Source: Rhodanobacteraceae bacterium (GTDB lineage Bacteria > Pseudomonadota > Gammaproteobacteria > Xanthomonadales > Rhodanobacteraceae). Taken from it: a stretch of 41,568 nucleotides of DNA. The notes below the pieces were generated by a model. It saw only the letters and a list, made by a program, of their open reading frames with translations, had not been told where the DNA came from and did not search any database. The translations under genes and the position numbers were made by a program. This document shows positions 1-41,568 of this stretch, piece after piece (position 1 is the stretch's first letter; the number at the start of each line of letters is the position of its first letter). The stretch is taken from contig JAICJG010000011.1 in the NCBI GenBank assembly GCA_025928585.1, forward strand, positions 1-41,568, written 5' to 3'.

Positions 1-98
1 CGGGCCGGCGGGTCGGCGTGGTCGTGTGCGGCAGCAACATCGACCCGGCGACGTTCGCCCGTCAGATGATCCCGTGGGAACCGGGCGCGAGCGCCTGA
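1..98 (+). CDS. PLP-dependent threonine/serine dehydratase, C-terminal fragment
   Basis: Only the last 31 codons are present, read in the third frame from the window edge and ending in TGA at 96-98. The tail reads VGVVVCGSNIDP followed by ATFARQMIPW. It resembles the closing strand and helix of the catalytic domain of fold-type II PLP enzymes of the threonine dehydratase/serine racemase group, where a glycine- and asparagine-rich G-x-N-(I/V)-D segment binds the cofactor phosphate region. No ACT-like regulatory domain follows before the stop, so it would be the short catabolic or biosynthetic single-domain form. It is transcribed towards the antiporter operon. The family assignment rests on a short tail and is tentative; the exact substrate cannot be judged. 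Confidence 0.6.
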   Translation, partial: GRRVGVVVCGSNIDPATFARQMIPWEPGASA

Positions 99-198
99 CA
101 CAATCAAGCGCAACCACGCGGCCCACGCTGCCTACCGCTGGCAGACTCCCGGCATCCTGCCCTCCGCGCCTTCGGGTGCGGCTGCGCCGTTCGCGCCG

Positions 199-257
199 CT
201 CGAGGGGCGCAGTCGTCGCTGCGCTCCTCGAGTCGGCCTACTCGGACGGCGTAGGCC
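199..257. terminator. Two stem-loops between convergent genes
   Basis: Between the dehydratase stop (98) and the antiporter mrpD stop (369) lie two hairpins. The first has 14-nt arms at 199-212 and 219-232 (CTCGAGGGGCGCAG against its complement, one G-T pair) around a 6-nt loop. The second has 7-bp arms at 235-241 and 251-257 (GGCCTAC/GTAGGCC). Neither has a T-run, so factor-independent termination is not proven. Their place between convergent genes suits a bidirectional terminator or an extragenic palindromic repeat. The rest of 99-368 shows no convincing gene. Confidence 0.5.
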
Positions 258-368
258 GGCCCAAGCCCGCAGGGCGGAGGATGTCGCGAATCACCCGGCA
301 GGCTCATGGGGTGACGTCCTGGACCGTGGTGCCGCGCACCTTCTTCCGGGCTGCCGGTGCCGGCCGCC

Positions 369-2129
369 CTACCCAAACTTCAGCCACCCGGCGAGCACCG
401 CCAACCCCACCATCATCCATACCACGTAGTCGGTCACCCGCCCGCTGTGCAGCACGTGCAGCCCGTAGAACGGCGCCGTCTCGACGTGCGCAGCCACGCG
501 CGCAAGCCGGCGTGTCGGTCGATGGCGCAACAACGAGGCCGCCGGAATCAGGATCGTCAGCGCGAAGGTGATCGCCGCAGCCTGCGTGCCGCCGCCCGCG
601 TGGGGTATCGCGCGCGCCACCAGACCGGTCGCCGCACGATGCACGAAGGATTCCGCGAGATCCGCCGGCAGCAGCGCGATCGCCAGCATCACGGCGCACG
701 GCAGCAGCATCAACCACAGCGGACGATCGCCCTTTTCCCGCTCGCGCTCGGTGGGCGCGACCCGCTCTACCCCCGGCACGCCGCTCCAGCGAAGGAAGAT
801 CCGGGCGGTGGCGCGCAGCACCGCAGCGCCGGTCAGCGCAGTGCCGGCGACAATCGCCACCACCCCGGCGAGGCCGTGGCTGCCGGCATGCACCGAGTCG
901 GTCGCATCGTGCAGCAAGCCCCAGGGCAGTCCGCCGAGCAGGAGGCCCGCCACACCCATCGCGATGCCGGCCGGCCAGATCGACCGGCCCTCGCCGTAGA
1001 GTTCGATTTCGTCCACCGAGTTGAACCGCGCGAGCAGGACGCCCGCGATCATGAACAAGGCGCCTTTCACGAGTCCATGGCCGACCAGGTACACGAGGAA
1101 TCCCTCGGTTCCGATCGCGCTCACCGAGGCGACCGCGATCAGCATGACCCCGAGATGCGAAATGGTCGAGAACGCCAGCAGGCGCTTGAGATGTCTCTGC
1201 GCCCACGCCATCAGGCCACCGACCACCGCGGTCGCAACGCCGAGCCAGAACAGCCCGATGTGTACCAGCATCATCACCCGCGGGTCGCCTGCAAACACGA
1301 TGGCGACCAGCTTCAGGAGGCCGAACAGGCCGAGGCTCACCATCACGCCGGAAAAGATCACCGACACCGGGCTCGGCGCGACCGCGTGCGCGTCGGACAG
1401 CCACATGTTGAACGGCACGATCGCGGCCTTGGTCAAAAGCGCAGTCGCCACCAGGCAGAAGCCGCCGGCGATCACCGGATCCGGGGGAAGCGACGCGATG
1501 ATCCTTCCCATGGTCACGAAGTCGAGGGTGCCGGTGCGCGCGTAGAGCAGGCCGACGCCGGCGAGCATCAGGAAGCTGCCGAGCGCATTGGCGATCGTGA
1601 AGTTGAATGCGCCTTCCAGCGAACTCTTGCCGAGCGGATAGGCGGTCAGCGCGAACGCCGCGATCCCCATCAGTTCGAACCAGACGAACAGGTTGAAGAC
1701 GTCGCGGGTCAGGCAAAAGCCGATCATCGCCGCCAGGAACAGCAGCATGAGCACATGGAAATGCGCATGCACCTTGTCGAAATAGCCCCAGGCGAATACG
1801 AACGAGCCCGCGAACAGCAGCGCGCAGAATGCAGCCACCGCCGCGCTGGCCGGGTCCACCGAGAACGCGATGCCGAGCATCACGTCCGGCTTGCCGGAAA
1901 CCGGCGGGGTCCAGCCGCCGAACCAGTGCACGATCGGCCCGTGCCACGACTCGGCGCCCAGCCACCCGCACAACACCATCAGCCCCAGCGCGATCACCAG
2001 GGCGGTGACATCGGCGGTGCGCGGCGGCAACCAGTGCGACAGCGCCAGCAGCAGGAAGGCGACGCCGAGTGGCAGCAGCACCGCCAGCGGCGTGAGCTGG
2101 TGCGCGAGCTCAGGGCCTGCCATCGTCAT
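369..2129 (-). CDS. mrpD: Mrp/Mbh-type antiporter subunit D (NuoM/NuoN-like proton channel)
   Basis: A 586-residue, almost entirely hydrophobic protein of the proton-translocating ND2/ND4/ND5 family, with about 14 predicted membrane helices. Family residues seen include a glutamate in a WFELMG helix (E152), a lysine in LLTKAAIVPFNMW (K234) followed by the SDAHAVAPSPVS loop (H248), and GHGLVKGALF further on, matching the buried charged axis of complex I antiporter-like subunits. It would exchange Na+ or K+ for protons across the inner membrane with the other small subunits. It is the last gene of a seven-gene operon and the only large channel subunit in it. The start is ATG at 2127-2129; a second ATG two codons on (2121-2123) is equally possible. 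Unlike all other junctions in the operon it is separated from the preceding gene, by 274 bp. Confidence 0.85.
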   Translation of the reverse strand: MTMAGPELAHQLTPLAVLLPLGVAFLLLALSHWLPPRTADVTALVIALGLMVLCGWLGAESWHGPIVHWFGGWTPPVSGKPDVMLGIAFSVDPASAAVAAFCALLFAGSFVFAWGYFDKVHAHFHVLMLLFLAAMIGFCLTRDVFNLFVWFELMGIAAFALTAYPLGKSSLEGAFNFTIANALGSFLMLAGVGLLYARTGTLDFVTMGRIIASLPPDPVIAGGFCLVATALLTKAAIVPFNMWLSDAHAVAPSPVSVIFSGVMVSLGLFGLLKLVAIVFAGDPRVMMLVHIGLFWLGVATAVVGGLMAWAQRHLKRLLAFSTISHLGVMLIAVASVSAIGTEGFLVYLVGHGLVKGALFMIAGVLLARFNSVDEIELYGEGRSIWPAGIAMGVAGLLLGGLPWGLLHDATDSVHAGSHGLAGVVAIVAGTALTGAAVLRATARIFLRWSGVPGVERVAPTEREREKGDRPLWLMLLPCAVMLAIALLPADLAESFVHRAATGLVARAIPHAGGGTQAAAITFALTILIPAASLLRHRPTRRLARVAAHVETAPFYGLHVLHSGRVTDYVVWMMVGLAVLAGWLKFG

Positions 2130-2403
2130 GCCAAGCGAGTCGCGTTGCTTCCGCAGCGGTCGGCAGAGGATGCCCGCGCCGCAGGGACATCATGCTTCCA
2201 TGGCCGAGGTGCGCGCCGGTGGGTGCCGGCCGCTGCGCAGCAGCCCCCCGGGCCAGGGCCATTTGCCCGCACGTCGGCGACATCGGTCGTCCAGGTAACG
2301 GCATACGGCTTCCTCGCTCTTCATTGCCCTGCAGGCAAATGGCCAGGCCTGCGCCAGACTCGAACCGGGGACGCGATTCGTCGGCCATGGCGGTGCCAGG
2401 CAC
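2130..2403. repeat. mrpC-mrpD spacer with long inverted repeat
   Basis: A 274-bp spacer interrupts an operon whose other genes all overlap. It contains a perfect 11-bp inverted repeat, GGCCATTTGCC at 2257-2267 and its complement at 2334-2344. The match continues imperfectly for several bases on both sides, with 66 bp between the arms. An open frame on the minus strand (2110-2403, 97 codons from a GTG) crosses the spacer but has no recognisable protein features and no good ribosome site. It is best read as an inserted small mobile or palindromic element, or as a structured leader for mrpD. Confidence 0.5.
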
Positions 2404-2754
2404 TCACTCGCGCGGGCGCAACGGCCGCAGGTGTTGCGGGTCGAGCGTGCCGCGCCGCTTGTGCACCTGCAACGCGATCGCGAGCAGCAGCGCGGTCATC
2501 GCCGCACCGACCACGATGTCGGTCAAGACCAGCGCCTGCATCACCGGGTCCACCGCGGGCGTGCCGGGCGGATGGTCGTAGAAGATCGGCGGCCCGGCGC
2601 CCCAACGGAAACCGATGCCGAGCAGCAACACGTAGGTCGCCGACTGGCAGACCGTCATGCAACCAATCAGGTGCACGTAGTGGCGGGAAGTCACGATGCC
2701 GTAGATCCCCACCCCGAGCAGCCACGCGGCGACGCACCACGCGAGCACGTTCAT
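2404..2754 (-). CDS. mrpC: Antiporter subunit C (NuoK-like)
   Basis: A 116-residue protein with three predicted helices, of the NuoK/MnhC family. The helix segment reading LIGCMTVCQSATYVLLLGIG is typical, with the loop VDPVMQALVLTDIVVGAAMTA matching the family's Pro-Asn/Asp-P-(L/V)-x-Q-A-L-x-L-T-x-I-V-(I/V)-G signature. In Mrp complexes this subunit lies beside subunit D and helps form the ion path. ATG at 2752-2754 overlaps the stop of the preceding subunit B gene by 4 bp (ATGA), implying translational coupling. The tail after residue 95 is basic and cytoplasmic. Confidence 0.85.
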   Translation of the reverse strand: MNVLAWCVAAWLLGVGIYGIVTSRHYVHLIGCMTVCQSATYVLLLGIGFRWGAGPPIFYDHPPGTPAVDPVMQALVLTDIVVGAAMTALLLAIALQVHKRRGTLDPQHLRPLRPRE

Positions 2755-3536
2755 GCACCTTCCTCCTGGTCCTCGTCGTCCTCGTCGCCGGGTTTTGGCG
2801 CGCGGGTCTCTTCCATGAACTCCATCAGCAGGACGCCGAAGCTCCCGATCACCGCGACTCCGACCGCCGCGTTCACGATCACCATCAGGCCCCCGGAATA
2901 GAGGTCCTTCCAGGTCCCGAGCGGGAGCACGTTCTGCGCTGCCGCGTACCCGAACGCCAGCGGAACCATCGCTGCCATCGCGAACACGAATCCGCCGAAG
3001 CCCTCGACCGCCGCCAGCGTTTCCGAGTGCAGCACGTCGCGCCAGGTCGAATAGCCTTCGCCGAGGTAGATCAGCACGAAGCTCGATGCAGCGATCGCAC
3101 CGCCCTGGAATCCGCCGCCGGGCGTAACCGTGCCGTGCAGCACCACGTTCACCCCGTACAGGAACAGCGTGGTCGCGGCCAGGCGGCACATCAGCACCGT
3201 CGCATCGGAACGTTCGAGCCACACCCGCCCCGGCAGGCGACCGGCACATTCGGTCATGCCTTCGCCGCGGTGGCCGCGCAGCAGGACCACGGTCGCGGTG
3301 ACCGCGCAGATCAGCATGCTCTCCTCGCCCAGCGTGTCGATGCTGCGGATGTCGAAGTTCACGGCCGCCACCATGTTCGACACGTTGCGCAACATCGGCA
3401 CCAGCGCGTCGACCGTGGCCCCGTACTGCGACAACGGGTGCCCGAAAGCCGGCATCGCAAGGATCACCTGCGCGGCGGCGATCGCCAGCACGACCAGCGC
3501 CGGTGCGAGCAGTGCCAGTCGCCAGGACCCGGTCAT
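2751..3536 (-). CDS. mrpB: Fused MbhE-MnhB antiporter subunit
   Basis: A 261-residue membrane protein with two family parts. Residues about 1-90 look like MbhE, the C-terminal piece of MrpA: after one helix comes the conserved run FDIRSIDTLGEE (61-72) and another helix. Residues about 112-250 are an MnhB domain with the hallmark TPGGGFQGG (138-146) and four helices. The end is an acidic tail (DEDDEDQEEG). In archaeal Mbh these two pieces are separate proteins (MbhE, MbhF); in classical Mrp the first is the end of MrpA. ATG at 3534-3536 overlaps the upstream stop by 4 bp and its own stop overlaps the mrpC start by 4 bp. Confidence 0.8.
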   Translation of the reverse strand: MTGSWRLALLAPALVVLAIAAAQVILAMPAFGHPLSQYGATVDALVPMLRNVSNMVAAVNFDIRSIDTLGEESMLICAVTATVVLLRGHRGEGMTECAGRLPGRVWLERSDATVLMCRLAATTLFLYGVNVVLHGTVTPGGGFQGGAIAASSFVLIYLGEGYSTWRDVLHSETLAAVEGFGGFVFAMAAMVPLAFGYAAAQNVLPLGTWKDLYSGGLMVIVNAAVGVAVIGSFGVLLMEFMEETRAPKPGDEDDEDQEEGA

Positions 3537-3778
3537 GGCCGGGCCCTGTTCACCGCGACGGCGGCCAGCGTGATCAGGAACAGCAGCGGCACGATCACCG
3601 TGCCGACCGCGATCTCCGAATACGCGACATCCGGTGCTTGCAGGACGAAGAACAGCAGCGCGAGCGCCACGCCGTTCGCACCCATCGCGTAGATCTGCCG
3701 CCGGGGTATGCGGGACGTCACCACCAGCAGGCCCGACAGGGCACTGGTCAGCAGCGCGATGCCGACCAGCCAGTTCAT
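3533..3778 (-). CDS. MbhD/DUF4040-like antiporter subunit
   Basis: An 81-residue, three-helix protein of the MbhD/DUF4040 type, equivalent to a segment of the MrpA C-terminal region. The conserved stretch QAPDVAYSEIAVGTVIVPLL (47-66) matches the family's PD-x-A-x-(T/S)-E-x-x-V-G signature, which contains a membrane-buried acidic residue linked to ion transport. It is encoded as a separate small gene with 4-bp ATGA overlaps on both sides. A separate MbhD-like gene between subunits G and B is the layout of Mbh-type operons rather than of classical mrpABCDEFG operons. Confidence 0.8.
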   Translation of the reverse strand: MNWLVGIALLTSALSGLLVVTSRIPRRQIYAMGANGVALALLFFVLQAPDVAYSEIAVGTVIVPLLFLITLAAVAVNRARP

Positions 3779-4059
3779 TGCTGGCCCTCGCCGCGCAGGC
3801 GCAGCGCGCGCGCAATCGCATGCGAGAGCAACGCGCCGGCGCTCGCGACCACCAGCCAGATCAGCACGCACTGGAAGGTGCGTGCGGTGGGTCCGTCGCT
3901 GATCACCAACGCCGCGATGATCGCGCCGCCTCCGACGAGATTGAAGAAGGTGATCGCGTGCAGGCCCTCGTAACCGGAGCGCCAGCGGAGGAACGCGGCC
4001 GTGGTGATCCACGCCACCAGCACGGCCAGCGCGAGCAGCGCATCGACCGCGATGTTCAC
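3775..4059 (-). CDS. mrpG: Antiporter subunit G
   Basis: A 94-residue MnhG/MrpG family protein with three helices. Characteristic residues include the segment RSGYEGLHAITFFNLVGGGA (27-46), where the family has (D/S)-x-x-x-R-x-H-A-x-(T/S) followed by a glycine-rich helix. The start is GTG at 4057-4059, chosen because it overlaps the mrpF stop by 4 bp (GTGA), as elsewhere in this operon; a much longer frame upstream is only the overlap with mrpF. The subunit is structural in the antiporter membrane arm. The C-terminus is basic. Confidence 0.8.
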   Translation of the reverse strand: MNIAVDALLALAVLVAWITTAAFLRWRSGYEGLHAITFFNLVGGGAIIAALVISDGPTARTFQCVLIWLVVASAGALLSHAIARALRLRGEGQQ

Positions 4060-4319
4060 AGCCAGCGCTCCCGGAACAGCACCAGCACCAGCATGCCCGG
4101 CAGGCCCAGCAGCGCCAGGGCCAGCGCGAGGCCGAGCGAGGATGCCTGCTCGAACGCGAACTCGAGCAGGACCAGCACGAATACGGCCAGCGAATACGCG
4201 AACTGGATTGCCACCATCCGACCGGAAGTGCCGCCGCGGCCACACGCGACCAGCGCCGCGATCAGGGGCGGCAGCAGCCCGATAGCCGCGAGCAGCCAGG
4301 CATTCACGAATTCAGCCAC
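4056..4319 (-). CDS. mrpF: Antiporter subunit F
   Basis: An 87-residue MnhF/MrpF-like protein made of three hydrophobic helices (about 6-26, 34-52 and 63-82) with a short basic C-terminal end. It is encoded between subunits E and G, the invariant place of F in Mrp and Mbh operons. The start is taken as GTG at 4317-4319, which overlaps the end of mrpE by 16 bp and gives a normal family length. Sequence conservation in this family is low, so the call relies on size, topology and position. Confidence 0.75.
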   Translation of the reverse strand: MAEFVNAWLLAAIGLLPPLIAALVACGRGGTSGRMVAIQFAYSLAVFVLVLLEFAFEQASSLGLALALALLGLPGMLVLVLFRERWL

Positions 4320-4783
4320 CGCGGATCGCGTGATGCGTTCTGGGGCAGGATCGCGTGCATCAGGACGCAATCCTTCCCGGGTGGCGCGCGTACCACGAAG
4401 TTGTCCGGCCCGAGCGACGCGATCAGTACCGCCGAGGCGCGGCGTGCGGCGTCGCTGGCGCCGCCTTCCGCACCGCGTCGAAACGATACTTCGAGCGCGC
4501 GGGCCGGCGCGCGGCCGAGCAGAGCGCCGGCCACGAAAATCGGAAAAGTCCTGGCGATCGCGGGACCGAGCGAGGCCACGGCTTTGGTCCATTCGGTCGC
4601 GTGCGCCGACGAAAGCGCGAAGCTCCGATGGCCGCGCTGCCGGATGGCCCATGCCCACACCGCGGCGCCCGTCGCGAGCACCGCGGCGGTGATCAACTCG
4701 TGGCGGCTGTTCACGACGCCGACGAACAGCAGATAGCCACCGCAAGCGGCAATCCATGTCGCGTATCGCGCAAACCAAGCCAT
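4304..4783 (-). CDS. mrpE: Antiporter subunit E
   Basis: A 159-residue MnhE/MrpE family protein. It begins with two to three helices including a region rich in Val, Gly and Ala, followed by a cytoplasmic domain with the family-like run SVNSRH/LGPDNFVVRAPPGKDCVLMH (split across about 24-30 and 125-147), comparable to the TPGT/HxLD core of the family. It is the first gene of the operon. ATG at 4781-4783 is preferred over the one at 4790-4792 because AAGGA lies nine bases before the former but abuts the latter. Nothing promoter-like is obvious in 4784-5012. Confidence 0.75.
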   Translation of the reverse strand: MAWFARYATWIAACGGYLLFVGVVNSRHELITAAVLATGAAVWAWAIRQRGHRSFALSSAHATEWTKAVASLGPAIARTFPIFVAGALLGRAPARALEVSFRRGAEGGASDAARRASAVLIASLGPDNFVVRAPPGKDCVLMHAILPQNASRDPRWLNS

Positions 4784-5012
4784 TCGGTGCATTCCTTGCC
4801 CAGACCGAGGCCTACGGATGGGATTCTACGCGCGGCCGATGAAAGCTGCGTGGAGACCTGCGGCGTCCCGCGCATCGCACGACCGGTACGGCCGCGAGCA
4901 GGACGGGGCCCGCTTCGATCGAGATCGCTCGTCGGCGGGACTGTTCGCGGTGGAGGGCCCGCGGGGTTCGCAAAGAGCGCTCACCCGCACTCACGCACGC
5001 GGCAACACCGCT

Positions 5013-6329
5013 CTACGGTCGCTTGTAGATTACGCCACCCTTCATCACGAACGGTACGTGTTCGATCGCCGTGATGTCCCTGGTCGGGTCGCCCTCGACC
5101 GCGATGATGTCGGCGTCGAGGCCGGGGCGTAGCTGCCCGAACTTGTCCTGCTGGCGCAGGATCTTCGCGTCCACCGCGGTCGCGGCGAGCAACGCCTGCG
5201 CCGGGCGCATGCCGTCCTTCACCATCCACTCGAGTTCCTTGTAGTTGGTGCCGTGCTTGAACACGCCGACATCGCTTCCGCAGCCGATGGTGACGCCGGC
5301 CTGCATCGCATACTTGAACGCATTCTGCGAGGCGCGCATTTCCTCGGTCGGCGGATCGCCGGGTTTCCAGTGCTGGAAGTACTCGGCATACGCTGCCACG
5401 GCTTCGAGGGTCGGCAGATAGGCGACATGGTGCTTCTTCATCATCGCGAAGACCTCGGGCGTGCCGTAGAAGCCGTGCTCGATGGTGTCGACGCCCGCAC
5501 GGATCGCGCGGCGCATGCCCTCGGGCGTGGTCGAATGCACCGACACTGGCAGGCCCAGCGAATGCGCGGCTTCCACCCCGGCGTTCAGCTCCTCCTGGGT
5601 GAAGGTCGGCACCGAGCCGTGCGACTTGCCGCAGTGGTAATCGGCGTAGATCTTGATCCAGTCGGCGCCGTGGCCGGCCTGGTCGCGCACCGCGGCGATC
5701 ATCTCCGGCACGCCGGCCACCGGGATCCCGCCCTGCGGCAGCCTCATGTCGGTGCGGAAACCCATCGGGCCGGGACCGTAGCAATCCTTCGCGACCGTCG
5801 CGCGCGTCGCGACGAAGAGGTGCGGCCCCGGGATCAGGCCATCGTCGATTGCCTTCTGCACCTGCACGTCGGCGTAGCCTGCGCCCTCGGTTCCGAGGTC
5901 GCGCAGCGCGGTGAAGCCCGCCAGCAACGTGTCGCGCACGTGGTTGACCGCCTCGATCGTGCGGTAGGCCAGCGGCTCCTTCAGCACCTGGTCGTTCCAC
6001 AGCGTCTCGTTGTACGGGTGCAGGAAGATGTGCGAATGCGCGTCGATCAGGCCCGGCAGCAGCGTAGTGCCCGGGAGACCGATGGTTTTCGCGCCGGCGG
6101 GAACCTCGATCGAACCGCGCGGCCCGACCGCGGCGATCTGGCCGCCCTCGACCAGCACCGCCCAGCCCGCGTGCGCCTGTTCGCTGCGCGCGTCGAACAC
6201 GCGATCGGCCGTGAGCAGGAACACGCCGTTCGCACTCCGGCCGGCGTCGGCAGGTGGCTGCTGTGCGGCGGGCGCCGTGGCCGTCACCGCCAGGGCAACG
6301 AGCGCGATCAGGATCTTCCGCATCGACAT
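5013..6329 (-). CDS. Exported metal-dependent amidohydrolase (imidazolonepropionase/Xaa-Pro dipeptidase-like)
   Basis: A 438-residue amidohydrolase-superfamily enzyme. A Sec signal peptide (about 1-22, ending in APAAQ) sends it to the periplasm. The N-terminal beta domain leads to the metal motif DAHSH (96-100, H98 and H100). Later come WIKIYADYH, with a lysine that is carbamylated in relatives, a histidine segment [17 protein letters not shown], and the final aspartate in GCGSDVGVF. The closing beta domain ends [13 protein letters not shown], typical of the group. Relatives act on prolyl dipeptides or related cyclic amides, but the substrate here is not determinable. ATG at 6327-6329 is preceded by AAAGGGGG. 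It is divergent from the cytochrome c gene. Confidence 0.85.
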
Positions 6330-6464
6330 GTCGCCCCCTTTGGTCGGCAGAGAAACCGGAAGCCTACACCGGGAGGCCCCTACTTGCGCGCGGCGGTTGC
6401 GTGATGCATAGTCGCGGATATCGCTTGCGAACTTTTCATCGACCGTCCACCTGGGGGTATGATC

Positions 6465-6959
6465 ATGAAGAGGTTCCTGTTGGCGTTGGGGTTGCTGGTG
6501 TCGTGCACGGCGATGGCATCCGGTCCGTCCGCGGGCAGGCATGGCATTGCCCATGGCAAGTTCCTGGTCGGCTTCGGGGCATGCAACGACTGCCACACGC
6601 CCGGCTGGGCCGAGCACGGCGGCAAAGCACCGAAGGACATGCTGCTGACCGGCGGCGGCACGAATTTCCAGGGTCCGTGGGGCACGACCTATCCAATCAA
6701 CCTGCGGCTGTACTTCCACGGGATCACGCTGAAGCAGTGGATCCACAATGCGCGCACGGTGAAGGCGCGCCCGGCGATGCCGTACTGGACTTTCCGCTAT
6801 CTCAGCGACAAGGATCTGGCCGACATCTACGCCTACGTCCGCTCGCTCGGCCCTGCCGGCAAGCCGGCCCATGACTACGTGCCGCCGGGGCAGCAGGCAC
6901 CCGCTCCGTACCTGAAGCTGGTGGTGCCCGCGGGGCCGCCGCCGCTCGCGGGCCACTGA
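6465..6959 (+). CDS. Periplasmic monoheme c-type cytochrome
   Basis: A 164-residue exported protein with a signal peptide (about 1-19, ending TAMA) and one heme c motif, CNDCH. The sequence around it ([12 protein letters not shown]) and a downstream methionine in [13 protein letters not shown] suggest His-Met ligation. The helix [16 protein letters not shown] near the end is the usual C-terminal class I cytochrome helix. The pattern resembles cytochrome subunits of periplasmic alcohol or aldehyde dehydrogenases, but no dehydrogenase is nearby. ATG at 6465 is preferred because GGGGG lies seven bases upstream; an ATG two codons earlier abuts that site. The next gene starts 11 bp later, so the two form a small operon. 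Confidence 0.8.
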
Positions 6960-6970
6960 GGGACCCCGCG

Positions 6971-7486
6971 ATGGACGGCTCCCTGTTCCTGTCGCTGCGC
7001 GCGGCGCACATCCTGCTGGCCGCGCTCTGGCTCGGCGCGGCTTTCCTGCTCTCCATGTTCGTGATGCCCGCGGTACGCGATGTCGGGCCCGCGGGCGGAC
7101 AACTGATGGCAACGCTGCAGAAGCGCAAGCTGCACGCCTTCATGGGCGGCAGCGCGGCGCTGACCGTGCTGACCGGCATCTGGCTGTACTGGCTGTTCAC
7201 CGCCGGCCTGCAGGAACAGGTGATGTTCAGTCCCGGGGGGCTGGCCTTCGGCATCGGCGGAATGTGCGGATTGCTGGCCATGATCCTGGGCGGCACGATA
7301 CTCGGCCGAGGTTTCGCGCGGATGACGGCTCTCGGCGAAAAGATGGCGACCGCGCCCGAAGCCGAACGCGCCGCACACATGCAGGAGATCGCGGTGCTGC
7401 GCGGGCGCCTCGGCATCGCCAGCAAGTTCATCCTGGTGCTGATGATCGTCGCGCTGCTGCTGATGGCGGTCGGGCACTATCTCTGA
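6971..7486 (+). CDS. Four-helix integral membrane protein, CopD-like
   Basis: A 171-residue protein with four predicted helices (about 8-30, 53-75, 89-110 and 145-168). Histidines sit in helix-like positions ([10 protein letters not shown] near 12 and KLHAFMGG near 57), as in small heme-binding CopD/DUF2269-type membrane proteins. GAGGGA lies seven bases before the ATG. Its placement directly after a cytochrome c gene suggests a membrane electron-transfer partner, but this is inference. The C-terminal third is an amphipathic [21 protein letters not shown] segment before the last helix. No precise family is claimed. Confidence 0.6.
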
Positions 7487-7510
7487 CGCACCCGCGGTCG
7501 CGCGGGTGCG
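7487..7510. terminator. Perfect GC-rich hairpin after the cytochrome pair
   Basis: CGCACCCGCG at 7487-7496 pairs perfectly with 7501-7510 around the loop GTCG, starting one base after the TGA of the membrane protein gene. There is no T-run on either strand. A strong 10-bp stem placed exactly at the stop suggests transcript 3'-end formation or protection. Confidence 0.6.
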
Positions 7511-7590
7511 CAGCATCGGAAGCCGCGCGGGGAAGTGCGACTGCGCATGCCAATCGCCTGCCCTTCGCAGCCCGCGCGGGCGCCGGTCAC

Positions 7591-7610
7591 CCGGGCGCGC
7601 GGGCGCCCGG
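7591..7610. terminator. Second hairpin in the convergent gap
   Basis: CCGGGCGC at 7591-7598 pairs with 7603-7610 around GCGG. It lies 26 bp past the stop of the DUF455 gene, which runs in the opposite direction, and so could serve that transcript. No T-run is present. The remainder of 7511-7635 holds nothing else recognisable. Confidence 0.4.
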
Positions 7611-7635
7611 TTCCGGTGGCCGCTGGCGCCGCGCG

Positions 7636-8433
7636 TCACGACGCCACGGACAGGAACCCGAGTTCGTCTTCGCCGAAACCTGCCGCGCGCCGCGCCTCCA
7701 GGTTGAAGGGACCGTGCAGTCTCCCGCCGAGCCGTTCGCGGAGAAGCCTTCGGAACGTTTCCGTGGGATCCAGGCCTTCGCGACCGCAGCAATACCGGAA
7801 CCAGCGCGTGCCGGTGGCGACGTGCGGCACTTCCTCGCGCAGGATCACCTCGAGGATCGCGGCGGTCGCATGGTCGCCGACCGCCTGCAGCCGCGCGATC
7901 ATGCCGGGCGTCACATCGAGGCCGCGCGCTTCCAGTACGCGCGGCACCAGCGCCATCCGCGCGAGGCAGGAATCGGCCGTCTTGACGGCCATCTCCCAGA
8001 GCCCGTTGTGGGCATCGAAATCGCCGTAGGCGTGGCCGAGTTGCCCGAGCCGCGCCGCGAGCATCGTGAAGTGCCGCGCTTCGTCGTTGGCGACCGACAC
8101 CCAATCGCGGTAGTAATCCACGGGCATCCCGCGGAAGCGGTACACGGCGTCCCAGGCGAGGTTGATCGCATTGAATTCGATGTGCACCACCGCGTGGACC
8201 AGGGCCGCGCGGCCTTCCGCGCTCCCGAGGGCTCGCCGCGGCACCTCGCGCGGCAGCACCAGCCGCGGCCGTGCGGGACGGCCCGGGGCGACCGGCAGCC
8301 CAATCGAGCCCTCGTCCCCGAGCGACAGGCGATCTTCACGCAATGCTTCGAACGCCCGGCGTGTCAGCGCAACCTTCTCGGCCGGCTGCGCACTTTCGAG
8401 GCAGCGTCTGGCAACGGCGAACAGGCTGGTCAT
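7636..8433 (-). CDS. DUF455 family ferritin-like protein
   Basis: A 265-residue all-helical protein of the DUF455 family, a ferritin-like fold. Putative metal ligands are in HIEFNAINLAWD (H84, E86) and NDEARHF (E118, H121), with further carboxylates in ILREEVPHVATG (about residues 200-212), forming the ExxH-type pairs expected for a diiron or similar site. The biochemical role of the family is not established; an oxygenase or redox function is plausible because MiaE-type enzymes share the fold. ATG at 8431-8433 overlaps the stop of the DUF2235 gene by 4 bp (ATGA), so the two are co-translated. A longer frame upstream of this ATG is only overlap with that gene. Confidence 0.8.
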   Translation of the reverse strand: MTSLFAVARRCLESAQPAEKVALTRRAFEALREDRLSLGDEGSIGLPVAPGRPARPRLVLPREVPRRALGSAEGRAALVHAVVHIEFNAINLAWDAVYRFRGMPVDYYRDWVSVANDEARHFTMLAARLGQLGHAYGDFDAHNGLWEMAVKTADSCLARMALVPRVLEARGLDVTPGMIARLQAVGDHATAAILEVILREEVPHVATGTRWFRYCCGREGLDPTETFRRLLRERLGGRLHGPFNLEARRAAGFGEDELGFLSVAS

Positions 8434-9533
8434 CCGACCTCGCTCGACCCCAGCTCGATCAAACGCCGGTCCATCGCCACTCCGAGCGAGGGCGGGCGGT
8501 AGGTGGATTGTTCGTACCATTTCAACCACACGGAAGGGTCGATCGTTTCATGGATGCCGCCGCCCAGCACCCGCTGGAACGGCTGCTTGAACAGCCGGTA
8601 GAGGCCGCCCATGAAACCGCCGTAGGAATCGTTCGGCACATCCAGCTCGGCGCCGGGCGGTGGCACGAACGCCTCGGTGAACGCGAGACCCGCGCCGGCC
8701 GCCTTGGCCTGCATCCAGCCCAGCGTGATTTCCGGCAGCGTGTCGGGACTGTGGCCTGCGCCATCGGTTTCCTCGCCGCCGCCGACGTCCGAGTGTGCGC
8801 CGACAAACCAGCGCTGCTCGACCTCGATCTGTTCGGGCTTCCACGCCTTCGGCGACTCGCCCGCGGCAAGGGTGTTGGTGGGCCGCGTCCATTTGGTCGG
8901 CTTGAAATCCGCGCGGTGTTCGTCCAGCGCGAGCGCCTGGTAGGCGTACTGGACGATCTTGCTCAGGTCGGTGTCGTGGAAAGCATAGCGGCTGCGCGCG
9001 AACGGAAACCACGAGGCGACGCCCGGGATGCCGAGCGAGCCTACGGTCTCCCACACGCCGATGAAGCGGATCGTGACCTCGTGCGAATGCGCGGCGCGGA
9101 ATGCCTGCATGGCCGGGTCGTTCGGGTGCAGGTTGTTGCGATAGAGCGCATAAGCCGAGTCCACCTCCGACCGCGGGACCGCACCCTTGTCGTCGGGCTT
9201 CAGCAAGCCGCACTTGCGGAGCAGTCCGCCGAGGCTGCGCGCGGTGTAGGCGCCGCGACTGAAGCCGAGCAGCCAGATTTCATCGCCCGCGCGCCAGGTC
9301 TTCGCAAGCCATTGGTATCCATCCTTCACGTTGCCGGACAGGCCCAGGCCGAACGCGCCGCCGAGCCAGTGGCCGATGCCGGGCTTCACCCCGACCCCGG
9401 CAAAGTACCTGCATATCTGTTCAACGCCAGCGCCGTCGGCCGGCGCGACCAGCCGCCAGAAACGCTCCACGTTGGTGCGCGTCTGGGCCCTGCTCCAGGT
9501 GCCGTCGAACAGCGCAACGAGTCGGCGCGGCAT
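8430..9533 (-). CDS. DUF2235 alpha/beta hydrolase (putative lipase-like)
   Basis: A 367-residue protein of the DUF2235 family. It opens with the family signature RRLVALFDGTWS and has the nucleophile elbow LLGFSRGAYTAR (G90-F-S92-R-G94). A further family motif is the acidic and histidine-rich VGAHSDVGGG near residue 252, which supplies the likely catalytic Asp and His. Members include type VI secretion phospholipase effectors (Tle group) and uncharacterised hydrolases. No VgrG, PAAR or immunity-like gene is adjacent here, so an effector role is not supported. The start is taken at 9531-9533, seven bases after AAGGGG; ATG codons at 9536 and 9557 are alternatives, and the latter would run into a dispersed repeat. 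Confidence 0.8.
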   Translation of the reverse strand: MPRRLVALFDGTWSRAQTRTNVERFWRLVAPADGAGVEQICRYFAGVGVKPGIGHWLGGAFGLGLSGNVKDGYQWLAKTWRAGDEIWLLGFSRGAYTARSLGGLLRKCGLLKPDDKGAVPRSEVDSAYALYRNNLHPNDPAMQAFRAAHSHEVTIRFIGVWETVGSLGIPGVASWFPFARSRYAFHDTDLSKIVQYAYQALALDEHRADFKPTKWTRPTNTLAAGESPKAWKPEQIEVEQRWFVGAHSDVGGGEETDGAGHSPDTLPEITLGWMQAKAAGAGLAFTEAFVPPPGAELDVPNDSYGGFMGGLYRLFKQPFQRVLGGGIHETIDPSVWLKWYEQSTYRPPSLGVAMDRRLIELGSSEVG

Positions 9534-9551
9534 CATGGATCCCCTTGATGT

Positions 9552-9579
9552 CGTCATTCCGGCGACGGCCGGAATCCAG
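9552..9579. repeat. Dispersed palindromic repeat (GTCATTCC...GGAATCC type)
   Basis: The stretch CGTCATTCCGGCGACGGCCG continues to GGAATCCAG. It has perfect 8-bp arms at 9556-9563 and 9568-9575 around GACG. On one strand it reads as VVIPATAGIQ and on the other as DSGRRRNDD, the familiar conceptual translations of an intergenic repeat widespread in Xanthomonadales and other proteobacteria. A degenerate copy lies at 11359-11386. Confidence 0.75.
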
Positions 9580-9714
9580 GCTGCAGCCCGCCTGAAGTGA
9601 AACGACTGCGCTTGCAGGATTGCAAACGCGAACGGCGCAGCCAGCCTGCAGGGTAAGCGACATGGATGCCGCGAATCAATCGGGAGCCGTCTGCGCTCCC
9701 CTGCCCCGAGAGGC

Positions 9715-9734
9715 GGCGATCAGGGGTGATCGCC
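9715..9734 (-). terminator. Stem-loop just past purF
   Basis: GGCGATCA at 9715-9722 pairs perfectly with 9727-9734 around GGGG, three bases beyond the purF TAA. There is no U-tract. The position suggests the 3' end of the purF transcript. Confidence 0.5.
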
Positions 9735-9737
9735 TGA

Positions 9738-11213
<1,476 letters not shown>

Positions 11214-11358
11214 GAACCTGTCCGCTCTGAAGAAGCCCTGCTTTTACGCTGCGACCAAACTCGCCACGCACCCACATCCCCCAGTCAAGTACGCAGGCGG
11301 ACTTGATCGCCCCCTTGACTCAAGCGGGCTGAAGGCAGGCAACCGGGCGCCTCGGTTT

Positions 11359-11386
11359 CGTCATTCCCGCACAAGCGAAAATTCAG
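11359..11386. repeat. Degenerate dispersed repeat in the cvpA-purF gap
   Basis: CGTCATTCCCGCACAAGCGA continues to AAATTCAG. It aligns over 28 positions with the repeat at 9552-9579 (19 identical), keeping the CGTCATTCC head and the TTCAG-like tail but with a broken palindrome. It lies in the 209-bp purF-cvpA spacer, which otherwise shows no gene. Confidence 0.6.
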
Positions 11387-11422
11387 CGACCTTGATCTCA
11401 TCCACGTTCTTATTGTCCCACA

Positions 11423-12028
11423 TCACTGCGCACGGGGGCCGTATCCGGACGCACGGGGCGCCGCTGGCTCGCCGGCCGAATCCTGCCCGGCGGATATGGG
11501 GGCTTTCGGGAGCACAGGCAAGGACTTGCCTCCGATCTCGAGGTAACGGACCACACCTGGCGGCAGGCGGGCCGCGCACCAGGCGGCACCGCTTTCGAAG
11601 GTCGGAAGCAACAACGATTGCCGCCACCAGTTCGCCTCGCGAGGCGCGGCCCTGAAGCCGAGGATCAATACCGCGAACGTCACCAGCAGCACCCCGCGGC
11701 CCAGGCCGAACAACAGCCCGAGGAAGCGGTCGGCGGCGCGCAGACCGCCGTGACTCATCAGCTTGCGGACCAGCCAGCCGATCACCGCGCCGACGATCAG
11801 CACGCCGATGAAACAGGTGAAGTACCCGGCGATCACGCGGGCCGCCGGCTGCGCGAGGAAGCCGCCGTACGACGCCGCGACATCTGCCCCGAACGCCCAT
11901 GCGACCCAGAACGCGGCGATCCAGCACAGCAGCGACAGCACCGTGCTGACGAAACCGCGCAGCAGGCCGAACAGCATCGACAGCGCGAGCACCGCGAGGA
12001 TCAGGATGTCGGCAGCATTCGTTGTCAT
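11423..12028 (-). CDS. cvpA: CvpA family inner-membrane protein
   Basis: 201 residues with four predicted helices (about 6-26, 27-45, 63-88 and 103-128), of the CvpA/colicin V production family. The N-terminus (ADILILAVLALSMLFGLLRG, then FVSTVLSLLCWI) carries the family's G-x-x-R-G turn after the first helix, and RAADRFLGLLFGLGRGVLLV the later conserved R-x-x-G-x-x-x-G-x-x-(R/K)-G. The family is linked to envelope homeostasis and, in enterics, to purF expression. It keeps the dedD-cvpA-purF order. The soluble C-terminal tail is variable. Confidence 0.9.
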   Translation of the reverse strand: MTTNAADILILAVLALSMLFGLLRGFVSTVLSLLCWIAAFWVAWAFGADVAASYGGFLAQPAARVIAGYFTCFIGVLIVGAVIGWLVRKLMSHGGLRAADRFLGLLFGLGRGVLLVTFAVLILGFRAAPREANWWRQSLLLPTFESGAAWCAARLPPGVVRYLEIGGKSLPVLPKAPISAGQDSAGEPAAPRASGYGPRAQ

Positions 12029-12052
12029 CGGGCGATCCGACGGACCGGCTGT

Positions 12053-12191
12053 TGTGGAAAGTCAGGCCATGGAAGGCCGTTCTGGCGTGCGTTGACTCGA
12101 AACGCCTCCGCCCGTCGATCCGTCGCGTCGGGCAGCGATCAGGGCCGATCGCAGATCCATGTGGAAAGTCAGGCCATGGAAGGCCATTCTG
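12053..12191. repeat. Pair of 32-bp direct repeats between cvpA and dedD
   Basis: TGTGGAAAGTCAGGCCATGG continues as AAGGCC, one variable base, then TTCTG. The unit occurs at 12053-12084 and again at 12160-12191, with a single mismatch and a period of 107 bp. The bases after each copy also resemble one another (TCGAAA..CCTCC), suggesting a degenerate tandem of a longer unit. The core GGCCATGGAAGGCC is a partial palindrome. The 230-bp spacer holds no gene. Confidence 0.75.
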
Positions 12192-12258
12192 CCCCGGGAT
12201 CGAAATCCTCCCACCGAACAATTCCGCGAGCTGCGAGCGATCCGGGAAGCTCGAACGA

Positions 12259-13263
12259 TCACTGCGTGACGATATTGCCCTTGATCTTGATCGAATCGGC
12301 GATCCGCCCGCGCTGGGTCTCGGCGACGTCGCGGGTCGCGAACGGGCCGGCGCGCACGCGCCACAGCTCGCCCTTCGAGGTCTTCACACTGTCGACGTAG
12401 CCGTCGAATCCCTGGCTGCGCAGGCGGTCGCGCAACTTGTCGGCGGAGGCGCGATCACTGAACGCCGCCAGTTGTACGGCCCAGGCCCCTGCCTGGTGGG
12501 GCGGCAACGCCGACGCCGGCGCATCGCCCTGCTGGTCGGTGGTGGTCGCCTCGACCGTCATCGCCACGTGTTCGAAATCCTTGAGCTTGAGGCGCGCGGC
12601 CTCCGCTGCGGCCTTGCTCGCAAACGGCCCGACGCGCACCCGCAGCACCGCCTTACCCTGGAACGTTTCCGGCGTGGCCAGCGCGGTGAACCCGTGCCGC
12701 TTGGCGTCCGCGACCAGCTTCCTGGCGCCCGCGTGGTCGGCGTAGATGCCCAAGTTGACGGTGTAGATGGTTCCTGCGGCCGCACCCGCGCCACCAGGCA
12801 ACGGTGCCGCTTCGGCCGGGGCGGCCGACGCCGCAGCCGCCGATGCGGACTCCTGCGGCGCCGCGGATGCCGCGGCGGCTGCGGGGGGTGCCGTCGCCTG
12901 GCTCGCAACCCCGGGTGCCGTGGCACTCGAGGTTTCCGCTTCCGGTGCCGCGGCAGCGTCGGCCACGTGACCGGCGGAGGTCGCCGCGGCCGGCGCCGGG
13001 GCGCCCGAGCGGGCGCCGTTCAAGTCCAGCGTGGCCACGCGGTCCGGATCGGCAATCGAGGCCGCGGTGCTGGAACCTGCGCTGGCGCTGTCCGGCCCGA
13101 CCGCGAGCACTCGGGTTTGCATTTCTCCGCTCGGAGGCGGTGGAACGCTGACACTCGGCCCCTGCGTTCCGGACCGGCCGGGAAGCAGCATCGGGACGAA
13201 GATCACGGCGAGCGCGATCAGCACGGCCGCCCCCACGAGGCGTCTTTTCAACCCAGCATCCAT
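12259..13263 (-). CDS. dedD: DedD-like protein with two SPOR domains
   Basis: 334 residues: a short cytoplasmic start, one membrane anchor (about 9-28), a long Ala/Pro-rich periplasmic linker (about 31-164), then two SPOR domains (166-240 and 258-332). Each SPOR domain has the beta-alpha-beta pattern with a (Y/W)xVxLG(I/A)F-like first strand, LRVRVGPF or WRVRAGPF, and a following helix. SPOR domains bind denuded peptidoglycan at the division septum, and DedD assists cell constriction. E. coli DedD has one SPOR domain, so the duplication is notable. The start at 13261-13263 is favoured by AGGA five bases upstream; an ATG two codons earlier is possible. Confidence 0.85.
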   Translation of the reverse strand: MDAGLKRRLVGAAVLIALAVIFVPMLLPGRSGTQGPSVSVPPPPSGEMQTRVLAVGPDSASAGSSTAASIADPDRVATLDLNGARSGAPAPAAATSAGHVADAAAAPEAETSSATAPGVASQATAPPAAAAASAAPQESASAAAASAAPAEAAPLPGGAGAAAGTIYTVNLGIYADHAGARKLVADAKRHGFTALATPETFQGKAVLRVRVGPFASKAAAEAARLKLKDFEHVAMTVEATTTDQQGDAPASALPPHQAGAWAVQLAAFSDRASADKLRDRLRSQGFDGYVDSVKTSKGELWRVRAGPFATRDVAETQRGRIADSIKIKGNIVTQ

Positions 13264-13426
13264 CGACATCCTACCCACCGAGTCAGGGCTCGAGAACCGG
13301 CGCGCGCGCAGCGGACGGCATCGCGCAAATTCGCGTCACGCGGAGCGTACACGATGGCACCCGCGCATGGCGAGCCCGCCGGCGCGGAATCCCGCCGCTG
13401 GTGGTCCGGCCGACCTTCGGAAGGAA

Positions 13427-14761
13427 TCACCCGCGGAACCCCTCGAGCACCGGCGCGACTACGTGGAAGCTGCCGAATGCGAGGATCCGGTCGTCGCCGG
13501 ATGCGGCCATTCGCGCCGCCGACAGCGCGCCATCGATGTCCGCGAATGCCTCGATCGAGGCGGCCGGCAACACCGCGCGCACGCGTGCCGCCAGCCGCGC
13601 CACGGTTTCGCCCCGGGGCGACTGGTCGGCGAGCCCCGCGAGATACCAGTGGTCGATGCGGGGGCCGAGCGCGGTTGCCATGCCTTCGATGTCCTTGTCC
13701 GCGAGCGCCCCGAACGCGGCACGGGTGGCGCCCGGGACCGGATGCCGGTCCAGCCAGCGCGCCAGTTCGCGCGCGGCCTGCGGATTGTGGCCGACGTCGA
13801 CCACGAGGTCGGGGTGGCGCTGCAGGTGCTGGAGGCGACCCTCGAGCAACGGCGGGCCGCCGCCGGCGCGAGCGTCCCTGGCGATCGCGGCATGGCACCA
13901 GCGCACCCGCGGCCCGAGCGCGTGCAGGGCCGCGATCGCCGCCGCGGCATTGCGGTACTGGAACGCGCCCTCCAGCGCGAGTTCGCCGTGCAGCACGATC
14001 CCGCCGGGACTGCCTTCCGCCGGCGCCACGTAACGCGCTTGCCCCGGATCCCGATGCCACCACGCCAACTCGCCCACCTCCGGCGACCAGCCGAAGTCGC
14101 GCCCCAGGACTTCCGCCCGGGCACCGATCGCGCGGGCGTGCGCCAGCAAGGAGTGCGGAGGTTTGGTCTCGCCGATGATCGCCGGACACCCGGCGCGGAA
14201 GATTCCCGCCTTCTCGCGACCGATCGCCTCGCGGTCGGGCCCGAGATATTCCATGTGGTCGAGGTCGACCGTCACCACCACCGCGCAATCCGCGTCGATG
14301 ATGTTGACCGCGTCCAGGCGGCCGCCGAGGCCGACTTCCAGCAAGGCGACGTCCACCTGCGCGCGCCCGAAGATGTCGAACGCCGCGAGCGTGCCGAATT
14401 CGAAATAGGTCAGCTCTATTGCTTCGGCCGAACCGGCGGCGCGCACCGCCTCGACCCGTTCGAAGGCAGCCACCAGCACCCCATCCGCGACCGGTGCGCC
14501 GTCCACCCGCACGCGTTCGTTGTAGCGCAGGATGTGCGGAGACGTGTAGGCGCCCACGCGCATCCCGCCCGCGCGCAGCATCGCTTCCAGGAAAGCAACG
14601 GTGGACCCCTTGCCGTTGGTGCCGCCGACCGCGATCACCACCGGCGCCAGCCGCCGGTCGCCCATGCGCGTCCACACTTCGCGCACTCGCTCGAGACCCA
14701 TGTCGATGCCACGGGCGTGGATGGTCTGCTGGTATGCCAGCCATTCGCCGAGGGTTTTCAT
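13427..14761 (-). CDS. folC: Dihydrofolate synthase/folylpolyglutamate synthase
   Basis: 444 residues, Mur-ligase superfamily. It joins glutamate to dihydropteroate and extends the polyglutamate tail of folates using ATP. The P-loop is GGTNGKGST (46-54). The family substrate and metal segments YTSPHILRYNERVRVDG and LLEVGLGGRLDAVN are intact. The C-terminal Mur-ligase domain has VVDVGHNPQAARELA. ATG at 14759-14761 overlaps the end of a doubtful small frame upstream by 4 bp. It sits between accD and dedD as in E. coli and Pseudomonas. Confidence 0.95.
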   Translation of the reverse strand: MKTLGEWLAYQQTIHARGIDMGLERVREVWTRMGDRRLAPVVIAVGGTNGKGSTVAFLEAMLRAGGMRVGAYTSPHILRYNERVRVDGAPVADGVLVAAFERVEAVRAAGSAEAIELTYFEFGTLAAFDIFGRAQVDVALLEVGLGGRLDAVNIIDADCAVVVTVDLDHMEYLGPDREAIGREKAGIFRAGCPAIIGETKPPHSLLAHARAIGARAEVLGRDFGWSPEVGELAWWHRDPGQARYVAPAEGSPGGIVLHGELALEGAFQYRNAAAAIAALHALGPRVRWCHAAIARDARAGGGPPLLEGRLQHLQRHPDLVVDVGHNPQAARELARWLDRHPVPGATRAAFGALADKDIEGMATALGPRIDHWYLAGLADQSPRGETVARLAARVRAVLPAASIEAFADIDGALSAARMAASGDDRILAFGSFHVVAPVLEGFRG

Positions 14762-15088
14762 GCCCCGCCCACCTCTTCGGCGTCAAGGTCCCCTTCCGTG
14801 CGCGTCCCGCGCGCACGAGGCAGTGCCGAAACCGTCATGCCCCGCGCAATGGTTTTGGCCACCTTTGCCCAAACAAAAGTGGTAGCCCGCTCGCCGCCGG
14901 CCACATCGGCCAGATTACCGATTTGAACGCCGGAGGCGGCCCGGAGGGCCATCCACCGGGATGTGGCGGGGAGGCGAGCGGAACCGCAACACGGGCACCG
15001 GAACCTTGCGCCGCGGAACAGGAGATCAACACAGGAACGTGCACCGTCGTGTGCGGGCCGCATGCCACGCCGGGAACCGCCCAAGGCG
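14762..15088 (-). other. accD-folC spacer, possible small ORF
   Basis: A 327-bp gap. An open frame on the minus strand ends in TGA at 14758-14760, overlapping the folC ATG by 4 bp; it could begin at a TTG at 15084 or an ATG seven codons later (about 100 residues). It contains FRCPCCGSARLP and, later, RATTFVWAKVAKT, a phrase reminiscent of conceptual translations of Xanthomonadales intergenic repeats. There is no clear ribosome site and no family recognised. It is probably noncoding, although the ATGA overlap leaves a coupled leader peptide possible. Confidence 0.3.
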
Positions 15089-15952
<864 letters not shown>

Positions 15953-16031
15953 GGAGTGGCCCCTGTGGTCATCACGACAGCCAAGGATACACTGCCTGGC
16001 AAGCACCCGGCGCCCGGCACCGAATGAACCG

Positions 16032-16619
16032 CTAGCGGCGTCGAACGCCGTCCGCGTCAATGTGCCCCCACATCAACTTCCATGCCAGCAGCAGGCAAAT
16101 GGCCGCTCCGATTGCAAGCATCGCCTTGCCCAGCCCTTGCTGGTCGCCCAGCAGGTAGTTGCTGCACAGCCGTTGCGGCGAAATCAGGTACAGCCAGCCC
16201 ATCCGGAATGCTGTCGCAACGACTTCGACCAGGTACACGCCGCGCACCACGAAACCCGCACTCGGCCAGCTGATCGCCAGCGGCAGGCCCATCAACAGGG
16301 GCACGCTGGCGAATTTCGCGACCTCGACCCAGGGCACCTCGAGCGCTGCGTCCATCGAGCGCGGCAGCATCCAGAACAACGCCACCACCGAGACCAGCAC
16401 GATGCCGCTGATGCCACTGCGATTCCAGGCGGGGAGAGTGTCGGTCAGGTGCTTCGGCAGCAACGGTGACAGCCACCACCCCGCGACCGCGAGCAACGGA
16501 ATCTGGACCAGCATGTGCAGCATGATCGAGGACTCGAGCGCTCCCCGCACCGGCGGCAACACCAGCACGCACCACAACGCGGGACCGCGCCACGATTGCC
16601 AGCGTGACGACACCGTCAT
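16032..16619 (-). CDS. Membrane protein of the norSY-senC-orf1 type cluster
   Basis: 195 residues with about five predicted helices (near 10-27, 34-50, 68-84, 100-120 and 165-182). No cofactor motif is evident; histidines at HMLVQIP, KHLTD and WGHID are scattered. ATG at 16617-16619 overlaps the SCO gene stop by 4 bp, so it is translationally coupled to it. In ammonia-oxidising bacteria the sNOR subunit and senC genes are followed by an uncharacterised membrane-protein gene called orf1, and this gene occupies that place. It is probably an assembly factor or accessory subunit. Homology to those orf1 products is not demonstrated here. Confidence 0.6.
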
Positions 16620-17233
16620 GGCGCCTCCCCGCGCAGGACGTAACGTTCGGCTTCGGCCGGCTTGTCCCAGTCGATGATTGCGATCAGCCTTCCCTGCGGA
16701 TCGACCACAGCGATCGCACTATTGTGCACATACCCGCCGAGCCCATCCGATATTGCGGTCACGCCGAACACGCCCATCAGGGCGCGCAGCCCGGAAGCAC
16801 TGGTCGGACGCGCCGCGATCCACCCCGCACCCCGATCACCCGAGCGGCGTTGGTAGGCGGCCAACTGGGCGGGATTGTCCCGGGTGGGGTCGAAGCTGAT
16901 GCTGAGAAGCGTCACGCGGTCGGCCGCGATCGGCGCGGCCAGTCGTTGCTGCATTTGCGCAAACTCGGTGCCCTGGATCGAGCAGTAGGTCCGGCAGCGG
17001 GTATAGACGAAATCAACCAGCACCCAGCGTCCGCGCAGCTCGGCGAAGCTGATGGTTTGTCCATCGGCCGTCTGCAACGGGGTGGAAGGCAGCGCGCGCG
17101 GATGCTCGCGTACGTCGATGCGACGCGCGGTTTCGGAAGTGAACGCGCGGAATCCGTCGGTGGCGACGGCGAGCGCTGCCACGCCCGCCACCAGGATCAC
17201 CAAGCTAGCCAGCAGCGTCCGCAGCACCCACAT
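16616..17233 (-). CDS. SCO/SenC family copper chaperone
   Basis: 205 residues: an N-terminal membrane anchor (about 4-24) and a periplasmic thioredoxin-like domain. Copper ligands are the CxxxC in YTRCRTYCSIQG (C80, C84) and the distant histidine in GGYVHNS (H170). SCO proteins deliver copper to the CuA site of heme-copper oxidase subunit II; this operon encodes a CuA-type subunit II. The start at 17231-17233 has GGAGG five bases upstream and overlaps the subunit I gene by 29 bp. A GTG two codons earlier abuts the ribosome site and is less likely. Confidence 0.92.
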   Translation of the reverse strand: MWVLRTLLASLVILVAGVAALAVATDGFRAFTSETARRIDVREHPRALPSTPLQTADGQTISFAELRGRWVLVDFVYTRCRTYCSIQGTEFAQMQQRLAAPIAADRVTLLSISFDPTRDNPAQLAAYQRRSGDRGAGWIAARPTSASGLRALMGVFGVTAISDGLGGYVHNSAIAVVDPQGRLIAIIDWDKPAEAERYVLRGEAP

Positions 17234-18704
17234 CAGCACCTCCGGACCGCGACGACCTCAGCAAGCCGGCGGTGATCCGGATCGCGAAATAGAGCATCGC
17301 CAACACCACCAGCATCGCGCCGATCGATCCGAGCTTGTCGGTGAAAGTCCACGCCTGCAGGTGCTCGGCCATGCGCCGCGGCACGCTCGCGTGCCCACCG
17401 GCGAGGAACGCGAAAACGAAGATGAGCCCACCGATCACGTAGACCGGGAAGCCGACCCGGTCGCTGCCGGAATTCGGCGGCCCGTTCGTGCGGCGGCCGA
17501 CTTCGTGATACATCAGCGACAATGCCATCGCCAGCACGCCGAGCAACAGGTAGAAATGGAAGTGGCCAGGCACCCACTGCGTATTGTGCATCACCAGGTT
17601 GATGCGGATGGTGCCGTCGAGAATCGCGCCGAAGCCACCCGCGACCCAGCCGAACAACGCCAGGATCATCAGCCTTGGCGGCATCGTCCAGCGGATGTTG
17701 GACCGCCAGAGGTTGGTGAGGGCGCCGTAAACCGTCACCACCACTACCGGGAACCCCGAGCCCCACGACGCAAACTGCCCCAGCGTCAGGAACCAGTGCG
17801 GCTCGGCGTAATCCATCAGCAGGTGGTGGGGGAACACGATGATCACCAGCACCGTCGTTGCTGCCCACCCCCACAGGAACACGCGCGAAAGCGGGTACGG
17901 CTTGCCGGTGTAGCGCGAGAGCAGTTCGTAAATCGCGATCACGCCCATGTAGATCGCGGCGTTGATGTACATGTGCCCGAACCAGTAGATCAGGGTCTTG
18001 GCGAACAGCGCGTCGATTGCCACTTGCGGAAAGAAGATGTTGATGAGGCTCATCACGAGCACCACCGCGCCCGCGAGGATCCCCAGCGAATTGGCGATGA
18101 TCATGCTGGTGCTCGCAACCACCGTCTTGGGGTGGTCGGGATTGATGTCGCCACCGAACAACCACTGCAACCCAAGGGCGCGTCCGAGATTGCCGTGCAC
18201 CTTGATGATCCCGGCCGCCGCGTCAAGATAGAAAATCAGTTCGCCGACACCAATCAGGAGGTAGCCCAGCATGAACAAGGCCGAGGCATGCGGACTCCAC
18301 ATCCCCATGCCGTGCGTGGGCAATGGATACAGGAACGTCCACAGCGCCGCGTAGCCACCAATGAAGACCGCGAAGATGATGCACAGGGCACCTGCCATGA
18401 ACATGACATAGTTGGTGACGAAGGCCCACAAGTGCAGCCGCACGTACTTGCGCAGGAAGAACCACATCACCGCGGTCGTCGCCAGTACCATGGTGCCGAC
18501 CATGCCCGCGCCGTGCATGGACAACAGTTGGTAGAAGAACTTGGGCGGAACACCCACCCAGCCTGTCTGCGACATGCGCATGGTGAGGCCCACCAACATG
18601 AACACCACGACCAGCAACACTGCGGTAATCATGTACAGGTTGAACGCGAACCGCGCGCTGCCCGTCAGGTGCTCGTCATCGGGATACATGGTGAGTGAGG
18701 CCAT
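17205..18704 (-). CDS. Heme-copper oxidase-superfamily subunit I, sNOR/NorY-like
   Basis: 499 residues, about 12-13 helices. The metal-ligand pattern of the superfamily is complete: H64 (LSMHGAGM) and H383 for the low-spin heme, H381 for the high-spin heme (WVPGHFHFY), and H244 (WFGHMYIN), H293 and H294 (FPHHLLMD) for CuB. The residue four after H244, which is the cross-linked tyrosine in A- and B-type oxidases (HPEVY), is Asn248. The protein therefore lacks the canonical active-site tyrosine, as reported for several cytochrome-oxidase-like nitric oxide reductases. The order subunit II, subunit I, SenC, membrane protein equals norSY-senC-orf1. The start at 18702-18704 is preferred, seven bases after AGGAG. 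O2 or NO reduction cannot be decided by sequence alone. Confidence 0.85.
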   Translation of the reverse strand: MASLTMYPDDEHLTGSARFAFNLYMITAVLLVVVFMLVGLTMRMSQTGWVGVPPKFFYQLLSMHGAGMVGTMVLATTAVMWFFLRKYVRLHLWAFVTNYVMFMAGALCIIFAVFIGGYAALWTFLYPLPTHGMGMWSPHASALFMLGYLLIGVGELIFYLDAAAGIIKVHGNLGRALGLQWLFGGDINPDHPKTVVASTSMIIANSLGILAGAVVLVMSLINIFFPQVAIDALFAKTLIYWFGHMYINAAIYMGVIAIYELLSRYTGKPYPLSRVFLWGWAATTVLVIIVFPHHLLMDYAEPHWFLTLGQFASWGSGFPVVVVTVYGALTNLWRSNIRWTMPPRLMILALFGWVAGGFGAILDGTIRINLVMHNTQWVPGHFHFYLLLGVLAMALSLMYHEVGRRTNGPPNSGSDRVGFPVYVIGGLIFVFAFLAGGHASVPRRMAEHLQAWTFTDKLGSIGAMLVVLAMLYFAIRITAGLLRSSRSGGADVGAADAAG

Positions 18705-18808
18705 GGCCATTCTCCTGCTCGTTCGGCATTCCGGGGTGCGTAGGTCGATACTGGCTGCCGGGGTCTTCCGCCGTCATCGCGGGTGTGCCCGGCCATCGCA
18801 GTGCCACG

Positions 18809-19726
18809 TCACGGCTTTCGTTGTGCCGCTACGTCCTTCACAGTCGCCGTCGGCGCATGGTTGCCCCAACTGGTGCGCTCGTGGTTGATCACCGCCGCGA
18901 CCTCCTCGTCACTGAGCTGATTGCCCCAACCGGGCATTTGCGCAGCGTAAGTCGTGCCACCGATCGTCCTGCCGTGGGTGCCGTGCAGGACGATATTGAT
19001 ATGTTCGGCAGGATCGGCGGCCGTCACGACCGGGTCACCCGCCAGCGGCGGAAAGACGCCCGGCAAGCCTTTGCCGGTTGCCTGGTGGCAAACTGCGCAA
19101 TGGTTGTCGTACACCTGTGCGCCCGAGACGGGCGCAGCTGGCGCCGCCTCGGCCACCGCAGCGGCGGCTGATGCGCCGTGCGGCGTTTGCTCGCTGGCAA
19201 CCACCTTGAGCGTACTCGTCATCTCCGCGTGCATGAGCCCGCAATACTCGAGGCACCGCACCGTGTAGGTGCCTGCCCGATCGAAGGTATGCAGCATCTT
19301 GTTGGTGTAGCCCGGCATCGCCTGCACCTGGGCCACGATGCGACCGTCAGGCCCGTAGAGGGCGAAACCGTGGTTGACATCGTCGCTGGTGACGCGAAAT
19401 TCCACCCTGCTGCCGGCTTGCACCGTATCCGGCTTGATCTGCCAGGACCACTGGCGTCCGACGGCGTTCACCACCTGCGTGGCGCCCAGATCGGTGTGCT
19501 GCGGCGGAATCGGGTAATGCTGCAGCGTGATGAAGCTGCCGACGATGAATCCGACCGCCAGTATCAGGAACCACCAAGCCTGCACGATGTGCGTGGTTCG
19601 ACTGAACTTCCGGGCTTGCGCCTCGTCCGATGGCTTGCCCGCCATGACGACGACAATGATGAATCCCAGCGCGATGATCGCTATCCCGACAAGGAGAATG
19701 ATCCAGGCAAGATTTTGCAGATGCAT
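18809..19726 (-). CDS. Heme-copper reductase subunit II with CuA and cytochrome c domains
   Basis: 305 residues: two helices (about 6-28 and 48-68), a periplasmic cupredoxin domain, then a cytochrome c domain. All CuA ligands are visible: H119 (DDVNHGF), C158, E160 and C162 (CLEYC), H166 and M169 (GLMHAEM). An Ala/Pro-rich linker (183-203) precedes heme motif C210-x-x-C213-H214, with likely Met ligand M264 (AAQMPGW). It would accept electrons from a soluble cytochrome and pass them via heme c and CuA to subunit I. AGGGG lies five bases before the ATG. A 104-bp gap separates it from subunit I. Immediately upstream is the transposase relic, so its promoter may lie in or near the IS. Confidence 0.9.
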   Translation of the reverse strand: MHLQNLAWIILLVGIAIIALGFIIVVVMAGKPSDEAQARKFSRTTHIVQAWWFLILAVGFIVGSFITLQHYPIPPQHTDLGATQVVNAVGRQWSWQIKPDTVQAGSRVEFRVTSDDVNHGFALYGPDGRIVAQVQAMPGYTNKMLHTFDRAGTYTVRCLEYCGLMHAEMTSTLKVVASEQTPHGASAAAAVAEAAPAAPVSGAQVYDNHCAVCHQATGKGLPGVFPPLAGDPVVTAADPAEHINIVLHGTHGRTIGGTTYAAQMPGWGNQLSDEEVAAVINHERTSWGNHAPTATVKDVAAQRKP

Positions 19727-19765
19727 CGGGTCCCCTCGTGGTCTGCGTTCGCGACGTGCGCGGCG

Positions 19766-19797
19766 ACCTTGCTACTATGCTGTCACTGCATTGTCAA
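19766..19797 (-). promoter_or_regulatory. Possible outward promoter from the IS relic towards subunit II
   Basis: On the minus strand a perfect TTGACA (19792-19797) occurs within the last codons of the transposase and points at the subunit II gene, whose ATG is 66 bp away. A 17-bp spacing places a poor -10 (TAGCAA) over the transposase stop. IS ends often carry outward -35 boxes. This is suggestive only. Confidence 0.25.
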
Positions 19798-20833
19798 GGC
19801 GCTGTATTGGGCCAGTACATCCGGCACGGATTGCCAAGCCGATCGGCGGGTATATCGAGCGGGGTACGCAGCGCGATGCCGTGGTGGGGCGTTCGGCGTT
19901 GTACCAGTGCAGCCACTCGAACAGACGATCGTTGAAGGCACCGAGGTCGTCGAGCAACAGGGCTTCGCGGTAGGCGACGGACTCGTCCTGGATGGTGGGG
20001 TTGAAGCGTTCGCAGTGGGCATTCATCTTGGGGGTACGCGGGTGGTGTGCCAATACGCGAGGCCTTGGCTGACGATGGCGTCGTGCAAGTGTTTGGCGAA
20101 CTCGCCGCCGTTGTCCGAGAGCACGCGTTGCAGGGAAACCGGGAACACGATCTGGACGAGCGCTAAGGTCAGGGCGGCGCGGGCACTGGAACGGGTACGG
20201 AACGCCAAGGCGAAGCTGAAGCGGCTGGCCAGGCCGATGCAGGTAATGAGGTAGCGGGCCAAGCCGTCCTTGCGGCGTTCGATGGTATCCATGGCCAGGC
20301 AATCGCCCGGGCCTTCGGGCCGATAGCCCTTGGGCTTGCGGATTCGCGGCCGACGCAGGACGCGGCCTTGCGCAAACCGCGAGACCCGGCGTGGCGCGTG
20401 GCGCATCTTGTCCGGCGCATCGGCGATCAATCGTAATGGTGCGCACCGAGGGGCAGCGCAGGCCCTGTCGCCGACACCACGCTGCAAGAAACGGATGCAG
20501 CTTCTCCTTGCCCAGGTTCTGGTGCTGGGTCCGCAGCCTGCGGAGCTCGGCCAGCAGCGCCGGTGGCCAGCGACGCTGCCGCAGATGGTGGGTCGGGTAC
20601 TCAACGGCGCGCGCAGCCGGATCGCCACCGCCCATGCGCAACCGCTCTCGCCACGCGTACAACGTCCGGCGCGAAACCCCGAAGGCTTCCTGCGTGGCCA
20701 AGAGCCCATGCTTCTCCCAGAAGCACAGGATGCGGCGCTGCTCGGCATCGGCGCTGATCATGCTCCAGCAAAGAGCACGATCCGCGACCGCAAGAAAGCC
20801 CTTTACGCGGTATCCGACCCTTCTGATCTGCAC
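19775..20833 (-). pseudogene. IS481-type DDE transposase, two frameshifts
   Basis: Conceptually about 350 residues. An N-terminal helix-turn-helix (WEKHGLLATQEAFGVSRRTL, then YAWRERL) is followed by an rve-type DDE core with the first Asp in CLAMDTIERR, the second in LSDNGGEF and the Glu in KMNAHCERFN. The frame breaks near 20434, where the expected ..TIGRLIADAP.. has lost two bases or gained one, and again near 20043, where a T is missing from the codon that would complete HTYPRTPKMN. The second shift restores the first frame. The gene is therefore inactive. CERFNPTIQ replaces the usual CERFNRTIQ, another sign of decay. Clear terminal inverted repeats were not found; only a weak 8/10 match (TGCATTGTCA inward at the left, TGCACTCTCA inward at the right near 20855) was seen. 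Confidence 0.8.
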
Positions 20834-20939
20834 CTCCCTCCCTCCAGGTGAGAGTGCAAATGTTGCTGGCCCGAGTCAGGCGCGATTGCCGATCACACGC
20901 TCCCGGACTGGATGGCCACCAGCAGCCGGCGACTATGCG

Positions 20940-21791
20940 TCAACCCCGGTGCATGTCGAGGGCGTGGCGGATCGGCGCGAGAAACCTCCGTGCACGCACG
21001 CAGGCGTCCTCGCGATCGGGCGCTCCCGCAAGTGTCGCCACCAGCGCCGAGCCGATCACCACCGCGTCGGCAAACGCAGCCACTGCCTTCGCGCTGGCTG
21101 CATCCTTGATTCCGAAACCGACCGCGACTGGTACGTTTGCGCGCCTGCGAAGATCGCCGACGCGTTGCGCGATGTCTTGCGCCGACAACTTCGACCCTCC
21201 GGTGATGCCCGCGAACGACACGTAATACAGATAACCCTCGGCCGCTTCGACCGCGCTGGCGAGACGCGGCTCCGAAGTCGTGGGCGCGACCAGCAGGATC
21301 CGTTCGAGGCCAGCGTCGCGCAGGGGTTGCAATGCAGCGTCTTCCTCGATCGGACAATCGACCACCAGTACGCCATCCACGCCGGAATCGACCGCTTCAC
21401 GCGCGAAACGTTCGACCCCGTGGATCGCGATCGGATTCAAATAGCCCATCAGCACGACAGGCGTATCCGTGTCGCGCCCGCGAAATTCGCGCACCCATTG
21501 AAGGATGCCCGGAACGCCGACCTTGTTGCGCAGGGCGCGCTCGTTGGCGTGCTGGATCACGGGCCCGTCGGCCATCGGGTCGGAGAACGGCACACCGAGT
21601 TCGATGATGTCCGCGCCGCCGTCCACCAGCGCGTGCATGACATCCACCGTTGCGTCCGGAAACGGGTCGCCGGCGGTGATGAACGGGATCAGCGCGGTGC
21701 GTTGGCGCGCTTGCAGCCTCGCGAAGGTTGCGCCGAGTCGATCTTTCCCCGTTCCCCGTTCCCCATTCCGGCTGTCGCTGGTTGCGCTCAC
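20940..21791 (-). CDS. trpA: Tryptophan synthase alpha subunit
   Basis: 283 residues, TIM barrel. It cleaves indole-3-glycerol phosphate and passes indole to TrpB through the alpha-beta tunnel. Catalytic Glu64 is in [11 protein letters not shown] and Asp75 in MADGP (Glu49 and Asp60 in E. coli); the phosphate loop is GFGIKDA. The 15-residue offset reflects an N-terminal extension ([14 protein letters not shown]) encoded by a simple repeat at 21744-21771. The start is GTG at 21789-21791, overlapping the trpB TGA by 4 bp. Downstream the usual accD is displaced by the IS relic and reductase cluster. Confidence 0.95.
21744..21771. repeat. TTCCCCG simple repeat inside the trpA 5' end
   Basis: Three to four tandem copies of TTCCCC(G/A) on the plus strand (GGGAACGGGGAA-type on the coding strand). 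It resembles the GGGAATCGGGAATC-type intergenic repeats of Xanthomonadales, here read through as coding sequence. A related short run occurs at 27607-27630. Confidence 0.6.
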
Positions 21792-22999
21792 AGCTCGAAT
21801 CCCTCGCGCTGCGCGATCGTATGCACATCCTTGTCGCCACGGCCGGAGAGATTGCACAGCACGAGGCCGTCCTTCGGCAGCTCGCGGGCAAGCCTGATTG
21901 CTTGCGCGACCGCGTGGCTCGATTCCAGGGCAGCGAGGATGCCCTCGGTTTCGCAGAGCAGGTGGAACGCGGCGAGCGCCTCTTCGTCGGTGACGCCCAC
22001 GTATTCGGCGCGGCCGGTGTCCTTCAGGAACGCGTGTTCGGGGCCGACGCCCGGATAGTCGAGTCCCGCCGAGACCGAGTGCGTTTCGATGATCTGGCCG
22101 TCGTCGTCGCACAACACGTAGGTGCGGTTGCCGTGCAGCACGCCGGGCCGGCCCGCGGCGAGCGAGGCCGCGTGCCGGCCCGTTGCCAGTCCCAGGCCCG
22201 CGGCCTCGGCACCGACGATGCGCACCTCCCGGTCGTTGAGGAACGCGTGAAAGAGACCGATCGCATTCGAGCCCCCGCCCACGCACGCAGTCAGCACGTC
22301 CGGCAGGCGCCCGAATTGTTCCAGCATCTGCGCGCGCGCCTCGCGCCCCACCACCGCGTTGAAGTCGCGGACCATGGTGGGATACGGATGCGGCCCTGCG
22401 ACCGTGCCGATGATGTAGAAGGTATCGACGACGTTCCCGACCCAGTCGCGCAGCGCCTCGTTCAGCGCATCCTTGAGCGTCTTCGAACCGGACGTCACCG
22501 GTACCACTTCCGCGCCCAGCAGCTTCATGCGGTAGACATTGATCTTCTGGCGCTCGATGTCGACCGCGCCCATGTACACCACGCATTGCATGCCGAAGCG
22601 CGCGCACACCGTGGCGGTCGCGACGCCGTGCTGGCCGGCGCCGGTTTCCGCGATGATGCGGCGCTTGCCCATCGCGCGCGCCACCAGCGCCTGGCCGACG
22701 GTGTTGTTGATCTTGTGCGCGCCGGTGTGGTTCAAGTCTTCGCGCTTGAGCAGGATCTGCGCGCCGCCGATGCGCGCGGACAGCCGCTTCGCGTGGTAGA
22801 TCGGTGAGGGCCGGCCGACGTAATGCTTCAGGTCGTCCGCGAATTCCTTCTGGAACGCCGGGTCGTCCCGAAGCCGGGTGTAGGCGGCGGTCAATTCCTC
22901 CAGCGGCGCGATCAGCGTTTCCGCGACGAAGGTGCCCCCGTACGGACCGAACCGGCCGCGTTCATCAGGGTAGCGGTAGAAGTCGATTTCCTCGGTCAC
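21788..22999 (-). CDS. trpB: Tryptophan synthase beta subunit
   Basis: 403 residues, PLP fold type II. It condenses indole with serine to give tryptophan. The PLP lysine is K96 in [12 protein letters not shown]; the catalytic Glu lies in [10 protein letters not shown], and the phosphate-binding loop is VGGGSNAIG. The start is GTG at 22997-22999, with only a weak ribosome site upstream, and its stop overlaps the trpA GTG by 4 bp. trpF lies 86 bp upstream across a dispersed repeat. No leader peptide or attenuator is visible. Confidence 0.96.
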
Positions 23000-23012
23000 C
23001 TCAGGAGCCTCT

Positions 23013-23034
23013 GACGCGGATCACCGCGGATCAA
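23013..23034. repeat. Dispersed CGCGGATCA-type repeat, trpF-trpB gap
   Basis: GACGCGGATCACCGCGGATC followed by AA carries two copies of CGCGGATCA and belongs to the family of A/T-poor repeats built on CGCGTTCATCCGCGGATCA seen between genes in Xanthomonadales. Related copies flank trpF on its other side. Confidence 0.5.
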
Positions 23035-23085
23035 CAAGGACAGGGGCGGAATCAATGCATTTGCTTTCGTCCGCACGCATGCGCG

Positions 23086-23721
23086 TCAATCCGCCTCGAA
23101 CTCTGTTTTGCGTACTACCGCAAAGAACGCACGCATCTTCGCAGCATCCTTGATCCCCGGCGCGGATTCGACCCCGCTGGCGAGATCGACCGCCCACGGG
23201 TGCACCATCCGGATGGCATCGCCCACGTTTCCCGCGTGCAGGCCGCCCGCGAGGATGATCGGCCGGTCGAGATCGCGCGGGATCCGCGACCAGTCGAACG
23301 TCCTGCCCTGCCCGCCCTGCGCACCGGCCGGATGGCCATCCAGCACGAAACCCTGCGCGCGCGGATGCGCCGCTGCGATTTCATGCACGTTCCCATCGCC
23401 CGCCATGCCGATCGCCTTCGTGTAACGCACGCCGAAGGATTCACAGAACGCCGCATCCTCGCTGCCGTGGAACTGGATCAGGTCCGGCCGCAGGCGGTCG
23501 ACGATCTCCGCCACGCGCGTGGCCGGCAGGTCGTGTGCCAGCGCCACCAGGGATACGAATGACGGCAGGGCCTCGCGGATGGCACGCGCACCATCCAGCG
23601 GCACGCACCGCGGACTGCTGGGCGTCATCACCAGGCCGATCGCGTCCGCGCCCAGCTCGCAGGCGAGCAGCGCGTCCTCCATGCGGGTGACGCCGCAGAT
23701 CTTGATGCGGGTTCGATTCAT
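23086..23721 (-). CDS. trpF: Phosphoribosylanthranilate isomerase
   Basis: 211 residues, TIM barrel. It converts phosphoribosylanthranilate to CdRP in tryptophan synthesis. The general base is C9 (RIKICGVTR) and the general acid is D128 (FVLDGH). The phosphate region includes GGQGRTFDW and ILAGGLHAGNV, consistent with the family although the first loop has Gln where most have Thr. ATG at 23719-23721 gives the family-typical start; no strong ribosome site is present. The order truA-trpF-trpB-trpA is conserved. Confidence 0.95.
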   Translation of the reverse strand: MNRTRIKICGVTRMEDALLACELGADAIGLVMTPSSPRCVPLDGARAIREALPSFVSLVALAHDLPATRVAEIVDRLRPDLIQFHGSEDAAFCESFGVRYTKAIGMAGDGNVHEIAAAHPRAQGFVLDGHPAGAQGGQGRTFDWSRIPRDLDRPIILAGGLHAGNVGDAIRMVHPWAVDLASGVESAPGIKDAAKMRAFFAVVRKTEFEAD

Positions 23722-23744
23722 TGGGCGTCGGTAAAAGACGGCCC

Positions 23745-23820
23745 GCGAGTAAACGCGGATGTGCGCGGATGCAAAGCAAACCTTTCGCACCATTTGCGTT
23801 TATTCGCGTTCATTCGCGGA
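23745..23820. repeat. Inverted pair of dispersed repeats, trpF-truA gap
   Basis: CGCGAGTAAACGC (23745-23757) and GCGTTTATTCGCG (23796-23808) form a 12/13 inverted repeat. The right copy continues TTCATTCGCGG to 23820. The truA stop codon (23800-23802) lies inside the right copy, so the repeat encodes the end of TruA. Confidence 0.65.
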
Positions 23821-24609
23821 CTGCTGGTCGTGGGGATTGCCCGGCAGGGTAACTTCGGCGGGAAGCGCCCATTGTGCCGGATATCGGGGCCCGATGAACG
23901 TCAGTCCTTGCGCCGGCGCGGTTGCACCAGCTCGTGCGCGGTCCCGCGCGGCAAGCACCTCGGCAATCCATTGGACGGGCCGCTCGCCGGTTCCGACCTC
24001 GAGCAGCGAGCCGACGAGGTTGCGCACCATGTGGTGCAGGAACGCATTGGCCTCGATTTCGACGATCACGCGGTCGTCCTCGCGGCGCACCGCGACCGCG
24101 GTAACGTTGCGGCGCGCGTGCCGGGCCTGGCACGAGACCGCGCGAAACGACGAGAAATCCTGCTCGCCGACCAGGCATTGCGCCGCCGCATGCATCGCGC
24201 CCGCGTCGAGCGGCCGGCGCTCCCAGGCCACGAACCTCGCCTCCAGCGCCGGCCGGACCGGACGGTTCAGCAAGACGTACCGGTAGCGCCGCGCGCGCGC
24301 GGAAAACCGCGCGTGGAAATCATCGGGCATCACGCGCGCCCACAGCACCGCGATCGCGCGCGGCAGGCGCGAGGTCGCGCCGAGCACCCACGCGCGCCCG
24401 GTGCGCACGGCACGGGTATCGAAGTGCACCACCTGGCAGCGCGCGTGCACCCCGGCATCGGTGCGTCCCGCGCAGGTCACCGCCACCGGATGGTCGGCCA
24501 CGAATGCGAGCGCCCTCTCGACCTCGGCCTGCACGCTCGGGCCATGCCCGAGCCGCTGCCAGCCGAAGTAGTCGGTGCCGTCGTATTCGATGCCAAGCGC
24601 GACGCGCAT
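23800..24609 (-). CDS. truA: tRNA pseudouridine synthase A
   Basis: 269 residues. It isomerises uridines 38-40 of tRNA anticodon stems to pseudouridine. Catalytic D51 is in [11 protein letters not shown]. Other family segments are [10 protein letters not shown] (9-18), the ARRYRYVL strand and [17 protein letters not shown]. The last six codons (SANERE plus TAA) are encoded by the dispersed repeat at 23793-23820, giving a non-homologous C-terminal tail. The gene follows fimV across a 110-bp gap in which nothing recognisable was seen. Confidence 0.95.
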
Positions 24610-24719
24610 TCAGGCGGCCGCTCCGCGGCTGCAAGGCGAACGATGGCCCGCCGCAGTCAGGGCCTTGCGTGCTGGCGCGGGGTGCGCCGAGGCATTCCGG
24701 GATACGTGCACCGCGCAGC

Positions 24720-27074
24720 TCAATCCGTGGCGTCGGCCAACAATCGCCTGGCTTCATCCTGCTGCGTCTGCGACCCTTCCTCGATCACTTCGTCCAGCAT
24801 CGCGCGCGCGCCGACCGGATCGCCCATGTCGAGATACGCGCGCGCGAGGTCGAGCTTGGTATCCACCGGGTCATCATGGAAGCTGGCGTCGTGATCGCCG
24901 CTGTAGGCGGGCTCCGGCTGCGTCTCCGCCGCCGGAACTACAGCCGCAAACGGCATCACGTCCGCGGCGGCGGCGGGTTCGCCGGTTTCGGGATCCGGAA
25001 CCGCCTCGGCGACGTCCGTCTCCGGCTCCGATTCGGCAGCCACGACCTCGCCGGCGGGCTCCTCCACCGCCGGCGCATCGGCACCGACGCGCAGCTCCCC
25101 GGATTCGTGCAGTTCCGGGGACTGGTCGAGATCCGGGGACTGTTGCAGCTCCGCCACGGACTCATGCAGCTCTTCGGACTCGTGCGACTCCACAGGAGCG
25201 GATTCGCCGGGCGCCGCGAACAGCGGATCGCCGGGCACGAGTTCCTCACCCATCACGGCGACCTCATGCCACTCCATGCTGCCAGGATCGTGTACGTGTT
25301 CATGCATCGCCGCGGCCGCCGCGACGAAGCGCCCTGCGTCTCCCTGCGCGTGATACAGCCGGCAAAGGGCGAGATGGGTACCGAGGTTGCCCGGATCTTC
25401 GGCCAGTTGTACCTGCAGCGACGCAGCGTACGCGGCTGTTCCGGTCTTCGGCACGACGTCCTCGGGGTCCGGAAGCGGACCGGGCGCCTCGTCGGGCTCG
25501 GGCTCACCGCGCCGCCGCCACAACAGGCCAAGCAGGATCAGCGCCACCACGATCACGCCGGCCACGATCCAGGTAAGCGGGCGCTCGAACCACGGGATCG
25601 CCGATCCGTGCGCGGGCGTGGCAACGGGTTTCCCCGCAGCGCCGGACGCCGACACGCGGGCGCTCCTGGCGGCTGCCGATGCGGCAGGCGCGAGCGCCCG
25701 GCCGGACTGCACGGCCGCCAGCTTGCGCTGCAGTTCTGCGATCGTCGCTTCCTTTAAACTCAAGAGCTTGTCGGACTTATCTGCAATGTCTTCGAGACTC
25801 TGAACGCGCGATTCCAGATCGGAGTTGGATTGCTTCAGGCTCGCGAGCGTGCCGCGTTCGTCCTGCAGGCGCTGCTGCAGGCCTGCCACCTTTTCGGTTC
25901 CGGTTCCGCCAGCAACGCCCGGACGACTTCCGCTGCCGCTGCCGCCCCCGGTCGGCGGGACCAGCGTGAGGTGATCCGAAGCCGTGCCTTCGGGCTCGGG
26001 CCTGGGCGCCGACCTCGCGGCCGCCTGGACGGCGGTGCCCTCGACCATCGTCGCCGGGTGCGGCTTCACTCCGCGCCAAGCCTCGTATTGGCGGTGCACC
26101 TCGGCGGTCGCTTCGGCCATTCCGATCTTGTCGATCTCGTCGCGGGTCGGAATGCGCAGGATCGCGCCCGCCTTGAGGTCGTTGATGTTGTCCTTGAAGA
26201 AGGCCTCGGGGTTTGCCGACTGCAGCGCGATCATCATCTGGTTGATGCTGGCGCCGGTGCCTTGGCTCGCGTCGGACGCAATGCCGTACAAAGTGTCGCC
26301 GCGCTTGACCGTGACGTTTGCGTTCGCCGGGGCTGCCGTTCCAGCCGGCGCGGCCGGCTGGGGCTGCGGCGCAACCCGCGGCCTTGGCGGGGTTGCCGGT
26401 TGCGTCTTCGGCTTGGCGTGCGCCAGCCCGGGCTTCGCCCGGGTCGTGGCCCGCTTGGCGGGCGCTTGCGGCGCGGATTGCGGCCGGGCCCTGGATCGGG
26501 CCTGCGGCTGACCTTGCGGCTTCGGCTGCAGTGGCGGTGTGGCCGCCACCGGCTGCGCGGCTTTCGCGGTCGTTTGCGGTTGCGGGAATCCCGCCGGCGG
26601 CGGCAACCCGGCCGACTGCGCGGGCGAAGCAGCCGGGGCGCCCGCAACGGGCGCGGTCTGCACCGCCGGCGCCGGAGCCTCGATCACCGGGTTCAACAAC
26701 ACCACGAATTCGCGGACCTGCTTGCCTCGGCGGGTATTCACCTGCAGCAGGAAATCGAGGTACGGATCGGTGACCGGCTGGCTGCTGGTGACCAGGATCA
26801 GCTTCTGACCGTTGTTGTCGCTCACCACGTGGAAATGCAGTGTGCGGTCCGTCGGTGTCATCTGCAGGCCGGCGCGCGTGAAATCCTCCGGCGAAGCCAG
26901 CGCCACGGTGAGACCGGCAAGTTCTGACAGGTTCTTCGGATGCAGCGGGATCGCGGCGACCAGCGGCTGGTTGAGCGCCGACTTGACCTGGATCTGTCCC
27001 AACTGCAGTGCCCACGCCGGCGCCGCGGCCACGGCCAGCAGGGCGGCACTTGCGATGCGGAGCTTGTACTTCAT
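24720..27074 (-). CDS. fimV: FimV family pilus/polarity protein
   Basis: 784 residues. The order of parts is: signal peptide (1-22), conserved FimV N-terminal domain (about 23-130, starting LQLGQIQVKSALNQPL), a Pro/Ala/Lys-rich linker (135-250), a LysM domain (255-310, VKRGDTLYGIA), a coiled coil (393-455), one membrane helix (501-519), and an acidic cytoplasmic tail with TPR-like ends. The FimV C-terminal motif is VDTKLDLARAYLDMGDPVGA (737-756). In Pseudomonas FimV binds peptidoglycan at the pole and supports type IV pilus assembly and cAMP signalling. The region 625-660 is rich in HES/SPEL phrases. It sits between asd and truA as in Pseudomonas and Xanthomonas. Confidence 0.92.
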   Translation of the reverse strand: MKYKLRIASAALLAVAAAPAWALQLGQIQVKSALNQPLVAAIPLHPKNLSELAGLTVALASPEDFTRAGLQMTPTDRTLHFHVVSDNNGQKLILVTSSQPVTDPYLDFLLQVNTRRGKQVREFVVLLNPVIEAPAPAVQTAPVAGAPAASPAQSAGLPPPAGFPQPQTTAKAAQPVAATPPLQPKPQGQPQARSRARPQSAPQAPAKRATTRAKPGLAHAKPKTQPATPPRPRVAPQPQPAAPAGTAAPANANVTVKRGDTLYGIASDASQGTGASINQMMIALQSANPEAFFKDNINDLKAGAILRIPTRDEIDKIGMAEATAEVHRQYEAWRGVKPHPATMVEGTAVQAAARSAPRPEPEGTASDHLTLVPPTGGGSGSGSRPGVAGGTGTEKVAGLQQRLQDERGTLASLKQSNSDLESRVQSLEDIADKSDKLLSLKEATIAELQRKLAAVQSGRALAPAASAAARSARVSASGAAGKPVATPAHGSAIPWFERPLTWIVAGVIVVALILLGLLWRRRGEPEPDEAPGPLPDPEDVVPKTGTAAYAASLQVQLAEDPGNLGTHLALCRLYHAQGDAGRFVAAAAAMHEHVHDPGSMEWHEVAVMGEELVPGDPLFAAPGESAPVESHESEELHESVAELQQSPDLDQSPELHESGELRVGADAPAVEEPAGEVVAAESEPETDVAEAVPDPETGEPAAAADVMPFAAVVPAAETQPEPAYSGDHDASFHDDPVDTKLDLARAYLDMGDPVGARAMLDEVIEEGSQTQQDEARRLLADATD

Positions 27075-27201
27075 GGAACCCAACCCCTGCTGTCGACGGG
27101 GATGCGGGGACCCGCCCCCGCTCGCAACACCCCGCATCCAGCGCAAGGGTATTGCAGAACCCGCCAATCACCAAACCCAGGCGTCCGGAACGGCGCCCCG
27201 C

Positions 27202-27522
27202 TCAATGCCCGGCCGAGGAGGCGATCGCCGTCCCCCCTGCCGTCCCGATTTTCTGTTGCAGGGCTGCGATCTCGTCGTCGCGCTGCTTCAGGCGCTCCTG
27301 CCGCTCGGCGTTCTGCCGCTCCATTTTCGCAACCTTCGCCTGCAGCTCGGAGTTCCGGTCGCGCGCTGCGGAAACTTTCGACTGGACGTCGTGCAACTGT
27401 GCCTGCAACACCTTGTTGCCATGCCTTTTCGCAGCAGCGGAGGACTGCGCCATCGACGGCATGCAGGCGCCCGCGAGCATGCACGCCAGTCCGGCCAGCA
27501 TCCATCGGTTTCGCGACATCAT
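27202..27522 (-). CDS. Small exported coiled-coil protein, unknown
   Basis: 106 residues. A signal peptide (about 1-24, ending PSMAQ) is followed by a heptad-rich coiled coil over almost the whole mature part (QAQLHDVQSKVSAARDRNSE and ERQNAERQERLKQRDDEIAA). A cysteine in LAGACMP is near a lipobox but the spacing is poor. ATG at 27520-27522 has GAGG six bases upstream and is preferred to an ATG eight codons earlier. It lies 127 bp upstream of fimV and 110 bp from asd on the same strand, so it may share the operon. No family is recognised. Confidence 0.65.
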   Translation of the reverse strand: MMSRNRWMLAGLACMLAGACMPSMAQSSAAAKRHGNKVLQAQLHDVQSKVSAARDRNSELQAKVAKMERQNAERQERLKQRDDEIAALQQKIGTAGGTAIASSAGH

Positions 27523-27606
27523 GGACCACCTCGTCATGGCTTTCACGCCCTGGGCATCGTTTCGGGAAACACTCTACAACGCCGGCGCCGTACCGTGCGC
27601 CATCCG

Positions 27607-27630
27607 GATTCCGGATTCGGGGTTTCCCTG
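27607..27630. repeat. GGATTCC simple repeat after asd
   Basis: GATTCCGGATTCGGGGTTTC followed by CCTG lies within 26 bp downstream of the asd stop codon. It repeats the (GG)ATTC(C) unit and is similar in style to the repeat that extends TrpA at 21744-21771. Confidence 0.45.
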
Positions 27631-27632
27631 CC

Positions 27633-28664
27633 TCAAAGGTACTCGCGAATGAGGATTTCCGCGACCTGCACCGCGTTCAGCGCCGCACCCTTGCGGATGT
27701 TGTCGGCAACCACCCACAAATCCAGCCCGGCGGGGTGCGAGATGTCCTCGCGGATGCGGCCGACGAACACGGCGTCCTTGCCCGCGGCATCGCCGACCGG
27801 GGTGGGGTAACCCCCGGGCCGCCGCTCGTCCACCACCACCACGCCCGGCGCGGACTCCAGCAGCGCGCGCGCGGTGGCCGCATCGATCTTCTCCCGCGTC
27901 TCGACGTGCACGGCTTCGGAATGGCCGAAGAACACCGGCACGCGCACGCAGCTGGGGTTCACCTGGATCGAATCGTCCTCGAGGATCTTGCGGGTCTCCC
28001 ACACCATCTTCATTTCTTCCCGGGTGTAGCCGTTCTCCTGGAAGTGGTCGATGTGCGGGATCACGTTGAAGGCGATCTGCGCCGGAAACTTCGCGGATTC
28101 CACTTCCTGGAAGTTGAGCAGGTCCGCGGTCTGGCGGCCGAGCTCCTCCATGCCCGAGCGCCCGGCGCCGGACACCGACTGATAGGTCGCCACGTTGATG
28201 CGCTCGATGCCGGCGGCGCGGTGGATCGGCGCCAGGGCGACCAGCAGCTGCATGGTCGAGCAGTTCGGATTCGCGATGATGTTGCGGCGCGTGTACTCGG
28301 CGATCGCGTGCGGATTGACCTCGGCGATCACGAGCGGCACATCCTCCGCGTAGCGGAACTCCGAGGTGTTGTCGATCACCACCGCGCCCGCGGCCGCGGC
28401 GCGCGGCGCATGCTCGCGGCTGACCGCGGCGCCTGCCGAGAAGAACGCGACGTCGATGCCGTCGAAGTCGTACTTCGCAAGGTCGCGCACCGTCACCTGC
28501 TTGCCCGCGAACTTCACCTTGCCGCCCGCGGAACGCTCGCTCGCCAGCGGCACGCACTCGCCGACCGGGAATTCGCGCTCCTCCAGGATGGCAAGCAAGG
28601 TCTCGCCCACCACCCCGGTGGCGCCGACCATCGCGACGTTGTAACGGTTCTTGCGTCGGTTCAT
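27633..28664 (-). CDS. asd: Aspartate-semialdehyde dehydrogenase
   Basis: 343 residues. It reduces aspartyl phosphate to the semialdehyde for lysine, diaminopimelate, threonine and methionine synthesis. The NADP loop is VGATGVVGE (13-21), the catalytic Cys135 is in NPNCST, and the substrate segments include QSVSGAGRSGM and RVPVFFGHSEAVHVET with the catalytic His. ATG overlaps the stop of the upstream membrane-protein gene by 4 bp, so asd is coupled to the aroC transcript. The length and pattern fit the short gram-positive-like Asd class that also occurs in Xanthomonadales. Confidence 0.96.
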   Translation of the reverse strand: MNRRKNRYNVAMVGATGVVGETLLAILEEREFPVGECVPLASERSAGGKVKFAGKQVTVRDLAKYDFDGIDVAFFSAGAAVSREHAPRAAAAGAVVIDNTSEFRYAEDVPLVIAEVNPHAIAEYTRRNIIANPNCSTMQLLVALAPIHRAAGIERINVATYQSVSGAGRSGMEELGRQTADLLNFQEVESAKFPAQIAFNVIPHIDHFQENGYTREEMKMVWETRKILEDDSIQVNPSCVRVPVFFGHSEAVHVETREKIDAATARALLESAPGVVVVDERRPGGYPTPVGDAAGKDAVFVGRIREDISHPAGLDLWVVADNIRKGAALNAVQVAEILIREYL

Positions 28665-29059
28665 GGGTTATGAACCAATGTCGGAAAAATTTCGTCGCCG
28701 ATCCAGTACCACGCCAGCGCCATCGCGAACAGGCTGCCGCCAAGCCACAACCACCAGCGCCGGCGCCGCCAGGCAGCGCCATAGACCGATAACTGGACCG
28801 GGAGGTCGATGACGTAGGCCGCGCAGTAACAGAGGTTGGCGAGCACCGCGAGCACCAGGATCGCCAGCATGCTCTCGAAAGTCGGGTGGTGGTGGACACG
28901 GCTCCAGCCGGTGATCGCCACCCATGCGAGGACCACCGCGGCCAGCGCGACGTTGTAGAGGAGTCGCCGCGGTTCCCAGAAGCGGATGGCATCGCCCAGC
29001 GCATCGTGCAGGGACGGGTGCAACGGTTTCGAAGGCCATTGCTGCATGGGCGTTTTCAT
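28661..29059 (-). CDS. Small membrane protein, unknown
   Basis: 132 residues with three predicted helices (about 36-54, 65-88 and 102-122) and a soluble amphipathic start. The cluster [11 protein letters not shown] precedes the last helix. GGAGGAG lies seven bases before the ATG. It overlaps both neighbours by 4 bp (aroC stop and asd start), so the three genes form a tightly coupled aroC-orf-asd operon. No cofactor or enzymatic motif is seen. Confidence 0.7.
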
Positions 29060-30201
29060 GGGCGCTCCTCCGCTCGGGCCGGCGCAAGGTCACCGGCGCC
29101 CGGGATGCGGGGCCGTACGTCCACCACGTCGCCGCATTGTGCGCGCTGGCGGAGCGCTTGGTCCATCAGCACGAGGGCCATCATCGCTTCGGCGATCGGG
29201 GTGGCGCGGATGCCGACGCACGGATCGTGGCGGCCCTTGGTGCGGACCTCGACTTCCTCGCCGTCGAGGTTCACGCTGCGTCCGGGAGTCGGAATGCTGG
29301 AAGTCGGTTTCAGCGCGATCGAAGCGACGACGTGCTGCCCGCTCGAGATCCCGCCGAGGATACCCCCGGCGTGATTGGACACAAAACCGTCCGCACGGAT
29401 CGGGTCGCGATGCTCGCTGCCGCGTTGCGTGATGCTCGCGAACCCGGCGCCGATCTCCACGCCCTTGACGGCATTGATCGACATCAGCGCCGTGGCGAGT
29501 TCCGCATCCAGCTTGCCGTACACCGGCTCGCCCCAGCCGGGCGGCACACCGGTCGCGACCACATTCACCCTGGCTCCGCACGAATCGCCGGCTTTTCGCA
29601 GCGAGTTGATCCGCGCTTCCAGTGCCGGCACCTGCGCGGCCACCGGCCAGAAGAACGGATTGCCCTCGACCACCGTGAAGTCGACCGCCGCGCCGTCCGG
29701 CAAGTCGGGCACGACATCGCCCATCTGGGCGAGCCAGCCGTGCACTTCGACGCCGTGCTTGTCACGCAACCATTTCTTCGCGATCACCGCCGCCGCGACC
29801 CGCATCGTGGTCTCGCGCGCCGACGCCCGGCCGCCGCCGCGCGGATCGCGGATGCCGTATTTCTGCCAATAGGTATAGTCGGCGTGGCCGGGGCGGAACG
29901 TCCGCGCGATTTCGTCGTAATCCTTCGGACGCGCATCGGTGTTGCGGATCAGCAGCGCGACCGGGGTGCCGGTGGTCCTGCCTTGGTAAACCCCGGACAG
30001 GATTTCCACCTCGTCAGCCTCGTGCCGTTGCGAGGTGTAACGCGACGTGCCGGTCGCGCGCCGCGCGAGGTCGTGCACGAATTCCTCGGGCGCGATGGCA
30101 ATTCCCGGCGGGCAGCCATCGATCACGCAGCCGATCGCGGGGCCGTGCGACTCGCCGAAGGTGGTGACCGCGAACAGTTTTCCGAAGGTATTGGAGGACA
30201 C
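29056..30201 (-). CDS. aroC: Chorismate synthase
   Basis: 381 residues. It makes chorismate from EPSP using reduced FMN, the last shared aromatic step. The three family signatures are seen: [18 protein letters not shown] near the start, [17 protein letters not shown] (about 124-140), and [20 protein letters not shown]. The start is taken as GTG at 30199-30201, giving [10 protein letters not shown], the universal family N-terminus; no strong ribosome site is visible. The C-terminus ([15 protein letters not shown]) is longer than in E. coli. It is encoded 32 bp after a GNAT gene. Confidence 0.95.
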
Positions 30202-30233
30202 GGCTGGGAACCGGATGGCAGCGAACGGCAAGC

Positions 30234-30785
30234 TTACCCTTCTTCGGCCGCCGGCGCGGCCAGCCACTCGCGCTCCAGAATCGCCAACACCAGGTCGTCG
30301 ACCCAGCCCTCGCCGCTGCGCACGCTCTCGCGGAAGTGGCCCTCGCGGCGCATGCCGAGGCTTTCCAGCAGCCTGGCGCAGGCCGCGTTGCGCGGATCGA
30401 GCGAAGCCGTGACCCGGTGCTTGTGCAGGCCTCCGAACACGAAGTCGAGCATGACCTCGAGGGCTTCACGGGCGTAGCCGCGACGCTGGTGCGCGGGCGC
30501 CACGCTGATGCCGAGTTCGACGGTCGCCTCGTCCACGAAGTGCAGGCCCAGGTCGCCGATCAACGCGCCCGAATCGCGCAGCCGGATCGCGCGCTGCCAC
30601 CAGGTCCCGGCCGTGTCGAGCGCGACGCCCCGCTGGAGTTCGATGAAACGCTCGGCATCGGCGGCGGACGCCGGCCGCCAGCCCTGCCAGCGCGCGACCT
30701 GCGGATCGGCGCGGTACGCGAACAATGCCGCCGCGTCCTCACGCTGCAAGCCATCGAGCTGCAATCGCGCGGTGACGATTTGCAT
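30234..30785 (-). CDS. GNAT N-acetyltransferase (RimJ/RimL type)
   Basis: 183 residues. The start, [18 protein letters not shown], is typical of the RimL-like group. The acetyl-CoA pyrophosphate loop is [15 protein letters not shown] (about 98-112), followed by the N-acetyltransferase beta strand and the [18 protein letters not shown] helix-strand end. Such enzymes acetylate ribosomal protein N-termini or small amines; the substrate here is unknown. It sits between prmB and aroC, which are neighbours in E. coli, and is 3 bp from prmB. Confidence 0.85.
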
Positions 30786-30788
30786 GCC

Positions 30789-31712
30789 TCACCCCGCCCG
30801 CCGGGCGGCCGCCCCGCGGATCGCGTCGGCATGCGCCACCAGGTCCCGTCGCTCCAGTGCGAACACGCCCATCGGCCCGACCTTGAACTCGATCCAGACG
30901 AATGGCAGCGTCGGCAACCATTCCATCAGGGCGCGCTCGCTCTCGCCGACCTCGACGATCAGCAGGCCCTCTTCGGTCAAGTGATCGGCTGCGTCGCCCA
31001 GGATCCGAAATGCAAAATCGAGTCCGTCCGGACCGGCGGCGAGCCCGAGCTTCGGCTCGTGCGCGTATTCGCCCGGCAGCGCAGCGTATTCGGCGTCGGT
31101 GACATACGGCGGATTCGAGACGATCAGGTCGTAGCGTTGATCCGCAAGGCCCGCGAACAGGTCGGAGCGCACGGCCCGGACGGTCTGCGCGACCCCGTGC
31201 AACGCGATGTTTTCCCGCGCGAGCGCGAGGGCATCGTCGCTGATGTCGGCGAGATCGACCTGCCAGCGCGGATGATGCGCCGCCATCGCGATGCCGATGC
31301 ACCCGGAGCCGGTGCACAAGTCGAGCGCGCGGGTCACCTCGCGCTCGTCCAGCCAGGGCGAGAATCCATCCTCGATGAGTTCCGCGATCGGTGAGCGCGG
31401 CACCAGTGCCCGCCGATCCGACTTGAACGGCATGCCCGCGAACCAGGCTTCGCCGACCAGATAGGCGACCGGCTCGCGCGTTGCGACGCGGCGCTCGACC
31501 AGCGAAAGCACCCGCTGCTTTTCGTCGGCGGTGACGTGCGACGCGCCGTACGCGCGCGGCAGGTCCGGCGGCAGGTGCAGGCTGGACAACACCAGGTGGG
31601 TCGCTTCGTCGATCGCATTGTCGTGGCTGTGCCCGAAGGTCAGTCCGGATGCATTGAAGCGGCTGGCGCCATAGCGGATCAGGTCGACGATCGTGGTGAG
31701 CTCGTGGGTCAT
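30789..31712 (-). CDS. prmB: Ribosomal protein uL3 glutamine methyltransferase
   Basis: 307 residues. It methylates a glutamine of ribosomal protein L3 with SAM. An N-terminal helical bundle with VPRSPIAELI (the PrmB-type motif) leads to the Rossmann domain with motif I DLCTGSGCIG (131-140) and the amide-recognition NPPY at 200-203. The PRSPIAELI motif separates PrmB from PrmC. It is divergent from psd, with a 79-bp shared upstream region. Confidence 0.93.
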   Translation of the reverse strand: MTHELTTIVDLIRYGASRFNASGLTFGHSHDNAIDEATHLVLSSLHLPPDLPRAYGASHVTADEKQRVLSLVERRVATREPVAYLVGEAWFAGMPFKSDRRALVPRSPIAELIEDGFSPWLDEREVTRALDLCTGSGCIGIAMAAHHPRWQVDLADISDDALALARENIALHGVAQTVRAVRSDLFAGLADQRYDLIVSNPPYVTDAEYAALPGEYAHEPKLGLAAGPDGLDFAFRILGDAADHLTEEGLLIVEVGESERALMEWLPTLPFVWIEFKVGPMGVFALERRDLVAHADAIRGAAARRAG

Positions 31713-31736
31713 GGCGGTAGGGGCGGGAAAGCGGGA

Positions 31737-31742
31737 ATTATA
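31737..31742 (-). promoter_or_regulatory. Candidate -10 box for prmB
   Basis: A perfect TATAAT on the minus strand lies 24 bp before the prmB ATG. No good -35 is found at 16-18 bp. The A/T-rich hexamer stands out in a GC-rich context, which supports it modestly. Confidence 0.35.
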
Positions 31743-31779
31743 GATGTGCGCATCCGGCCGACCGCGTGCACACGGCGGC

Positions 31780-31785
31780 TACACT
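31780..31785 (+). promoter_or_regulatory. Candidate -10 box for psd, leaderless arrangement
   Basis: TACACT ends six bases before the psd ATG, and no Shine-Dalgarno sequence precedes that ATG. If it is used, transcription would start at or beside the ATG, giving a leaderless mRNA. No -35 match supports it. Confidence 0.2.
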
Positions 31786-31791
31786 TCGCGG

Positions 31792-32625
31792 ATGACGCCT
31801 TCGACCCTGCTGCAACACCTGGTTCCGCAAAAGACCCTGAGCCGGATCGTGCGCGCCGCCACGCGCTGGAGCTGGCGGCCATGGAAGAATTTCCTGATCG
31901 GCCGCGTGGTGCGCGCGTACCGCGTGGACATGACCGAGGCCGTGCAGCCCGATCCGGCCGCGTACCCGACGTTCAATGCGTTCTTCACCCGCGCACTCCG
32001 GGACGGCGTGCGCCGGCCAGACGGCGACGCCGCCACCGTATCGAGCCCGGTCGACGGGCGCATCAGCCAGATCGGGAACATCGAGGCCGGCCGCATCCTG
32101 CAGGCCAAGGGCCGCGATTACACGGTGGCCGAGCTGCTCGCGGACGAAGCGGTCGCCACGACCTACCGGGACGGATGCTTCGCGACGCTCTATCTTGCGC
32201 CGCGCGACTACCACCGCGTGCACATGCCGCTGGATGGCGAGCTGCTCGAAACCGTCCACATACCCGGCCGCCTGTTCAGTGTCGCGCCCGGCCCGGTCGC
32301 CGGGATCCCGCGCCTGTTCGGGCGCAACGAGCGGCTCGTCTGTCACTTTGCCGGAAGCCACGGCCCTTTCGTGGTGGCCATGGTCGGCGCCATGCTGGTA
32401 TCCGGGATCAGCACGGTCTGGAGCGGCGCCGAAGTGCCGCCCTACGCACGCGGCATCGTGCGCCGTGACTGGCGCGGGGGCGGCTTCCGGCTCGCCCGCT
32501 TCGCCGAAATGGCGCGCTTCGAAATGGGTTCGACGGTGATCGTGCTGCTGCCTGCGCCCGCACGGTTCGACCCGCTTGCCGGGCAGACTCGCGTAAGGGT
32601 CGGGCAGCGGCTGGGGCATTTGTAG
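31792..32625 (+). CDS. psd: Phosphatidylserine decarboxylase proenzyme
   Basis: 277 residues. It converts phosphatidylserine to phosphatidylethanolamine at the inner membrane. Self-cleavage before Ser247 in FEMGST (the family LGST site) makes the pyruvoyl group; here Met replaces the usual Leu. The autocleavage triad is D88 (SPVDGRI), H144 (DYHRVHMP) and S247. FNAFFTRAL near 61-69 is a family signature. ATG at 31792 was chosen because the frame upstream of it shows no ribosome site and the MTPSTLLQHLVPQ start fits the family. Confidence 0.95.
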   Translation: MTPSTLLQHLVPQKTLSRIVRAATRWSWRPWKNFLIGRVVRAYRVDMTEAVQPDPAAYPTFNAFFTRALRDGVRRPDGDAATVSSPVDGRISQIGNIEAGRILQAKGRDYTVAELLADEAVATTYRDGCFATLYLAPRDYHRVHMPLDGELLETVHIPGRLFSVAPGPVAGIPRLFGRNERLVCHFAGSHGPFVVAMVGAMLVSGISTVWSGAEVPPYARGIVRRDWRGGGFRLARFAEMARFEMGSTVIVLLPAPARFDPLAGQTRVRVGQRLGHL

Positions 32626-32690
32626 CCGGCCCCCGTTCAAGGCACAATCGGCACAGTGGGAAATGGTGAATCTGCCCAAGGAATTTTTCG

Positions 32691-33152
32691 TTGGCATCGG
32701 AGCATCCGAAATCGGGGGGCAGTTACCTCCGGCGGCTCGTCACGCGCGTCACCACCATGGGGCGCAACGCGCGGCTGCGGCGTCAACTCGGCGAAATCGA
32801 GCAACGCTGCCTCGACCTGCCACGCTCCTACCGCGAGCAACTGGCCGAGTTGGTCGGGCGTGAATGCGACCACGTCACGCGCAGTTCCAATCCACTGCTG
32901 TACGGCACCCACACCGAAAACGGAGTCGCCACCGGCGGCCTGGAGGTGGGCCTGGAGCGCGCCCGCTCGGACAACGTGCAGGTCCGCATGCGCGGGCTGG
33001 CGCTGTGGCTCGCGCTGGTCTATCACGAGACCAGTCTGTCGCAGTCGCCGGAAAGCGAGGAACTCCATCGCCAAGTATTGCGCATCATGCGCGAGCTGAA
33101 GGTGTTCTCCTCGCGGCTGGAATCGGATGGCAGCGGATCCTCCCACCGTTGA
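32691..33152 (+). CDS. Unknown protein, TTG start
   Basis: 153 residues, soluble and probably helical. AAGGA lies eight bases before a TTG at 32691, making that the best start; an ATG at 32757 would remove 22 residues and lacks a ribosome site. The body has basic helices (GRNARLRRQLGEIEQRC, RSYREQLAELVGRE), a Gly/Thr-rich segment (YGTHTENGVATGGLEVG) and a C-terminal helix (EELHRQVLRIMRELKVFSSR). No cofactor motif or membrane segment is seen. It is followed 40 bp later by a PP2C phosphatase on the same strand and may be its partner. No family is recognised. Confidence 0.6.
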   Translation: MASEHPKSGGSYLRRLVTRVTTMGRNARLRRQLGEIEQRCLDLPRSYREQLAELVGRECDHVTRSSNPLLYGTHTENGVATGGLEVGLERARSDNVQVRMRGLALWLALVYHETSLSQSPESEELHRQVLRIMRELKVFSSRLESDGSGSSHR

Positions 33153-33192
33153 GGGGATCCTCCGCCCATTTCCGCGCGGGCCCCGGCACACC

Positions 33193-33900
33193 ATGATCGA
33201 GTTCGGACACGCGACCCACGCCGGCCTGCGCCGCGAACACAACGAAGACACCTACTGGGCCGATGCGGAGCTCGGCCTGTTCCTGGTCGCCGACGGTATG
33301 GGCGGGCACGAACACGGCGAGCTCGCCAGCGCGATCGCGCGCGACGCCGTGGTGACTGCCATCCGCGCCGGGAAAGGGCTGAACGAAGCGACCCTGCGCG
33401 CCAACGACGAAATCCTCGCGTCCCCTCACGAGGCGGCCAGCACGCTGCCCATGGGTACCACGCTCGCGGCGCTGAGGCTCGGCGCCGGCTACGCCTTCGA
33501 GATCGCCTGGATCGGCGACAGCCGCATCTACCTCTGGTCGGACGGCGGGTTGAAGCAATTGTCGCGCGACGATTCGGTGGTGCAGGCCCTGGTCGACCAG
33601 GGCACCATCACGGCCGACGAGGCCCGCACCCACCCGGAGCGCAACCGGATCACCCAGGCGCTCGGCGTCACCCCGCCCGAGGCGCTCGAGATCCGGTCTC
33701 TGGAGGGGCGTTGCTCGCCAGGCATGCAGTTCCTGCTGTGCAGCGACGGCCTCACTGAAGAACTCGATGATGCGTCGATCGCCGCGGTACTGGCGCGAAC
33801 CGACCTTGCGGCACAGGAGTGCGTCGACCACCTGCTGCTGGCCGCGCTCGATGTCGGCGGACGCGACAACATCACGGTCGTACTGGTTCGCTTCCGCTGA
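33193..33900 (+). CDS. PP2C-family serine/threonine phosphatase
   Basis: 235 residues, the full catalytic domain without membrane anchor. Motifs are GLRREHNEDTYW (metal Asp in motif 2), VADGMGGHEHGE, TTLAALRL, WIGDSRIYL, LCSDGLTEELDD and the closing GGRDNITVVLV with the last metal Asp. Such phosphatases (PrpC/Stp1 type) reverse Hanks-type kinase phosphorylation, and in some proteobacteria the type VI secretion kinase PpkA; no kinase gene is adjacent. The start at 33193 gives the family-typical MIEFGHATHAG; an ATG at 33127 would overlap the preceding gene. It is convergent with dnaQ. Confidence 0.9.
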   Translation: MIEFGHATHAGLRREHNEDTYWADAELGLFLVADGMGGHEHGELASAIARDAVVTAIRAGKGLNEATLRANDEILASPHEAASTLPMGTTLAALRLGAGYAFEIAWIGDSRIYLWSDGGLKQLSRDDSVVQALVDQGTITADEARTHPERNRITQALGVTPPEALEIRSLEGRCSPGMQFLLCSDGLTEELDDASIAAVLARTDLAAQECVDHLLLAALDVGGRDNITVVLVRFR

Positions 33901-33978
33901 GCGGAGTGCCGCCGTGGGCAAGTTGTCGTGCGGGCGAACCGGTCGCCGACAGCGGTTCCGGGCGATGTGGCGGCCAAA

Positions 33979-34713
33979 CTAGGCGGGCTGTTCGACCTCG
34001 CGCTCGAGGCGCCGCCAGAGACTGGCCTCGCCGCTCACCTTGTCCAGCGCATCGAGCCTCGCGGCATGCGCGGCGACCTCGATTTCCGAGGCATGCAGCA
34101 CGCGGGGCCGCACCCGCAGTTGGCCGTTGGCGACCCCATACGTGGCGCCCGCCCCCCCGGGTTGCGAAATGATGCCGAGCGCCAGCGCCGCCTGGCCCGC
34201 GGTCATCGCGATCCATACGTCGGCCAGAAGGTGCGCGTCCAGCAAGGCTCCATGGACTTCGCGCCGGCTGTTGTCGACGCCGAGCCGCTTGCACAGCGCA
34301 TCGAGCGTGTTCTTCTGGCCCGGGTATTTCCTGCGGGCGAGTTCGAGGGTGTCGACGATCGACGCGCGGTCGCACAGCCTGCCGTAGGTCGCGCCCGCGC
34401 GCTTCAACTCCTCGTCGATGAAAGCGGTGTCGAAGGCGGCGTTGTGGATCAGCACTTCGGCGCCGTCGATGAACGCCACGAAGTCGTCCGCGACTTCCGC
34501 GAACCTCGGCTTGTCGCGCAGGAACTCGTCGGTGATCCCATGCACCGCCACGGCGCCCGCGTCGATGGGCCGTTCGGGGTTCAGGTAGCGCTGGAAGGTC
34601 CGTCCGCTGGGGCGCCGGTCGACCACTTCCACGCAACCGATTTCGATCACGCGATGGCCGCTTGCGACCTCGAGGCCCGTCGTTTCGGTATCAAGGATTA
34701 CTTTGCGTGTCAT
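33979..34713 (-). CDS. dnaQ: DNA polymerase III epsilon subunit
   Basis: 244 residues. This is the 3'-5' proofreading exonuclease of the replicative polymerase. Exo I has D8 and E10 (ILDTETTGL), Exo II is LIHNAAFDTAF, and Exo III has the HGALLDAHLLADV His/Asp pair, so it belongs to the DEDDh class. A C-terminal tail after 200 would bind the alpha subunit. AGGTGG lies before ATG 34711-34713. It follows rnhA on the same strand by 108 bp, whereas in E. coli rnhA and dnaQ are divergent; no promoter was recognised in this gap. Confidence 0.95.
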   Translation of the reverse strand: MTRKVILDTETTGLEVASGHRVIEIGCVEVVDRRPSGRTFQRYLNPERPIDAGAVAVHGITDEFLRDKPRFAEVADDFVAFIDGAEVLIHNAAFDTAFIDEELKRAGATYGRLCDRASIVDTLELARRKYPGQKNTLDALCKRLGVDNSRREVHGALLDAHLLADVWIAMTAGQAALALGIISQPGGAGATYGVANGQLRVRPRVLHASEIEVAAHAARLDALDKVSGEASLWRRLEREVEQPA

Positions 34714-34821
34714 GCCACCACCTGGAACCATCCTGCAGCCTGAAATCCAACACCGCGCACGTGAAACCGTTCGCCCGCGTACCCGCCGACTTCCTTCGGG
34801 GAAGCAATCGGCCGCCCCGAT

Positions 34822-35298
34822 TCAAGAAGACAGCCGATTGGAAGCCGCTGCGCGCGGCGCCGATCGGAATTGTTCCGCCTCCGCACGCGCCGCGCGGTCC
34901 ACCCGGTCGTTTTCGGGATGGCCGCTGTGGCCGCGCACCCACGCCCAGCGCACCGTGTGGCGGGCGCACGCCGCCGCCAGCCGTTCCCACAAATCACGAT
35001 TCTTGACCGGCTTCCCGTCCGCGGTGCGCCAGCCGTTGGCGCACCAACGGGCGAGCCATTGCTCGACCCCGTGACGAACATATTGCGAATCGGTCGTCAG
35101 CAACACCTCGCACGTCCGTTTCAGCGTCTCCAGCGCCACGATCGCCGCCGTCAGTTCCATGCGGTTGTTGGTTGTCGCGGGCTCGCCGCCCGCCAGCAGC
35201 TTTTCGCTGCCGCGCCACCGCAGCAGCGCCGCCCAGCCGCCCGGGCCCGGGTTGCCGAGGCAGGCACCATCCGTGAAGACTTCCACGACTCCACTCAT
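34822..35298 (-). CDS. rnhA: Ribonuclease HI
   Basis: 158 residues, full length. It cuts RNA in RNA-DNA hybrids. All four carboxylates fall at the E. coli numbers: D10 ([14 protein letters not shown]), E48 (NNRMELTAA), D70 (LLTTDSQYV) and D134 (ENDRVDRAA), plus H124 (RGHSGHPEN). ATG at 35296-35298 overlaps the stop of the upstream methyltransferase gene by 4 bp. The tail after 140 is short and basic. Confidence 0.96.
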
Positions 35299-36143
35299 GC
35301 GCGCTGCCGGGGCCATCGCCGTAGGGCGCCCAACAGCAAGGGCAGCGCACCCAGCGCAGCAGGCCCCAGCCTGGTCGCCGGATGCCCCGGGCCCCTGGCG
35401 CTTGCTCGCGCACGCAGGTGTCCGCGCGGAGCGGCCGGCCACCGAAGGCTCCTGTGGGTACAAAGCGCGGCGGCAGCCGCCCGCAGCAGCTCGTTCAACG
35501 ATTTCCGATGGGCGCCCGGCAACCACGCCTTGTGGTCGACCGCACGCCGCCTGGCCGCCGATCTGCGCAACGGGATCGCGGTCACCGCCCGCCGGTGCGC
35601 CTCGATCACGTAGGCGCCCCCGATGCCACGCACCAGCCACCCCGGCAGGCCGGCTGCGCCCCGCGCACTCGGCCAGGGCGAACCGCAACGAACCGCCGGC
35701 GTCACGTCCAGTCCCGCCCGTCGCAGCGCGCGTTCCCAACGCGCCGGCGCCACACCCGCCCGCCACATCGAGCGGGGATGCAGACCGGCGATCAGCAAGG
35801 TGCCGTGACTGGCCAAGACGCGGCCGAGTTCCGCAGCGACGGCCTCGGGATCGACCCCCGCGCCCGCAAAACGTACCAGCACGGCGCAAAAGGCTTCATC
35901 ATCGAACGGCAACGCATCGGCATCGGCCCGCAAGGCGCCCCGCCAGGCTCCATCGACCGAATCCGGCCGCAGGCGCGTCCAGCAAGCCACTCCCGCGACC
36001 TCCGGTTGCGGCAGCGAGATACCGTCCAGCACCAGCGCGTGGATGCCAGCTGCACGTGCCAGGCGGCATGCGCAGAGGTCCGACGCATCGGCGCCGATGG
36101 CTGCTAGGGCCTCGGCTTCCTTGTCGAATGGGCGTGCCGGCAT
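35295..36143 (-). CDS. YafS-like methyltransferase-fold protein
   Basis: 282 residues between gloB and rnhA, the place of yafS in E. coli. A class I methyltransferase middle is visible: [19 protein letters not shown] (motif II/III-like) and [23 protein letters not shown], as in Methyltransf_11 proteins. The SAM-binding motif I, expected near residues 28-40, reads [13 protein letters not shown] and lacks the glycine-rich loop. The last 90 residues are Arg/Ala-rich and low in complexity. It may be catalytically impaired or divergent. ATG at 36141-36143 gives [13 protein letters not shown]; a longer frame upstream reaches into the gloB region and is unlikely. Confidence 0.7.
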
Positions 36144-36291
36144 CGAATTCGAGGGTCGTGTCAGGAGACAGGGGGGAGCCCGCATTGTGACGGAATCATG
36201 AGCAAACGATAAGCCGCGCCCAACGGTTAACGCCGAGATAACGAACGCCTGCGGTCCGACTGATAAGGTCCCGGTTTTGGCGGATACGCCC

Positions 36292-37071
36292 ATGCCTTTG
36301 CTGCGCGCCCTGCCAGCCCTCCGCGACAACTACATCTGGATGCTGTCCGATTCCGTTTCGGGGACGGCGCTGGTGGTCGACCCGGGGGAGGCCGAGCCGG
36401 TCCTGCGTGCGCTCGCGGAGGAAGGCCGCGCGTTGTCCGCCATCCTGCTCACCCACCATCACGCAGACCACATCGGCGGCACCGCCGAACTCGCGGCGCA
36501 GTACCCGGACGCCACGATCTACGCCCCATTCGACGAACGCATCCATCTCGCCGCGACCCGGGTCGCCGATGGCGACGCCATCGACTTGCCGGCGCCCGGC
36601 GCGCACTTCGAGGTCATCGAGGTTCACGGTCACACCCGCAGCCACATCGCCTACCACGGCGACGGCCTGCTGTTCTGTGGCGACACCCTGTTCAGTCTCG
36701 GCTGCGGCCGGATCTTCGAAGGCACCCCCGAGCAGATGCTGGCCTCGCTCGACCGGCTCGCCCGGCTGCCGGGCGAAACCCGGGTGTGCTGCGGGCACGA
36801 GTACACCTTGGCGAACGCCGACTTCGCGATCAGCGTGGAGCCCGGCAACGTTGCCTTGCAATCCCGCATGCAGGCCGCACGCGCGCAGCGGGAATGCGGC
36901 GAGCCCACCCTCCCTGCGCGGCTGTCCGACGAACGCGCGGCGAACCCGTTCCTGCGCGTCGATGCCATTGCCGACGAGCGGATTCCATGGCCGACGGGGG
37001 CCACGCCATCGCGGCGACGGGTCGACCGGTTCGCGGCGCTCAGGCTCGCGAAGGATCATTCCCCGGCATGA
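36292..37071 (+). CDS. gloB: Hydroxyacylglutathione hydrolase (glyoxalase II)
   Basis: 259 residues. It hydrolyses S-lactoylglutathione to lactate and glutathione in methylglyoxal detoxification. The metallo-beta-lactamase metal motif is LLTHHHADHIGG (H55, H57, D59, H60), with further ligands in HGHTRSHIAY, LFCGDTLFSLGCGRIFEG and VCCGHEYT. The C-terminal glutathione-binding part has NPFLRVD. ATG 36292 is used; a TTG five codons upstream is in frame. It is divergent from the yafS-like gene, and its TGA overlaps the next ATG. Confidence 0.95.
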   Translation: MPLLRALPALRDNYIWMLSDSVSGTALVVDPGEAEPVLRALAEEGRALSAILLTHHHADHIGGTAELAAQYPDATIYAPFDERIHLAATRVADGDAIDLPAPGAHFEVIEVHGHTRSHIAYHGDGLLFCGDTLFSLGCGRIFEGTPEQMLASLDRLARLPGETRVCCGHEYTLANADFAISVEPGNVALQSRMQAARAQRECGEPTLPARLSDERAANPFLRVDAIADERIPWPTGATPSRRRVDRFAALRLAKDHSPA

Positions 37072-38297
37072 GCGCCCGGCGGACCGGCATCCGGCTCGCC
37101 TCGGTGCTCGCGGCATCCGCGCTGCTCGGCGCCTGTGCGATCGAGCCGCCGAAAACACCGCCGCAACCGGCCACGGTGATCGCCCGTCCGCAGCCGCCCC
37201 CGACCACCGTCACTCCACTGGCCCCGGCCCCATCCCCGGACCAGCCATGGGCCAGCCTGACGGCCAGCTTCGCGATGCACGATTGCAACGACTCACCCCT
37301 GGTCCGCGACGAGCTCGCGGCCTACACGCGCTCGCCGGCACGTTTCGAGGACATGCTGCGGCGCGCGCTGCCGTTGATGATGTACGTGCAGAAGCGGGTC
37401 GCGGCCTCCGGCATACCGGGCGAATTCGTGATGTTGCCGATGCTGGAAAGCACCTACGACCCTTCCGAACCCAGCCGGCGCGGTGACCCGGCAGGGATGT
37501 GGCAACTGATGCCGCATACCGCGCGCAGGCACGGCATCACCGTCGGCCATGCCTACGATGGCCGCCTCGATCCGGTCGCCTCGACCCGTGTCGCGATCGC
37601 GATGCTGAAATCGTTCGATCGCCGCTTCGGCGACTGGCGGCTGGCCGACCTCGCGTACAACGCCGGCTCGGGCGCCGTGGCGCACGCGCTGCGCGGCCAT
37701 CCGGAGATCGGCGGCGACGCGATTCCCGACATCCGTGTCAGCGCCACCAGTCGCCGGCACCTCGCCAAGCTGATGGCGCTCTCCTGCATCGTGCGCGAAC
37801 CCGGGCGCTTCCACGTCAAATTGCCCCGTCCGACGGCAGCAGACCGCCTGCAGCCCGTGAAGGTGCCCGTGGGCCTCAAGTTGCGCGCGGCCGCCCGCAT
37901 GGCCGACCTGCCAGAAAGCCGGTTGCGAGCCCTGAACCCGGGCTACCGTAGCAGCCGCGTTCCCGGGCGCAGCCCCCGCGAACTGCTGCTGCCCGCGGCC
38001 GCAGCCGATTCGCTGGCGGCGGCATTGGCGGCCGATGCATCCGAACCGGTCGCGCAGGTGGATACCCGCGAGCAGGATTCGGGGCCGAGCAACAGCCTTC
38101 GCTTTCCCGCACAACCCGACCGCCCACAACGCGCCACCGATCCGACCGATCCAAGGCATCCGCATGTCGTGCACCGGGGCGAAACGCTTTCGTCGATCGC
38201 CCATCGCTACCACGTCACGGTTGCCGAGCTGAAGCGCTGGAACCATTTGCGCGGCGATACCATCCGCCCCGGCGAGGAATTGCAGGTCCACGGCTAG
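37068..38297 (+). CDS. mltD: MltD-like membrane-bound lytic transglycosylase lipoprotein
   Basis: 409 residues. A lipoprotein signal ends in the lipobox LLGAC (Cys23). A Pro-rich linker leads to the SLT domain with catalytic Glu127 ([11 protein letters not shown]), [14 protein letters not shown] and [11 protein letters not shown]. The end is one LysM domain ([20 protein letters not shown], about 364-408). It cleaves peptidoglycan glycan chains to anhydromuropeptides at the outer membrane. E. coli MltD has two or more LysM repeats; one clear copy is seen here, with a possible degenerate one near 285-330. It overlaps gloB by 4 bp, a common gloB-mltD pairing. Confidence 0.92.
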
Positions 38298-38319
38298 ACG
38301 GCCGGAACTGCAGCGCCCG

Positions 38320-38325
38320 TACAAT
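38320..38325 (+). promoter_or_regulatory. Candidate -10 box for fabI
   Basis: TACAAT lies 37 bp before the fabI ATG, in the 65-bp gap after mltD. A weak TAGACG -35 at 38295-38300 would need a 19-bp spacing. GGAG sits ten bases before the ATG. Confidence 0.35.
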
Positions 38326-38362
38326 GGCGCTCTCGAATTTCCGACTACGGAGTACCGCGGAC

Positions 38363-39151
38363 ATGGGTTTCCTCGAAGGCAAGCGCGCGCTCGTCACCGG
38401 CATCCTCAGCAACCGCTCGATTGCGTGGGGCATTGCGCAGGCGATGCGCCGCGAAGGGGCGGAACTCGCCTTCACCTACGTCGACGAAAAACTCCGGAGC
38501 CGGGTGGACGAAGCGGCGACCCAGCTCGGCTCGGAGATCGTGCTGCCATGCGACGTCGGCCGCGACAGCGACATCGAAAGCCTGTTCGAGACCCTCGGCA
38601 AGCGCTGGGATGGTCTCGACATCCTGATCCACTCGATCGGTTTCGCCCCGCGCGAGGCCCTGCAGGGCGAGTTCCTGGACGGGCTGACGCGCGAGAACTT
38701 CCGGATCGCCCATGACATTTCGAGCTACAGCCTCGCCGCACTCGCCAAGGCCGCACGCCCGCTGATGCAAGGCCGCAACGGCGCGATCCTCACCCTCACC
38801 TATCTCGGCGCCGACCGCGCACTGGCGTCCTACAACGTCATGGGGCTCGCGAAGGCCAGCCTCGAGGCCAACGTGCGCTACCTCGCCTACAACCTCGGCC
38901 CCGAAGGCACCCGCGTCAACGCGATTTCGGCCGGGCCGATCAAGACCCTCGCCGCCGCCGGCATCGCGGGCTTTCGCAAGATGCTCGACCACGTGGAACA
39001 CGTCGCACCATTGCGCCGCAGCGTCACGATCGAGGAAGTCGGCAATGCCGCCGCCTTCCTGTGCTCGGACCTCGCATCGGGCATCACCGGGGAAGTGGCC
39101 TACGTCGATGCCGGCTACAACACGCTGGGAATGGCCGGTCTGGAGATGTAA
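38363..39151 (+). CDS. fabI: Enoyl-ACP reductase (NADH) FabI
   Basis: 262 residues, short-chain dehydrogenase fold. It performs the last reduction of each fatty-acid elongation cycle and is the target class of triclosan-type inhibitors. The nucleotide site starts [19 protein letters not shown]. The catalytic pattern is Y157-x6-K164 ([11 protein letters not shown]), with Tyr147 and Met160 as in E. coli FabI. The closing [18 protein letters not shown] is typical of Xanthomonas-type FabI. It is convergent with ppiD. Confidence 0.95.
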
Positions 39152-39234
39152 GGGGAGCAGCGGCGTTTGCGCGATGCCGGTGGCATCACGTGCCGCTTCG
39201 ATGCGGCGCGCGCGAAAGCCGGTCCGAAGGATGA

Positions 39235-39295
39235 GCGCCAGGGATGGCGCGAGTTGCGGGCGGCCAAGGATGGCCGCACCGGCGTCACGCGCCGG
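39235..39295. terminator. Three successive hairpins between fabI and ppiD
   Basis: Three perfect 6-bp stems follow one another: GCGCCA/TGGCGC (39235-39250, loop GGGA), CGGCCA/TGGCCG (39261-39276, loop AGGA) and CCGGCG/CGCCGG (39279-39295, loop TCACG). The first two share the core GCCA-RGGA-TGGC. They lie in the 227-bp gap between convergent genes, fitting bidirectional termination or a REP-like cluster. No T-run is seen, and there is no gene in the gap. Confidence 0.55.
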
Positions 39296-39378
39296 GGAAG
39301 GCTGCTCCCGCCGCACCCGTCGCGGCGACGCTCGCTCCTGGAGACGCTGCCTGCACCGCACGCGCTGCAGGCACGCTC

Positions 39379-41301
39379 TTACAGGCGCTGCTTGGCGACC
39401 TCGATCTTGCTGTGGCTGCGCAGGATGTCGAGGAACTCCTGGATGTCGGCATTGCCGTACGCGCGCGCCATCTGCTCGCGCAGGAACTGCTGCGCCTCCC
39501 CGGGAATCTTCGAGGGATCGCCCGGACGCACGGCGGTCAACGTCACCAGCGCGTAATGCCCCTTCTTCATCGGCACGAGCGCCTGGGTTTCGCCGCCCTT
39601 GGCGGGATGCGCCAACTTGAAGACCGCGCCGAGGAGATCGGGATCCACGTCTTGCGCGTTGCGCAGCACGCCGGTCTCCTGGTGCACGCTCTGGCCGGCG
39701 GCTTTCGCCAGCGCATCCAGCGCGCTGCCGCCCTGCAACTTCGCGAATGCCGCCTCGGCATTCGCCTTGGCCGACGCTTCCACACGCTGCTCGATGATGT
39801 CCTGCTTGACCTGGTCGCGGACCTCCGCGAGCGGCTTCGCCGCCGCCGGAACGTGCTTCGCGAGGTGGATCACCACCATGTGATTGGCGCCGAGGTCGAT
39901 CGGATCGGAGGTGTTGCCCTGCACCAGCACGAGATCCGAGAACGCCGCCTTCACCACCTTGGGATTGGCGGCGATTCCGGTCTTGCCACCGTCGCGGCCG
40001 AACAGCGGTGTGGTCTCGACCGTCAACCCGAGTTTCTGCGCCGCCGGCTTCAGCGAGGTCGGATCGTTGTAGATCATGTCGGTCAACTTGTTGCCGACGT
40101 CCCGGTAGGCGTCCTTGCGCGCGTCCTTTTTCGCCTCGGCGGCCAACTGGTCGCGCACCTGCGCAAAGGTTTTCGCGTGGCCTTCGCGCACGTCGCGCAG
40201 GTCGATGATCTCGTAGCCGTCCGGGGTCAGCACCGGATCGGAAATCCCGCCCTTCTTCAGCTTGTCCAGCGCCGCCTGGAATTCGGGGCCCGCATCGCCC
40301 TTCGACAACCAGCCGAGGTCGCCGCCCTGGCGCCTGGAACCCAGATCGTCAGAATACTGTTCGGCGAGCTTGGCGAAGTCCGCGCCCGGCGCCTTGGCCA
40401 GCGCATCGACTTTTTGCGCCTTGGCCAACGCCGCCTGCTTGTCCGCGGCACTCGCTTTCGGCGGCAGCTTGATCAGGATGTGCGAGACCTCCCACTGCGG
40501 CGGACTGACGAACTTGTTCTTTTCCTTCTCGTAACGTGCCTTCAGGGCCGCGTCGCTCAAGTCCGGCGTGACCTTCATGGTCGCGGCGTCGAGGTCGACG
40601 TAATCCACCGACACCTGCTCCGGGGTCATGAACGCGGCCTGGTGCGACTGGTAGTAATCCGCGATTTCGGCATCGGTGACGTTGCTCTGCGCGGCGGTCG
40701 GCGCGGGCGGCGGCAAGTCGATGTAGCTGAAGTCGCGCTGCTGCATCTGCAGGCGCAGGAAGGCCTCCGCTTCGGCCTTGGTGCTGAAGGCGGTGGCGAT
40801 GATCGCTTCGGGAACCTGGCGGGTGGCGAGATCCGAACGGATTTCGTCCTCGAACTGCGCGGCCGTCTTGCCCTGCTGCGTGAGCCATGCGAGGTAACTG
40901 GCGGAATCGAACTTGCCGTCGACCTGGAACACCGGGTACGAGGCGATCTGGGCGCGGACCTGCGCATCCGGCACCATGATCCCGAGCTCGTCGTTCTCGT
41001 TCATCAGCAACTGGCGATTGATGACCTGCTTGAGCACGGCCTCCTTGACCTCCGGCTTCTCGAAGTCCGCGGCGTCCATCGTGTTGCCCGGCGTGTTCAG
41101 CTGCTGCTGCCGGTAGTTGCTGAAAGCCGTATTGAAATCCTGCTGGGAGATCTCGTGGCCATCAACCTTGGCGACCCAGGTCGCGTTGCTCTGGCTGAAG
41201 TAGCCCTCGATGCCGAAGAACAGGAACGCGACGACGACCAGAATGCCGAAGATCGCGATGACGATCCAGCTCTTGAACATGTTGCGGATGGCTTGCAGCA
41301 T
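39379..41301 (-). CDS. ppiD: Periplasmic folding chaperone PpiD (SurA/parvulin type)
   Basis: 640 residues, anchored by one N-terminal helix (about 12-30) and otherwise periplasmic. The order is SurA-like N-terminal chaperone region (about 36-260), a parvulin domain (268-370, EVSHILIKLPP, LAEQYSDDLGSRRQGGDLGW, GYEIIDLRDV), then a second SurA-like helical part to the end. PpiD helps newly translocated envelope proteins fold near SecYEG. It lies just downstream of tRNA-Val; in related genomes hupB precedes it. ATG at 41299-41301 was chosen for the typical MLQAIRN start. Confidence 0.95.
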   Translation of the reverse strand: MLQAIRNMFKSWIVIAIFGILVVVAFLFFGIEGYFSQSNATWVAKVDGHEISQQDFNTAFSNYRQQQLNTPGNTMDAADFEKPEVKEAVLKQVINRQLLMNENDELGIMVPDAQVRAQIASYPVFQVDGKFDSASYLAWLTQQGKTAAQFEDEIRSDLATRQVPEAIIATAFSTKAEAEAFLRLQMQQRDFSYIDLPPPAPTAAQSNVTDAEIADYYQSHQAAFMTPEQVSVDYVDLDAATMKVTPDLSDAALKARYEKEKNKFVSPPQWEVSHILIKLPPKASAADKQAALAKAQKVDALAKAPGADFAKLAEQYSDDLGSRRQGGDLGWLSKGDAGPEFQAALDKLKKGGISDPVLTPDGYEIIDLRDVREGHAKTFAQVRDQLAAEAKKDARKDAYRDVGNKLTDMIYNDPTSLKPAAQKLGLTVETTPLFGRDGGKTGIAANPKVVKAAFSDLVLVQGNTSDPIDLGANHMVVIHLAKHVPAAAKPLAEVRDQVKQDIIEQRVEASAKANAEAAFAKLQGGSALDALAKAAGQSVHQETGVLRNAQDVDPDLLGAVFKLAHPAKGGETQALVPMKKGHYALVTLTAVRPGDPSKIPGEAQQFLREQMARAYGNADIQEFLDILRSHSKIEVAKQRL

Positions 41302-41338
41302 GGTTTACCGCCGTGAAGTCGAATCGAACAAACCGGTG

Positions 41339-41344
41339 ATTGTA
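41339..41344 (-). promoter_or_regulatory. Candidate -10 box for ppiD
   Basis: TACAAT on the minus strand, 37 bp before the ppiD ATG and 27 bp past the tRNA CCA end. No convincing -35 is present; ppiD could also be read through from the tRNA. Confidence 0.3.
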
Positions 41345-41370
41345 CGGGAAGCCGCCGGTCGCGGGCCGGC

Positions 41371-41445
41371 TGGTGGGTGCTGAGGGGATCGAACCCCCGA
41401 CCCTCTCCGTGTAAAGGAGACGCTCTACCGCTGAGCTAAGCACCC
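41371..41445 (-). tRNA. tRNA-Val (anticodon TAC)
   Basis: Read on the minus strand the gene starts GGGTGCTTAGCTCAGCGGTA and ends with an encoded CCA. The acceptor arms GGGTGCT and AGCACCC pair fully, the D arm is GCTC...GAGC, the anticodon stem TCTCC/GGAGA encloses TTTACAC with anticodon TAC, and the T loop is TTCGATC. It is 75 nt with CCA. It decodes GUA and, with modification, other valine codons. Confidence 0.95.
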
Positions 41446-41486
41446 ATGTTGTCGTTCGGGACGGGGCATCCTGCCGCCGCCCTCAC

Positions 41487-41520
41487 GAAAACGGCCGCGG
41501 CGGAGCCGCGCCACGTTTTC
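41487..41520. terminator. Extended hairpin upstream of tRNA-Val
   Basis: GAAAACG (41487-41493) pairs with CGTTTTC (41514-41520), enclosing CGCGGC/GCCGCG (41496-41501 and 41505-41510) with a small internal bulge. On the minus strand the second arm ends in GTTTTC, giving a short T-run. It could terminate the gene lying upstream beyond the window, likely hupB by comparison with related genomes. Nothing else is recognised in 41446-41568. Confidence 0.5.
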
Positions 41521-41568
41521 CGCGTCAGCCGCAAGCGGCTCCCGCGAGCGGCAACATCCATGTGCCGC

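What the first reader, a model, noticed from the sequence alone, without database searches (positions are those of the whole stretch)
16032..19726. Candidate cytochrome-oxidase-like nitric oxide reductase (norSY-senC-orf1 layout) lacking the active-site tyrosine
Seen: subunit II with complete CuA ligands plus a fused heme c, subunit I with all six metal histidines, an SCO protein and a small membrane protein, in that order and partly overlapping. In subunit I the residue four after the CuB histidine (H244) is Asn248, not the tyrosine that A- and B-type oxidases cross-link. Known: tyrosine loss marks several heme-copper NO reductases, and norSY-senC-orf1 is the sNOR cluster of ammonia-oxidising bacteria. 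Inference: this organism carries an sNOR-like enzyme outside that group, or a divergent oxidase. The fused cytochrome c domain on subunit II is an added feature. No subunit III, heme-a synthesis or cox assembly genes are nearby.
Basis: partly seen in the sequence, partly recalled or inferred. Interest (0 to 1): 0.85.

Follow-up and report, generated by a model that had tools for sequence, protein, structure and literature searches.

The report
sNOR nitric-oxide reductase with cytochrome tail
This gene cluster encodes an sNOR-type nitric-oxide reductase, a known relative of cytochrome oxidase that has an asparagine in place of the usual active-site tyrosine, here with an unusual extra cytochrome c fused to its electron-input subunit; it probably turns nitric oxide into the greenhouse gas nitrous oxide, but its activity has not been measured here.

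Summary
In detail: a minus-strand cluster of subunit II (CuA plus fused heme c), subunit I (all six metal-binding His), SCO protein and a small membrane protein, with Asn where oxidases carry the cross-linked Tyr. It is not a stray oxidase. It lies inside the known sNOR family with NorY of ammonia oxidisers (45-49% identity), Ruegeria (Silicibacter) pomeroyi (43%) and Nitrococcus mobilis (63%). All 118 family rows aligned have Asn; all 12 A/B-type oxidases aligned have Tyr. sNOR is already reported outside ammonia oxidisers, so tyrosine loss and gene order are not new. Less usual: (1) the heme c tail on subunit II, seen in 3 of 78 related loci and none of 19 ammonia-oxidiser loci; (2) a NirK-like protein in the same genome with a 51%-identical cytochrome c tail; (3) no NorB-type reductase found in this genome, nor the NorB motif in a one-contig congener with NirK-like protein and sNOR. 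Most likely it reduces NO to N2O with electrons from the tethered cytochrome c. NO versus O2 as the real substrate is open in print and here. A known kind, with an unusual electron-input variant.

The parts
18809..19726 (-). norS: subunit II, two N-terminal membrane helices, CuA domain, fused C-terminal cytochrome c domain
   Evidence: matches subunit II of the ammonia-oxidiser loci; the two helices are read by eye from the sequence
19085..19099 (-). heme c site CAVCH (residues 210-214) of the fused cytochrome c domain
17205..18710 (-). norY: catalytic subunit I, 501 aa, 12 membrane-length helices in the predicted model
17961..17963 (-). Asn250 codon, in place of the His-cross-linked tyrosine of A/B-type oxidases
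17973..17975 (-). His246 codon, helix VI CuB ligand
16616..17239 (-). senC: SCO1/SenC copper chaperone with CRTYC motif (residues 82-86) and His172
16032..16619 (-). orf1: small membrane protein of the norSY-senC-orf1 cluster, no Pfam match; found in 79 of 80 related loci

Best explanation
This is an sNOR, the known Asn-type heme-copper nitric-oxide reductase encoded by norSY-senC-orf1, in a Rhodanobacteraceae-like gammaproteobacterium. Electrons from periplasmic or bc1-linked carriers would enter the heme c tail of NorS, pass to CuA, then to the low-spin heme of NorY and on to the high-spin heme/CuB site, where two NO become N2O and water; with no cross-linked tyrosine the site lacks the extra electron donor that oxidases use to split O2 (recalled). 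SenC would load CuA. Shown: genes, ligands, Asn, clade, gene order, fused heme c, a NirK-like gene in the genome and no NorB-type enzyme found in it. Inferred: electron path, NO as substrate, and pairing with NirK.
For: Clade with ammonia-oxidiser NorY at 100/100 (45-49% identity; 10 of 10 tested sNOR-bearing genomes of that family carry AMO). Asn at +4 in 118 of 118 rows, Tyr in 12 of 12 A/B-type oxidases aligned. A published table gives N as the sNOR active-site residue (PMC8756737, passages). Cluster matches norSY-senC-orf1 (PMC4940428, passages) in the ammonia-oxidiser loci and R. pomeroyi. For N. mobilis, whose protein is 63% identical, PMC6967387 reports first indirect evidence of NO reduction by sNOR, from a paper that I did not see (passages). 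Own genome: 8 COX1-family places, the seven others reading as A-type or cbb3 and none as NorB; no HLWVEG motif; a NirK-like protein with a related cytochrome c tail.
Against: No activity data were found for close relatives other than that indirect report. PMC6967387 argues from transcription and placement among B-type oxidases that sNOR may be a high-affinity O2 reductase in N. europaea. In the 16 genomes of the genus sNOR does not track NirK: 4 of 9 with a NirK match have sNOR, and 4 of 7 without it do. Four sNOR genomes also have a qNOR-like gene, so sNOR is not simply a replacement. The own NirK-like match is under the model's cut-off (198.8 against 296.3 bits). The tree lacks bNOR, eNOR, gNOR and nNOR.
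Confidence: 0.72

Rival explanations
1. Same protein family, but its main job is high-affinity O2 reduction under hypoxia; NO reduction is a side reaction.
For: Published argument for N. europaea: transcription up 2.7- to 10.8-fold under O2 limitation, high O2 affinity of B-type enzymes, heme-copper centre (PMC6967387, passages). No tie of sNOR to NirK in the genus.
Against: The Tyr that A/B-type oxidases use is absent in all 118 rows, and the cbb3-type helix VII place is Val289 (V in 116 of 118; column checked). The genome already has several A-type oxidases and a cbb3-type enzyme.
Confidence: 0.22
2. A divergent ba3/aa3 oxidase that supplies the active-site tyrosine from another helix.
For: General models call it cytochrome oxidase subunit I (COX1; CtaD at 68.9 bits, far below its cut-off of 670.75); the best fold matches are A-type oxidases.
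Against: Only Y60, Y254, Y261 and Y387 are Tyr in 118 of 118 rows. Y254 and Y261 lie 8 and 15 residues after H246 on the same helix, too far for a cross-link by helix spacing (inferred; no distances were measured). The clade excludes the 12 Tyr-bearing oxidases.
Confidence: 0.03
3. A bNOR (CuANOR), the other Asn-type heme-copper NO reductase, rather than sNOR.
For: bNOR/CuANOR also has Asn (PMC8756737 Table A4), I had no authentic bNOR sequence for the tree, and PMC3475470 (passages) likens the Bacillus type I CuANOR cluster, senC included, to N. eutropha sNOR.
Against: 45-49% identity and shared norSY-senC-orf1 layout with ammonia oxidisers. Twelve helices in subunit I and two in subunit II (sequence) resemble the Bacillus type II enzyme, whereas type I, the purified CuANOR, has a longer subunit I and one helix in subunit II (PMC3475470).
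Confidence: 0.03

Closest known systems
sNOR (norSY-senC-orf1) of ammonia-oxidising bacteria
   Same: Asn after the CuB His, CuA subunit II, SCO protein and orf1 in the same order; 45-49% identity in subunit I
   Different: No heme c seen on subunit II in the 19 ammonia-oxidiser loci, one of which (L134) showed only a piece of it; different type of organism
sNOR of Nitrococcus mobilis Nb-231 (locus L040)
   Same: 63% identity in subunit I, HTFIN motif, same gene order
   Different: Subunit II without heme c
Ruegeria (Silicibacter) pomeroyi DSS-3 cluster SPO_RS20760-20745
   Same: 43% identity, II-I-SCO-orf1 order
   Different: No fused heme c; Rrf2-type regulator next door and a separate small cytochrome c
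bNOR / CuANOR of Bacillus azotoformans
   Same: Asn replaces the cross-linked Tyr, CuA subunit II, SenC nearby (PMC3475470, PMC8756737, passages)
   Different: Reported as a quinol/cytochrome c dual enzyme; not compared in a tree here
caa3-type oxidases
   Same: Cytochrome c domain fused to the C-terminus of the CuA subunit (architecture recalled; entry 2yev is listed)
   Different: Those are Tyr-bearing A-type O2 reductases (recalled)

Membership tests
sNOR | Asn at the position of the cross-linked tyrosine | tested here: met
   Asn250; N in 118 of 118 family rows; published residue N
sNOR | Monophyly with NorY of ammonia oxidisers | tested here: met
   44-row clade 100/100, within which the ammonia-oxidiser rows fall in two places; ammonia oxidisers identified by AMO in 10 of 10 tested. 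No bNOR, eNOR, gNOR or nNOR references were available
sNOR | norSY-senC-orf1 gene order | tested here: met
   layout named in PMC4940428
sNOR | CuA-bearing subunit II | tested here: met
   H119, C158, E160, C162, H166, M169
sNOR | No proton channels | not tested
   Published as 0 predicted channels
sNOR | NO reduction to N2O | not testable with these tools
   Needs biochemistry
bNOR (CuANOR) | Clusters with Bacillus azotoformans CbaA | not tested
   No authentic bNOR sequence was obtained
A- or B-type O2 reductase (aa3, ba3) | Tyr four after the CuB His | tested here: not met
   Asn250; Tyr in 12 of 12 reference oxidases
cbb3 (C-type) | Tyr on helix VII, six before the HH pair (role recalled) | tested here: not met
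   Same alignment column: Tyr in the own cbb3, Val289 in the window; V in 116 of 118 rows
cNOR/qNOR | HLWVEG helix VI motif with the FeB glutamate (recalled) | tested here: not met
   GHMYIN instead; the nine genome hits of the motif lie in NorB-like ORFs, of which one was confirmed by Pfam

The most novel reading that the evidence does not exclude
The window enzyme is a self-wired sNOR: its own cytochrome c tail, of the same family as the tail on the genome's NirK, lets nitrite and NO reduction draw on the same electron donor, and sNOR serves as the organism's only respiratory NO reductase, making it a nitrite-to-N2O organism that standard norB surveys miss.
Probability: 0.3. Interest if true: 0.6.

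Novelty: new variant of a known kind. Interest (0 to 1): 0.38.

Why it matters
Whether sNOR is really an NO reductase or a hypoxia oxidase is unsettled in print (PMC6967387, passages). Genomes that carry a NirK-like gene and sNOR but no detectable cNOR or qNOR would be cleaner test cases than ammonia oxidisers, several of which also have cNOR (PMC4940428). Such genomes would be scored as lacking an NO reductase by surveys that look only for NorB, so N2O potential could be undercounted. The fused cytochrome c may also give a two-subunit enzyme that needs no separate small cytochrome as donor.

Tried and rejected
Horizontal-island idea: the cluster lies between trpA and accD beside a transposase remnant and in a G+C dip, but the same trpA/norSY/accD neighbourhood recurs in congeneric loci L001, L002, L003 and L008, and the cluster lies just past accD in L025 and L055 (Dokdonella) and L029 and L052 (Lysobacterales), so I dropped a recent-transfer claim. 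L051, the congener with the same fused tail, showed neither trpA nor accD within its 6 kb flanks.

NirK/sNOR co-occurrence: no association in the 16 genomes of the genus. FNR/DNR-type box: 2 one-mismatch hits in the whole window against 1.52 expected, none near norS. Sigma-70 promoter scan: nothing above chance. Inverted repeats that would mark insertion-sequence ends: none of 12 bases or more in 19700-21000. A regulator of the Rrf2 family beside the cluster was seen in R. pomeroyi; I did not look for it systematically elsewhere.

NorB motif as an absence test: only 3 of 9 ammonia-oxidiser genomes matched it, so its silence alone is weak, also for G004; for the own genome I rely on the COX1 HMM, which does score a qNOR (168 bits). 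NosZ: only the Sec-type model was run; its four hits were partial and far below the cut-off, and the TAT-type model was not run. narG was not searched.

Fold search: the best matches are A-type oxidases (Z 37.4, 2.9 A, 453 residues), which shows the superfamily and not the substrate. NCBIfam gives only distant oxidase models.
Full report
What is there. Four minus-strand ORFs run 19726 to 16032: norS (305 aa), norY (501 aa), a SenC/SCO protein (207 aa) and orf1 (195 aa). Pfam calls COX2 plus Cytochrom_C, COX1, SCO1-SenC and nothing, respectively. NorS holds the CuA ligands and a separate CAVCH heme site. norY differs from the three relatives compared mainly at third codon positions, so the gene is under constraint.

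Relatives. A scan of one genome for each of 84,980 species gave 115 confirmed relatives, of which the tool kept 80: Rhodanobacter, Dokdonella, Thermomonas, Comamonas, Castellaniella, Nitrococcus mobilis (63%), Halochromatium, Afifella and many metagenome genomes, at 42-80% identity. The nameless genome bank gave 14 of 369 in the class and 8 of 61 close relatives, the own genome counted in both, and 19 of 81 in the family of G380. That family I take to be Nitrosomonadaceae: all 10 of its sNOR-bearing genomes that I tested carry ammonia monooxygenase, as did G380 itself, which has no sNOR; the other nine sNOR-bearing ones were not tested. Plasmid records added Ruegeria pomeroyi DSS-3, formerly Silicibacter (that older name is recalled), and named oxidases. 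My labels 'ba3-like' and 'A-type' for these rest on the record's annotation for three of them and otherwise on motif and tree.

Active site. In an alignment of 131 proteins (four fragments, L049, L056, L096 and L108, were dropped) Asn stands at the +4 column in 118 of 118 sNOR-side rows. Tyr stands there in 12 of 12 A/B-type oxidases, and Ala in the own cbb3. Tyrosines present in all 118 rows are Y60, Y254, Y261 and Y387. The column of the cbb3 helix VII tyrosine holds Tyr in the own cbb3 and Val289 in the window, V in 116 of 118. So no conserved tyrosine is in reach for the known cross-links; this is inferred from helix spacing, as no coordinates were measured.

Tree. With 57 chosen rows of the 131 (IQ-TREE, PMSF) the window falls in a 44-row clade, support 100/100, with R. 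pomeroyi, N. mobilis and the ammonia-oxidiser NorY, which fall in two places within it; the ba3-like group (4 rows) and the A-type group (8 rows) stand apart. Two Asn-bearing rows, Thermomicrobium roseum and G207, are long branches at the base, and their placing is unsure. The tree is rooted by midpoint only and holds no authentic bNOR, eNOR, gNOR or nNOR. AlphaFold on 38 rows gave mean pLDDT 84.5 and pTM 0.88, with 12 membrane-length helices by my count; the best fold matches are A-type oxidases, Z 37.4.

Gene order. Of the 80 loci, subunit II was found in 78 (in the other two the contig begins inside subunit I), SCO in 80 and orf1 in 79; only the strand of norY within 5 kb was looked at, and in L016 orf1 lies about 1.1 kb beyond SCO. 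In the 19 ammonia-oxidiser loci all four parts gave matches, though in L134 subunit II was only a 76-residue piece without a CuA motif. This is the norSY-senC-orf1 layout named for ammonia oxidisers (PMC4940428, passages).

What is already in print. sNOR with active-site N is tabulated for Betaproteobacteria, Silicibacter, Deinococcus and Geobacillus (PMC8756737, passages). sNOR is counted in Bacillota (PMC11388526, passages), and models or reference sets for it are in use (PMC12569097, PMC11707229, PMC10359470, passages). Its role is disputed: PMC6967387 (passages) proposes a high-affinity oxidase in N. europaea while noting indirect NO-reduction evidence from N. mobilis in another paper that I did not see. 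So 'outside ammonia oxidisers' and 'tyrosine lost' are not new.

What is less usual. Heme c on subunit II: the window plus L022, L023 and L051, i.e. 3 of 78 related loci with a subunit II match, and none of the 19 ammonia-oxidiser loci. My paper searches listed no paper whose title is about such a fusion; I saw only listings there, so this is no proof of absence. The tail is 51% identical over 104 residues to the C-terminal tail of a NirK-like protein in the same genome, which also has N-terminal membrane segments by eye. In 13 of 16 genomes of the genus at least one match to the tail was found; of those read, tails sit on NirK-type proteins, on FixO-like cbb3 subunits (one confirmed by Pfam) and on a small membrane-anchored cytochrome. 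The four NorS tails group together, next to NirK and FixO-like tails, with modest support (84/90).

NO metabolism of the genome. COX1-family places: eight, namely this one and seven others that read as A-type (six, two of them partial genes at contig ends) or cbb3 (one). The HMM does score a qNOR, so absence of NorB is meaningful for this assembly (183 contigs, 100% complete, 2.86% contamination). No HLWVEG motif, no NirS match, no NosZ over the cut-off with the Sec-type model, and a NirK-like match under the cut-off. The one-contig genome G004 shows the same pattern: NirK-like match (also under the cut-off) plus sNOR without the motif. Against a simple story: in the genus 8 of 16 genomes have sNOR (G008 partial), 9 have a NirK match and 6 have the NorB motif in a qNOR-like ORF; sNOR is found in 4 of 9 with NirK and in 4 of 7 without; four genomes have sNOR and the qNOR-like gene together.

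Mechanism. Electrons from a periplasmic or membrane donor would enter the heme c tail, then CuA, the low-spin heme and the heme/CuB site, giving N2O from two NO. SenC would deliver copper; orf1 may aid assembly. Metal sites are shown by sequence; the path, the substrate and the roles are inferred. The O2-reductase reading stays open.

Verdict. Observation confirmed, interpretation supported: a member of the known sNOR family in a Rhodanobacteraceae-like host, of a rare variant with tethered cytochrome c.

Noticed in passing
own genome G000:C73, about 4302-6320 minus (locus L146): NirK-like protein with N-terminal membrane segments and a C-terminal cytochrome c tail 51% identical to the NorS tail; 198.8 bits to the Cu nitrite reductase model, cut-off 296.3.
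   Followed up: partly
window 19775-20833, minus: Transposase remnant (rve_3) between norS and trpA whose reading seems to switch frame; no match in the other fetched loci at E 1e-15.
   Followed up: partly
window 13427-23000; loci L001, L002, L003, L008, L025, L029, L052, L055: norSY sits between trpA and accD here and in four congeneric loci; in L025, L029, L052 and L055 trpA and accD are neighbours and norSY lies just past accD. The congener L051 lacks both genes within 6 kb.
   Followed up: partly
window 8430-9557, minus: Protein with a T6SS Tle1-like phospholipase domain.
   Followed up: no
L109 (G207) and L148 (Thermomicrobium roseum plasmid): Deep Asn-bearing relatives with motifs HTFTN and HTLVN, at 30-34% identity; the Thermomicrobium gene stands next to a formate/nitrite transporter, and one also lies in the R. 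pomeroyi cluster.
   Followed up: no
L164 and L172 (G001): Two copies of the same cytochrome c tail family in one protein; in L172 behind a FixO-like part (by likeness to L165, which Pfam confirms).
   Followed up: no
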